Source: Amylostereum areolatum | Taxonomy: Eukaryota > Basidiomycota > Agaricomycetes > Russulales > Stereaceae | NCBI GenBank assembly: GCA_012932865.1 | Contig: SAXG01000017.1 | Location: 620,001 to 684,000, forward strand | DNA: 64,000 bases | Reading direction: 5' to 3' | Shown: positions 1-64,000 of the stretch, one piece after another | Numbering within the stretch: position 1 is the stretch's first letter | Layout of the letters: each line of letters starts with the position of its first letter | The notes under the pieces: generated by a model | Seen by the model: only the letters and a program-made list of their open reading frames with translations | Database searches by the model: none | What the model was told of the DNA's origin: nothing | Made by a program: the position numbers and the translations under genes

Positions 1-789
1 GAGACGGTGAAAGGCCTGTGTGCGGCCCTCGTCGGACGGCTTCGCGCCCAGGGTGGGTCCGCGCACTTTCTTTCCCTCTCTCCCCGAGCGCATCGATCTC
101 ACGGTTGCGCGCAGGACGGGTGACGCACGTCCTCCGTGAGCATCCCGTCGCGCTTTATGTAGTTCCTCGCAAGACCGCTGATGCCTAGTGCACGACCAGA
201 CCTCTCCCGGTTCCACCCCCACGACCCGCTCCGGCACCGCCGCTGGGACTCGCTCGAGAAGGCGCTGACGGTGTTCGTGGCCCCGGGGACCGCCCTGCGC
301 CGGCGGGTGGACCTGATCTTCGCGCCGCCGGAGACGTACTGGACGGCGGTCGTTGGCTGGTGAGTCTCGGGGGGGGCGGCGCGTCGCCGGCTTGGGGGGA
401 GCGGTTTCGTTGACGGGCGGCGGCGCTGGCTTAGGACCGGGTCGCAGATGTTCGAGCGGGACCTGCGGTCCGTCGCGAAGAAACAGTGCGTGGGTCCCGT
501 CCGCGCCGTGCTGCTGTGTGAGCTGACTTTTTTTCTTCTTTCGGTCGACAGAGGCATGAAGTTCGACAGCTCGGGAATGTACGTCGCCCGCCCCGCCGCT
601 CCGGCTCGTGCTCGTAGAGTCCACGCTGACATCATGTATTATCACCGCGTTTCTTCTTCTGCGACTCGCCGTGTTGGAAGAACGCGGCGCAGGGACTCGA
701 GGTTGTTTCATCCGCGCTCGGAGAAGGCGGTTTTCGACCTGTTCGGGCTGCCGTGGATCGATCCGACGTTGCGGAACGCGGACTGCTAG
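1..789 (+). CDS. DNA polymerase family X (Pol lambda/mu/Pol4-like), 3' part
   Basis: 3' end of a family X DNA polymerase, the gap-filling enzymes of base-excision and end-joining repair; the 5' part lies outside the window. Readable exons are about 1-50, 163-359, 435-486, 554-578 and 681-789. They spell RRRVDLIFAPPETYW (palm; the Asp after Arg-Val is the third catalytic carboxylate), AVVGWTGSQMFERDLR (the W codon is split by the 360-434 intron), KFDSSG, then ITRRRDSRLF and FGLPWIDPTLRNADC to the TAG stop. The Trp-Thr-Gly-Ser segment and the final GLPW-I-P--RNA are family X C-terminal signatures. In the intron ending at 553 the AG two bases downstream of the first CAG restores the frame. The two active-site Asp residues that lie earlier in the protein are not visible. 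The exon starting at 163 is the least certain. Confidence 0.85.
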
Positions 790-1297
790 ATGCGTGGGGG
801 TTGGACGATGTCACTTATTTCTCAACTGTGGAAGCTGCGTATGCCTTATTACTATGACAAGGTTGTTGTGGACTTTGCAGGCGTAGTCGCTCGTGTCTGG
901 TCGCGACTTGCAGACACAATAAGCCAGCCTCACAATAAACCTAGGGACAAAGCCCCGGTTGTCGTGAATCGGCTTGTCCCCCCCCCTCTTCGCGTTTCAC
1001 ATTCACAATTAATGATACAATGATATTAGGTTGGGAGTCAGACATGAGGAGATTCGTGTCCGATGGGTCGAGAGCGCGGAGATGGATGGAAAAGCGTGCC
1101 TCTGAGCCGAGGGATCGGGGCAGGTTGAGTGGAATGCGTTACTATGTAGCGTGCACTTGAAGTACGCGGCAGGCACGTATTTATACGCATGGAATAGTGA
1201 GCCTGGGAGATATATCATGGTGCATGAGAGAAAGGACATGGTGCAAGCGGTAGAGTGGTACGGAGAGGCTTGGAGGGAACAGATGGTACTAACGACG
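790..1297. other. Gap, no supported gene
   Basis: About 500 bases between the polymerase stop and the end of the minus-strand gene that follows. Open frames here are short, in conflicting frames, and lack recognisable motifs or splice sites. It probably holds the 3' untranslated regions of both genes. Confidence 0.5.
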
Positions 1298-2127
1298 CTA
1301 TCGCGACACGTCTCTCCCCGGCTTCAGCTTCCTCGCGCTCTTCTTCGGCTTTAGCTTCGCCTTGACTTTCGCCATCCACCCCCCGTTCTTGACCTTCGCG
1401 TCTCCGTCGTCCGGCCCGTCCTGCGAGCTGTTCGGAGAGGGGGACGACGGGGAGGCCGCGTCTATGCCAGGACCGAGCGCCCCAGACGGCCCCGCCTGAT
1501 CTTGGACCCATCGCGCGACGAAGGGCGAGGCCAGCTGGGGTCTCCTGATCGGGGCCGTGTGGGGGCGACCGGCCCCGTCGAACAGGATGGAGTACGTCGG
1601 CGGCAGCTCGTGCGATGTCGTGCGTCTCCGGGCGGGGACGGTGCGTACGACGCGGTCGGCACTGTCTTCGGGAGGAAAGAGCCCTAGGGTGGGCGTCTGG
1701 GGGAGCCCGTGAAGGCACTGAGCAACGTTATGTGAGGGAGGTAGGGGGTGGAGGGCGCATTACCGTCGGTTCCTCTTGGGTGCGCGGTCGGCGCGGTGTG
1801 TAGGATCGGGAGGGACGAAGGTGGGTCGCGGAGCCGTGGGTACCCTGCTGGCGGGCACGACCAGAAGAGCCGCCGCTATCGTCACGTTCTCCGATAACAG
1901 GAGCCGAGCGTGGTCCGTTCTATTCGTGGTCGGAAGGGGTGACGTTCATACTGGTCAGCGCTTCCCGCCCGGAATACTTGCGGTCGGCACCCGCGAGGGA
2001 GCAACGTACTTACTGATACGACGGATCCGGACGCGGTCCAGGTCGGCGCGGCGTCGAGGGGCTCGACCGCGGTGTGGTATTGCGGCATGCTCGGCTTGCG
2101 CGCGTTGCGGACGGGCGGGAGGACCAT
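1298..2127 (-). CDS. Hypothetical Arg/Pro/Ser-rich protein, 3 exons (about 222 aa)
   Basis: I do not recognise this protein. A consistent minus-strand model is exon 1 at 2127-2014 (38 codons, starts MVLPPVRNARKP), exon 2 at 1919-1764 (52 codons, NGPRSAPVIGERDDSG...) and exon 3 at 1696-1298 (132 codons and a TAG stop). Both introns are phase 0 with donors gtaagt and gtaatg. The last exon reads LFPPEDSADRVVRTVPARRR at its start and is stop-free over 399 nt; its C-terminus is basic (KVKAKLKPKKSARKLKPGR), suggesting nucleic-acid binding or a nuclear signal. The first exon, and the use of a TAG acceptor rather than the CAG 30 bases upstream, are the weak points. Two other frames are also open over much of exon 3, as is common in GC-rich DNA, so this is a model only. 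Confidence 0.42.
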
Positions 2128-2797
2128 GCCCTAAGTAGTCGGCGCCCATGCTGCCCATGATGCGGGGGACGGATGCGGTGGCCTGCACCGGCTTGGGGGG
2201 ACGGCGTCGAGCGCGAGAGGGGTGGGTGGGTTTACTAGTAAGACAGCGAGGGCCTGGCAAGTTCTCGGTGCTGCATCTTATACTTATGGACGAACCGAGT
2301 TGGACGCGGGGCGGTGGCGTCCAGCTGTGAATCGTACGGGCGCTGGTCAGGGTCTACACGTGTCTGTGCGCGGGCGTCCGAAGGGTTAATTGTGGGGTCA
2401 ATTGTCCTGGGCGGATGGGCAGGGAATCGCCAGCGGCGGTCCGTTGCTATGACGGTTGAGGCTTTCCAGGCGATGTGGCGAGCCATGTTTCCGATGCGAG
2501 CAACCTCAGTGAGCACCTGCGTCGACAAAACCCCGGATGGGGCTGATCAGGACCCTACGGAAATCTGACGCAGTCATCCGTTTTCAGAAACAACACCGAG
2601 TTCAATTCCAGGCTCAGACAGTAGCGACCAAACACGGAAGGCCGGCTGGTTAGGAGCCTGAGCGGAACCGTAACATACAAAAGTACGAAAGGCCGACGGC
2701 TCGAGTCTCCACTGTCGCTCCGGCTTGATTCTGCACCAGGGGTTGGATCTTCAGCCTTGCTATAGGATCTTTGACTTCCCCTCCTGAATCGCCAAAG
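2128..2797. other. Gap, no supported gene
   Basis: About 670 bases upstream of the orphan gene. Only short overlapping open frames without motifs are seen. It may hold the orphan's promoter or a first exon that I could not place. Confidence 0.4.
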
Positions 2798-3300
2798 TCA
2801 TTGGAACACCGAATCCGCAAAACTTCGAAAACGTACTGATCTCGGCGCGTACCCGCGCACGATCCCTAACGAGGGTGTCCGTCGACGCGACGGTGCTTTG
2901 GGAGGCTGTCCTGTCCGCACATGCGACTTGACATCCACTTCCACTTCGCGCAGGTGCGCACGCAGTCTCTGGAGAAGTTTCCCATGAACCTCCTCCTCAA
3001 CCATGCGCTGGGTCGTGCCAGGTGGTATGAAAGAACGACCGTGGAGGTAGGTGAGGAGTGCACACTCGCAATGGACGTTGAGACGCTTTTGCGACCACTT
3101 GACAGCTTCGTTGTGCTCGCAAGGATTCGCACAAACACCCGCGATTCTCCGGTGACTGGAGGGTGGAGAGGATGCGACTGGAGGGCGTCTCGACGCCATT
3201 GACCGGAGTTCCCAGAACGTCGTGCATGAGCTCGACGAAGGCCTTCATTCGCTTTTCGAACCGCTATTTGATAGGCCTGGCGCCGGTTTCCGGTGGTGAG
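2798..3300 (-). pseudogene. Possible OTT_1508-type deaminase fragment
   Basis: A minus-strand frame contains AVKWSQKRLNVHCECALLTY followed by LHGRSFIP. The pattern W-S-x-x-R-x-x-V-H-C-E-C-x-L-x-x-x-x-H resembles the zinc-ligand His/Cys block of the OTT_1508-like deaminase family that is expanded in Agaricomycetes (family link from memory). A neighbouring frame on the same strand reads KAFVELMHDVLGTPVNGVET, as expected for an upstream exon. The downstream Y-I-G-V-S-K-x-x-C-x-x-C block typical of the family is not found, and no ATG-to-stop model can be assembled, so it looks like a remnant or a very incomplete gene. It could also be an unrelated orphan. Confidence 0.3.
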
Positions 3301-3781
3301 GCCGTGCACACCAGTGAGGAGAGTGCTCAGGTGCAAGACATCGAGTTCGCGGGCGAAGACATGTGTCGATTGAAATTGGGCGTGTCGTCTGGGACTGAAG
3401 CAAGGTTTGGGAAAGGAAGGTCTGGGGAGTGGGACTGAGCGAGTCGCTTGAACGGGGGGTAAGCTTTCGCGCAGGTCGGGGCGATCTGAAGAAGGGGATT
3501 TTAGTTGACACTGGTGGTCAGGATTCGTTCGCTACACACCTTGCTATACCTGTTTTCTACCAGCAGAGCTAGCAGACCTGCGCAACTCTGGGCTTTTCTG
3601 ATCAACAGACGTCCTAAATCTATCAAAATGTCCGTGTTAGCACTGTTCCGGCGCTCTAAATTGGACGCACGTACCCGATCCCAGCGTACTGAAGAACTTC
3701 ATTTGAGGCGCGGTTTTCTAGTGGTTCGCAGTGGTTCTGAGTGTTTCAGCGAAAGAAGAGGTATGACGAGGTGCGTGAGAG
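3301..3781. other. Gap upstream of the LTR element
   Basis: No coding signal. A 95-codon plus-strand frame at 3505-3792 runs into the LTR, so it cannot be an old conserved gene. Nothing else is seen. Confidence 0.4.
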
Positions 3782-3786
3782 GATCC

Positions 3787-3995
3787 TGTTGAAAACACAG
3801 AGGGACCTTCAGTCATAAAGTGAAACACAAAGTGGACTGGCCGGGGATTGAACCCAGGACCTCCCATATTCTAGAAGGGTGCTCTAACCAACTGAGCTAC
3901 CTGTCCGATAGTGGGAACAGGTTGGTAGTTGATATAGAGAATATCACCGAGCTCTGATTGTGTGCAACAGGCCAGGGCTTAGCCTTATTTCAACA
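3787..3995 (-). repeat. 3' LTR of the miniature element (minus-strand orientation)
   Basis: 209 bp, identical to 4081-4289. It is preceded on the minus strand by the polypurine-like tract ACGGGGGTG at 4004-3996. The outer edge abuts the target duplication gatcc. Confidence 0.9.
3833..3906 (-). tRNA. tRNA-like sequence in the 3' LTR (positional anticodon AGA; probably tRNA-derived pseudogene)
   Basis: Folds as a cloverleaf: acceptor GGACAGG/CCAGTCC (one A-A mismatch), D arm AGCTC...GAGC, anticodon loop CTAGAAT, T arm CTGGG/CCCGG with loop TTCAATC, discriminator A. The A box (TAGCTCAGTTGG) and B box (GGTTCAATCCC) of Pol III promoters are intact. The anticodon stem CCCTT/ATGGG has one T-T mismatch. 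By position the anticodon is AGA (Ser), but the variable loop is only 5 nt, whereas serine tRNAs need a long arm. It is therefore more likely a tRNA-derived Pol III module than a working serine tRNA. Confidence 0.6.
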
Positions 3996-4080
3996 CACCC
4001 CCGTAAGACCAGGCCTGATGTGATCTTAGGCACTCGCCACTTGTGCCCAACAGTAATCATGAAGGCGGGTGCTGCTACCA
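3996..4080 (-). other. 85 bp interior of the miniature element (PBS and PPT)
   Basis: No coding capacity. On the minus strand it starts with the primer-binding site (4080 downwards) with zero spacing from the LTR and ends with a G-rich tract next to the other LTR. The middle 60 bases carry no motif I recognise; by analogy they would hold the packaging/dimerisation signal. Confidence 0.7.
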
Positions 4081-4289
4081 TGTTGAAAACACAGAGGGAC
4101 CTTCAGTCATAAAGTGAAACACAAAGTGGACTGGCCGGGGATTGAACCCAGGACCTCCCATATTCTAGAAGGGTGCTCTAACCAACTGAGCTACCTGTCC
4201 GATAGTGGGAACAGGTTGGTAGTTGATATAGAGAATATCACCGAGCTCTGATTGTGTGCAACAGGCCAGGGCTTAGCCTTATTTCAACA
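4081..4289 (-). repeat. 5' LTR of the miniature element (minus-strand orientation)
   Basis: 209 bp, identical base for base to the copy at 3787-3995. It has 8 bp inverted termini TGTTGAAA/TTTCAACA. In element orientation there is a TATA-like run (CTCTATATCAA) about 50 bases in, the tRNA-like gene at LTR positions 90-163, and a TTTT run at 201-204 that could end a Pol III transcript just before the primer-binding site. Confidence 0.9.
4127..4200 (-). tRNA. tRNA-like sequence in the 5' LTR (identical copy)
   Basis: Exact copy of the 3833-3906 tRNA-like sequence, shifted by 294 bases with its LTR. It has the same A and B boxes, stem mismatches and short variable loop. No intron is evident. A transcript from here could stop at the TTTT at 4089-4086, which lies inside the LTR. 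Confidence 0.6.
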
Positions 4290-4294
4290 GATCC

Positions 4295-4735
4295 CGAGGT
4301 ACGAGGGTTGACTCCATCGACGTCTGCTTTAGGAGACTAGAGGTGTGTCGAATCGGAACGAGTCTGCTTAGATCTGCTTCGGAACATGCCGCCATTCACA
4401 GTCCGCTTCGCTCTTCGACATTGGATACGTAGACCCCGACCCGAGTCACATCTGTCGCCCTCCCAGTCCTCTTCTCGCTCGATCACCCCATCCACCCAAG
4501 AGGCCTTAAGGAGTTCTGTCAGACGTGGCATATGGAGACAATAACGAGTCGGGCTGTAAATATTCATAGTCGCGATGAGTTGGGCTGCAAACAATAGAGC
4601 CCTCCACAAAGTCTTGACCGCTAAACGGGTTCAACGACTCAGGAAAAGCACGCTTGCCAACAACAAGCTAGAAATTGTGATTAGGTAGCCATGTTACAAA
4701 AGCTACTGTACAATTGAGTGCCACCCGGTATTTGC
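4295..4735. other. Gap downstream of glutaryl-CoA dehydrogenase
   Basis: About 440 bases between the element and the dehydrogenase stop. It includes the dehydrogenase 3' untranslated region. No coding frame has support. Confidence 0.5.
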
Positions 4736-6774
4736 TTAGTTCGCGAAGGCCTGGATACCAGTGATGGCCTTGCCGAGGATGAGGGTGTGGATATCCTGTA
4801 AGTCGCACATGTGAGATACGAATGCAATAGATGTTAGACGGTGAACCCACATAGGTGCCTGTCAGTGCGCAACGGCCGATACTCCCAGGTCAGAAATGGA
4901 AAAAAAAACATTCTAACTGGAAAAAACCCGACCTTCGTAGGTGTTCGTGACCTGAAGATTCGCCACATGTCTGCCGATGCCGTATCTGCAAACGACATCA
5001 GCACTGGGTGGATACACGGAGTCATGGCTAACTTACTCGTCCGCAGTTGCGTTGCCACCTAAAATATCCAGAAGGATGCGCGAGTGCTGCAACGCTTTAC
5101 CGCAATTGTTCCTCTTCACCATGCTGATCATTTCCGGCGCTACCTTGCCTTCGTCCTTGAGGCGACCCACCCGGAGGCTTGCTTGCAAACCAAGAGCAAT
5201 CTCCGTATGAGCATCGGCAAGTTTGCGCTGAACAAACTGAAAGGACGCTAGCGGGCGCTTGAATTGTTGACGCTCCTGCGCGTAGTTATGCGCGAGTTCC
5301 AGGCAATTCTCTAGCGCGCCCATCACGCCCCACGAAATGCCAAACCTGAGTGGTGCTTGAGCCGTACGCTCAAAGACGAGATAGAGAAGGTCTTACCTGG
5401 CACTGTTCAGACAGGAAAACGCGGCGCCGAGACCAATCGCTCCGGGAAGAAGTGCATCATGCGAGACTTTAACGTTGTCCATAAAGATTGAACCGGTCGA
5501 GGATACTCGCAGGGCTAATTTGTTCTTGATCCTTGGTGCAGTAAGCCCGTCTAGCCCCTAGCGTCGACGTCTCTTCAATCAACAGCCTAAATGACACTAC
5601 GAACGAGAGCATACCTTCTCAAGAAGGAACCCGCGCACTCTACTGTCCCATTTGCAGCGTGCCCAAATCACAAAGACGTCGCTAAGGAATTAATGTAAGG
5701 ACGGGCCACCACGGTCGTATGACGGATGCTCACGCAAAGGGTGCATTCGAGATCCAAGTTTTGCTACCTCGAAGGATATAGCCACCGTCAGTCTCTTCCG
5801 CGACTGTATCCATCCCCGCGGGGTCAGATCCGTGATTAGGTTCCGTTAACCCCTAAGGCGAAATGCATGAGCTCGCGTAAGTCGAAAGAAGCAAGATGCC
5901 TACAAACGCGCCGACGAGCTCTCCCTTGGCTACCGTAAAACTCAGCATACAGCTATTGCGGAGATTGCAGAGGTACACAAACCTAACCCCGGGAGATACT
6001 TCTGTTTCTGTGCCTCTGTCCCAAATGTATTGATTGGGTGCATAACCAAGGAAGATTGCACGGAAGAAGTAGAGCGATAGCCAGAGTCGACGCTGTATGA
6101 GTGATAGTTATGAATGACTTGAAAAAAAGGTCAGCAGTGAGTTTACTTACCGCTCGACTTCACGCGCGATGAGACCGTAAGCGACGTTGCTAACGCCCGC
6201 ACACCCGTAGCCCTGAATAGTCGGGCCAAGGAGTCCGACCTTTCCCATGGCCGGGAGGACGTCCAGGTCAACGCCTATACATAGCTGTGGTTAGAGGAGT
6301 GGAAGCACAACAAATGTGTATACTCACTTTCGGTGCGGTGCGCCTCTAAAACTCTTGGCGCAAGATACTCCTGAAAAAACAGTGAGTACTTCTGCCAGCA
6401 AAGAAAGAGAATCAATTTGCCTGACAGAAATCGCGCGCCGTGTCTCTGCGTAGTGCGTATCAAGGTCAGGAGAACAAGATGTCAGAGGACAGTGGCAGAC
6501 GCACCGAATGGCGACCTCTTCCTCGGTCAACTGCCCTTCCAGGTCAAACGGGTCCTTTTCATTCGAATTATTTCCACAGAAGCCATACGTCATGCGGGAA
6601 AAGGCGTACAATCCAGTTAAATTTGGCCAATCCTGTTCTTAAACGTCAGGTATAGTCTCGGGAAACCCGAAAGCACGCACCTGAGCCAGTAGACGCGTTT
6701 CGCGTGACCAGTAGACCACGATACACAGCAACACGTTGAGCAGCATGGAGGGTAGTGTTTGTCAAAAAAGACAT
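4736..6774 (-). CDS. Glutaryl-CoA dehydrogenase, mitochondrial
   Basis: FAD-dependent acyl-CoA dehydrogenase that oxidises and decarboxylates glutaryl-CoA to crotonyl-CoA in lysine and tryptophan breakdown in mitochondria. The start at 6774 gives [20 protein letters not shown], a basic amphipathic presequence. About 14 short exons then give [54 protein letters not shown] (FAD/substrate motif), [82 protein letters not shown] and [20 protein letters not shown] to the TAA stop. The Glu of EGT is the known catalytic base; the family's EGTHDIH is EGTYDIH here. That residue sits in an 8 nt microexon (4851-4858). One intron (6420-6371) begins with GC. The join after the KYLPG codons, near 5980, is the only unclear one. 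Confidence 0.95.
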
Positions 6775-7590
6775 GAATTGATAGGATGACTGTTGGGCTA
6801 GGAAGATGTTTTGGACAATGAATGCGGGGTAACGTCGTAACGGCTTGCCGGTTATGGTCCGGAACGGCATGCGAGACGCCGGTGTCACATGATCGCTATT
6901 TTTGCGCGTCGGTCTCAACCAATTGCAACAACCTACTATGTACTTACTCCGTTTCTCGATGATCTTCAGTCTGGTCAAATCCTTGTCTGCCATATCCCAT
7001 GCCATATCCCCGAAGTTCCTCTGCTTGAACGCATCTCAATTTTTTGCGCCGTGGGCTACTACATCGACAAAATATAAACCTGTTCAGGGAATATACACGT
7101 TGAAGCACACTGAGAGGCTTCGATGAGCTGGTCTTCTGACCGTCGTTGGCATTTTTAGCGTCTCCGTGTCCTCTCCTCATTCAACATTCTGCTCGCCGGT
7201 CCGACGCATAAACAGCACGACTTCAATCATCCACCACCTATCTCGTGAGTTAGTCAACTGACGAAGAACCAAGCTTGGCTGACCCCCACCCCCAGCCGTC
7301 TCCCTGAACTTCGCGCTCACAGAGCTCCTTCAATGATGATCCACAGAAATGATAGAACAGCTGGAGTTTCTGTCGTGGTGCGGGAGCCCGCCGGCTAAAT
7401 GTGAGCTATCTCTTGTTCCTGTACTTCTTTGGAGTCGACTGACGCCCTTCACAGAAGCGGGAGCAGGTCATGCGTCCACCGTCCCAAGAATCGGTGTGAG
7501 CACTGGAGTGCCGTACTTAAACCTCCTCACACGTTCTCTCTTTAGTATCGCCTTTTCCCCTCTTGTAATCACCCTGGGCTATTGGCGAGA
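6775..7590. promoter_or_regulatory. Shared intergenic region between the dehydrogenase and the first MFS gene
   Basis: Divergent promoters of 800 bases. Open frames crossing it (for example 7349-7786 in the plus +2 frame) overlap the MFS coding exon in another frame and have no motif. No clear TATA box; nothing else can be named. Confidence 0.4.
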
Positions 7591-10177
7591 ATGGACGACA
7601 CCAAACAGGAATACAGCCCCGAGGTTGAACACATCGATCGCAAGTCTGGGGTGTCGACCCCGCTCTCCCCACCGGAAACCCTGGAAGACTCTTTCCTGGG
7701 AGAAAAGCGCGCCGCAGCTGAAAGAAGGCTCGTACGCAAACTTGATCTACGCTTGCTGCCGACGATCATCGTCATTTTCATCATGAATTACATTGATGTA
7801 CGCTTTCCCTGTCTCTACGATCTAATATCTTGACGAGGCGTGCTCAGCGTACCGCGGTTACATCGGCAAGACTGAAAGGGATGGAGAAAGATCTCGGCTT
7901 GAGCGGTAAGCATTTCTTTGCAGTAATCATTTCTCGTCCATCTCGTTTATTCGAAGATGCATCTCGGTGTTTGCCTTGTACTGACCATTGGCAACAGACG
8001 TCCAGTACGATAGTATACTTGCTCTGCTTTACTCTTCGTATTGTCTCGCGCAAGTTCCCTCGAACATGATATTGAACCGGATCAGCCGGTGAGTGCTTAC
8101 GTTTCGCACGTTTCCTACCAAGCTTACAGATCTCAATGCAGGCCTTCTTTGTACATAGGAGTCTGTGTCATTGCATGGGGTTTGACCAGTACAATGACAG
8201 GGGTGAGTCCCCCGTCGTCACGTCGGCGATGAAGCAGTTCTAACACTACCCAGGTGACACGCAATTATGCAGGAATTGTGTTGTGTCGCATATTCATCGG
8301 TCTTCCTGAGGTGTGTGTGTCTGTTTGCGTTCGTGCTCTGCGTCTAATCGTACTGCAGGCTGCTTTTTACCCAGGCGCCATCTATCTGTTATCGCGATGG
8401 TACACACGCAGGGAGCTCGCCTTTCGCTCGGCGATTCTTTACGGAGGTCTGCAGTCCCTCCCTTACTCTGTCAGTGTTTGTCCCTAACCGATCACGCAGG
8501 CTTGATGATCTCGAACGCCTTTGGGAGTGTAGGTGCTTTAGACGTATCGTGAGCCACCGACTCACGTCCGTTGTTTACGCAGCTCATGGCTGCCGGTATT
8601 CTCTCCAACATGGAAGGTAAACTAGGCGTGCGAGCATGGCGATGGTACGTGGTCAGCCTTTGCAGGGGAGTACCTGGGTTAACCACGAATGTGTGTAGGC
8701 TGTTCTATATCGAGGTTGGGGTACCTTTTTCCCAGACCTGTTACTCATACTGACCGGAACGGCTGCAGGGCGCAATAACCATGTTTTTGGGCTTCTTCAC
8801 AATGTGCGTGAATTCGCCGCACCGCCAAGCCGTTCGACTGACCTTTCTGCTTGTATGTAGGTGGTTGCTACCTGATTATGTTAGTGCGATCTGTACAATA
8901 AAGCTTCCGAAGCTTACTCTTAACCAGCCCCATAATACGCGATGGATCTCTCCGGCACAGCGTCGCCTCGCCCAAATCCGTCTAGCTGAGGATGCAGGGG
9001 AGGTGGACGAGGACACGGAGACTGATACGTAAGGTTATCTTTTGAGCCATGTGTTGAATTGTGACTAACCCTTTCATTCAGTGCGTGGAGCGGTTTTATG
9101 CTCGCTATCAAGGATCCAAAGGTACGACTGTGACCTCGGTGTTTTATCAATAAAAGCTTAGTCGCACCTTATTCTAGGTCCCCATCTTAGCTTTGATGAC
9201 GTGCGCTCAGTTGTTGGGCTTGAGTTTCGTCAATTTTTTCCCAACGTAAGTTCAGCGTTTTCAGCTGCCACAGTGCTGTGGCTAACGTGTGGTCTCCCTC
9301 CCTCAAGCTTGAGTGCAACTCTCGGTTTCAACACAACAATTTCTTTGCTACTTGCTGCGTGAGATCTTGGCTCAGCAGTTCGGCGATGGTTTATATTGAC
9401 AATGGTAGATAGACCTCCATGGATCCTGGCAACAATCGTGAGTTGTACCAGCGCATGGCATGCAGGTGCGCGTGTTCCCGCTATGTCCACAACTGAATGT
9501 GTTCTGACGTGCTGTTCAGATAAATCTGGCGAACGGTACCTTCACATCACCCTTCCCTGGTGGGGTGTCGTTCTTGCCTACATCATTGGGCTCTCGACCA
9601 TGTCAATCGGTGGCCGCTATGTGGCCCTCTTCCTGATGGCTGTCGGATACTCTGGTAGGTATCCACACGCAATGGATCACATCTAGCTAACCTCCCATGA
9701 AGGTTTCGCCCTTACCCTTGTCTGGGTTTCCAACGTTGTGCCCAGACCACCAGCAAAACGTGCAGCAGCTATCGGTATCGTCAACGGGTTTGGGAATATC
9801 GGCAACTTGTATGTGATGTCGTCAAATATGTGGCGCTATCACTAATTTGCGGACTTTGTTCAGAATCGGATCCTTCACCTGGAAGGCAGAGTGGGGGCCT
9901 AACTATCATCCTTCTATGTGGATCAGCATGGCATCTCTGCTCTTCAGCGCAGTGCTCGCCACAGGCACGACCATTCCTTGCCAGCGTTATACTGAATGTT
10001 CACCGACGGGTTTTTATAGTCGTCCGCCAGATGCTCGTTCAAGAGAACAAGAAACTCGCCGAGTCCGAAATGCAAGATCCAGCCACTCGCCAGCGTATCG
10101 AAGACGCGGCTCGTCTGGAGGGTATCACAGTCCAGGAAGCGACGGATCGCAAGAAAGGCTTCCGCTATCTCATCTGA
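7591..10177 (+). CDS. MFS transporter, allantoate/nicotinate permease type (copy 1)
   Basis: Major facilitator superfamily carrier of the anion:cation symporter group (Dal5/Tna1-like), predicted to import small organic anions across the plasma membrane; the substrate is unknown. Start at ATG 7591 (MDDTKQEYSPEVEHIDRKSG). About a dozen short exons spell KLDLRLLPTIIVIFIMNYID-RTAVTSARLKG (first helix and the family's D-R-x-x motif), PSLYIGVCVIAWGLTSTMTG, AAFYPGAIYLLSRWYTRREL, NMEGKLGVRAWRWLFYIEGA, ISPAQRRLAQIRLAEDAGE (central cytoplasmic loop), WWGVVLAYIIGLSTMSIGGR, RPPAKRAAAIGIVNGFGNIG and the C-terminal tail RKKGFRYLI. Twelve helices can be placed. The next gene is its closest paralogue, in the same orientation 650 bases downstream. 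Confidence 0.93.
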
Positions 10178-10826
10178 GCGTTGTCTGGGTCCGTAAACAA
10201 AACGACGACTTCCTTTCAATGTATTATATCTGGTACCGTGTCCTCGTGGTCTCTGTATCCATGCGTCAATAAAATCTGATCGCTTAGTTTGACGAAGCCA
10301 AGTGCGAGGAATGTAGGTTTTGGTAACTCCGGCGATAGTTTCGTGCTCCTCGCAGTACTAGTCTGTTCATATAGATTGCCAAAATTTATCAGGTACATAC
10401 TTACAGTCAGCGAGACAACTGAATGAGACCATGATCCGCCGATGGCCTTGTTCTCTATCAAGCTTCTTGGGGGTGCGGTTACTTATCAAGGACTGAACTC
10501 CCCCACATGCAGTTCACCAAGACATGCGCCGAATGCTATTCAAAGCGACGCAATGCAAAAAGAGAGGTATCAATCAGCCCAGGAAGATCCAAATTCGTTA
10601 CTGTAGGCTTCCGCTGAGGTGCTCACCAGATAGTGACAACACGACAAAGTCCGAGGCGCCACCACTAGCATACAGCGTCTGTTCCTGTGATTTGCCAGAT
10701 TCCAGAAGCATAACCTTTAGACTGTTTATGGCAGGTGTAAACCAGCTCAAGGCCCCGCTTGGAATCTATAAAGCCGTTTAGAAGGCATCTCCAAAATTTC
10801 GACGCCTCGTCCTATCTTTCGCACTC
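10178..10826. other. Spacer between the MFS paralogues
   Basis: About 650 bases holding the 3' end of copy 1 and the promoter of copy 2. No gene, repeat or tRNA is seen. Confidence 0.5.
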
Positions 10827-13292
10827 ATGAATGCAGCACCCGCAGCCGACGACAAAGAGGAGAAGATACAAGCCTCCGTCAAGGATGACTGTTCTAGTCT
10901 TGTTGTGGACGCACCGGCCAACGATGGACTTCTGGGGGAGCAACGATCGGCGGCTGAGCGCTGGCTGGTTCGCAAGCTCGATATGCGTCTGCTTCCTACC
11001 GTCGTGGTTATATTCATCCTGAACTACATCGATGTGCGCCAGGTTCCCTTCTCCGTTTGCATAATGACTCGATCGGAACTGATCTTGTGTCCAGCGCACG
11101 GCAGTATCTGCGGCAAGGTTGAAGGGTTTGGAAGAGGATTTACATCTCACAGGTACTGTGCGACTCGGGTTTCATCCTCAGTTCACGCTCACGTGCGTCT
11201 ACAGATGTACAATACGATACTCTTCTCGCGATTCTGTACGTTTCGTACTGCACAGCGCAGATTCCTTCGAATATGGTGAGCTGGACACCTGCATGCCAGT
11301 TAGACAGTTCTCTGACGTTATGATATAGATAATAAATCGTATCAGTCGGTACTACTCGTTCGTCGATGTACCATATAGTAGTATTTACCTCCCCCCCTAC
11401 AGGCCCTCATTGTACATTGGAGCATGTGTCGTTCTTTGGGGATTGACAAGCGCCCTCACTGGAGTACAACCCTTGGTGATTCACTTCACATCGATCATAT
11501 ATTTATCCTTCATTGTTCAGGTAACGCACAACTTCGCCGGTATCATGGCTTGCCGCGTTTTTATCGGCCTGCCCGAGGTGAGATCTTTGCAACATATTGT
11601 ATACGAATGTACGAATGACTTGATTTTCTTTTCTGAATGGTGCAGGCAGCTTTTTACCCAGGAACCCTTTATTTACTAACGAGATGGTACACTCGCAAAG
11701 AACTTGCCTTTCGGTCTGCGCTCCTGTACGCAGGGGTGATGATCAGCAATGCCTTTGCTAGTGTGAGTGTGTGCTAGTTTTTGCTACGATACCATCGCTC
11801 ATCTGGTCCTAGTTAATGGCCGCTGGTATACTGGCTAATATGGAAGGCAAGTTGGGTATTCGCGCATGGAGGATGGTAGGAGCTCGTGGTCTCTTCTGCT
11901 GTACGGTCACTTGATAACATTCATTGCTAGGTTATTCTACATCGAGGTTTTAACTGGACATCTTTTGTCTTAGACTGCGTAATTTTGACCGGTATACAGG
12001 GTGCTATTACGATGGCATGGGGACTGATCGCGATGTAAGTTGCATTCTACTCAATGATCGTGGTACGGGCCTTGACGTATGGGAAATAGGTACCTCCTGC
12101 CTGACTTCGTTAGTCGACCTTTCATTTATGTCCCAGGTAATTGTGACCATCTGACTATTCCACACAGCCGGAGAATACAATGTGGTTCAGCCCCGAAGAA
12201 CGACGTTTGGCCCAGGTCCGTCTTGCAGAGGAAGCCGGGGAAGCGGACGAAGACGCGCCGACCGACTCGTACGTGCCCTCACTTCTCCTGTTTGATCTGA
12301 ACCAACTGCCTCGCAGCGCGTGGACTGGACTGGCGCTCGCGTGCAAGGACCCAAAAGTGTGGCTCTTCAGCCTGTACACATGTACACAGCTCATAGGCCT
12401 TAGCTTTTTGGCATTTTTCCCTACGTACGAGTTTTGGAATATCCTCACTCTGGGAGAATCTGACCCGGATTTCCAGGCTCACCTCGACTCTCGGATTCAA
12501 CTCTACCGTCAGCCTCCTCCTCGCAGCGTGCGTTTTCTGATCCGTCCATCCCTACAGCATTATTTATCGGAACCGCAGTCCACCATGGCTCCTCGCTACC
12601 GTTATCACCTGTTTCAACGCTCTCCATGCCGGTAATCTGATTGCACTCTCGCGTATTTGCACCCATCTGAACTTCATCCCCAGACAAAACTGGAGAACGC
12701 TTCTTCCACAACACCGTACCGTTCTGGGGCGTCGTGGTTGGCTACATCATCGGCGTGACAACTGTATCTGTCGCAGGACGATACGTCGCCTTGTTTTTCA
12801 TGGCGTGCGGGTTCGCAGGCTCGGCTCTTACGCTGGTATGGGTGGCGAATACAGCATCGCGTCCCCCTGCAAAGCGTGCGGCGGCGATCGCGATCGTCAA
12901 TGGGGTGGGAAATATCGGTAGTTTGTGAGGTTTTCGTCGAGGTTGTGACGTTGGCAGATGCTAACCAGATGGTTGTTGTAGGATCGGCTCATTCGTCTGG
13001 AAGGCGCAATGGGGCCCGGATTATCACCCGTCGATGTATATCGGGATCGCCATGTTCGGACTGACCATCATGTTAGCAATCGGTGAGTTTGGATATCGTC
13101 AACGGCTTGCGGGCGCTGACCGGCTTGGAGGTAGGAATGCGGACTATCCTAATTCGCGAGAACAAGAAGCTGGACGGTGTGGATGCTTTGGATGACGCGA
13201 CGCGACGTCGTATTGAGGGCGCGGCGCGGTTGGAGGGTATATCGGTGAAGGAGGTCCTAGAACGGAGGAGGGGGTTCAGATACTTGTACTAA
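10827..13292 (+). CDS. MFS transporter, allantoate/nicotinate permease type (copy 2)
   Basis: Tandem paralogue of the upstream transporter with the same exon layout. Start at ATG 10827 (MNAAPAADDKEEKIQASVKD). Matching blocks are KLDMRLLPTVVVIFILNYID, TAVSARLKGLEEDLHLT, PSLYIGACVVLWGLTSALTG, AAFYPGTLYLLTRWYTRKEL, NMEGKLGIRAWRWLFYIEGA, FSPEERRLAQVRLAEEAGEA, FWGVVVGYIIGVTTVSVAGR, RPPAKRAAAIAIVNGVGNIG and the tail RRRGFRYLY. The N-terminal cytoplasmic tail differs most between copies, so regulation or substrate preference may have diverged. It ends 121 bases before the stop of the convergent kinase gene. The exon around 12500-12640, which should hold helix 8, has an unclear 3' splice site. Confidence 0.92.
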
Positions 13293-13413
13293 GCATTGGC
13301 AAGGCCATCTTGGTGAAAGAGCGTGAAAGAGGTTCACAGTCAGATACAGCACATCGTACACACAAAGAGCTATCTTTTACAGGTTAAATTAGCTCCCTAT
13401 GCGCTGCCTCCCT

Positions 13414-14650
13414 TCACGCATCCTTCCAAGCAGAGATTAACGCCTTCACGCCAACTTCTGCGGGCGAATTGATGACCTCAACGTGCTTGAATTCATGTCC
13501 GCATTTTGCAAGGGCAGCGAGTACCAAGGCACGGTAGCTGTCAATGGCAACAAGGGAACCACCGAAGCAAAGCACACTCGACCAGGCGTGTATTCGCCGA
13601 TCGCTTCCCTGCAACGGCGTTGTTAGTCTTAGAGCAGTGAAGAAAGAAAGCACTCACTGTGGGATTGACATCCCTCGGGAGTAGGACCATCTCGACTAGT
13701 GCAGCTAACTTGTCTGCACATTCCTCCACCACGCGCATCGCAAGCGGATCTCCATCTTCATACGCAGCTTGAAATACGAGCGGACTGAGCGATGAAAGCC
13801 GCTTTTCTCGTGGGTCGTGCATATACTCGTATTTGCCCTCCACCATTGGCTCTGCAGACGCGGCAGGGTCTGGGACGTGGATCGCTCCAAGGATATCCAG
13901 GATGTCCGCGATGCCAAAACGCTCCAATACGCGGTCACGGAGAAGCCTCCTCTCGGGACCTAGCCCCTCCTGAGGTGGGATCCCGGTGGACTCTGCGTCA
14001 CGCTGGATGCATAATGCCCTTACGGCTGAGCGCCCGATGTCGAACCCTCCACCTTCGTCGCCCAAGATCCAACCCCATCCCCCTGAGCGCGCCAACTCGA
14101 CGAGGGGTTCTCCTCCAACTTTTCCGCCTTGAGACTCGGCAGATGCGTCTCGGAAGCTGACAACGATGCTGCCTGTGCCGCCGATAACGGTGACGGCGTT
14201 GCGGACATCATCCAGTGTGCGCACGGGGGCTGCAAGGAGGTGGGTGTCGTTTGAGATAACGAGGCGATTGGAGGGGGGAGGCGGTAGGCCTAGGAGGGTC
14301 GCGACGAGGGGCTCCAAGAGGGCGACGGCGGAAGGCGAGTCGACACCGGAAACGCCGAGCCAAGCGGCTTGGAGGATGAAGGGTGGAACAGGGGTGCCGT
14401 TTGCGTCCTTGCCGTCATTGATAGGGAGAACGATGGGTGGGATGGAAAGGGCCTCTGCGAGGACGGCGCCGGCGACAGTCGACACGACGGAGAGGAAAGC
14501 GTCAAGGCCGATGTAAGCAAGGTTGGAACCGCCTGCTCGGGCGCGGGCAACGATGGAACCGTCGGGGACGGCGAGGACAGCAGCGGTCTTCGTCCCGCCA
14601 CAGTCAATGCAGAGGTAGAAAATGGGTGGGGAGGGGTGTGACAATGACAT
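13414..14650 (-). CDS. N-acetylglucosamine kinase (BadF/BadG/BcrA/BcrD ATPase family)
   Basis: Sugar kinase of the Hsp70/hexokinase/actin fold that phosphorylates N-acetylglucosamine in chitin and glycoprotein salvage; cytosolic. Two exons: 14650-13658 (331 codons) and 13608-13414 (64 codons and TGA), 395 residues against about 345 in animals. Motifs are FYLCIDCGGTKTAAVLAVPD (phosphate-1 loop, residues 9-28), VTVIGGTGSIVVSF (near residue 155), GGWGWILGDEGGGFDIGRSA (family signature with the GDEGSG-like loop) and VLCFGGSLVAIDSY (adenosine side, in exon 2). The start at MSLSHPSPP is the first ATG before the DCGGTKT loop. An in-frame TTG further upstream is not needed. Confidence 0.93.
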
Positions 14651-15804
14651 GACGGGAGATGGACTGAGCTGGCCGAGCGCCAGGTGCAAGCCTTATCTGC
14701 ATGTTCTGCATGATATGAGCCTCAGCGGGACTGTGGATCAACATAAAGACGCACCGAAGACTCTGACGAACGTGAGTAGATCTCATGATGGCTATTTGAT
14801 GGATATCGTCATCTTTTGCAGACTCGTCCTAAATTCTCCTCCAGGAAGTTCTTGCAACGATGCTCTAAGATGCTTCACCCGTTGAAAACTGGGCCAGTGA
14901 AGAGTGTCTATAGGCTCGGCATCCGCCGAGCCGGGCTGCATAAAAACCGCGTCTTTTCGTTCCCGCTTTCTTCAGTGCGGCGACATGGCTCAAATTTTCC
15001 CCAGTGTTGCTCATGACCGTCTTTTCCTACGCGGTCGTTCGAGTGTCAAGCCATGCCCAGATAGAACTGGAACGTCTCAGCACCCTATGCTTTCTACCCT
15101 TGGTCATTTCGACTTTTTCGTGGGTGTGGGGGTGGGTCGGTGGTTCCGTACATGCCACTCTTGGCTTTTACAGTGGATTGTACTCCCATGCATTGACCAT
15201 GCATATCCATAGTACTAGTGGCTTCTCAGAATGAAATATTGCCTCAAACCGCCATACATTGACCACACTTGCCCGAGCCTCGGTGTTTCATACTGGTTCT
15301 CGCCGCATCGCAATTGCGAATGAAGGATACTTTTCCGACTCCAAGCCTCAACGTCCAACTCAAGGTCTCTTGTACGTACTTGGCCTGAGCCCAAACAGAA
15401 GACATCCGTTCTGACGAGCCTCATGTTTCCCCCTAGGGCTTTGGTTGTGGTGGTCTTCCCGTTCCCGTGCGTTGGCAAGTCATGGCCATGGGTATATAGT
15501 GGAGAGAAACGTAATATATGTTTTATTTACAAGAACTGAACACTACCTGCTCGTCTCGTCAATGTTCGTTAAAGACTCGGCCTCCAGTCTAAAGTACGAC
15601 CAGTCCAGGGAAACACTAAATGCATCTGATACTCCTGATAAGGGAGCTACACGAACGAAATCCGGGGCGCTGTCGGCACAAAATCTCAACGTGTCAGGCT
15701 GCCCGATCCCCAACGTAAAAAGAAAACCACTGCAGGACTGAGCGCAAACATGGCGAGACACCTAACCGATCGGCTTCCCGGCCCAAGCTACACATTGGTA
15801 GTCC
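14651..15804. other. Gap; one weak hydrophobic frame
   Basis: No gene has good support. A 74-codon plus-strand frame from ATG 15013 to 15234 (MTVFSYAVVRVSSHAQIELE...) is hydrophobic and lies about 70 bases after a cataaaaa run at 14938, so a small membrane protein is possible. Two other frames over the same bases are also open, so I do not call it a gene. Confidence 0.35.
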
Positions 15805-15937
15805 CTACATGACAATGCAGCAGTTGCATCTGGACTCTCTCTGAGACACACTGACACCATCCGTAGGGTAATTACCTTCCACCCGAGCTCCACTGGCGAG
15901 ACTGCTACTGCTGATCGGGGCAAGAGGGTATGTGGAT

Positions 15938-16560
15938 TCACCCTGGTACAGTGCAGGCTCGTCGCTCCTCAGGCTGAAGGTAGACAGTGTCAGCATTATC
16001 TTTGTCTATGATTGAAGAAGGGCCATACTCGCGAACTTGGTTGCTCACGGGAGAGGTCGTAGGCTCGGGGCGGGGAGAAGGTGTGTAGTCCATGACACTG
16101 AACAGGTTGGTTAATAGGCCGGTGAATCTCGGACAGATGGCGACGACACGCACGGACTCCCATACTCGTTGGGCACCGGAAACGACGGCGAACCATAAGG
16201 CCTCCAGGGCTCTGGCATGCCAGGCGGTGACACTGGAGGACTGGGCCATTCGACGGTTCCCAACATTAGTCTGTCAAGTGCACGGGCCTGGGGATCAATG
16301 ATGTATCAGTACAAGTGTTATACCTAGCACGATCAGAGAGAGAGCATTCACCAATGGTAGGTGATGAGGGACTGCAGATAGGGAAATAAGTGTAGGGCGG
16401 CGAATACCAAGTACGCTAGGGGGGCTTTTATGCTCGCGTGGAAGGGGGCATTGGCGGTGTCGCAAGGTATGTACTGCATCTCATTGCTTGACGTCGAGGC
16501 GACCCTGTCTGTAGAAGGCCGCCCAAGAAAACAATAACTTTGATGCCTCGTGCCTTCCCC
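15938..16560 (-). CDS. Partly resolved Ser/Pro-rich gene
   Basis: I do not recognise this protein. Minus-strand coding is visible as a chain of exons in compatible phase. A first stretch near 16460-16352 ends VLGIRRPTLISLSAVPHHLP. A phase-0 intron (donor gtgaat) follows, then ARALDRLMLGTVEWPSPPVS and PGMPEPWRPYGSPSFPVPNE. A 56 nt intron (donor gtgcgt, acceptor ttcag) leads to VMDYTPSPRPEPTTSP. The C-terminus is unclear: one frame ends after RRACTVPG at 15938, while another, possibly the real one, continues as SLRSDEPALYQGESTYPLAP to a stop at 15805. The 5' exons upstream of 16560 are not resolved. The Pro/Ser composition suggests a disordered regulatory protein. Confidence 0.4.
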
Positions 16561-17332
16561 GAGGAATGCACACAAGGGAAGAGACCGATGGTTGATCATG
16601 AGGATCTGAAACTGATGTTTGGCAGAAGAACTAAGGACGAGTTCGTCCATTGAAAGCTGTCGATAAAAGATCAAAATCAGCTGGTTGGGAGCTGAACACG
16701 GGTGTTCACGGCCACCAAAAGCATAACGCCAAATACGATGGCCGTGCAGCGTTGAACACAGCCTGAGAATGATGTTTTGTACGTACCAGGTTGGACAGAA
16801 TGCACAATTACGGGCCCGACAGTATGGCACGAGCGTCGATGCACGCTTCCCTAAATCGTCCTTCTGCAGTCCTTGGGATAGCTGATCGAGGCTTGACAAG
16901 ATGTACTTTTGATCCTTGACGCTGACCATATGTTTGGGAGAGTTGACGACGGTCAGCAAGTATACCTCTGATACCTTCGGTCGGAAAATGAGCGTACAGT
17001 GTGGTCTGGGCTTGTGGTGCCCCCGGCTTACCCTATATTGACCTCACCTTAGCTCGTCCGGAGGTTTTGGTAGCGGGGGTCGAGGTACGTGAGAGAAATA
17101 TCGTTTAGATGAGATATAAGAGGGGAATGGCATTAGGTAGGCCCTAAAGTGTAAACACAAGTGGAAAATCAAAGGGAAGAAATACAAAAAACACGCAGTT
17201 ACATGATAACGCATCCGATACATCCACTTTGCTTTCGGGGCTTCCGGGGCTTCCGAGGCTTTCGGGAGTGAGTGTGCTGACGGGAATCCTGAGGGGTCAC
17301 GGGTTTTCCTGCACTATCAACTGGAAACGCCC

Positions 17333-18030
17333 CTAGGCCTCGAGAGCGGAGAACACCCGGTTGATGCGAGGAATATTCAGAATGTGAACATGCATCTGAA
17401 GCGGCGCCGTCGTACCTGGATCCTAGTTAGTCCCTTAGGCCGAGACACTGATGTAGGACGTACTCCACGCTAGAGTCTGTGATACTGCCTTGACCGCTAG
17501 GGATGGCAGGAGCGAGACGGGGGGAAGGGTTGGAGCTGGAAATAAATCTCAATACGTCGAAGATGGCAGTAGGTGAAAAACAAGTGACAAAGGCGTGGAA
17601 GGGACGCACGAGGGGGGCCGTGGGTCCATACGCGATCCATAGGTCGAAAAAGATTTTTGCGAGCGGGTGAGCGATGTCGACGAGGTTTGAACACCCGTAG
17701 TCGTGCCACTATACGAGTTCGGGATCCCAGTTTATCAAAAGGGCGTAAAACCCCCCGATCAACAGGTACTCACTCAAGTGACGCGGGTGGACTGAGGTAC
17801 TCAGGGGAGGTAGAGCCAGAGGAAGGCGATAGCAGGCTGTTATGCGGAGAAGTGATAGGCATAGACGTCATTTGCGTGGGAGTTGAAGGTGTCGGAAAGC
17901 GAGGAATCTGGAGCGAATCGTCCGATGCGGGCTCCGGCATTGAACTGCGAACAGGAAGAGCCTATCAGTTTCGACAGTCGATCACATATCCGAGGACCAC
18001 TTACACTGGTGAGGGCAAGGAGCGTTCCAT
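17333..18030 (-). CDS. Ser/Thr/Pro-rich hypothetical protein
   Basis: I do not recognise this protein. Start at 18030 (MERSLPSP), then a clean intron (donor gtaagt, acceptor ttcgcag) into MPEPASDDSLQIPRFPTPST and SSGSTSPEYLSPPASL. After a second intron with donor gtgagt two frames compete: a Ser/Thr-rich one (GTTTGVQTSSTSLTRSQKSF) that fits the phase, and a more globular one (IFFDLWIAYGPTAPLVRPFH, AFVTCFSPTAIFDVLRFISS) that does not. The last exon, after a ctaac branch site and gatccag acceptor, reads MHVHILNIPRINRVFSALEA to TAG at 17333. The S-P-x-x and T-P repeats look like phosphorylation-rich regulatory sequence. The start and end are good guesses; the middle needs transcripts. Confidence 0.45.
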
Positions 18031-19180
18031 GCTATAGTACTTGTTTTACACGGCGTATGGAATGTTAGATTGTGACGACTAGGGAGATGACGGGGGCGGC
18101 TGAGCAAAAGCTGTCAGCCTTTATCTTTGAGTCAAGGAGAGATATTATGGGCCACTACGCACCGCCGTACGGCTGTGATCACTGTTCTAAGTCCTCGCTT
18201 TGAAGCAGAGGCGCTAGTCACGGATACGTTGCGTGCTTTCGTTTAGAAGGTCGAGGTGGCGCTTTCTTTCCGTCCTTCTCTGATGGCTGTACGATTGACT
18301 GATAATCGGGATGTTCCAATGGTAAGTAAACTAGGGCATTGCGCGTCAACCCCCCTCCCCATGAAACTCAGAAGACCTTTTCATCGAGAGTACACCAAGT
18401 TCGTGGATGAAAATGTCTTGGGCGCTGACGAACCTGTGGGTGTGTTATGTTATTAGTATGTCGTCCTTCCGAAATGGAGGAAGAAATCGCACAGGGATGG
18501 GGGGCGGAGCTAGCACAGATCATGCGCCATGCGTGCTCAGCCTTGAATAGAAAGCATTGCTATCGAGCGCACGCGGCAAGCATAGTAGCTTCCGATAGAA
18601 GAGATGAGGCGATGTTCCTCGGTCAGAGATGGACGACAAGATCGATATCCTGTGAGACGGGAGATGAGACCCCAGGATTCACTGCATATCATGTCGAACT
18701 TCAAACGCACCTGTCCAGCCTCCCTTCTACGAGACGACCGCCGATCTCCGTTCTGATAGTGGTCGATCCCCCCAGTCCTAGAGAGCTTCGCAAGATACCT
18801 AACAAAGTCAACAGTTAGCGCTTACATGAAGTCCTGGATACGCTGATGTAGAACGAGAGGTAGAGTGTTGGCTATCTTATTCTTGTCGGAGAGCACCAAA
18901 AAGCTGTGGTCCCTTCATGAGGAACACGAGCGCTTCAGAGGCTCGCACACCCAGGAGACAGAAGACAGCACGCAATGAATAGTGAAGGCAATGATCAACT
19001 CTTCGATGGAAGCGGCATACAGCGGCATCTCCGGGTCCAAACTGATTCGCTTTGAAACGAGGAAATATACACGTATTGATTAGCGCGGGAAATGTGACAC
19101 TCGCCTCTAACATAGATCGTATCCTACACGCTATCATGATGTTTTGTGATCATTGGATTCCTGTGCGTACGAGGACAAGG
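18031..19180. other. Gap, no supported gene
   Basis: 1.15 kb. The longest frame (18447-18818, plus, 123 codons) has no motif and no start context. Nothing else is seen apart from the promoter side of the Ser/Pro-rich gene. Confidence 0.45.
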
Positions 19181-19642
19181 TTACTTGGGCTTTGTAGGCT
19201 TTGGACGAGGCTTTCCGGCCACAGGTTTTGCCGGAGCACCGCGAGGAATGAAGCCTTCTGGATAGTACTCCGCCGAGTCAGATCTGCCGAAGAGAAACAT
19301 GAGATCCTGGGACATCGCGGTTGAGAACGCATTGCTCACTGTTCAGCACCGTCGAGGAAGGCCTCATCCTCATCCTCCGAGTCATCGGCCTTGGCTGTCG
19401 GTCTAAAGAAAAAGATGAATGATAGTATTACAAGATTCAGGATGTACGCACTGTGAGGGTTCGGAAATAGAGTCGGGAGCGGGCGGTGACTGGCCCTGGC
19501 CTGACTGCTCTTTCACCAGTGTCTCCGCACTGCGTCAATTTAGTCAGTGCTGGGGAGATAATGAGGAAGAACGGGGAAGGCCAATGGCACACCTTTCGGG
19601 CTTCTGAATCTGTGGCTCTCCGGAAGCGGTTTTGTCAGACAT
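19181..19642 (-). CDS. Small acidic hypothetical protein, 4 exons
   Basis: About 97 residues, not recognised. The four exons join in phase: MSDKTASGEPQIQKPE, then SAETLVKEQSGQGQSPPAPD, then a very acidic stretch KADDSEDEDEAFLDGAEQ, then SDSAEYYPEGFIPRGAPAKP with a Pro/Lys tail (GKPRPKPTKPK) to TAA. Introns are 50-75 nt with donors gtgtgc, gtgcgt and gtgagc. It has no signal peptide or membrane segment. The acidic centre and basic tail resemble small chaperone-like or RNA-associated proteins, but no function can be assigned. It is divergent from the HPEG gene with a 450-base shared promoter. Confidence 0.7.
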
Positions 19643-20090
19643 AATGATAGATGAGACAATGGAACTCGGACGGGCCGGGGTTGGCGATTTGGAAACCTTC
19701 GCCACAGTTCGCCACCGGTTGCCGCCCTCTGCCGCCGGGAGTCGGTGCGAAGAGCGGTTACGGGAAATGCCGAGAATCCATGGACGATTTCGAATTCTTC
19801 TCAGATCTCAACAATACCCCAACATCAGTGCATCAACTTTCGAGTTCCACGCTTTGACCGTTTGACGTCTACGCGTGCTTTCGTTCTACGCTTTGACCAC
19901 TTACGAGCACTGGCGGAAGGTGGAACATAACCTCGGTCATGCGGCAACACGACAGCTGGAGGAAGTTCGATTGGAACACTCAAAGTAAGCTGTGACAGAG
20001 GCAACAAGGCTGTGGCACTGACGCCGGTACATAAAGCTTCTCGTCCGTCCCTTTCTACTCGCTGGCATCGCGCACCCCGTCCCATCCACT
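19643..20090. promoter_or_regulatory. Divergent promoter region
   Basis: Shared upstream region of the small acidic gene (-) and the HPEG-motif gene (+). It contains an imperfect direct repeat, acgctttgacc at about 19848 and 19891, 43 bases apart, which could be a factor site. No TATA box is obvious. Confidence 0.4.
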
Positions 20091-22145
20091 ATGGCACCAC
20101 CGGAGAAATGTTCAGTCACCTTTGACCACACCAAACTCTTGCCCGTACTGCCCTCCAGCATCGGTCGATACGATGGAGATAAAAGGTATACTCACGCTGT
20201 TAGGAGCATAAATTGCGTTCTCCTCATCCACGGTTTCCATAGGGTTATCGTTTGTGATACAGTCCTCAAGCCCGGACTGCATACTTCGGTCAATTTCCCG
20301 CCGTAAGCCCGCGCTTTCCCCCGTTCACTGGCATATTCTGGTTCTCACTGCTGGAACCTCCAGTCCCTCCTACAGTGCTCACAAGTGGCGCAGCTCAATA
20401 CACCCCGAGGGCAAACCATATTACCACACGACGTCTCTAGTAACGGTCATCACTGAGGCCAACGTTCAAGACGAGGAGATCGTTCAGCAATTGCAAGGTT
20501 GGACCAGTCTTTTAGAGAGCTTGGTAGTCGAACTTGGCTTTCGTTTGGGCACCAAGTCCGACGCTGTTGTCCCCCTCGAAGCGGACGTGACAGACCCCGC
20601 CTTAGCACCCTGCTCTCGAGACCAGCGGGCTGACGTCCACCGGGACTACCCCAGTCTCGATCTCTTCCTCAAGCTCGACCTGCAAACGGGTGGTTGTTCC
20701 TACTACTTCGTTGAGCATGCCACCCGTGTGGTATTCTGGGTCGACAGCTTCAAGAGTGAGGACCTGGGCCTTCCGCCATCTATCTCATCCAATCATTTGA
20801 GTGGGTTCTGTATTATTTCCGTCTGACATAACTCTTATTCAACGCGAGCTTACAGAGCACGCCCTTGAAGAAAACTATTGGATTCATGTAGAGATGTTCC
20901 CTGTGCACCCGAACCGTTTCCCAGTGGAGGTTTTGGACGATCTTATGTCCGTCTTTATGTTTGGACTCTCAGGTGTGAAGCTTCAATTTGCATACTTGAT
21001 CCTGTCTGAACTCGGACCAGATCAGGCAACTTCGCGGGTGTCCACATTCCCTTACACCAAAGAGGAGTGCGGTCGGCATTTAGAGAATCTGGCTCGTATG
21101 AAAGGTTTGTCTGAACTGCCAGCATAGCGCTAGACGACAGCTCATGTTATTTTCAGGAAGGCCATTCGATAGCCATATGATAACGTGCATCGGCAAGGAA
21201 GCACTCCCTTCCACGCTGATCTGGTACTGACACTTATCTTCAGCTCGCCTGTGGTCTGTTATGTCCAATCTCAAGTTCATAACACATCACGGAGAGGACC
21301 ACTGTCGTTTATCAAGGAATCGTTCCATCCTCCGGGAAGTTGTTCGAAAGCGAAACGAAATGTTGACTGTCATATCATTCTTCCTGTTTAACCTACCAGT
21401 TTCTACGCGCGTCCAGCTCGAGGACCTCTTCTTCGATGGTCTAGTATATGAATATGCCTGGAAGCCTTCCATCCGGGAAATACAATCCGAGTGGCTCACT
21501 TACGCGACACTGGTGCGTGCACTGCCAGGTATCATGTATGATGTTGCTGACGGAGTGTACCCTGATACAGACCCTTGGGCTGATTGTGTATGTATACTTG
21601 TTTTCGCGGTTGATCTTGACTGACGTAGACCACACTGATACAGTTGCAACCTACTTGCACTTCCTGTTGTTCCCGTGGCAGCTTTGGCTCAGGCATCGCT
21701 GGTGCTATGCACGGCTATCCTTATCATCGCGATGACTCTGTCTCAAGGTTACCGAGGTCTAGAAAAACTTCAAGCAAGCGATGCAGTGAGCACACCAAAT
21801 CCCTGATCAGAAGACCCTCCATGACTGACGACATGAATCAAATAGGCTTTATTCATGTCTAAACATGACACAAAGCGAGGATGTCAGGCTCTCGCCATCG
21901 TTTTTAGCCTTCCCAAGGCTCTTTTTACATGGGCACTTGTCTTATTCGTGATCCAGATGCTGTGGTTGGCCATGGACAATATGCCGCTACATGCTATTCT
22001 CCCCACATGCGCTGCGTTGATCATCCTTAGCTTCACCATCTGTCTGGGCATCATACCAGCGTATAACAACAGCTTCGCTTCCGGTTCGACGTCGGCTTGT
22101 GACAGCTTTAGCAGGCGGAGAAAAACAGAAATGGAATACGTATAG
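20091..22145 (+). CDS. HPEG-motif membrane protein (basidiomycete orphan family)
   Basis: Hypothetical protein of a kind that recurs in Agaricomycetes (from memory, no named function). Start ATG 20091 (MAPPEKCSVTFDHTKLLPVL). Exons then give VIVCDTVLKPGLHTSVNFPP, a WW-like block WRSSIHPEGKPYYHT (residues about 60-75), VTVITEANVQDEEIVQQL, YYFVEHATRVVFWVDS, ALEENYWIHVEMFPVHPNRF and a long helical part (LSRNRSILREVVRKRNEMLT). The C-terminus has hydrophobic segments, LAIVFSLPKALFTWALVLFV and LHAILPTCAALIILSFTICL, so it is probably anchored in a membrane with the WW-like region in the cytosol. About eight exons. The stretch 21590-21790 has competing frames. Confidence 0.8.
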
Positions 22146-23050
22146 CTCCTGCGGGTTCGAGCTTTCGGAAACTCTACCGTCATAGCGTGCCGGTAGGTGG
22201 ATATCATCGCTTCGCAGTGTCCGATTCCGTGGTGACTAACGTTTTGTTTGTAGATGTCTAACGACGCTTTATTCTGTACTAACGATCACAAGTATCATGC
22301 CTTTGACGACGCGGTTTACCACGGTCAAAATGACCCTGGTTGCCCGCATGATAAATACGAACGGATGCAATATGTACGAATTGAAACCCGTGTGACGGTA
22401 TGCTCAATCGAAGGAATGAGGCCGACTTGCAGGTAATCCGGAAACGAGAGTTGTCGAGGAAACGCGGCTGCATGAGTCGGTCCGTGAGTCACCTGTGTCT
22501 AACGACAGTCGACGCTCCTCGTTTGAGCTTTGCTTCAGTCCCTCATTTCGACTTGCACCTGAGTGTCGGTATAACACTTATTTGATTGGGTCGCACGCAG
22601 TTCCACCGATAACACACCCTACTTACATGTTAATAAGATCTCAACCCAGTGGCCAGCAACGTAGCTATGTACCAAGAAAAGACTATCAACTGCACCCTTC
22701 AAGCCTCAACTTCGACGAGACGAAACAACACTTCGCAGGTTCTCTACATAGTATGCTCCCACAGGAGCAGGCTTATCCTTAACTATTCTTTGATCAAGCT
22801 CTCAGCTCCATGGAGACAGTGGCAAGGTCAGGACTTCCTCCTCCGCACTGCACCCGGACCTCGAGCTTCAAGCAAGGCGGCAGCACCGCCCGTCGACATT
22901 CGAACGCTGCATCGACCAGTCTAACCTGGGATTCGGAACTCGCTGGCTCTTCTGGATGATACCTTGGTGACAGCATACCTCTTCACGCTTGCAATTGTAG
23001 GACCTGCACGCCGCCGCCGGAAACCGATTGGAAACCTACGTACAACGGCG
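22146..23050. other. Gap, no supported gene
   Basis: About 900 bases with only short frames in conflict with each other. One frame at 22254-22436 (MSNDALFCTNDHKYHAFDDA) has a start codon but no follow-on exon that I can place. Confidence 0.4.
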
Positions 23051-23058
23051 ATGCTGGG

Positions 23059-23065
23059 TATAAAG
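23059..23065 (+). promoter_or_regulatory. TATA box of the secreted-protein gene
   Basis: TATAAAG, 174 bases before the ATG at 23239, followed by a C/T-rich tract (about 23095-23235). This is the usual layout of strongly expressed fungal genes. Confidence 0.6.
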
Positions 23066-23238
23066 AGCACCCCCGGTCAAGTTCAAACCTCAGCGCCGCC
23101 CCTCCTGCCTTTTTGTCTCACATTTTTTCCCTCTAGGACTGGGTCCTCATCCATACGTCTTACTCGCTTCACATCTGCTCTCCTTTCCCACCAACCACAG
23201 CTGGTCCTTGTCTTGCAATTTACCTTCTTCATTCCGCC

Positions 23239-24134
23239 ATGTTCATCAAGTCTATCGTATCCTCCTTCTTCCTAGCCGCCTTCGCGACTTCAGCACACGC
23301 GCATGCGGGCGTTACTCCCGCCCTGGGTGTCGCGGGCACTATGGTCCGAAGCGATGTTCAGCGGCCCAACAAGCTCAACGCTTGCGGCAAGACCGACATC
23401 GCCTCTAACATCGACATTTCCACCCCCATTGCAGCCAACGCCGACGGCACGTTCAACGCGACCATCACGAACTTCAACCGGTGCGCTAATACCAACAGCG
23501 ATCACACCCTCGCTGACTTTAGGTCCTTGTTCAGATTTTTGGATGGATCGCGTCAGATCAAGACGGTCCAGATTGATCCTACGGGCACTGGCGAAAGTTT
23601 TGTCGAAGGCCAAATGCTTGAAAACGGTGAACGGGTGCGTTTCTTGTCCTTCCTCTTTCTGCTGCGTTCTGCTTGCTTAAAATTAGTTCACAGGCTCCCA
23701 GCGCCCTTGGCGGCTCGGACGCCCTCAAGGTGCAGATGCCCGCTGGTATGACATGCACGGGCGGAGCGTCTGGCAACCTCTGCCTCGCCCAATTTACCAC
23801 CTTGTCGGGCTTCGGGAACTGCGTTGTTGTTTCACAGGGTGCGTCCGGTAACGCTACCGACTCTGGAACCGACGCCAGCGGCGACGACTCCACGACGTCT
23901 GGCGACGAAACCGTGACAGGAAGCGGCGATAATACCGCTAGCACCGCGGGAGCCAGCAACAACACCAGTACTGTCGGTACTGACTCTGCTAGCGTCGCTG
24001 CCGCCGCGGGTGCAATTGCCACCACGGCCGCTACATCCAATGATGCAGCTGGGAGCGTTGAGAGCGCCGTTGGCTCTCTGGCCGCGAAAGCCGGTCGGCT
24101 TGCACGCGCGGCGAGGGCTGCAAAGGCTGCCTGA
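23239..24134 (+). CDS. Secreted protein with Ser/Thr/Gly-rich C-terminus (possibly Egh16/MAS-like)
   Basis: 278 residues in two exons (23239-23634 and 23694-24134, phase 0). The N-terminus MFIKSIVSSFFLAAFATSAH is a clear signal peptide with cleavage likely near AHA-HA. The mature part begins HAGVTPALGVAGTMVRSDVQ and contains NACGKTDIASNIDISTPIAA, FVEGQMLENGE, MPAGMTCTGGASGNLCLAQF and GFGNCVVVSQG, with six cysteines that could form three disulfides. Residues about 195-278 are Ser/Thr/Gly- then Ala-rich, likely O-glycosylated. The pattern recalls the Egh16/MAS family of secreted fungal proteins, which I cannot confirm without a search. A strong TATA box and pyrimidine-rich leader suggest high expression. 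The 3' end converges on the reductase gene. Confidence 0.85.
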
Positions 24135-24459
24135 AGGCACTGCACTGGCAGATGGATGGTTTTTGGCGTCGGCGACCTTTCAGGACTTTACCTGTAGCAG
24201 ATGTTTGCGTTGTACCACGTGGTTGCGCGCGACGACGACAATGGACTTTGAAAGGTGTGCGTTTCCGCGGGAGTATTTCGAGGCAAATGGCACAGGACCT
24301 ATGAATATGAAGTATACTGACGTCGCAGGGGGTGATACATATGATGAAGAAGGGCAAAAGTTTCCGGACAAGTTAATGTTGACCATTTGAGAGAAGTAGT
24401 ATGCAATGACACTGAAGTACGCCGATGTCAAGACGACCATGCATTTTCCCTCGTGTGCA

Positions 24460-25722
24460 TCAATCGACATCGATAGGGTTCCAGCTGATCGCACCCTCGG
24501 AGCCACGATCCAAGGCGTTCAGTGCAGCAATCTCATCGGGTGATAATACGAAATCGTATATGTTGGCGTTTTCTATGACGCGTTCTGGGTTGGAGGACTT
24601 CGGAAGGGGAACGAATCTATGGATAGTTGAATACGTGATGCCGGGTAAAATGACTATGAAAGTGGGGACGAACCCTGATTGCAGGGACCATCGCACCAAG
24701 ACTTGGGCAGGTGTTTTGTTGGTCTGCAGCGGATTGATGATTCAGGGAGGGGCGAAGATATGGAATAATGCTGTCATACCTTCTTCGAGATCTCTTGGAG
24801 AACGGGGTTGTCGAACGCACCCCTAACAAGAGGGCAGTAAGCTTCAACGACAATACCATGGGCACTGCAGTAATCGACGATTGGTTTTTGCTGGCAAAAT
24901 GGGTGCAGCTAACCGACGGGCAACGTTAATTAAAACCAGCACTGACAAAGAAGGTACGCACTTCAACCTGGTTCACCGCGGGGGTCTCCAAGCCCGCCTC
25001 ACGAAGCTCCTCCAGATGCTTGATATTGCTATACAGAATGTCAGGTCTATGGATAAAAGGCCGATGGAATTGACATACAAATTAGATACGCCCACGTCGC
25101 GAACCTTTCCCGCAACTTTGGCAGCGAGAAGAGCCTTGTAAATGTTGAGACGGACGTCCTTTCCACCGTGCGCGCTGTGGATAAGGTAGAGGTCAATGTG
25201 CCCTATATTTCCGCGATTGTCAATAAACACAGCTAGAGAAACTCGGTTATACCCACCGACATTAAGCTTCTCGTAGGACGCTTGAACGGAAGCGACTGGA
25301 TCGGCCGTTCCTCCAGGTACCTTGGAGGCTATAAGACTCGTCGATTACTAGACTGCTTTCTCAATGTAATTGGACGAACAGACATACTGATGAAGACTTG
25401 CTCTCGACTCACTCCACTTTCGCGAACGGCGCGTCCTACCTCAGCTTCGTTCTGGTACATCTCTGCAGAATCAATGTGACTAGAGGAAGCCTTGGACTGA
25501 GCATGGTTGTGCAAAGTGTGACGAGATCGAGACGCACCGATAACCGTGTTTGAGGGCTGCAAGGCAAGCTGGCGCACAGTCTTCATTCCTGTACACGCCG
25601 AGACCTAGAAGAGGCATGGCATTCCCTGGTGATGGATATCGTCAGATCTAACGCGTTGACCGCAATCGGAAGGGATGTATACCTGAGCGCAGCTTTACGG
25701 TGGAGGTGATCGTAAGAGACAT
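24460..25722 (-). CDS. Aldo/keto reductase
   Basis: NADPH-dependent reductase of the AKR (TIM barrel) superfamily, cytosolic; the substrate is unknown. Start 25722 (MSLTITSTVKLRSG). Exons show SSHIDSAEMYQNEAEVGRAV (catalytic Asp and Tyr in D-S-A-E-M-Y), SGVSREQVFI, VASVQASYEKLNVG, IDLYLIHSAHGGKDVRLNIY (catalytic His), AKVAGKVRDVGVSNL, GIVVEAYCPLVRGAFDNPVL, and the NADPH-pocket end VPLPKSSNPERVIENANIYD to NPIDVD and TGA. The order matches the family. The exon carrying the catalytic Lys (usually ...TSK or TKV) is next to an intron at about 25380 and not clearly read. About seven exons. Confidence 0.9.
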
Positions 25723-26439
25723 GATGGGTATCGGGGAATAGTGGACTGCGGATCCGCAGAAAGGTGACGATGAGCTCAGTGTATAAGTACGAACCACAGA
25801 AAAGACGTACCGAGCAGGTTATGTGCAGTGTATAAGACTGGGTTGAAGGAAGTGAGGTGAAGCTTGACTGGAAGGATGCTGAGTGATAAAATCCCTTGGG
25901 ATTGGAAGTTCACACACCATGTGAGATCACGCTCAAGCATCATCTGCCCAGCACCGGACCCACATTGGGAGTAACTTTGAGCCATGAAACTATCTATTCC
26001 CCGTCGGTTTGGGTTGGTATCTGTTCTGAAAATACTTGTGTGCCCAAGTTCTGAGATCTGAAGAACAAGAACAAGAGGTCGAGAGGTAGCGTGAGAACAT
26101 CAGAAGTTGATCGGCCCGGACCACTCCCGGGCCACGAACTATCGAAATCCACAAACATCGGTTCAGCTTGGGTTCAACTTCACGCATCTGCACGGTGCAC
26201 GTCTTTCGTCCTGTGAACGCGTGCTTGTTTCTTTCCTCAGCGCGTTTATTGACGTAACCTGTTACCTCTCCTTGGGTCCTTTTTGACGCACGATCAAGGG
26301 TGTTGAGTCTGACCTGACTCTCATAGTTGCGTTCTATCAACACCACTGCAGTCAGTCTGCCACCAACAATGTAAGGAATGCTATGCGACGGAATCGTATA
26401 TCTTTGCGCTGACGAATTGAACCAGACTGCCTGCCTCTG
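25723..26439. other. Gap, divergent promoter region
   Basis: About 720 bases between the reductase start and the next plus-strand start. A 221-codon minus-strand frame (26655-25990) crosses it but overlaps the well-supported first exon of the next gene, so I treat it as chance. Confidence 0.4.
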
Positions 26440-28866
26440 ATGCCGACCGTGGAAGACGACATCATTGAGATACTCTCCAAACCATTTGGGCCCTATCTCG
26501 AGCAAGATGCACTTACTGATACGTGTAAGAGTATTCAAAGCCATGTTCTCCAGCTTGAGAGCGTTATGTTGCAATATGGAAATCAACCAACCGGGTGAGT
26601 TATACTGGAATCCCAGCCATGCCGTTCGCGCTAAATCTAAATCCAGCCTTGACATGACTGAGCATGCGAAAGGGCAGATTCCTTGGAATGTCCGTCATTT
26701 ATCCCCTCTACCGCCTCGATCTCCCATCCTATTTCGCGGCATTCTCACGATCAACAAACTGGCTCATTTGACTGAGAAAGCTATCAAGCGATTGAATACG
26801 GAAATTTATGTCAGACTCCGCGAGAAAAGTCACACTAGGACGAAGCTTACGGTGGAGTCCCTGTACGAGGGCCGAGGAAAGCCAAAATTCCACACCAGGA
26901 GGATACGGTTGCTCTTGCAAGGGGAGAAATCCAATCTGTCCGTCGGTTATCTAACTAGTGAGTTTACTGTTTCATCAGTAGCAACTTTGCCTGATGCAAC
27001 CAAGATAAACTGGTACCCAACGGACTGACGTTCTGGTCAGGAGACAGGTAAGTGCTTTCTTGTAGTCTCATCTTTATTCAAGTTGACCGTGTGTAGGCAG
27101 CGCCAGTACGAAGTCGCCTCCATGGATATATTGACCTACGAGTTCTCAAGAACATATCTATTTCGCTATCACACTCTTCGGGCCCTGCAAACCATCTATG
27201 AAGCCAATCAAGACATAACAGTTATCTCAAACCGAACACCAGAATGGTTTACCCGGCATTACATCGACGCCTTTGCTAGCGCAGAACTCAATCAGTGGCG
27301 GCGCGTTCTGTTCGACGAAGACGCGGACGACACCGATACTGGATCCTTTCTTGGAGAACCTTCTCAGGAAGCGCATGGTACCTCCATAGGTGTATTGACA
27401 CATCTTCCTCGAGAGCTTCGCGTGGTTCACCGAACGGAATTCTACAGCATTCTTGCAGCCCATATCGAGTGGATTTTGGCAGATCAAAGTGCTCGACATA
27501 GGAAATGGATTGACTGCGACAGTTGGCGTACATGGGCTATCGCGGCTGCCGAAGCCAGGCGTCGGATGAGCACAAGTGACTCGGATAGGCTTTGGGGGGC
27601 ACCAGATGAATATGAAGCATCCATGTGGTCAGAAGAGCTTGATGATGGTGAGGCATTCCCGGCACCTCAACAACAACCCATTCTCGTCGAAAACGACCAT
27701 CATTCGGATCCTGAGGACTGGAGTCCAAACAAGCGACGCGTGTACCGGACGGCAAACCACGCCGGCTCCTCTGGCGACGACGAGCTGCCTATTATCAAGA
27801 CTTCCCCGTCCAAGAAGAAACGCAAGGTCATAGTGTTAAGCAGCGACAGCGAAGGCGAGGCGGATATCCAACCCCGGAGAACCTCTTCAGTGATCAGCAG
27901 TTCCAGTCTAACAGTGCCTAAGATAAACCCGAGAAAACGGAAGGCGAAGCCGGTACGTGATTTTTTCCTCTACCCTTTACTTTTTGAAATGTCCGTCTAA
28001 AACTTGAACAACGCACGTCTAGACGTATTCACTGGCTCTGCCTGACCCGTTTGACCAGAACATCTATGATTCCTCTTCGTCCTCTTCGTCCGCCTCAGAA
28101 TCGGACCGTCCAAGTCACCATTCCGGAGGCGTTCATCCTGCGATCCGACAATTCTGTCATCTCATACCAGTCGAGTTCTGCCACCGCCCTGTCCCCCCGG
28201 AGGATTTTATCTGGGATTGCCCGCTTTCAGAATGCTCATACTCGTTAGACCTTTTGCACCTCACCGAGAACGATAAGGGACTAATCCCAGCGGAGATGGC
28301 TCAAGACCTGAATCGACCTCTAGATGACGAGCGGATGGTTGCCGCTTTTCGTGCCGTAGTGGAAGAGCACCAACGGGTTCATCTTAGAGAACGCGGAATA
28401 GTCTTCGAGTCTCACAGACAGACAGGCGGAATGGTATGTGCATCCGAGTTCGCCTGGAAATAAATGACGATTGATGGGTGCACGGCAGCCCACAATGCGT
28501 TGGTTGCATCCTCGGCCTGAACTGCCTACACGCTCGAAGAAATGGGAAGACGAAATGGCTAGGCGATTCGCACAAGTAAGGAGAACGTAGCGCTCGACAT
28601 CCCCGTAACTTCAACTTCATGCAATGTCCTCGTTTTACATCATACGTAATTATCACCGTTCATTCTAGTATTTGACTTGCACGCTGCGCCTTCTATCCTT
28701 CGTCATCCTATCCAGGGAATTGCATCATGCACGTTGCACCCCGGAACAGAAGATTATCAATGACCTGCTCATTCCTCACGTGTGCGATTATGATATCTCG
28801 CGGACACTGGGACGGCTTTCACGGCTCCGCCAGTCCACGCAAAACCGACTGCGTGCTAGAGCCTAG
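26440..28866 (+). CDS. Hypothetical nuclear-type acidic protein
   Basis: I recognise no domain. Start ATG 26440 (MPTVEDDIIEILSKPFGPYL). Later exons read MTEHAKGQIPWNVRHLSPLP, FRGILTINKLAHLTEKAIKR, YEVASMDILTYEFSRTYLFR, RVVHRTEFYSILAAHIEWIL and DCDSWRTWAIAAAEARRRMS. Then come an acidic Ser-rich part with SPSKKKRKVIVLSSDSEGEA (an SV40-like nuclear signal beside a casein-kinase-type acidic run), DFIWDCPLSECSYSLDLLHL (two Cys, possibly half a zinc site), VAAFRAVVEEHQRVHLRERG and PTMRWLHPRPELPTRSKKWE. A last exon, after donor gtaagg, gives ELHHARCTPEQKIINDLLIP to TAG 28866. The join at 26960-27100 is unsolved: one frame has a stop there, so an intron or microexon is missing from the model. Confidence 0.75.
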
Positions 28867-29291
28867 ATTGGTGCAACAATTCTCTTCCATCGCCCAACTA
28901 TTTCCAATGAACTCGACTTCCCCCGTCGAATGATAGTGATTTGGACGACTATCTTCTGGTTAGGTCAGCCACGGAGACTAGTGATTTGGGGCAATACGGC
29001 AGCGGTCAGATTGGATGAAGATGCACAAAGGAATGCGCCAGGGGTATTTTTCGGAATTCGATTCATGAGATGCTTCGACTGCTCGACGGCGACTTGCGAT
29101 TCTCGCTTCGGAAGGTTAAAGCATGTTCGTGCCCTCGGAAGACAACGATCATGTACCCGGCCATCATCGCCAGATATCTTCCTCACGCTTAAGCGCAGGC
29201 CTTGAGGCTGGAGGGTATGTAATGGTCGGCAGCAGCACCCTTTCTCTTCGTGCCCTTCCCCCGTTCGTCTTACCGTCTACAGACGTCGACC
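28867..29291. other. Short gap before the hydrolase
   Basis: About 425 bases with no coding support: the 3' region of the previous gene and the hydrolase promoter. Confidence 0.4.
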
Positions 29292-30525
29292 ATGCCCACT
29301 GCCCCAGTCGACGCCAACGGAACCGTCTTGTTCTTTGAAGACACAGGGTCGCTTGCAGGGGACTACCTGACCCTTGTCCTCCTTCATGGATCTGGTTGCC
29401 ACGGCGGTACAGTTTTCAACTTCTCGTTCCATGTTTACTTTCCACTAAAGCATGGGTTGTCTCTAGAGGCATTTCGTTCGCTGAACCCTTTCGCGGCACA
29501 GTATAACCTCCGCTTGGTGACGGTGAATAGGAGGGACTACCCTGGCTCAACGCCTCTGTCGGACGATGATGTCGCGGCAGTCAAAAGCACGGACGAGGAT
29601 AGGCGAACGGAGTTCTTCCGCAAGCAAGCGTTCGAGCTTGCAGCGTTCTTGGCGTGGTTTGTTCAACAAGAGACAATTCCTTCCTTCGTGATCGATGGAG
29701 AGGGACGGCGACATGGCGGAATTGTACTACTTGGATGGTCGCATTCGACCGCGTTTACCCTCGATTTACTGGCGAACGGTGACCGCCTACCCAGCCAAGT
29801 GCGAGATGTCTTGGAGCCATACATGCGGGGTCTATGTGCCTATGGTGCGTTTCGTCAATCTTCCATGCTTCTGAATCGATTCCGACCGTCCTTTGTAGAT
29901 GTATCCTCCCAAGTCTTTGGGTTTCCGGATCCCGAAAGCAGGAAATTCAGCCATCCATGGCTGGACTCGGATCTATGTTGCCTCGAGAAATATTCTAAAT
30001 TCGTGTCCCACTTTCTATCCTACTTCGCGCACGGCAATCTCGAGGCACGCGACGTGAGCACGTTGTCCGAGGTGCCGCTAGTAGACCCACCGCCCACGGT
30101 CGACACGCTACATGTGGATATGCTTGTACAGGTGTCGTACCCCAAGGCGATGTTCCGCTGGGAGAATGCGGAAAACCTACGCGCGACGCCAAGGGTGCTG
30201 GAGAGGACGAATCGCGTTTTCGACGAGGCGGGTCATTGGCCGAGGTGTAAATTCGTGCTCGTTTGGTGCGCACAGAGCGTGTGGCCGATGGCGTGGGGCG
30301 CATGGGAAATGGAGAAGCTGTACGAAAAGAAGGTCGGGTTGGGGCGGGCAGTGAGGCCTTTCGAGGCGATCATGATCAAAGATGGCTCGCATGCCGTGAG
30401 TACTTGAGCTTGAGTGCTTGTTGTTTCGTTTCCGTCTCTCCAATACTCACTCTATTGTGCCGTTCCTGTAGGTTCACTACGAAGAACCCGAACGGATCTG
30501 CAAACTATTCTCTGAACGCTTGTGA
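29292..30525 (+). CDS. Alpha/beta hydrolase fold protein
   Basis: Serine hydrolase of unknown substrate. Start ATG 29292 (MPTAPVDANGTVLFFEDTGS). It shows the oxyanion region LVLLHGSGCHGGT, VNRRDYPGSTPLSDDD, the nucleophile elbow VLLGWSHSTAFTL (G-x-S-x-S, residue about 165) and the catalytic His at DGSHA|VHYEEPERICKL, split by an intron (donor gtgagt) before the final exon. The lid region (residues 190-320) is helical and variable. The 57 bases at about 29410-29466 may be a spliced intron: they run from gttttc to an AG, are a multiple of three and have no stop, and removing them joins HGGT directly to FRSLNPFAAQYNL as in related proteins. The stop lies 177 bases from the convergent Afi1 gene. 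Confidence 0.88.
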
Positions 30526-30701
30526 TGTCGGAGGATAGCAGCCTCTTGGGGCATTGATACCCTGTCACTACTACAATTCCTTCCAACCTAATCGCACGTT
30601 CAACGACATCCTACTCTCACAGAAAATCTGTTTCTGAGATCATCACATTCATGAAAAGAGGAAGAAAACGCGATACACATTATAAAGTATTATAAAACAA
30701 G

Positions 30702-33612
30702 CTAGCCTGCGGCGATGTTGACGTCGCTTCGACTTGAAAGAGTCCGTGAAAATACCGCAGGAGGGACCGACAAATGTCCCTGCATCTCCCTTCCTCCGCG
30801 GTTCTCCCGTGCATGGGCCTGCCGTACGTATGCGTACCGCTGGAAGTGGTTCAGGGCTTGCAATGCCTGCACGCCGACCTGTATCCCACGAAAGAAAGCA
30901 GGTCAGCCAACATAACATTACGATAAAGCTGAGACTGCATACAGGGTACATCCGTAGTTGCGTGAAGAGGTCCACGGTAAGATCGCGAACAATCTCTTGT
31001 TGATGGAATAGCCCAAAACTAAGGGGAAGTAGCCCGCCCGCATGGGCCGGCAGCATGGCCAACAACTGAAATCAAGCAATGTAAACAAAAGACCAGCCCA
31101 GTGTAGCACCGTCCCACCTCGACAACTTGCTCATAGGAATAGACATTATCGAGCATCGTATGCATGATGAGTTCCGCCTCTGCGTCCGGAATATTCTTTG
31201 CGTATCGCAGCCGGGTGACCTGATACAGAACATCGAAGCCCTGGATCGCGTTAGTCGCGAGCGAAGCCTTGCTGTCCTGTTATCCATCAGAATCGAGTTT
31301 GAGCGTGCGCGCGCGTGCAAGCAAGGAGGAAGGAACCTTCTGGTATTCGCGGTAACTCTGCGTTCGGCGCCACCCTTCAATACGGCTTGCGTTCGCCGCG
31401 AGCTCCCGCGCCCCTGCACTATCGTCGAGGAAAACCATACCACTCCCGAGTCGAGATGTGTCGCCCGGGCCCTCGGCGAACGACGTGCTGGGGTATCCGA
31501 TGGTAGATGTCCCCATCACTTCTTCCTCGTATCTTGACGCGAGCCGGACGAAACGGTGCACGTATTCCGTAAAGCGCGCTCGGACGAGGCCCTCGCCAAA
31601 GTGATAGTTGATCGCAGTTATGATCTGCGAGGAGAACAGGTATTCGGCGGCGACATGAGGCTTTAGGCGCGTGGACAATGCACAGATGGACTTACGTCCT
31701 CGATGAAAACGTTGTCGGGATTGTCCGCCTTGGCGGTGAAATCGCTCTTCTGTTCCCGGTTTGAGCGGCCGATATCTTCTTCGCTAATCGTCGATTCCGC
31801 CTTGAAGGTGCCGGTGCGTGCGATAAGTGGAGGTGCGCCAAGCATAGTTGTGGTTGGAGGGTAGTTAGTGTGGATATCTTTGGATACAACCATCCGCCCG
31901 CCGCCTACATCAACCAACAAATCCCAGTTACCGGTCGGCTCAAATATAGGATTGATAACGCCCGCAATGTATGAGGGTCTGAGTAACGAGGTTAGACTGG
32001 CGACTGTCTAGCAAAGGTGTAGATACATACAATGCCTCCCATTCATCACGGTTGGTCAGGTTGGCGTACGGGAAAGCACGATCGACGAACCCTGTTAGGA
32101 CAGTGCCACAGCCAGATCCGAGAGCACAGGCCGATAAAACGTAGCTAGACACTTGTCCAGCCGGCCTATTGTGTCCGAGAAAGATGACACGCTTCCCGGT
32201 GATGAGGGCGTTGAAAAGAATCATTATTGGGTGTGTAAGGCTTCCATTTGTATGCAGATGTGGATGGAGGGGCCCGGAGACCGCGGCCATGGGGTTCGAG
32301 AGCGTTTGAACGAGTTGAATGAGGGAGTACTGCGGGAGGATCATCAGTAAGGACGAAAAGCGAGAGGTTCAGCCGAAGTTACTCGCCTCCCCGACCTCCT
32401 CTGAGAAAGTGGCAAGAGGCATTCTAATCGGCAATTGGTGTCCCTTGTAGTCGATCATCGTTTGGAAAAAATGAGTGTCCTTGACGAGGCCGGCACGCAG
32501 ATGAGGATCGGAGGAGCCCGAGTTCACGGGCTGCCGAGGATGCGAGGATGTGCTTGAGGATGCATCGGTTGACCGTCGCCCGCGGGTTGGAACACCATTG
32601 TTGCCTGACGAACTCGCGATCGGCGTCGCGTTGTCCAACAGCGCACTTTCATCGCCCACCCACACCGCACTGCCGCCGAGGGAGAAGGAGTTGTCTGAAG
32701 GAGAGTACGCGGTCGATGAGGGAGGTTGACCTGTGCTGGTCGACGCGACGCTAGCGACCGTCTCCGCGCGTTCGCGTCCGTCCTTGGTGCGCACCAGGAT
32801 ACCTTCATCGAAGCTGGAGTGTGAGTCGTTTGACGGTGTGTGCCGGTGAGTACGTCGCGATTGCTCGACCACGGCGCGGGGAGCGACGAACTTCTCCACG
32901 AAAACGTCCTTGCGTTCTGAGTTGCGCATAACGAGCCTCTCCGAGCGCGTCAGGACGGGTGCAGCCGAGATATCCATGGAGTTGATCGCGTCGAAGAGAC
33001 GCGCGAGGCAATCTTGAGAGGGGTTGGTGAAGTAATCATCGAGAGCAAGGAGGAGGACGGGCTGTGAATTGTTGCGGGTCTGTATGGCAGGAGGGCGAGT
33101 GGGAGGGGCTCACCTTGAAGATCTGAATGAAGGGATGCCGTGTGCATATGGCCATGGCCTTGACGACTGCACCTCTGCACGGGGGAGGGTAGACATAATG
33201 TGAGGGAAGTTACGGGTTGAAAAGAAGGAAGCGGACCTTCGAACGGCCTTGTCATGTTTGGTGCGGACGAGGTTGAGAACATACAGCAGTTCGGGTTGGC
33301 CAGTTTCACTGGAGGGACTGTCCTCCGCCGTCTCGAGCGCGAGCACGGGTGCGATCGTGTTGAAGGGGGTTTGGTTCAAGAAGAATATCGTCCAGTCCTC
33401 GAGTTGTTTCTCGGCGCCGTCGGGTAACATCAAATTGGCGAGCAGTCTGGGGCACCCGGGGATATGTAAGGAATCGCGGGGGAATGAGAGATGGGAGCGC
33501 ACCCTTCATCTGTACCTAACGGTTGGGGAAACTGGTAGGTCAGTTGAGCGCCCTTGTCGATGTCGAATTCGGCCAGGAGTACGAAGGAGCAATGTTCGCC
33601 ATTTCTGCTCAT
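30702..33612 (-). CDS. AFI1: Afi1-type Arf3-interacting polarity protein (DENN-like)
   Basis: Homologue of yeast Afi1, which binds Arf3 at the plasma membrane and supports polarised growth. Start 33612 (MSRNGEHCSFVLLAEFDIDK) and GAQLTYQFPQPLGTDE form the Afi1 docking domain; LMLPDGAEKQLEDWTIFFLN and LLYVLNLVRTKHDKAVRR follow. A long Ser/Thr-rich linker carries an HDxDx-poor disordered stretch (about 32500-32800). The second half is the polarity-axis-stabilisation domain: YSLIQLVQTLSNPMAAVSGP, NALITGKRVIFLGHNRPAGQ, CGTVLTGFVDRAFPYANLTN, NPIFEPTGNWDLLVDVGGGR and QEIVRDLTVDLFTQLRMYP. The last exon (VGVQALQALNHFQRYAYVRQ...) ends at 30702. About nine exons; length roughly 800 residues, close to the 893 of yeast. 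Confidence 0.9.
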
Positions 33613-34063
33613 AATGGTCGTGAGTTGAGGCAAGGCGGAAAATGGTGCCCGTAGGTCTGAGATAATCTAATTGTTGAAGGGTTCGTGAGGCAGCCTGGTG
33701 CCGAATTGAACAGAGGCGAGGAGAGCGGGAGGTGCAAGCGGAAGGGAAACGGAAGCAGCTCAAATAGTTACGAAATCCAGACGAAGTGTAATCTAGTACT
33801 AGTAGCTGAGCATCGGTCGTTATCACATCTTGCACACCCCCAAGTCCTGCATTGGTGAACACGTTTCTGCTATTTTTGTTCTACAAGGCGCACAGGTTAC
33901 ATTGAGAGGCGGGGAGCAGATATATGATACAGGTGTTACAATATACAGCTACCATAGTCACTGTGGTACAAAGCATGCACGATGAATGCGAAAACGATAC
34001 AGAATGACGGCGCCCTTTAAAGCCAAACACAAGATGACAACCTGGCACGCAGAAGAACGTCCT

Positions 34064-34668
34064 TCACAGAGCACCCCCATTGAGCATGGCGAGAGCGTTC
34101 TTGATGTTCGTGACGAATTGAACAAGCCGGAGTCGGAGTAGTTCTTTGCACAACCGATGAGCAAGGTCAGTGGCCAGATTGGGACGGAGAAAAGAAAGCT
34201 GAGAAGGAAGGATAGCAAGCGGGAGCGCTGCCTACCAGAGCAGGTCCGAGAAGAGGGAGACGGCGATGATGACCTGCCTTGTTCTCTCTCGGTTGCGGCG
34301 ATGGCGTCCATCTCTTGTTCGAGCCTGGCGCTGGCCTTGCGTGATTCGGAGTCGGATCTGGAAGCGGCCCAAGTTTGAGTTTCGACGATGATTTCCATCA
34401 TCAGCAGCCGGAAGCTCTAGTAAGAAAAAGGGGGTTAAGAAACGATTGGGGTGGATGTATGCGCGTAGAAAGCACTCTGGCGGTACTCCTCGGCCTTGCG
34501 AGCTTCAGCCTCGAAGGGGTCGATGATGCTTTTCTGTTGGTCGAAAGGTGTGAATACGGTCTGAATGATTTCTGCTGGGGTACGACGAGGTGCGCCGTTC
34601 AGTCGAGGAGGGCGGTCGTGGACTTGGTCCAGGTCTGGGTGAGAAGGGGAAGGAGAGGAGCCGGACAT
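34064..34668 (-). CDS. Small hypothetical protein with amphipathic helices
   Basis: Not recognised. Start 34668 (MSGSSPSPSHPDLDQVHDRP), then RRTPAEIIQTVFTPFDQQKS and IIDPFEAEARKAEEYRQ. A middle exon reads FRLLMMEIIVETQTWAASRS, SDSESRKASARLEQEMDAIA and ATEREQGR. The last exon that fits phase after an intron with donor gtaggc is ELLRLRLVQFVTNIKNALAM-LNGGAL, ending in TGA at 34064. An alternative frame across that intron, VIIAVSLFSDLLW followed by FLFSVPIWPLTLLIGC, would give a membrane hairpin and cannot be excluded. The junction after AEE is also uncertain. In-frame upstream ATGs (34743) could lengthen the N-terminus. Confidence 0.55.
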
Positions 34669-35154
34669 TTTGATGAGAATGTTGGATATCTTCGAAGAGG
34701 AGGGCGAAGCTATGCGCGGGGATAAGGAAGGAGAGGCGGGCATCGAATACTTATGAGCAAGGCAAGACAAGAGCGAGCTTGAACGCAAGAGTCAAGAGTC
34801 AAGACGCGACGCGTTTTGTTTATTGACGCACGTGACCTGAAGTGGCTGATGAAGGAGAGGGTGAGATTGCAGCTTCGGCGCTGAAGTCTGAGCCTGTGGC
34901 AGTGTGCAGACGGTAAGAGTCCGAACAGCGCCCCCGTCCGACACGCTTGTTGACAAAGGAGAAAGCGGTGTGGCAGGGCTCGAGCGGCGAGCGCTTTGCA
35001 AGAACGAAAAGACTTGGACGCGCGAAGATTTGCGGACGAGCTTGTTGGCGGTTGACTAAGCCGGACACCTCCCGTTTGCGCGCCCGTTCGCTCCCTTTCC
35101 GTGCGCTCATCCATCCCTCGTCCTCGACGACGACGACGACGACGACGGAGTTCG
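34669..35154. promoter_or_regulatory. Divergent promoter with GAC microsatellite
   Basis: Promoter between the small orphan (-) and the LIM gene (+). A seven-unit (gac) repeat at about 35126-35147 lies just before the LIM start codon, in its 5' leader. Confidence 0.45.
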
Positions 35155-38135
35155 ATGGCGAACCACAACTACACTCAGCCACCGCGTATGTATACATTAT
35201 ATTTATTGCATTTGTTGGGTCTCATTCCTCGCATCAGCCCAGCAGCCCATGTCCCAATCCGCCGAGCGCGCCCACTCTTACGATCCCAGGCCACATCAAC
35301 CTCCCTTCGCCCCCGGTCACGATCCACGCTTCCCACCCTCCGTCTTTCCCCAGCATTCGTTTCCTCCTCCTCAAACCTCCTATCAATACTCTTACTCCCA
35401 ACCACAGCCCCAATCTCATCTTCACGGCCCTCCGCTCGTCACCAACCCTCCTCCCATTCCGAGACAGACCATATCCGCCCCCAGCCCTCAATACCCCGTC
35501 CAGATTCTTCCCTCTCGCAATGCGGCGGAGAACACCGCGATCAGTCCCACCAACGGCGCACTCGCTCGTCGTCCGCTGCCCACCCCGGGTTCCGCTCCCA
35601 AACAGCCCTCGTCCGCGTTCGTGAGATCGCCACTGCCCACGCCGGAACCGACGCCGTCGCCCGCCTCGCCCCCGCCTCGCAATCAACCAATGTCGCCTCC
35701 CACGCCCGTCACCACCTCTCCCAATAGACGTCCTCTTCCCCACCCTTCCTTCCGCCTCCCAAATTCTTCGGAGGAGAGCTTTCGCAGCTCAAGCCCCATC
35801 AAATCCCCTCCTCTCCCCGTCCTCGACAGCAGACCTTCTTCCCCTTCAAAGTTCGTTCCCTACTGGAAGCGCAACCTTCCATCCCTCAACACAGGCCCGA
35901 TCACCCCCGTTTCCCCGGCCGACACCGACCCTCCCCCGGATGCGCCTCCCCCAGGCCCCCTTCGCGCCCGAGGAAAGAGCGTCAGCAACGGTCGCCCTCT
36001 CCCTCCTTCCCCTTCCATGCCTCCAGACCTCAGCTCCCTCAATCTCGGCTCCCCTGGCCCTGTTCACACCGACCCGACCATTCCCAAAGTGTCCGCGATA
36101 TCCGTGCCCCGCGGCTGGCCCGTGCAGGACGATGCACCGTTGCGGTCTCCTCCGCGACTGCCCGCTTCCTTGCGCTCGACATCCCCAGTTCGCGCAGGTT
36201 CGGATGATCTTTCCCGACAGGCGAGGGCACCCAGTCCTCAGTACGGCATTCGCGACCTTCCCCCGCGCTCGAGAGCGAGCGAGAACAAGACTACGCACTA
36301 CAATGATCCCTCCGCTGTTGGACGTCCTTCGCGTTCTTCAACCCTCCCTCAGCCCAGCGCACCTCCGCCGATCAACACCATGAACCCTCCCGAGTCGGTC
36401 AAGTCTCACCATCGCTTCTCGCAATCTGTCAACTTGCGTGGAACAGAGCCTCTGGCCGCAACACGCTCGACCCCGATTTCGACTCCGGCTTCCCCTATAG
36501 GCTGGCCCAACGGCCTTCCCCCCCTTCCCCGTGCTCCCATCGCCGGGAAACCGTTTGTGGTCAGCCACATCCTGAACAATCATCGCGAGTCTGTCGATCT
36601 CGACGAGGCTCCCCCGCGGTCCTTCCATCGGTCACGCTCCCCGTCCCCCGTGTCCCCGATTCGTTTCGCTGCACGCCCCGACATGGACCCCTACGACACT
36701 CCCGGACATTCGCCCTCACCACCTCCTTTACCCTCCCGGTCGAAATCCAATCCTTCATCGCCCAAAAGGATCGAGAATCCACCTCTGCCTCCACCCCCTC
36801 CGCGTCATCCGGCCGCTCCGCGACCCACGTATCCCCCTGGTGCTCGGTTTCATTCCCAAGAACGTCAGCCAACGTCACGGTTTATGTCACCCGATCGTTC
36901 CGACGCTCGACAAACGCCCTACGAACGTGGACGGCCTTTCGCTTCGTCGCGCAGTCAGGCCAAGAATGTCTTCCCCAGCGCATCCGACAGAAAACCGCCC
37001 CCGCCGATCCACGAAACCGCACGTCGCGGACCCTCTCCACAGCGGCCAACACAGCAGCTTGTCTCGTCTCCCACACAGCCGTTTACATCGGTCATGCCGA
37101 AGATTTCACTACCTGGAGGTCCGGACGATTCGGATGACGATGACAACTGGGGTGGCCCGCAGATCAACGTATCAGGTCCAGCGGTCCCGCAGATCAACGT
37201 AGCATCGCCGGCTTTACCCCAAATTAACGTTCCGGGATCAGACTCTTTGCCGTCGTCGAGACATGGACATGGACCAACGATCAACGTCCCAGGATCGGGT
37301 GGGCCTGAACGGACAGGTGGGCCGAGGGGCCGCACGGTTCAACCTGCAAACCCGATGCGTCGTGGTGCAGGATTGACGTGCGGTGGGTGCGGAGGACCCA
37401 TTGTGGGACGAATCGTGAGCGCGATGGGCTCGAGATGGCACCCGGGCTGCTTCCGCTGCAGCGTCTGTGACGAGTTGCTGGAATACGTGAGCTCGTATGA
37501 GCACGAGGGGCGGCCGTACTGTCACCTCGACTACCACGAGGTACGTGCCGTGTCTTGTTATCTTCTTCCACGGACAACGTACTGATGGGTTTGTCTATAT
37601 GCAGAACTTTGCACCCCGTTGCTACCACTGCAAGACGGCGATCGTCGATGAACGGTTCATCACCCTTGACGACGTTGAACTTGGCAAACGCAAGTACCAC
37701 GAGCAACACTTCTTTTGCTCCGAATGCGGCGATCCCTTCCTCACGCCGACGATCGGTCGGCCGGCACACAAGGGCGGCGGAGAGCTCAAGTTTACGGGTG
37801 ATGGCGAGTTCGAGGACGACGACGTCGGGTTCACGGTGCACAATGGGTATCCGTATTGCGAGGCGTGTCACGTTAGACTGCGCTCGCCCCAGTGCAAGAA
37901 GTGCAAGAAGAGTATCAGGGACGGAATGCAGGCCATCGAGGCCATTGGGGGCAAGTGGCATTGGGAGTGTTTCGTGTGCACGGTGAGTTGGTTGTCTGGA
38001 TCTGAAAGCGTCGCAATTTACTGACGATGGGGTCAGGGATGTGACAAGCCGTTCGAGAACCCGTCCTTTTTCCTTCGTGGGGAGAAGCCCTTCTGCGAAA
38101 GTTGCTTCAGCATCATCATCAAGAGCGAGATGTAA
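35155..38135 (+). CDS. Proline-rich protein with three C-terminal LIM domains (paxillin-like)
   Basis: Probable cytoskeletal/polarity adaptor like yeast Pxl1. Four exons: 35155-35185, 35238-37540, 37605-37982, 38037-38135. The N-terminal 700 residues are disordered, Pro/Ser-rich with many P-x-x-P and S-P sites. Three near-identical short repeats of Q-I-N-V-x-G/S-x-A/S occur at 37160-37290 (PQINVSGPAV, PQINVASPAL, PQINVPGSDS, TINVPGSGG). LIM1 is LTCGGCGGPIVGRIVSAMGS plus WHPGCFRCSVCDELLEYVSS; LIM2 is PRCYHCKTAIVDERFITLDD with HEQHFFCSECGDPF; LIM3 is PQCKKCKKSIRDGMQAIEAI with WHWECFVCT-GCDKPFENPS and FCESCF. All zinc ligands are visible. The C-terminus is IIIKSEM. Exon 2 of 2.3 kb is unusually long for this window. 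Confidence 0.95.
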
Positions 38136-38675
38136 TCGCCTTGTCTTTCTACTTTTGCTCAGGGGGCCTTCGTTTTGCACGCCCACGTTTGTTCCGCTCC
38201 GTTTTCGTTCTCCGTTTTCGCCCACTGTAATGCCGAAGCCCTGCACGTATTCTTCAAGCCCATTCATGTCTACGAGGATGACACTATCACTACCACGCAC
38301 CACTCGCATCTAACGTTTCGACGTTCATGTCTTCGTTCAATTCATTGACTCCAATCATGCTTTCCTATCTTGATATCACATCCTATATATATAACTTATG
38401 GTAGACTGCATCGGTGTTCGTGTGCATAATGCATAGAGTTGTAAATGTGTACACTGTGCAACTTTATGGTAGGGTGTGTGATGCGATGGCAGAACGCACT
38501 TGCTGAGCGGGTCCAGCGGGATGCTTTCCGGCGAAAACCATTTTCAGTAAGTAATTATGAAGGGAGGTAATGGGGTGTCTTTTGTTTGGCGGTGGTGTCC
38601 CGTTGCACGGTTATACACTGTAACGGTATTCATGGGATGAGGTAAGTACAACTTTGTCGATATGTGCTGGAGGAA
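38136..38675. other. Convergent 3' region, LIM gene and nuclease
   Basis: 540 bases between the two stops: T-rich, with tatatatata-like polyadenylation context at about 38388. No gene seen. Confidence 0.5.
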
Positions 38676-40740
38676 CTATGGCGATAGCGGAAGAGAAATG
38701 CGACTGGAGGACGACGGTTGCGATGCGAGAGGATTAGTTCGTGTATGCGTAGATGTAAGTGAATCAAGATTAAAGGGGGTGAACGACGATGAGTTCGTTG
38801 AAGAGGCGACTGGGTCGTCGGCAAAGAAGTTGCCGTCCAGTGCCGCGGCGTGATCCCAACTGTCCGGTGCAAGGTAGCGGTGGAGATTGTAGCGCTCCAT
38901 GATGTTCGACACCTCGTCCTCGTCGTACTCGCCGGGCTCGAGCGCATCCGCGCTAGGAACGGGCGGAAGCGTCCTGAACACCTCCCGAGCGCGTCGGATG
39001 GTTTGCATGTACGCCTCTGGGTTCGGACTCGGCGAGTAGTCAGTTTCGTGCACGAGGATGTCCTCGATCGACTTGTAGGCGCGGATGAATTTGAGCGCAC
39101 GATGTGGGCCGATGTTCTTGATGCGTGACGAGAAGTCCGTGCCGAGTAGGAGGGCAAAGTCGATGTAGCTGGACGAGTCCAACGCTAAGGCGGCGCGGAC
39201 GTCCGCGCCTGAAATGATGGTTAGAGGCTCTTTGCGGGAGGTGATGTTGCGCATGAGAGGGGCTTCATAGACGAGGACGTCCTACAAAAGATTATGAGGC
39301 AACGATGGTAGGACCAGTCGAGGAATGAGGCATACAGCATCTTCGCTGGCGACGTAGTCAGCGTGTCCATGCAGGACGAGTGAAGCAGCCAGCGCTTCTG
39401 CTTCGTAAGGACCGGATGAGATAATGCAGGGCACACCCATTGCCCGAAGGATCTCCAAACATTGCTCGTAGGTCTCCTCAGTAGGAGTATTACTTCGACG
39501 ATCATAGGACTCCGCAATGAGTTGGCTCTTCTCTGCGATTGAGGCGAGGCTAGACCGCAGGTAACTGCTTTCTTCTTGCTCCCTGAGACCGTTAGCAGCA
39601 AGCCTCTCCCAGAATTTTCCCTCCTCGAGTGCCAGTTGATGCTGGGTCTTGGACATGACTACTCGGGCGCGGAGCTCGGCCGGGTCGGAAGATGTGGTAG
39701 GAGGGGATGCCTCGGGAAGGACGTCGAGCTTGGAGACACTGGCGCGATATTCAAGGTAAAGAGCGGCCATGGAGGGGAAGTCCTTGTAGAGCTTGTGTGC
39801 TGTGTAGTCGAATTCATCTGGGGGTTGAAGGTGCAGGAAAACTTGGCTGTGGACGTCGTGTTGCAAATCGTGGGTGTCGAAGCTTAGCTCGTCAAAGGGC
39901 AAATGAGGAATTCTGGCTACGGGTGACGAAGGCAGGAAAGGATCGTCGATAGCGTGAGTTATTGATGGATCTTGCGCTTCTACCGATGTTGAGGTCGGTA
40001 TTTTCGGTTCTGTGTGTTTCTGAGACGTTGTCATGGGCGTATGCATAATTTCTCGGACATCGTCCTCTGTGGGTTCGTGTGGATCGATGTCAGGAAGCTC
40101 CTCTAAGGAGGCTAGCTCTCCACCAAAGTACAACGGCATAGGGAATGAGCCGGACATCAGCCTGCGGAGGATGATTCGAGCGCGCCGGCGTTCGGATGGG
40201 TCGTGAGACCTTGACGATTGCAGCGCAAGCGAAATGCCAGCGAACCGTCTGAGGCGGTTCTGCTCAATCTGGCTGCGAATAGTGTCCGTCTGGCGTGTTA
40301 TACGTCGACGCACGATCTATACGGAAGTTGAGTTGAATATTGTCCATCTAGTTTGTGGGTGGCGTGCGTACCTCTTCGAATTTCGCTTCGTTTCGTTCGT
40401 TCCCGTCGAAAACGCACAAAGTCTGAACCCCGCTCTCGCGGAGCTCTTGCACGAGACGATACCAGCCTAGGACGTGCCGGTATCGGTGCGGCATGGGCGC
40501 GAAGTGCAGCCGTTGGGTAATGAGCGTGCCATCGCTGTAGCTCGACGTGAGACGGTGTGCGTTGTTGGAAGAAAATCAAACGAACATTACGATAGTCTTT
40601 CCGCGGAGGGACTTAAGGCGGTCAGGGAGTTTCTTGATGACTTCTGGACTGGGTGTTATTAGACGAAAAGAGGAAGGATGTGACGGTCTGTCAGCGCACC
40701 ATGTTTTTCGAAGAAAAGGCGTAAGACCAGTAACTCCCAT
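38676..40740 (-). CDS. XPG/FEN1-family structure-specific nuclease
   Basis: PIN-fold 5' nuclease with the bipartite layout of XPG/Rad2. The N-region is MGVTGLTPFLRKTCPEVIKK (first exon 40740-40700), DRLKSLRGKTIV-IDGTLITQRLHFAP (split by an intron with donor gttcgt) and HVLGWYRLVQELRESGVQTL-CVFDGNERNEAK, which hold the first catalytic Asp residues. A long linker (residues about 105-330) is acidic and helical. The I-region is CIISSGPYEAEALAASLVLH (Glu pair), YVASEDA|DVLVYEAPLMRN (Asp pair, split by an intron), FALLLGTDFSSRIKNIGPHR (helix-hairpin-helix) and a Ser-rich C-terminus ending LPLSP. All expected acidic positions are present. About six exons. The length of the linker is closer to XPG than FEN1, but a PCNA-binding motif is not seen. 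Repair or RNA-end processing roles are inferred. Confidence 0.9.
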
Positions 40741-41080
40741 GCGCAAGCTGTATCTGTTTTCCTTCGTTACGATGTGTTCCAGTGAGAAGGCCGAGGCAGA
40801 AAGACGTGAAGGTAAGGTGCAGGTAAATGTACCCCAGAAGTTACCACTGGAAGCTATGACATTGTAGTGGGCGTTAGAAGACTAGTAAGTTGGCGATTTC
40901 ATACTCCGCCAAGCCACGACAGCGGCTCACTCGCAACTCATCGCGCACATCGTCCACGTCGTCCCCGTCCCTCTACACATCGCATCGTCTCTCACTCACC
41001 GGTCTCCTGGATTATCCTAGGAGTGCCGTCTTCCCCCGTAAACACCCTCCGCCCCCCGTTGCCCCACCTCATTCTTCATC
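40741..41080. promoter_or_regulatory. Divergent promoter, nuclease and coatomer alpha
   Basis: 340 bases shared by two start codons, 40740 (-) and 41081 (+). The coatomer side is C/T-rich (41000-41080), typical of basidiomycete transcription starts. No TATA box. Confidence 0.5.
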
Positions 41081-44000
41081 ATGTCTGTCATGCTCACCAA
41101 GTTCGAGTCCAAGAGCAATCGGGTTAAAGGTGCAGTCTCTTGTTTCTTAATCCGCTTGTAGCTGCTTATGTGCAGTGCAAGGCCTCGCTTTTCATCCCAC
41201 GCAACCCTTATTGGCCGCGTCCCTTCATAACGGCAGTGTGCAGCTATGGAATTATCGAATGGGCGTCTTGGTGGACAGATTTGAAGAACACGAAGGTGCG
41301 CGTCCTTGACGTCCTTTCTTTTGCTCATGTCTAACCATAGTTTTATGTCAGGACCTGTTCGTGGCGTTGCGATCCATCCTAGTCGCCCGCTCCTAGCCAC
41401 TGGCGGTGATGATTATAAAATCAAAGTTTGGGGTGAGCCCTCGTGTAATCTCACAACGCGACGCGTCCTCACGAGCTTCAGACCTCCGTCCTCAAAGTCG
41501 GAAGTGTCTCTTCACCCTCCATGGACATTTGGACTACGTCCGCACCGTCCAGTTTCATCATGAAATGCCATGGATCGTATGTCATCTCTGCAATACCCTC
41601 GCAGTGTCGCCGTTTTAACCCATCCTCCCTTCTAGCTATCCTGCTCCGACGACCAGACGATTCGCATTTGGAACAGTACCTCTCGCAACTGCATCGCCAT
41701 CCTCACCGGCCACTCCCACTATGTCATGTCGGCCTTCTTTCACCCCAAGGACGACCTGATCGTGTCCACGTCTATGGATCAAACTGTCCGCGTCTGGGAC
41801 ATCTCCGGGTTGCGCAAGAACACGCCCAACAGCGCTCCTGGCACTTTCGACACGTTCGATAGCTTCTCAACGGTCAAATACGTCCTTGAAGGTCACGACC
41901 GTGGCGTTAACTACGCAACGTTCCACCCCACCTTACCGCTCATCATCTCGGCCGCGGACGACCGTCAAATTAAGCTCTGGCGGATGAGCGAGACCAAGGC
42001 GTGGGAAGTGGATGCTTGCCGCGGGCACTTCAACAATGTTTCTAGCGCAGTGTTCCACCCTAAGCACGAGCTCATCGTGTCCTGTGGCGAGGACAAGACC
42101 GTCCGTGTTTGGGACCTAGCAAAGCGATCGGCTGTCCAGACCTTCCGACGGGAGCACGATCGTTTCTGGGTCCTGGCTGCCCATCCTGAGCTCAACCTTT
42201 TTGCAGCCGGTTAGCTTCGATTTTCGTCCGTCTGGATGAGACCGTGTTGATTTGTTTCTATACATAGGCCACGACAATGGGTTAATTGTCTTCAAGCTCG
42301 AGCGAGAACGTCCAGCCTTTGCTCTCCACGGTGACATGGTCTACTACGTTCGGGACAAGTACGTGCGGTCCTATGACATCAACACGGGCTCGGATATCGG
42401 TCTTTTGAGCGTCCGCAAGTTTGGTAGTCCATACGTACCACCGAGGACCCTGAGCTTCAACCCTGCCGAGCGCTCCGTTCTTCTCACCATTTCGTCTGAT
42501 AATGGCATGTGGGAGTTGACCTCTCTGCCTAAAGACGTTGTTGGTGAGGTCAAGGATTCATCTGTGGATGGAAAGCGTGGTATGGGGCAAAGTGCCATCT
42601 TCGTCGCGCGCAACAGATTCGCCGTACTGAACAAGACTAGCCAAGTGAGCTTACCTGTTTGTCCTTGTGCAGCGCGGTGCTCCTAATTTTTTATCCTAGC
42701 TTATTGAAGTCTGCGACTTGACGGGTTCGGTCGTCAAGAGCATCAAACCTCCAGTCCAGACGAACGAAATTTTCTATGGGGGAACTGCTAGTCTTATTCT
42801 CAGTTCAACTTCGTCGGTGGTCCTCTACGACATACAGCAACAGAAGACCATCGCGGATCTCAACAGCCCGCCTGTGAAGTACGTTATGTGGAGCGCAGAC
42901 AACTCTCAAGTTGCTCTATTGAGCAAGCACAGTACGTTCCTCATTTGCGATCCTCTCAAACTTGCAAACAAACACATCTTTCACAGCCATCACCATTGCG
43001 AACAAGAACTTCACGCAGAATACTCTCATCCATGAGACAATCCGTATAAAGTCTGGTGCTTGGGATGACGCTGGCGTCTTCGTCTACTCGACGTTGAACC
43101 ACGTTAAATACTGTTTGCCTCAGGGGTATGTTCGAACGAGTTATCTACCATTTATGATTGCTCACGATAATATGAACAGTGACCACGGTGTTATATGTAC
43201 GCTCGACAATCCTGTCTATCTGACCCGTGTGAAGGGAAAGACCGTTCATTGTCTGGACCGATCTGCTCGCCCCCGCACCATCACGATCGACCCCACCGAA
43301 TATCGCTTTAAGCTCGCGCTGATTCGCAACAACTATGACGAGGTTCTTCACCTCATCAGGTCGTCCAATTTGCTGGGACAAAGTATCATCGCATATCTCC
43401 AGCAGAAGGGTTTCCCGGAGGTCAGCACTTCTATCATGTTTAAACCGCATATACTGACTTAAAGGTAGATTGCCCTTCACTTCGTCGATGATAAAAATAC
43501 GCGATTCGATCTTGCTATCGAGTGCGGTAATCTCGAAGTCGCAATGGAGACTGCTAAAGCAATTGACCGTCCCGAGTGCTGGAGCCGTCTGGCGCAGCAA
43601 GCTCTCAAACAGGGCAATCATAAAGTATGACCTTACTTAATACTGGCGATCAACGAGCGACTCACCCGACAACCTAATGTGCAGATCGTGGAGAAAGCAT
43701 ACCAGCAGACCAAGAACTTCGACCGCTTGTCTTTCCTATATCTCTCCACTGGCAGCACCGACAAACTCACCAAGATGCAGAAGATTGCTGACGCTCGAGG
43801 CGACCCAATGTCTCGCTTTCACAATGCGCTTTACGCTGGAGATGTTCCGGGTCGTATAGCGGTATTGCGCGAGGTTGGCATGCGTAAGTCGTCGAACCAT
43901 TGTCACATTGTTTACATACTTACAGATCGCATTGGCACTCAGATCCCCTCGCTTATCTGACTGCGAAAACCAACGGGCTAGATGACCTGGCTCTAGAAAT

Positions 44001-45473
44001 CCTGGAAGATGCGGGCCTGACGGAGGCCGATGTTGACGATGTTCCCGACTTCGGTCGATCTACTCTCAAGCCGCCGCCTGTCGTGACAGACACAACGAAC
44101 TTCGTTTGGCCTTCGGTCCCCGGTGGCGAGAGCTTCTTCGATCGTGCATTGGCGAACGGTAACCTGGAAGCGGGTGTCGAGTCATACATGAACGGTGACC
44201 ACACGGCCGCTACCTCTGCTGCCTTGGACGAGTGGGCAAAGGATGAGGAAGACGAGGATCTGGCAGCCGATGAAGACGGCTGGGACCTTGACGCCGGCGG
44301 AGATGGACATGCGGATGAAGACGAGGTAGAGGAGCAAGCAGAGGACGAGGACGAAGAATTGGGCGCAGGAGCAACTCCCGGTGTCAGCGAGCCCGAGCTT
44401 TGGACTCGCAACTCACCATTCGCCGGCGATCACGTTGCAGCAGGCTCCTTCGACACTGCGATGCAGGTTTGTTGCTATTTAGACTTGCTTAATATCTTGA
44501 CTGACATTTCCAACAGCTCCTTAATCGTCAACTGGGCATCGTCAACTTCGCGCTTCTCAAACCGTTGTTTTTGTCTGTTTACAAATCGTCCCACGCATAC
44601 CTATCGCCACTTGCGTCTCTCCCACCTTTGCATCTCCATCTCCGTCGCAACATCGCCGAGTCATCATTGAGTCGTGTGCTCCCAGTAGCCGTAGTGACTC
44701 TGCGACAGGTCAAAGCCGAACTCTCTGAAGGTTTCCGTGCAGTGTCTGGCAATCGACTACCAGATGCTCAGACGACATTCCGATCCGTATTGCAGTCGCT
44801 GCTATTTGTGGTTATCTCGTCAGACGAGGAGGCTAAAGAGGCACGTCTAGTTCTTTTGAAAGTACGAATGATACTGATTGATCGTATTTATATATCTAGT
44901 GGCGTGATACTGTCACGGTGGCCCGCGAATACCTTCTTGGTGTGTCCATAGAGCTGGAACGTCGCCGGATCGCGCAAGCCGAGCCGGACAATGTTAAGCG
45001 AAGCCTCGAACTTGCGGCCTATTTCACGCACTGCACCCTCCAAGCACCGCATATGCAAATCGCCCTTCGCAGCGCAATTCAAGTGTTCACCAAGGCGAAC
45101 AACATTGGCACGGCGGCCAAGTTCGCGCGACGCCTATTGGACCTCAATCCCGATCCCAAGATTGTCGCCCAGGTACGTGGCTCGCTGATAGTCTTTTAAG
45201 CGTTGGACATTAACATTGAGCGATTGTCAGGCCCGACAACGTATCGCGGCCGGGGACCGCAATCCGCGTGACGCCGTTGAGATTGACTACGACGAATTCA
45301 CCGAATTTGCGATCTGCGCGGCGAGCTATACGCCAATATATAAGGGCTCCCCGGCGGTCCGCTGTCCCTACACGGACGCGTCATTCCTGCCGGAATTTAA
45401 GGGGACCCTGGAGCCATTGACAAGCTTGACAGAGATTGGGGCTGCCGCGTCGGGCCTGCCTGCACCTCGTTAA
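41081..45473 (+). CDS. COP1: Coatomer subunit alpha
   Basis: Alpha subunit of the COPI coat (Ret1/COPA), needed for Golgi-to-ER retrograde traffic; it binds KKxx cargo through its WD40 propeller. Start [17 protein letters not shown], then [120 protein letters not shown] and [20 protein letters not shown] (seven-bladed propeller, residues 1-320). The solenoid has [35 protein letters not shown] and [20 protein letters not shown]; an acidic linker (44250-44360) follows. The C-terminal epsilon-binding domain has [56 protein letters not shown] ([20 protein letters not shown]) and [15 protein letters not shown]. About 15 exons; length near 1200 residues as in the family. Confidence 0.97.
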
Positions 45474-45636
45474 ATGCCATATATCATCCCGTGTCCATAC
45501 TGATGTCCAAAAATCAATCGTGTCTCTCATGTGCTGACTCTTTCCATATACCACGATCCACGAGAAGGCAAGAAAGCATGCCATAGTTGGCGGGCAGTAT
45601 TCAGTACACCTCTGGTTCTCAATTCTCGAGACAGTG

Positions 45637-46527
45637 TCAAGCTGAATTCGAAATCCATGCCTCAGAACTAGGCTTGGTCGCCTTCGCTACGAAAATGTCG
45701 ACGGAACTTCCCCTATGGCGTGCGGAAAAGGCTTTCCGAAAGCTGAACTCGACGAGACCGGCGCCCTCCATGGTCCTCCGCATACTTTCTTCGCTGAATC
45801 CATGACGGTGTGGTACAAGTTGGCTATATTTCTCGTCCTTGGAAACGTCGTCGCCGCCTTCGCCGTTAGAGGACATTAAATAGTCGCAGATGATGAGGCT
45901 TCCGCCAAATTGGAGGAAGAATGCGAGCATGTGAGTTTTCTCTGCAACGTCGTCAAAATGGTGATAGGACATGGAGCACTGGGCATGCAGGCGTGAGGAG
46001 AGCGTAGGCTCGGGTAAGTGACGATGTAGCTTACGACGACGACGTCAAATTTTCGGCCATCTAGTTCTCCTTCTTCGCCTTTGAGTTCGACGCGAAAGGC
46101 TTGCATCTCTTCCGGAATAAGGCCTTGATTCCCTACGCGCCGATTGTACTCGTTCACGGCGTTCTGGCTAATATCGATGCCGACGATGCTCTTTGAGTAA
46201 GGTGCGAGTTGACGGGAGAACATGCCTGCACATGAATAATTAATAAACCTTTATATCCGGTGTAAAGAAGAATAGTATTCCCAAACCTATCCCGCAGGCA
46301 AAGTCGAGAACTGACGTCTCATCCTCTTTGAACTCGTAGATCTCGCGCACGATGACACCAAGGCGGTCGAAGAACTCATTCATGCCCTGAGATTGCTCGT
46401 GATAGTGAGCGAGCTCGTTGAAGTGGGCCTCGTTTGCCTGGGCATAGTCATGTCCGTGAGAGTGGCCATGTTCGTGGGAGTGACTGTGTCCATGATACTG
46501 CACAGACGTGGATGTCTCGGAAGCCAT
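45637..46527 (-). CDS. SAM-dependent methyltransferase with His-rich N-terminus
   Basis: Class I methyltransferase, substrate unknown. Start 46527 (MASETSTSVQYHGHSHSHEH...); eleven His within the first 28 residues, in H-G-H-S-H repeats, suggest metal binding. Then NELAHYHEQSQGMNEFFDRL, FKEDETSVLDFACGIG (motif I, the SAM Gly loop; an intron follows at about 46290), SKSIVGIDISQNAVNEYNRR (motif II with acidic Asp), MQAFRVELKGEEGELDGRKF-DVVV (motif III), CSMSYHHFDDVAEKTHMLAF, GGSLIICDYLMSSN and the end RGSSVDIFVAKATKPSSEAW. Three exons. The class resembles small-molecule (UbiE/Coq5-like) methyltransferases. The 3' end is 164 bases from the coatomer stop. Confidence 0.88.
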
Positions 46528-47106
46528 CAAGGAGCGAAAGAGAGAGGCGACCAACGCTATTCTGTGTCGAGGAGACGATAGATCGGTCTGAAATGCGGTC
46601 AATTAGCGCTCACGTGTTTACATGGTCCGTCAGATCTCAGAACCTATTATATAGACATGATACTCTTCTCCAGTGACCGATCTTCGAGGATAAGTGAAGT
46701 CAAGCTAGTCACTGTTGGTGCCATGACTGGCAACAGACAAATTCCAAGAAACCCTTGAAGCTTGACGCGTGATGTGAATTGGGTGAGGTGTTGGCTGCTG
46801 TTGACAAAGGTTTGTCGAAGTCGCGTGCCTATGTCTCATTTTGTACTTACTTAGATCCGATCGTCTCACCGCCACGACAAAGTCCGCCCTCGAAAACTCG
46901 ACAATTCTTCGCATGGGCGACATTGTCGTCCGTCGATTCAATGATGACTTCATGCTATAGTAATACAGTATATGTCCACAGCCAGTGTGCCAATCGTATA
47001 TATGACACTTTCCTCCTGTCGTATGTAACAGCTCGGCCGCCTGGTCTTTGCTCCTCCTAGTACGTAACAAGAAAGCCAGTGATAGTGTTATACTATAGCG
47101 GGAGAC
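46528..47106. other. Gap, no supported gene
   Basis: 580 bases: methyltransferase promoter and 3' region of the next minus-strand gene. Short frames only. Confidence 0.45.
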
Positions 47107-48146
47107 CTATGCCGGAGACAATCGGCGGCGGAGCTGTAGGATGGGCATCCAGCTTCCGGCCGATACGTGCACGACACCAACCACGACTACATCCTCGCGC
47201 GTGATCCTGCCAGGTCCGATGAGCCAGGTAGGAGCCCCCTGTGAGATTTCAGAAGCAGCCGCCTAGCCGTCGGCGGTCGTCGTATGTAAGCCACCACGCC
47301 TTGCTATCGATCAACATTAAGTACGCACCTCCATGAACCGGTCAACAGACCGGCCAACATGACGGACAAATTTTTCCAGGGTGATGATGTTACGATTCAC
47401 CGTCTCGTCCCTCGTCTGAAACTGGCGCTTCCACTCATTGTATCCAGGCCACTGTGAACGCCCTTTCCATCAACACTCCAAGGCGCAGATGCAATGGGTA
47501 GCCTACCTGGATACGGAGATGCACCGACGTCCTCCCTCCCACGTTCACCGGCTGACTGCACCCCACCAACGAACCGCAATTTCCCGCCGCCGCGTCGATA
47601 AGAGAAAGGCCTATGGTACCGGTATTGCGAATGAAAAATGTTGGAAGCAGGAGGGAGGCGTCCACCACATAATGGGTCATATCGCGATTGGAACGTGGCG
47701 CCCACAACGCTTGGGGTACAACAGCCCCCCGTGTGTTGTCCACCAAGTAATCGAGGAGCAAATGAGGTTGGCCGAGCGAACAAAGGATGTTCGCTCTAAT
47801 GCTTGGTACCACAGCCTGGGGAAGGGAGAATGACCCCGCCCAACCGCTGACAGAGAACGTGGTGGTGAGCGACCTGGGAGGGAGCTTCAGCAGGAATTGT
47901 AGGAAAGTCTCGGCGCATTCTTCCCCGAAAGTGTAGGCAATATAACCGTCTCGGAGGATGGTATGAACGGGCTGAGGTGGGGGCTGGGAATAGTAAAGGC
48001 TGGATTGCATCTAAGCGGGGGAGATGAGCGCGCGGCGGCCGTGGTAGCGGAGGACTCACCCTCGAGATCGGCAGTTGGGGGCAGGTGAGAGTAGCAGGTA
48101 AGATAGGCGGCTCGGAGCGCGGGGTGCAATTCATATTGTTTCGCAT
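47107..48146 (-). CDS. Hypothetical protein with a WPGY...W-K-R-Q motif (orphan)
   Basis: No named domain; similar sequences are common among mushroom-forming fungi as far as I recall. Start 48146 (MRNNMNCTPRSEPPILPATL), intron with donor gtgagt, then MQSSLYYSQPPPQPVHTILR, GYIAYTFGEECAETFLQFLL, NTRGAVVPQALWAPRSNRDM and VDASLLLPTFFIRNTGTIGL. After a second intron the block WPGYNEWKRQFQTRDETVNR-NIITLEKFVRHVGRSVDRFM appears (residues about 205-245), the most conserved-looking part. The last exon reads EISQGAPTWLIGPGRITRED and VVHVSAGSWMPILQLRRRLS, ending at TAG 47107. There is no signal peptide or membrane helix. Four exons. The first-exon frame was chosen because only it ends in phase 0. Confidence 0.8.
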
Positions 48147-48949
48147 CAGGCACGGGGGGGCACCTTATAAGCAATGAAAATAAACCGAGTGCCGGCGGGA
48201 GGTGTCTGTATAGGTGCGTGTTCTCCGCGAATGTTACACCGTTCGAACGACAATCAATCAATCAGTTCGATTTCCCCACCATAGTCTCGAACGCCCCGAA
48301 GCAGGTGCCGGATTGGATTGATAACTGTGGCAGCATAGACTCTGTCCTCACGAGCTTGTATCGATTCACTTAGTTGTGAGCCAGTCGTATATCTGCGGCA
48401 CTGCATGAGCCGTCCGAGTCTCAACCAAGTAAGCGTCCGACATCAGGGGAGGGAGATGAACATTTTTGGAGGGAGAGCTCTCGTGTGGTACATCGAATCG
48501 ACATACTTTACTTCCATTGCGGTCCCTCGGCGTAGAAGCTGGAGAGAAATCCGGTGCGACCGGGGAAAGGGAATCTTGATCGTTATGGCCCTAACAGCCA
48601 TCAGCTGTGCCCACCAGCAGCGCTAAGGCGTATGTCAACGGCGTCTTGAAAAAGCAAGGAGACCATACATAAACTCTCCTTGGGCGTACCCTAGACTGAA
48701 ACAAAGGCAGTTTCGGCGGTAAACACGGTGCGACACAGCTTATAATGGAAAACGTGCATATTATTCAGTGGGTTTTCAAGAAAGCTGAAGGACCGGGTGG
48801 CGTGCCTGCGGATAGATATAGGATGGAGTGCTTTCTTGGTGATAGCACATCACGGTGAAACGTAGGTGCGGCATGGTCGTGATGAGAAGAAGCTTTGAAC
48901 GCACTGTTGAGACTCATAGACCTTCGAAAACACTACACCTACACAGTTA
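48147..48949. other. Gap, no supported gene
   Basis: 800 bases upstream of the orphan gene. Frames are short and conflicting; nothing recognised. Confidence 0.4.
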
Positions 48950-49500
48950 GCCCTGGCGATCCGGAACAAAGGGGTGTTTCCCCGTACCAAGCTGAATCGC
49001 ACACATAATCTCTGGCGTTGTACTTACGAACGGGGACAAAACTCGCGAGCTCGAGTCGGAACACTCCGCCTCCATCTACCGGAGGCAATATGAGAAGGGC
49101 CGGTCGCAAGGATAGTATAGATGCGGAGCCAGCGGACTCGGTGTACGAGGGCCTCGTGGAGCTTCGTGCCCCGGGCGCTTGCCTACGTTCGCGTAATACC
49201 TGAGGCAGTCTGAAAACGCGTGGCGTTAAAGGTGTGATCGAAGGTGCGTATTACTTGCTACTGACTCCGGTATGAATCATATAATGTCAGCCGCACAGTC
49301 CGCTTGAAGTGTCTTGCAGCGCCGAAGCAGAAGTCAGACATGACTTGATTGAGCAGACTACGGTAAAATGCAGTTCGTTGGCGCGCAAGGCAGCCTTGAC
49401 CAAAGCGGAAGATGCGTCAACATCGGTCGAATAACAAGTCGGAGAAGAGGACCCACAATCGCCCACGGGCGCATATCCCTGGAGACACAAACGCCGAGTT
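48950..49500 (-). CDS. Possible unresolved small gene
   Basis: Low-confidence. A minus-strand frame is stop-free for about 100 codons (49250-48950) and reads ITPLTPRVFRLPQVLRERRQ, SILSLRPALLILPPVDGGGV and FRLELASFVPV, then meets a strong donor gtaagtac at about 49025. An upstream stretch on the same strand (49480-49290), starting after a tctccag acceptor, reads GYAPVGDCGSSSPTCYSTDV and has four Cys before a stop. No start codon or joining phase can be fixed, so the two may be exons of one gene, of two, or chance. Confidence 0.25.
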
Positions 49501-49714
49501 AGGCTTTGCAATGATTAGGACACTCCCCATTTGAGGTCACCAGAGTCCACGCTGTGAATTTTACTCGCAGCGTTGCAGCGAACCTATTCGTCGCTGTTGA
49601 TGTTCAGAATGCGATCCTCTTCCAGTATAAGAAGGTACAAATACAGATGTACAGGAGAATACAGTGAACACACACAGATGATACAGAGGGATGACAATGT
49701 CCTGGCTCTCATTA

Positions 49715-51280
49715 TTAGGAGATGAAGACCTTCCTCAACTTGGAGAAGTCACATTCTTCGAGGGTGTGAGGACAGGTCACTTTGCCATCGTTCTTTGAAG
49801 CCATGTCTTCTAAAGCCTGCGAAAGATGCGTGTTAGACGGGTGCGCAACAAGAGGAAGTAGGGGTGGGAAGAATGAGATGAAACGCGTTTAGAAACGATC
49901 ATGGCCAACCATCCACCGTGATGCAGTAAACGACTCACCTGTCTGGAGTAGACGGAGCCATTTGGGAAGGCCATAGGGGGGTTGTCTTCGTTCATGATCT
50001 TCCCACTTATACGGCATACTATAGTTGAGATAACATGATGGCTAAACGGCACCTCTTCAGCAAGCTTGCCTAACCACGGATCGCAGACAGGACAGTCCGG
50101 GTTCTTCGTTTCGTGGTCATGGCAGCTCGGAAGTTTGAGCGATGCCAGGCCGCCGTAGAGTGCCAGGTGAAGCAGAGGTTCGGACGGTAGTGTATTGAGA
50201 TTGAAAATAGTTAGACGCAGGGATCGAACCAAAGCTTCCCACCGGCTCGGATCGTACAAGCGCTGTGATTTGGTTCATGATCCTGCTCAAGCGGAGCAAG
50301 GCGGCAAGCTCACCTTGTACGGACTGCAAGGAGTATGGGCAGGATATGCGAGCAATGCGGAGGCCTGTTTGATCTGAGCGAGATGAGTCTCTTGCCAAGG
50401 AATCAAATATTTTTTGGAGTAGGCGATGGCCTCGAGGGTCTTGCGGGCGCGAGCGAGTTCAATGTATTCTTGAAGGCGAAGGTCGAACTCCAGCGTACTC
50501 TGATACAATGTAGCCACTCTGAGACCCAGGAAGGGGCTGGGCTGCACTTACCTTGGCTTTTCGCAATGCCGCCTTGTTCTCGTTACACCACGACAGCGCC
50601 TCCGTACAACTGTGTTTGCGCAACGCATCCTCTATGCGGCGAATATCCATGAATAGTTCGATGTCGACTAAGGTCTGGTCAAATCCTATAAGAGCGCCTT
50701 CTCAATACCGTTATGAACACATACATACCTCGATACCCTTCTCGCTAGCGATCAGCCTTGCAGTCTTCTCTTTGCCGCGTCGGAGAGACCAGTCTACCAG
50801 CCAACGATCCAGGCGGGTATCGGCCCAGCGTATATATCGAGGATCATCTGCGGTCTGTATATCGTCGATGGTTTTGAGGTGTAACAGACGGTCTCGCATG
50901 ACACTCTGGGTAGATGACCCAGCAGTATCCTGGAGGTCTGATAGCTACAATTATGCAATTCAAGAGACGAGCGGCTCCGTAAAATGCCAAGCGCACCTTG
51001 CGTTTTAGTCCCTCGACCCGCCCGATCATAGCGTCGAAAGATGACAGGACTTCTTGCACATCCTGTCCATGTTGTCCAGCCAGATCTTTCGCAGAGGACT
51101 GAACCGCCGTGAACTCGCGTTCGATATTCTTCTGGGATGCTCGGAACACCTTGCGGTAATTCTCGTACGGAACCTGAACTTGCGTAAGAAGCGGAATGAA
51201 CAGAGGCTTGACGATGTTACTCGAGCAAATGGCTGTTCAAACAGCATGACACCCTCCGTGTGCAGTTGATTTGAGGACAT
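49715..51280 (-). CDS. FYV10: GID/CTLH E3 ligase subunit Fyv10/MAEA
   Basis: Subunit of the GID/CTLH ubiquitin ligase, which in yeast degrades gluconeogenic enzymes when glucose returns. Start 51280 (MSSNQLHTEGVMLFEQPFAR). Then comes a coiled coil KNIEREFTAVQSSAKDLAGQ and FDAMIGRVEGLKRK. A LisH/CTLH block follows, RYIRWADTRLDRWLVDWSLR, TARLIASEKGIE-DLVDIELF, RIEDALRKHSCTEALSWCNE and FDLRLQEYIELARARKTLEA. A CRA part is LKLPSCHDHETK. The RING-like end NPDCPVCDPWLGKLAEEVPF, SHHVISTIVCRISGKIMNED and SVYSRQ|ALEDMASKNDGKVT-CPRT is the Fyv10 signature, with Cys-x-x-Cys and S-H-H but few classic ring ligands, as in the family. The C-terminus is FSKLRKVFIS. About seven exons. Confidence 0.95.
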
Positions 51281-51540
51281 CCTAATGTGTTGATTTGGCG
51301 AACCGTCAGTGAGAGATGGATCGATGGAGTTTGAGGTGGATAATGGGGTGAGAGAGGTTCAAACCTGTTCAGGCCTGAACGCCCCGTCGCCAGATTCAAA
51401 CTAAATATTCCATTAGTTACCGCATAAAGGATGTTTGGGATTCCACGTGTCAGTGCCGTTCACTGCCGTGCTGGCCCGCTCGTTGCGCCACCAATGGCTT
51501 TCACTTTACAGTCTCTACTTTCACTATATGTTGTTGACTG
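51281..51540. promoter_or_regulatory. Divergent promoter, Fyv10 and PAQR gene
   Basis: 260 bases between the two starts, T/C-rich on the PAQR side; no TATA box seen. Confidence 0.4.
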
Positions 51541-52987
51541 ATGGTACCCATCCTTCCTTGCCTCCGTTCGCTCGCACCCACCCCGCGTATGTCTTCCCTT
51601 TGAACACTACGTGGGCCCCGATTCCCCGTCCCGCTCCTTCGCGCACGACGACACACGTCATCATGTCCCGAATCGTATTCAAGAGACTTTCTCCAGCCCC
51701 TGGAAAAAGTTCGGAAGTACAATCTCAACCATTGCCGAGCAAGAACCTCCCAAAGACCGTGTGCTGGTCTGGACCTGCCCCGCGTGGATGAGGGATAACG
51801 AGTACATCTTGAACGGCTATCGAAGGTACGTATAGCATGACAGGTTGGCTCTAGCTGACGCGCGACGGTGTTATTTTAGAGAACTGAATAGCTGGTACTC
51901 GTGCTTTGCTTCCATATTCGCCTGTAAATACCATTGCCTATCGCGGTCAATTGACTTTTGACCTAGCCATTCTGCGTAGATCTTCACAACGAAACAGGTG
52001 TGTCGCGTCTACATGCTGATTCTCATCTCACTCAAGACCTTCAGTTAACATACATAGCCATCTCGCCGGAGCAATGTTGTTCATATTCTTCTCCGCAACG
52101 TACGATTCGTGGCATTTTTCGGGGTACGAAAGCGTCAGATGGCCAGACTATGTCGTCTTTTCCATTTTCCTAGCATCGGCAATTTGGTGTCTCGGATGCA
52201 GCGCCTTCTTTCACGTCTCCACGGCCCATTCTGCAAAGGTGGATAGTCTTGTGTGTGCAATGTGCATCGTCCCGCATGCCTGACATGTGTCTACTCTAGA
52301 TCGCCGCGCGCTGCCACGCCTACGACTATTCTGGAATTGTTGGTAAGCTAACCCCCATGGAGCCCGAACAGACATCACTCACCTTCCCCGACAGTCCTCA
52401 TCGTTGGATCATTTTACCCTTGTATATATTACACATTCTTCTGCGAGCTTCATTATCAGGTGTTCTACCTCGGTACGATAACCGTGGCTGGTCTAGGTGT
52501 GTGCGACATATCCTCTTCGGAACCGCAGAATCTTATCTGGTAACACAGGTGCTTCGTACATTGTACTCGATCCAGAGTACGCCAAACCTTCGCACCGCGG
52601 AGCTCGGACCCAAGTTTTCATTGCGCTAGGCCTCTGCGGCATCTTTCCCGTCTGGCACGGCCTTGTGTCGCATGGGCTCTCCAAGGTTTGTGAGGAATTG
52701 GGCTTCCACTGGCTCCTGTTATCCGGAGCCCTCTACATTGCCGGCGCCCTACTTTAGTGAGCTCAATCCCATGTTTGTCTGTCGACCACTCACTCATGTT
52801 CATGGGTGCACGCAGCGCAAACAGAATTCCAGAGCGTTTTGCACCTGGGAAATTCGACTATTTTTTCGCTTCTCATCAGATTTTCCATTTTTCAGTTGTG
52901 GCAGCCGCGCTGTGCCATTACACATGCATACTGACGGCGTTCAACCATTGGCACAGTAGAATGGGTGTTTGTATACAAATAATTTGA
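51541..52987 (+). CDS. PAQR / hemolysin III-type seven-helix membrane protein
   Basis: Member of the progestin/adiponectin receptor (PAQR, yeast Izh) family, zinc-dependent hydrolase-like membrane proteins tied to sterol and zinc balance. Start ATG 51541 (MVPILPCLRSLAPTP); an intron with donor gtatgt rejoins QTFSSPWKKFGSTISTIAEQ, then VWTCPAWMRDNEYILNGYRR, AGAMLFIFFSATYDSWHF, YVVFSIFLASAIWCLGCSAF-FHVSTAHSAK (S-x3-H of motif A), CHAYDYSGIV (motif B Asp), VFIALGLCGIFPVWHGLVSH, WLLLSGALYIAGALL, and the end RIPERFAPGKFDYFFASHQI-FHFSVVAAALCH with the H-x3-H metal site. All three metal ligands are present. About nine exons. The short QII tail is open to doubt. Confidence 0.9.
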
Positions 52988-54097
52988 TTTGTTCTGCGTT
53001 TTCCGAAGTACCCGCAAAACGTGGCAGCATGGCCCCGCCTAACGATGTGTATATGTGGCGTTCCATCGCGTTGGCGCAGCGGCTGTTGAAGGCCACCTCT
53101 TCATGATCTCATTCCGCGGACGTTTTCCAGATATCTCGTGGAATAACTGAATCCTTTCGTGGCATATGCTACGCACACATGCGGCCCCGCCCTTTACCGT
53201 GGCCTGTCTATGTTCTTCATCTAGGCTCCTACATGGGATGACGTGGATCGCCGACAATGGTATGTTCCGTCCTCCCGCACCTTCTTCTATGCTCCTGCCT
53301 TTCCCAACTCCACACAATGTTAGGTTTCGGGAGGACTGCAAGCTTGATTCTCAGGCACTCCTCGGGCATGCAGCTGCTGACGGCACCGACCATTGACGAT
53401 CGTCGCCGAGATACAGTTCATCGGTTCAGTGCCGAATGTATGGAACGGGGCCGTGCCCGATGCCCTTGCGCGTGGATCGCCTAATTGGAACAAAGTTTGC
53501 ACTCAACCCAAGGCTGCCAAGCAGGGTTTGTGTGTTTTACCCTACCCGTTACCCGGCGAGAGCCTACCACACTCCATATGAAGCAAGTGTGCTTCGTCCC
53601 CGGTCTACCGCTCGCTGTCTGACAATCGCCCACCACCGACCTCATGTCCCTTTCGCCGCCGCCGGCCTTTTCAATGCAAAGTGACGCCAGAGGCACGTTC
53701 CGTCGAAGTCTCGCCGTTCAGGTGCACGGGCTCAAACGCGGCCTCCGATTTTGTCATAGGTTTGACCATAGGTTCCCACGTGGCCTTGGAGCGCCCTGCA
53801 GAACATCCTCATCGCCCCTGGACAGAACGGGTTCCGAGTATTCGAACCCCTCACAAGGTCTCGTTAGGCACGGACGAATCGATGGCGGAAACCGACGGGT
53901 GGTTTTCATATCTCCACCCACCGAGGTTTTAACATTCTCGTCTCCGATAATAGGGTACCCCCCTGGTTCCCTCGGCGTTTGGCGATGCAATGGTACGAAT
54001 ATCTCGGCCTGATGATGTAGACGGTTACATATATATAACTTGTGCGAACGGAAGGGATGTCACCGCTCGCCCTTCCCGTTCAGCTCGCACTTGGGCA
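52988..54097. other. Gap with unassigned open frames
   Basis: 1.1 kb. Plus-strand frames such as TIVAEIQFIGSVPNVWNGAV (53390-53580) and TPEARSVEVSPFRCTGSNAA (53681-53932) look protein-like but have no start or splice sites that link them, and minus-strand frames overlap them. A decayed or unresolved gene is possible. Confidence 0.35.
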
Positions 54098-56075
54098 ATG
54101 TACCCCATAGGCATCCAACCGCTGTTCGAATTCCTTTGGTATCACTGTTCAACTCATGGCGCTCTCCCTCCGGGTTTTGCCGTCGTCGCGTTAATTCTCT
54201 ACTCATACGCCTGGTTCAACAAGGGGGCCCGATCACAAGCAATCGCAACACTACCCGGGTTTTTCGCATTCAATCTCACCACCTTCTTCCACAGACGGTT
54301 CGATTTTCTCAACTCGGGCTTCCATGTGACCGGACGGAACGCATTCCAATTTCGACTTCTTCGTGTGCGTCACTTTTTTTCCCATCATGGGAATACCCTA
54401 TACAAGACTGAAGTACTGACATATTGTACAGAACCACGTTATTGTCGTGTCTGGCGAGCAGGGACGGCGTGACTTCTTCAACGCCAGAAGCCTGGACTTA
54501 CAAGAAGGCTTCAGAGTTCTGTCGGGAGCGGTTTGTGTTCCGTTTCTCATGTCAGCTCGGCCCGTGCCCGCTCACTAGTCTCCTTTATTTCATTTAATTC
54601 CGACAGTTGCCGTTCGTGCAGGGCGTCACGTCTGACCTTCGCCAGCGGCGTATTGCCCAGATTTATAAGCGCCTAGCTCATGTTCAAAGGAACGATCGGT
54701 TAAATGGCCGTGAGTCTCCGTATGCTGGTCGTTCCCACAAGCTCAGTCAGCGTGCTCACGTACCATCGCTATACCTAGTTATTCCTTTGGTGCTGCGAGA
54801 TTGTCATAAGGTCACCGATTCCTGGGGCGCGTCGGGAATACACGACCCGTTCAAGAAAACATATGAGGTTAGCCGGCCCCGAGCACACGCATTCATGATG
54901 ACTCTAACTGTCACACGAAGCTAGTGTTCCAGACGACCGTTCGATGCCTCACAGCCGCCGAGATAGCGGACGACCCTGCGCTAGTCGCTCGCCTTCGAGA
55001 CTTATACGACCAGGTCGACCGTGGCACCACTCCTGCCACGGTGCTTTTCCCTTGGTTCCCAAGCCCGGCCATGCTCAAGAAGCTGCGAGCCACTAAGGAG
55101 ATTTATGACATCGTCGTCGCCGCGGTCAAGGTGCGGCGACAGAGCAAGGCGACCCAGGACGATAGCTTGCAAATGCTTTTAGATGCAGGAGAGGACCCCA
55201 GGATGATTGTCGGGGTACGAACTCAAATATTCTCTCCTACGGCCGTGTTGACCATCTGTCTCACCGGTATAGTTTATCATGGGTCTCCTCATCGCCGGTG
55301 CAAGGTCCACAGGGACAATCGGTGGGTCTTCTCAGTCAGTATCCCCTTAAATGAATACTGATGGGTAGAAAAGCATCGTGGATGATCACGTTTGTAGGGT
55401 GCCATCCGACCTGGCGGGAGGCAGCGCTCAAGGAGATCCAACAGCTTGCCGTTGCACACACTCATGCACAGTCGCCGTGCACTCGTGCACTCAACCATCG
55501 ACACTTGGACGCGCTCCTCGGCGTTCCCCTCTGCGCTTGGGAGAGTGAGACGCCAGTCTTAGATGCGCTCATTCGCGAAACCCTTCGAATAGCGCAACCT
55601 CACGTCGCGATGCGGCGCAATGTCGGTCCCGACAGCGTCTTCATCGATGGAAACGCCGTGCCCTCAGGTGCATTTGTGGTGTACCCATTCAGTGATGTGC
55701 ATCTCAATGAGGAGTTGTACCCCGATCCCTGGAAATTCGACCCAGGAAGGCCCGTCACTAAGGGGGACCTTTCATACATAGGTTGGGGTGGAGGTACGCG
55801 TGCTCGCTGTTCAAGCACGGCATTATCAATGAGCTCACACTTCCTGTTCTGCGGATGTAGGTAGGGTAAATTGCCTAGGGACACGCCTGGCGAAGCTCGA
55901 GATCAAGTTAATCACCGCCGTTCTTCTTCTCGACTTCGAATTCACCACGGTCGATAGCGAGGGACGCATGGCGGACCCGCCCCCGCGTCCCAATTGGAAT
56001 GACATCCTTTCTTGTAGGCCGTCTCACGGGTCACATTCGTTCCAGTATGCCCGTCGGGAGTCTCCAACGGCGTAA
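54098..56075 (+). CDS. Cytochrome P450
   Basis: Microsomal or membrane P450 monooxygenase, substrate unknown. Start ATG 54098 (MYPIGIQPLFEFLWYHCSTH) with an N-terminal hydrophobic segment VVALILYSYAW. Exons give NHVIVVSGEQGRRDFFNARS, VQGVTSDLRQRRIAQIYKRL, FPWFPSPAMLKKLRATKEIY, FIMGLLIAGARSTGTIG (I helix, where A-G-x-x-T-T is expected), DALIRETLRIAQPHVAMRRN (E-x-x-R of the K helix) and PSGAFVVYPFSDVHLNEELY-PDPWKFDP. The heme loop WGGG|RVNCLGTRLAKLEI is split by an intron at about 55795-55862 and has the Cys ligand, but Trp in place of the usual Phe. It ends WNDILSCRPSHGSHSF...ESPTA at TAA 56075. About ten exons; length near 520 residues. The exon between 55200 and 55400 needs transcript support. 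Confidence 0.9.
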
Positions 56076-56927
56076 TGCACTATAGGAGATGGTAGGATCG
56101 TATGCTTCCACTGTATCTCGTCTTGGTCCTGGCTTGTATCGGGTGTATTGTTATTGGATGTGGACTTCGGTCCCTTTTTTTTGTAGCATCCTCTCCTCAC
56201 GTCACCGTCCTGTATCGTACCACAGTCCTTGCAAAGACAACGCTCGGCAATGATTTAGATTTCGTGATAGCACAACGAATAAGTTCGTTATAGGAACGGT
56301 GAGGTGTAGCGCTGGTACTGTTAGTGGAAACTTGGAACAAGGAAAGCCACAAATGGTGCACGGGAGCCCCTCGGTTTTCAGGAGAGTCGGAGATAGCAGA
56401 TAGAAAGTTGCAATGCTGGTCTTTGTTACGAAAAGACACAGTTTAGTTAGCGCAGCGGCGGCTTGCACGGCGCTGTTTTCAGAACAACAGAGGGCGATAA
56501 ATGTGGCTCCCGTGGACCGCCCGCACGGCCAGAATGCAGTAGATCGGTCATGGAGCTCGTTGGCATGGGAGGGGATGCCGCTCGTTACCCATTGAGGATA
56601 GTTGGCGTATTTTAGGCGGTAGCAAGGCAGAACCTGATAAAACAAAACAAAGGCCGCCCGCTCGGGCCTCGCTATCTTCATTATAGGGACGTGTCGTCCG
56701 CGGAGGAGAACAGGGGACAGGATACTACCCTCGTGGATGGTGAATGAATTATGCTCTAGGTGCTCGCCATACGTAGCAGATATTGTAGTTTGCGGCTGCA
56801 TGCACAAGTCCCTGTAGGACGTATTTAGCGCATTTGGTCCAAGTACAAGTGAGAGACACGTACCGTGGTCGAGAACCTGGCATATGTATCCAGAAAGGGC
56901 ACGATCCCCAAATCCTGTCCTTGCGCC
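56076..56927. other. Gap, no supported gene
   Basis: 850 bases between convergent 3' ends. A 201-codon minus-strand frame (56807-56202) has no motif, signal or splice evidence, so I leave it uncalled. Confidence 0.4.
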
Positions 56928-57581
56928 TCATCGTAAGGTAAATCGATCCGTACGATGGACGCCTCGGGCGCGTTGCCGACCCGACAAGCCAGACTCTAGT
57001 CCATCTGCTTCTGCTTCCACTTGTGACCGCCGAATCTCCTTCCACTTGGTGGTCTCCTCTTGACGACGCCGGTGGATCGCTCCTTCTCTGTGCTGACGCT
57101 CACGGACAGCCAGGCGATCGCGCTGTTCTTTTGTGGGTTGCCATTTACTACGAAGAATGCGGCGCACGGCCTCGGGACTGATGTGAAATTTGTCCGCCAG
57201 GACGGGAGTGGAGAAAGTTTGGGGATCGAGGGAGTGAAGGGAACGAAGGCCGTCCATGGCGTCCCGAGAAAGTTTCCGCGGGGGAGCCCAACCCTCGGGA
57301 AAGTTATTCTTCAACGTCGCGCGATGTGCAGCCCAGCTGCCAGGAGTGGGGGGCTTAATCGGCGTAAAATTTGAGGATTGTCGTTCTACAGGACCTTCGT
57401 CCTGTTCCTCCTCGATCGTCTCTGGCGCGCTTGCGGGTGAACGATGTGTCTTTGCATGGCTTCTCCCGACGAATGGTGGATTTGAGTGATACATCAATGC
57501 ATGGGAGGCAACGACAGTGGAAGTAGATTCCCGAGAAGATGAGCGGAAGCCGGAGCGGAGGACGCAGAGGATGAAGGACAT
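56928..57581 (-). CDS. RRG9: Rrg9/neugrin-like mitochondrial protein
   Basis: Intronless, 217 residues. Homologue of fungal Rrg9 (required for respiratory growth) and animal neugrin, which binds the mitochondrial large ribosomal RNA. Start 57581 (MSFILCVLRSGFRSSSREST), an Arg/Ser-rich presequence. The conserved core is GWAPPRKLSRDAMDGLRSLH, DPQTFSTPVLADKFHISPEA-VRRILRSKWQP (residues about 110-155), an HTH-like helix block with the family's pattern F-x-I-S-P-E-A-V-R-R-I-L-x-S-K-W. A basic C-terminus follows (RRRQEETTKWKEIRRSQVEA). It ends at TGA 56928 next to other frames that are open; an intron near the C-terminus cannot be excluded. Confidence 0.88.
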   Translation of the reverse strand: MSFILCVLRSGFRSSSRESTSTVVASHALMYHSNPPFVGRSHAKTHRSPASAPETIEEEQDEGPVERQSSNFTPIKPPTPGSWAAHRATLKNNFPEGWAPPRKLSRDAMDGLRSLHSLDPQTFSTPVLADKFHISPEAVRRILRSKWQPTKEQRDRLAVRERQHREGAIHRRRQEETTKWKEIRRSQVEAEADGLESGLSGRQRARGVHRTDRFTLR

Positions 57582-57829
57582 GGTGGTCGACGTGGACGGA
57601 GCGGCGAAGGACGCGCGCGCCTGCGCGCCGTCGCTGCCGTCGCGCCGCGCGGTCACCGATGGAATCGATTCACGTGACTAGCGAGCGCCGACGACGGTGA
57701 AGCCTTGATCTAATACTGTACTCTGCTTCGCTTTCTCCCTCGTCTTCGTCTTCCTCGCCTTGGTCGTCTGTGTCTTCTCCCGCTGGGCCATTCTCACCCT
57801 TATTATCATCGCTCTCCTGTTTTCCATCC
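57582..57829. promoter_or_regulatory. Divergent promoter, Rrg9 and coactosin
   Basis: 248 bases between the two start codons; C/T-rich on the coactosin side. A 97-codon minus frame here is low-complexity Asp/Glu and not credible. Confidence 0.4.
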
Positions 57830-58518
57830 ATGGCCGACGTTTCTGACCCCAACATCATCGAGGGTAAGTATCCTATTATTTCATCAAACCATCTTCTTCC
57901 AATCCCAAATTGTATCGTTCTCGCAGCGTACCAGGACGTTCGCTCTGATAAGTCTGAGACCAACTGGGTTCTTCTCGACTATGAGGTCTGTGCCCGCGTT
58001 CCGCCACCTCACCACCACTCCTCCTCATCTCGTCTTGCCGTCGTTGCTACGCATCACCACATCAGACCGACCGTTCTGATAAGCTGGTCGTCACTCGGAC
58101 GGGCACTGGTGGCCTGACTGAGCTCAAGGACGTCCTCGATCCCAGCAAGGCTTCTTATGCCTACGTTCGTGTCGCGTATTCGAACGATAAGGAGTCAGTA
58201 CGGGAGAAGTTCATATTCGTCACCTGGATTGGTCCGGGTTGCAAGGTCATGAGGAAAGCCAAGGTGCGCTTCCCTGCTGTCTTGACCCCTTCTCCCTCAT
58301 TCATGTCACTGTACCCATTTCAGATCTCTGTGCACGCGGCAGACGTCAAGTCCGTCCTCCGGGTATACTCGGTCGAGGTTCCAGCACAGAGCATAGACGA
58401 CTTAAAGGAAGAGCCGATCGTCGTCCGACTTCGCAAGGTCTGTCATCACGACGACTATCTACTCACGCTGCTGATAATCTTCATGTAGGCTGGCGGCGCG
58501 AGCTACGACGGCGTATGA
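57830..58518 (+). CDS. Coactosin-like actin-binding protein (ADF-H domain)
   Basis: Binds F-actin through one ADF/cofilin-homology domain; cytosolic. Start ATG 57830 (MADVSDPNIIE), intron with donor gtaagt, AYQDVRSDKSETNWVLLDYE, intron, TDRSDKLVVTRTGTGGLTEL, KDVLDPSKASYAYVRVAYSN, DKESVREKFIFVTWIGPGCK-VMRKAK, intron, ISVHAADVKSVLRVYSVEVP, EEPIVVRLRK, intron, and AGGASYDGV to TGA. The FVTWIGP motif and the AGGA-Y end are typical of coactosin. Five exons; about 140 residues, normal length. The start codon is the first ATG and agrees with the N-terminus of homologues. Confidence 0.93.
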
Positions 58519-59586
58519 CATGGATTTACGCGGATCTCCACTCGTTCGTTCATCCGGTTTCCCAGTCGTCGCATGATACTCGCATCGCCACACACCGATA
58601 CATATCCCTTCCGCACACAATCCTCGCGATCTTAAGACCATCTCCGCAGGCATACGGATTTCGTGTACTCAGCAGCACCAATAAAATGTTCTTCTCGGCC
58701 AGCTTTTCCAGACTCGCCCTTCAAACGCATGCACTCCAGAATCCAGATCGTCTAAAGGCGTTACTCCAAAGACTTCCAAGGTAAAAATCGGACGCCACTC
58801 ATGCGCTCACCTTGTACACGACCCAGCCTACACGCACATAATCCTAAATGACTTCAGCTGCTGTACGACTGGTATCAATCCGCGTAACTGACCTTTTCCC
58901 GTGCTGTAGCTTCGAGCTTCCCAGCACCCCCACCAAGTACAAGTCGAAAAGCTGCACGCGGTTGACCTATCGCATCACTTGTATATTCAAGAAGACGAGA
59001 GTGCCGTGCATATAGTACAGGTTGGTTGAGATAGTACATCGCCATACCGATAAACTCCTTGCCCTCGAAGGCGTGCGAGCTACTGCCATCAGCGCATAGA
59101 CGTAGAGTGGCGAGACCTCGAACAGATTCTCCAGACGCAACCAGTGCGGGCCTACGAACGAGTTCGGGTGTGGACTTCAAGTCGACGGGATCAAGGCCAA
59201 ACACGAGAAGGTTCCCTAGGATAGGCTGATGACGGCTTCGCGCTTCACGGGATCCGGGTTTCGACACACACGTACGCACCATGTCTTCGGGTTGCGCAGC
59301 CAAAGTAAGACATGGTTATATGGTGGGTAAGAAACAGAAGGTGTTTTGCTTGGGCCGCCACCTATGACACAGGTTGCTATGGCTGTGCTGACATGGTCTC
59401 CGACTTGAGTCGTGAATGAGGACCGCCGAAGGGCGCTGAAGCACCAGTACCGGTACGGGTTGTCTTCGACTCGAGATTCGCCGGTCCAATGCATGGGTGA
59501 AATTTGATATCGCCGATATTGAGCTGCAACGTTTCATTCCGGTTCCACACACCAAATACAAGCTCAATACCATATGCGGAGCTGGA
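58519..59586. other. Gap with one weak minus-strand frame
   Basis: 1.07 kb. On the minus strand, IELVFGVWNRNETLQLNIGD followed by NPYRYWCFSALRRSSFTTQV (59580-59400) looks protein-like and may be part of an unresolved gene, but I found no start and no consistent exon chain. Confidence 0.3.
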
Positions 59587-60440
59587 TTAGAATTCCCCGG
59601 GCGCAAATTTCTTCAAGTTTTCGATGCCGTCTTCTTCTAAACGCATCCCTACCCATTCATCCATAGATTTAGCATCTAAAGTCTTCTTGTAAAAGTCGAT
59701 TGAGGGAGTATTCCACTGTAAAATTTAAGTACGATACAAACCACCGATTCAAAACGGCTGGTCACCTTGAGGACTACCCAGTCCATACGAGCGCACCCCT
59801 ATAGAAATGCATTCACTGCTCTCGTCATCGAAACTAAAAACGGAGAATATATGTTACCTTTTCCTGCGCGACCTTCCCGAGCTCTGAGAACAGAGCCTTC
59901 CCGATACCAAGGTTCCGATAATCCGGATCGACGAACAAGTCTTCCAACTAAAGCAGATGGGTTGGTGATAAAGGATATCTGTACAACGCCGTTGTACATA
60001 CGTAGAGTCCTGGCCGGCCAGTCCAGGTCGAGAAGTTGAAGAAATAAAGCGCGAGGCCAACGGGCTTTCTGGGGGCAGATTCCGAGCCTTCAAATGCGAG
60101 AAGCGCGCTGGCGAAGTTCTTTTCAAAAAGGTTTTCTCGAAGCTGTTGGTGAAAACATCAGCGGCCTTCGTGTTAAGCTGCAGGAGATCATTTTACGAGC
60201 TCGGGGGTCGCTTTGGCAGACTCGGGCGCCTTTTCATAGACAGCCTGTGAAGTACGATTTGATTGGATATGATGGCGTGTATCGAAAGAAGCGATAATCA
60301 CAGACCAGGCCGTAGATCAACTGCCGGATAGTTTCCTGCAGTGGTTACGTTTTCAGTGGGGATGAATGTCTCAATGGCCAAGAAAGAGATCGTACGACAT
60401 CGTGTGGTTGTGCAGGTCTGATGAAGAAACTCGAGGACAT
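59587..60440 (-). CDS. GNAT acetyltransferase, spermidine/spermine (diamine) type
   Basis: GNAT-fold enzyme like diamine N-acetyltransferases, which acetylate polyamines with acetyl-CoA; substrate inferred. Start 60440 (MSSSFFIRPAQPHDV), then ETIRQLIYGLAVYEKAPESA-KATPELLRENLFEKNFASAL-LAFEG. These keep the family's V-R-x-A-x-x-x-D and Y-E-K-x-P blocks. They are followed by KPVGLALYFFNFSTWTGRPG, LYLEDLFVDPDYRNLGIGKA-LFSELGKVAQEK (the R/Q-x-x-G-x-G/A acetyl-CoA loop; R-N-L-G-I-G-K here), GCARMDWVVLK, WNTPSIDFYKKTLDAKSMDE and the end NLKKFAPGEF at TAA 59587. Seven exons in consistent phase, introns 45-65 nt. It is about 170 residues, matching human SAT1. Confidence 0.9.
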
Positions 60441-61428
60441 GTTTGGCCAGGTGGTTGAGAGCAAGTAACGTTCGGCGGGGTTCAACGGCGAGAGCCGGGT
60501 TCATAAAATCTAAAGATGACTCGTCCGGCGGCCCGCCCAGCGCTCCGCGATGGGATGAAGTCATGCAGCAATCTATGTGGTTTCGCAACGTCGCAAGCCT
60601 GTTTAAGTATGTAAGTGCTGTAGAGCGAACGGAGTTATAGACCGCCTGGTGGTTATCATAGCACATGTAGATGCTGATGGAGAACCTGGAATTTCAGTGT
60701 TGTGGCGGCGATTGGCCCATCGACCCCAGAGCGAGCGACCAAGAAGCACCCCTCCGTAGTCGAGATAAGTACTCAGTACTGTGGTGAGATACCAGATACG
60801 TGAAAAGTGTGATATATCATCTTGTAAAACATTCTCGAGCCCCATTGTACTCCTGTTTCCTGCGAAATCCGAATGCAGTTCATCGTTCGTGGACGGATTG
60901 AAGTTCGGGTGCTATGTTCTGATCCACGGGCAAAGCGACGCAATGATACAATTACGGACATGAGAATTCAGACGGGTAGCTCACCTTGAGAGGTGCTCGA
61001 GTAGTGAGTGCATAGTATGAAAGAACGAGCGTTGGGAGCTTGGGGTGGCTCGTGGCCTCCGGATCCCCCAAGTGCTCGTCGCCCTCGTGTGCATCGTTTG
61101 AGCAGAATCGACGACGTTGAATACCGCTTTTTCTGTGTGTGAGCTATGAGTTACAGGATTGTGGGTTCGAAGAAGAAGCATTGTGACACGCCGACTAGTC
61201 TCCAGTAGTAGAGTAGATAGGCGTCAACCCTCTTACCTCGGGATCCTTTATAACGCCGACAGGATCTTGGACTTGTCCACGGCGCAGAAAAGAGGAAAAA
61301 ACGCGTCTCGGGGAAAACATGTGATCGCACGAGGATGGCGATGTTTACGCGTATTTGGATAACCTACCTTTCCGTTCCACCACCAATCTGCATCGTTAGC
61401 GGTCTCTGATCCACGTCCCTCTCATCAC
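60441..61428. other. Gap, divergent promoter region of the acetyltransferase and NAC beta
   Basis: About 990 bases with no coding chain. Frames of 60-80 codons on both strands conflict. It is large for this region and may hide a non-coding RNA, but no signal supports one. Confidence 0.4.
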
Positions 61429-62128
61429 ATGGATCAAGCAAAATTGGCCAAGTTGCAGGCACAAGTCGCCGCCAACAGGATCGGTAAGTTTTCCCCCAAG
61501 AAATCGCTCATCACTGCTCGGAGCGGCGGACTTACACTTTCCGCGTCTGGGCTTCGTATATAGGCGGCAAGGGTACGATGCGCCGAAAGGTTGTGCGCAA
61601 GACCAAAGCGTCCGGTGCTCAGGATGACAAGAAGCTACAGGCTGCACTGAAGAAGCTGAACGTGCAGCCAATCGCTGGTGTGGAGGAGGTGAACATGTTC
61701 AGAGAGGATGGAAATGTCTTGCATTTCTCAGCACCAAAAGGTGTGTGTGCTGTTGTTGTCTGCTCACTTGGGGGGAACTTTTTACGCAACCCGCGTGCCA
61801 TTATGCTACGTCGATGTCATTGCCTGGTCTGGACGAGCTAATCGTTCCGTTTACAGTTCATGCCTCCGTCTCCGCCAATACCTTTGCCATCTATGGCACT
61901 GGCCAGGTTAAGGAGCTCACGGAACTCGTTCCCGGCATCCTCAATCAGCTTGGCCCCGACTCCCTTGCGTCGCTGCGTAAGCTCGCCGAGTCCTACCAGG
62001 CAATTCAACAAGGCCAGCAGCGGCCCGATGGTGCGGACGATGACGACGACGACGACGTTCCCGATCTCGTGGAGAGCTTCGATGTGGAGGAACAGCAGAA
62101 GGACAGCAAGCTCGAAGAGCTCAACTAA
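61429..62128 (+). CDS. EGD1: Nascent polypeptide-associated complex subunit beta
   Basis: Beta subunit of NAC (yeast Egd1, BTF3), which sits at the ribosome exit tunnel. Start ATG 61429 ([19 protein letters not shown]), intron with donor gtaagt, [20 protein letters not shown] (ribosome-binding basic motif R-R-K-V/K-x-x), [39 protein letters not shown] (NAC domain), intron, [40 protein letters not shown], and a tail with seven consecutive Asp (coded by gac repeats at about 62041-62055) before [16 protein letters not shown]. Three exons; about 170 residues. No domain is missing. Confidence 0.97.
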
Positions 62129-62531
62129 AACGCGGGGACGAGATGTATGGGTCATGACGGTTCTGGACTGATTTATTCTTCTGTACTTCATGCTGCTTGT
62201 GCCATGTCATCATACTCCACCACACCTACATCCTGTCCGCTCGCCACTGTCATACATTGTGTACTCGCATCGCGTCTGTATCTGTTATTTTCCTGTTTTC
62301 TGCTTAGCCCCTGGTTGCTCTGGACGCGTGGACGCGTATGGCGCCGACAATGCGGCTCGCATTAGGTAAACATGTGACTGTACAGTAACCCCTCAAACTG
62401 GCGGCGCGTTGTAATTGGTCAGAGCACACTGCTACATTCGTGGAGGCTGGCGGTTACGACGTCTACGAAGCTCAGTCATACTTGAGCCTGTAGTAAGTAC
62501 AATAAAATGAAGTCTCTGCCTAGTCTAAGCC
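62129..62531. other. Convergent 3' region, NAC beta and PIG-S
   Basis: 400 bases between the two stops. No coding signal. Confidence 0.45.
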
Positions 62532-64000
62532 TTAGGTCTTCCTAGAGGCCTTACGCGCCTTCATCCATGCGGACCCCTCGCGGATTGCCGTCGCCATGAG
62601 CGGTACCAGCATCGGTGCGAACAAAGGAGTGTAGACCGCGTACGTGTGCTCGGCTGGGAAGTAGAGAAGAGCGAGCATGCCGGGATTAAAGAAAGCGCGG
62701 GATGAATGCGTAAGAGCTTTGGCAGAATACTGCAGTGCCAGTATGGGTGATACTGCGGCGATAGAATACACCTACGTACGTTCTCGCAGTGAGACTATGC
62801 ATGAGGATGACTCTGGAGAGCACTCGCCTTCTCGAGTGCTGACAGAGAATCTTGAATATCACCTCTCACGTCTTGTCCAACAGGCATGTTGGGTATCTGA
62901 TCTACCAATTTAGCGATGCTCTTCAGAGTTTCCTGGCTGCCCGCCAAATTTTCCATTGCTCGCTGACGGTAAAGAGTGTCGAGTTGCCAGTCGGTGAGGG
63001 GCGATGATAAATCAGAGAGCGGCAGGCCCGGAGGAAGCTCAGACACTCCGAGTAACGTCAAAAGTTGTTTCCGGAAGGCTATGAAAGAAGCATCCAGATC
63101 ATCGGCAGTGAAAGATTGAATGTCAGGGGAATCAAGAGGTAGATTCAGGATGACAATGCCGCCCCATTGAGGAAGAACGAAGGCATTGGACGTAGAAATC
63201 CCGACTGTTATGAGCCAAGTCAGAGTCAAAGTAACCGGATTGAAGCAGACCATTACCGTCGGGGTGAAGGATGCGCATGGGTGTATGGCGGACGGAGGGT
63301 ATGAACAAAAGGAAATGGAGGACAGGGTCGTTAGACACGCTAGACGCTGGGAATAAACATATGAGCAAACCAAAATCGGGTCGCCGAACAAAGGTTAACA
63401 CACCAAGGCTCCACTCTGCAGAGTTGACAAACACTTTGAGGTCGTCTTCCACCAGTCCATGCGCAGTGCCCTCTCCGTCGGAAACGAGAACTGGATCGAA
63501 AGCCAGCGGCGAATGAAAATGAACCTGGCTTTCGATCGTGAAGTTGTGGAGCTGGGACATGCGACGCAGGACAGGTGACATATGACCTGGTTTACAATGT
63601 CAGTAAAGTTAAAACATGACCGAATATCAACGCGCACGAGAGATCGCCCTCTGAATGTCCCAACCTGCAATAGCCTTGCCAGATGCGGCGTCTTCGTTCA
63701 ACAGAGTGAACGACAAACGATATCGAGGTGCATACTTCGCAACCAAATGCTCGCAATGCCCAGAAGCACCGCCGTGAAGTTCGCAGGGATGAATATGGAG
63801 AAAGAAGCTGAGACACGATGCCTGGAGCAGAGCCCGCTGTTCAACGCAAGGCGGATTGGGTAAACGTTTCCAGCGACAATAGGGTGTTACGCACCGAGGG
63901 AAGAAGGAACAGAGAGTCTTCTAGATTCGACAATGGGGAAATCAGCGTCAGTTACTATATCAATCGTATAGTCTTCTTCGCCGCCTGGATGTTTCTACAG
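62532..64000 (-). CDS. GPI17: GPI transamidase component PIG-S (Gpi17), C-terminal part
   Basis: Subunit of the ER GPI transamidase; the gene runs off the right edge, so the N-terminus and first helix are missing. Exons read (from the edge) HPGGEEDYTIDIVTDADFPI, FTLLNEDAASGKAIAGWDIQ (63730-63660), LRRMSQLHNFTIESQVHFHS-PLAFDPVLVSDGEGTAHGLV, FVNSAEWSL, VLPQWGGIVILNLPLDSPDI, FIAFRKQLLTLLGVSELPPG, YRQRAMENLAGSQETLKSIA, VSPILALQYSAKALTHSSRA, FFNPGMLALLYFPAEHTYAV-YTPLFAPMLVPLMATAIREG (C-terminal transmembrane region) and KASRKT. The block S-R-A-F-F-N-P-G-M-L-A-L-L-Y-F-P is the PIG-S signature. Its stop lies 400 bases from NAC beta. Confidence 0.93.

Follow-up and report, generated by a model that had tools for sequence, protein, structure and literature searches.

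A Helenus-type miniature LTR element with tRNA-like LTRs in Amylostereum areolatum and a candidate Copia partner

The stretch of 64,000 nt analysed here, hereafter the window (C76:620,001-684,000), comes from the genome of the agaricomycete Amylostereum areolatum and contains a short LTR element in which each LTR carries what reads as a tRNA gene. The locus raises the question of what kind of element this is, and how an element that encodes nothing would be transcribed, primed and moved. We consider it highly probable that it is a recently inserted non-autonomous TRIM of the Helenus/TRIMp3 type, which would use an RNA polymerase III (Pol III) transcript, priming by the initiator tRNA-Met (iMet) and proteins supplied in trans, for which a family here called Copia-A is the best candidate supplier.

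Structure and classification of the element

The TRIM occupies positions 3787-4289 of the window (503 bp), and its sense strand is the minus strand. The 5′ LTR (209 bp; 4081-4289) is identical to the 3′ LTR (209 bp; 3787-3995), and both start with TG and end with CA when read in the sense direction. The element is flanked by the target site duplication GATCC (left, 3782-3786; right, 4290-4294). The interior is non-coding and measures 85 bp (3996-4080). At one end it holds a primer-binding site of 13 nt (4068-4080), complementary to the CCA end of the host initiator tRNA-Met(CAT) and beginning at the first base past the 5′ LTR, that is, with zero spacing; at the other end the G-rich, polypurine-tract-like stretch ACGGGGGTG (3996-4004) adjoins the 3′ LTR. 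A search for ungapped repeats in the window found no second repeat of at least 40 bp besides these LTRs.

A tRNA-like module is located at LTR positions 90-163, also on the minus strand, and therefore occurs twice: at 4127-4200 in the 5′ LTR (B box 4138-4148, A box 4182-4193), where it is the presumed Pol III promoter, and at 3833-3906 in the 3′ LTR (B box 3844-3854, A box 3888-3899). Both occurrences score 56.1 bits with the Rfam tRNA model RF00005 (gathering score 29), and ARAGORN labels the module Ser(AGA). The A box (TAGCTCAGTTGG) and the B box (GGTTCAATCCC) are intact by sequence and fit the consensus of the Pol III boxes. About 30 bp upstream of the module a TATAT stretch can be read directly, and any role for it is presumptive. 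The sense strand has two T4 runs only, one near each LTR end (LTR positions 201-204), and the opposite strand has none. The first-pass annotation had described this anatomy correctly, from the identical TG/CA-bounded LTRs to the zero-spaced primer-binding site, as well as the sense-oriented tRNA module in each LTR, and its observation of a miniature LTR element is confirmed.

Elsewhere in the window there are open frames for a LIM-domain protein (35249-37582), a COPI alpha C-terminus (43900-44667) and a Neugrin-like product (56931-57656); 764 of 773 residues of the LIM-domain frame are identical to an Amylostereum chailletii protein. A Pfam search of 16 window frames returned no transposon domain, and the tested frames look like ordinary gene space.

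Elements of this kind have been described. Helenus, named by Kojima in 2024, comprises TRIMs with tRNA-like LTRs and forms TRIMp3 together with Cassandra and Ajax, with sizes from 311 to 1263 bp (PMC10886601). Fungal Helenus elements are reported with 5 bp duplications, with primer sites for the anticodon region or the 3′ end of iMet, and with expanded “tRNA-Ser-AGA” and other tRNA predictions (PMC10886601). The element of the window resembles them in being short and non-coding with two LTRs; in having, in each LTR, a tRNA-derived sequence that includes A and B boxes; in its iMet primer site, directed at the 3′ end as in some families, and its G-rich tract; in its 5 bp target duplications, found in 43 of 47 full-length copies and at 20 of 20 empty sites; and in a disagreement between anticodon and tRNA body, as in many families though not all, its AGA anticodon lying in a body without a long variable arm. 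No structural difference was found, the comparison with the published families being one of structure. The element differs in one feature which is outside the definition of Helenus: in some families the primer site is common to Helenus and autonomous Copia elements (PMC10886601), while the Copia groups A, B and C of this genome carry a site for the anticodon half.

By its structure, then, the element falls within the definition of Helenus, and the kind is already known. The class has very probably also been recorded from this species: PMC10886601 states that Helenus was detected in Amylostereum areolatum, although its Table 1 does not include the species. The first-pass annotation had proposed a fungal counterpart of Cassandra, a miniature LTR element equipped with a promoter sequence of the Pol III type; the reading was right, but the idea had already been published as Helenus/TRIMp3 (PMC10886601). 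Cassandra, a plant TRIM, likewise has a Pol III-type gene in each LTR and a tiny non-coding interior (PMC7215508; PMC10886601), but the gene is 5S rRNA and not tRNA, and the hosts are plants. TRIMs have been reported in Boletales, in a paper whose available text makes no mention of tRNA-bearing LTRs (PMC5689174). A literature search over titles and the beginnings of abstracts found no other paper on tRNA-bearing LTR elements besides Kojima 2024, which is cited in a meeting report of 2026.

Membership in Cassandra or Ajax was rejected, as RF00005 tRNA is the only match at gathering score in the window and 5S rRNA gave none. tRNA-derived SINEs have no LTRs and show target duplications of varying length; this class was also rejected, given the two LTRs and the constant 5 bp duplications.

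Copies, target sites and recent mobility

The assembly searched for the family has 182 contigs and 57,130,172 bases in total. The 15-mer TGGTAGCAGCACCCG occurs 52 times in it (backward control, 0) and the 12-mer CATGGTAGCAGC 56 times (control, 16); 55 of these 56 places are TRIM interiors and one is an apparently coding stretch. The interiors number at least 55: 47 belong to full-length copies, 7 to copies that are damaged or interrupted, and one is supernumerary within an inverted double. At least 20 additional LTRs were classed as solo, one of the 20 being part of the inverted double. All TRIM copy counts are lower bounds, because similarity searches score the best candidates only.

Matching 5 bp flanks were found in 43 of the 47 full-length copies and in 9 of the 20 solo LTRs; with random 5-mers, about 0.05 of 47 copies (47/1024) would be expected to match by chance. 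In 40 of the 47 full-length copies both LTRs are identical to those of the window over the aligned part. The 67 full-length and solo places are reduced to 61 distinct loci when places with both flanks in common are merged, and for a few further places, on contigs C72, C134 and C158, a flank or target word in common makes it probable that one event has been repeated by duplication of the sequence. The 46 distinct target sites with matching flanks present 45 different 5-mers, one of which occurs twice, so there is no fixed target word; base counts at single positions of the target site are uneven.

Copia sequence is present on at least one side of 29 of the 67 full-length and solo copies. Both flanks of 20 copies lie inside one and the same Copia, Copia-A, and in all 20 exactly 5 bp of Copia-A are duplicated; these paralogous empty sites correspond to 17 distinct insertions. 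Constant duplications of 5 bp are the signature of integrase-mediated insertion, and judging from the copies compared the window copy is recently inserted and its family very recently active. A check that the first-pass annotation had put forward, the presence in the genome of further copies with target duplications, gave a clear positive result, and the cases that it had named as refuting (a single copy, copies without target duplications, or a segmental duplication) fail against the copy counts, the flanks and the empty sites. An ordinary tandem or segmental duplication of a tRNA gene, although it could account for two tRNA-like genes 294 bp apart and although some TRIM places are later duplicates of one another, is rejected by the matching flanks of the full-length copies and the 17 distinct empty sites and has a practically negligible probability.

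Some places have a more complex structure. At locus L055 (C96:474,132-474,787), with GATGA on both sides, a single insertion contains two inverted interiors and truncated LTRs, and looks like the integration of an aberrant cDNA. Among the copies at C56:491,535, 506,669 and 515,351, one with the flanks CGAGC/TGCAC has its upstream flank in common with a CGAGC/CGAGC copy and its downstream flank in common with a TGCAC/TGCAC copy, an apparent recombination between TRIM copies. At locus L026, positions 1127-2127 (C32:62,626-63,626), one TRIM is located within the 3′ LTR of another, and its duplication, GTTTT, overlaps the T4 run. In IMG/VR, from which records of the TRIM's own genome are possibly excluded, the junction of LTR and primer site had 0 matches.

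The tRNA-like module, the primer and a proposed expression model

Among 26 host and organellar tRNAs, a sample in which one copy of the module itself was set aside and nuclear Thr and Lys genes are absent, the nearest to the module is Ile(AAT), with 53 of 76 aligned positions. The nuclear tRNA-Ser(AGA), of which one gene was read, has a long arm and matches the module at 48 of 89 aligned positions; the body around the AGA anticodon of the module, in turn, lacks a long variable arm. In the stems of the cloverleaf two positions are unpaired, one belonging to the acceptor and the other to the anticodon stem. The covariance score of the module, 56.1 bits, is just under those of nine host tRNA genes (57.4-67), and two initiator genes in the same run had no match at gathering score. 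That the element provides the host with a working tRNA, labelled Ser-AGA, might be suggested by this near-host score; it is very improbable in view of the unlikeness to the host Ser(AGA) gene, the greater closeness to Ile(AAT) and the unpaired positions, and a host-serving tRNA-Ser was rejected on the mismatch between body and anticodon.

A mitochondrial-looking tRNA cluster (Ala, Phe, Thr, Gln, Lys, Tyr) was seen on loci L067, L068 and L069 (contigs C80, C77 and C178). Positions of tRNA matches suggest the same cluster on C85, C91, C150 and C151, one of these contigs being 1.4 Mb long. The recurrence suggests organellar insertions or assembly joins.

The module may also be regarded as a passenger, that is, a relic of a SINE or tRNA insertion in an element transcribed by Pol II from LTR signals. 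Its predicted folding energy does not by itself stand out (z −1.25, equalled or bettered by 26 of 200 shuffles), which would suit a relic. The first-pass annotation had proposed to see whether the tRNA part is the most conserved, and no significant excess of conservation over the remaining LTR was found: in a set of 18 distinct diverged LTRs, the module, with 74 of 209 positions, holds 18 of 70 unique changes (p 0.10), and 12 of 37 when only substitutions are counted and indels and an 85.6% copy are excluded (p 0.86). Several of these 18 LTRs have changes inside the A or B box. On the other hand, the boxes and the 56.1-bit cloverleaf are retained in the 40 full-length copies matching the LTRs of the window, the stretch from the module to the LTR end is without a T4 run, and tRNA-like modules recur across many Helenus families (PMC10886601). 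Taken together, a passenger module is an unlikely explanation.

For the preferred reading, in which Pol III use by the TRIM is presumed from sequence features, the following course can be proposed. RNA polymerase III would start near the 5′ end of the module in the 5′ LTR. The TTTT at the end of this LTR (4086-4089, minus strand) would stop an RNA of about 115 nt unless it is read through. Sometimes the polymerase would pass this weak T4 and stop at the TTTT of the 3′ LTR (3792-3795, minus strand), the presumed stop of the full-length RNA; the readthrough RNA would measure about 409 nt, with an R of about 115 nt repeated at both ends and a U5 of 5 nt, and the early stop would leave the RNA of about 115 nt as a by-product. 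With such an R and U5, the transcript would be a workable template for reverse transcription of the LTR type. It would be reverse-transcribed from tRNA-iMet, and the cDNA would be integrated by proteins supplied in trans, with Copia-A as the best candidate supplier. Pol III transcription of Helenus is unvalidated in PMC10886601 as well.

A search with the 3′ end of the initiator gave ten matches, six of which fit the initiator. Five of these genes were read and all are Met(CAT); four are complementary to the primer site over 13 nt and one over 12 nt, the CCA tail, which is not encoded, being assumed in the match. Two of the five genes, identical in their flanks, may represent a single gene that the assembly contains in duplicate. 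The exact 12-mer CATGGTAGCAGC found no junction of LTR and primer site in the genome other than that of the TRIM.

Copia-A as a candidate partner and the shared islands

Copia-A is a Copia element of 5,939 bp which, at locus L025, positions 2448-8386, interrupts the 5′ LTR of a TRIM inside the B box; its target duplication, GATTG, corresponds to TRIM LTR positions 146-150. A preference of Copia-A for the tRNA of the TRIM is not proposed here: readable insertions are few, and one junction or more departs from a clean insertion. The element has two identical LTRs of 451 bp and an open frame of 1,495 codons (stop to stop) with Copia gag, reverse transcriptase (RT) and related domains; the match to the integrase core, 24.9 bits, is under the Pfam cut-off of 32.6. 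The LTRs of Copia-A and the TRIM have their ends in common, TGTTGAA at the start and TTCAACA at the end (7 bp each), and their G-rich tracts, ACGGGGGTG in the TRIM and CACGGGGGAG at the same place in Copia-A, have ACGGGGG in common. Beyond the termini and the G-rich tract, comparison of the two elements found no similarity (best E 0.65 for the interior and 1.8 for the LTR).

The genome has 130 RVT_2 rows, of which 71 were used as three groups picked by score and by hand: group A, to which Copia-A belongs (45 rows, 203 to 209 bits); group B (19 rows, more than 214 bits); and group C (7 rows, 137-158 bits, hand-picked for covering most of the profile). The following contrast holds for these 71 rows, and only counts are used, not a binomial p, because nested and duplicated copies violate independence. 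A group A RT domain lies within 20 kb of 43 of 55 TRIM places, in a zone that makes up at most 2.0% of the genome, and 12 of the 55 copies lie beyond 20 kb from any Copia-A domain. With the copy at C158:3111 left out, none of 54 TRIM places is within 20 kb of group B or C, and one is within 40 kb of group B. Seen from the other side, 33 of 45 group A domains have a TRIM at a distance of 20 kb or less, against 0 of 19 in group B and 0 of 7 in group C. The 59 left-out rows are mostly partial and score at most 198.3 bits. A TRIM is located no more than 20 kb away from 30 of them, and the number rises to 41 when group A domains are counted as well; the left-out rows may be broken Copia-A copies.

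Copia-A and the other Copia groups with a recognised site have a primer site for the anticodon half of iMet. The 14-mer CAGGTTATGGGCCC, which represents this site, occurs 85 times in the genome (control, 0), and it is found 2.0-6.5 kb upstream of the RT domain in 33 of 45 group A, 7 of 19 group B and 5 of 7 group C rows; for 39 of the 85 sites, none of 72 examined RT rows falls in that range. By complementarity, then, the priming mode of the TRIM (3′ end of iMet) differs from that of its proposed partner (anticodon half).

These priming data favour a different helper, such as a Gypsy, or a Copia whose primer site is spaced and directed at the 3′ end of iMet. Such a helper would move the same class of element while Copia-A is a mere co-resident: all the Copia groups compared carry the anticodon-half site, and the exact 12-mer leads to no LTR junction besides that of the TRIM, its 56 places being 55 TRIM interiors and one apparently coding stretch. 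Against such a helper stand the LTR termini and G-rich tract common to the TRIM and Copia-A, and islands that the two have in common and that the 26 group B and C places do not share. We regard another helper as a possibility of some weight, though the less favoured one. The common islands could also stem from shared retention rather than from a shared integrase. On the termini, tract and islands, Copia-A is the likely, though unproven, mobiliser of the TRIM.

When places within 40 kb are linked, the TRIM and group A places are distributed over 24 contigs, a count that covers the contigs carrying a TRIM or a group A element, and 20 of the 24 have a single cluster; this pattern is weaker than it sounds, because several contigs are short and several clusters consist of one or two elements. 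The GC content of ten island stretches ranges from 0.45 to 0.60, with 0.53 in the window, so there is no consistent low-GC signal. The TRIM copy of the window is an exception to the clustering, since no Copia RT row on its contig comes closer to it than 200 kb.

Copia-A LTRs and RT domains are regularly spaced at C41:5,856-20,768 (about 3.7 kb), C85:67,285-80,120 (about 4.3 kb) and C148:185,243-197,255 (about 4.0 kb), which suggests tandem arrays of shortened Copia-A. At C1:1,627,942-1,650,596 a unit of 11,327 bp with Copia-A and TRIMs appears to be duplicated in tandem, with three RT domains exactly 11,327 bp apart.

As a hypothesis, the islands shared by the TRIM and Copia-A may be centromeric. 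A comparable case is GlCEN427 of the agaricomycete Ganoderma leucocontextum, a Copia with an LTR of 427 bp (451 bp in Copia-A) concentrated in a single region of each chromosome that its authors regard as centromeric (PMC10817607); it differs in that no tRNA-bearing TRIM is mentioned in the text available of that paper, and it is likened to Copia-A by description. In the centromeres of einkorn, RLG_Quinta and RLG_Cereba form a pair of non-autonomous and autonomous LTR elements with common end motifs that are concentrated together (PMC11302176). Quinta, however, still contributes GAG, and association with CENH3 is shown there, whereas the TRIM is non-coding, its partner is a Copia and its islands are candidate centromeres. 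A wider conjecture, which we offer tentatively and rate as rather doubtful, is that a Pol III-driven TRIM and its mover Copia-A prefer the centromere of each chromosome, where insertion, nesting and recombination would make tRNA-like Pol III units recurrent building blocks, the TRIM being primed by a different end of iMet than its helper.

For annotators the family carries a warning: at least 123 alignments to its LTR reach 200 bp, and every one of them includes all or most of the tRNA-like stretch. This number is to be set against the 457 tRNA genes reported for the Amylostereum areolatum assembly (PMC7227769). For Helenus, the similarity of primer sites and a single internal match between species had served to infer a helper of the fungal elements, and the helper of Cassandra is stated as unknown (PMC10886601). 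To that account, as far as its available text goes, the present analysis adds a partner candidate in the same genome, shared islands and empty-site evidence of recent mobility. The TRIM adds a case of very recent activity to the Pol III-type genes found in LTRs, here those of an agaricomycete, and a candidate in the same genome, with common LTR ends and islands, makes the question of its helper testable.
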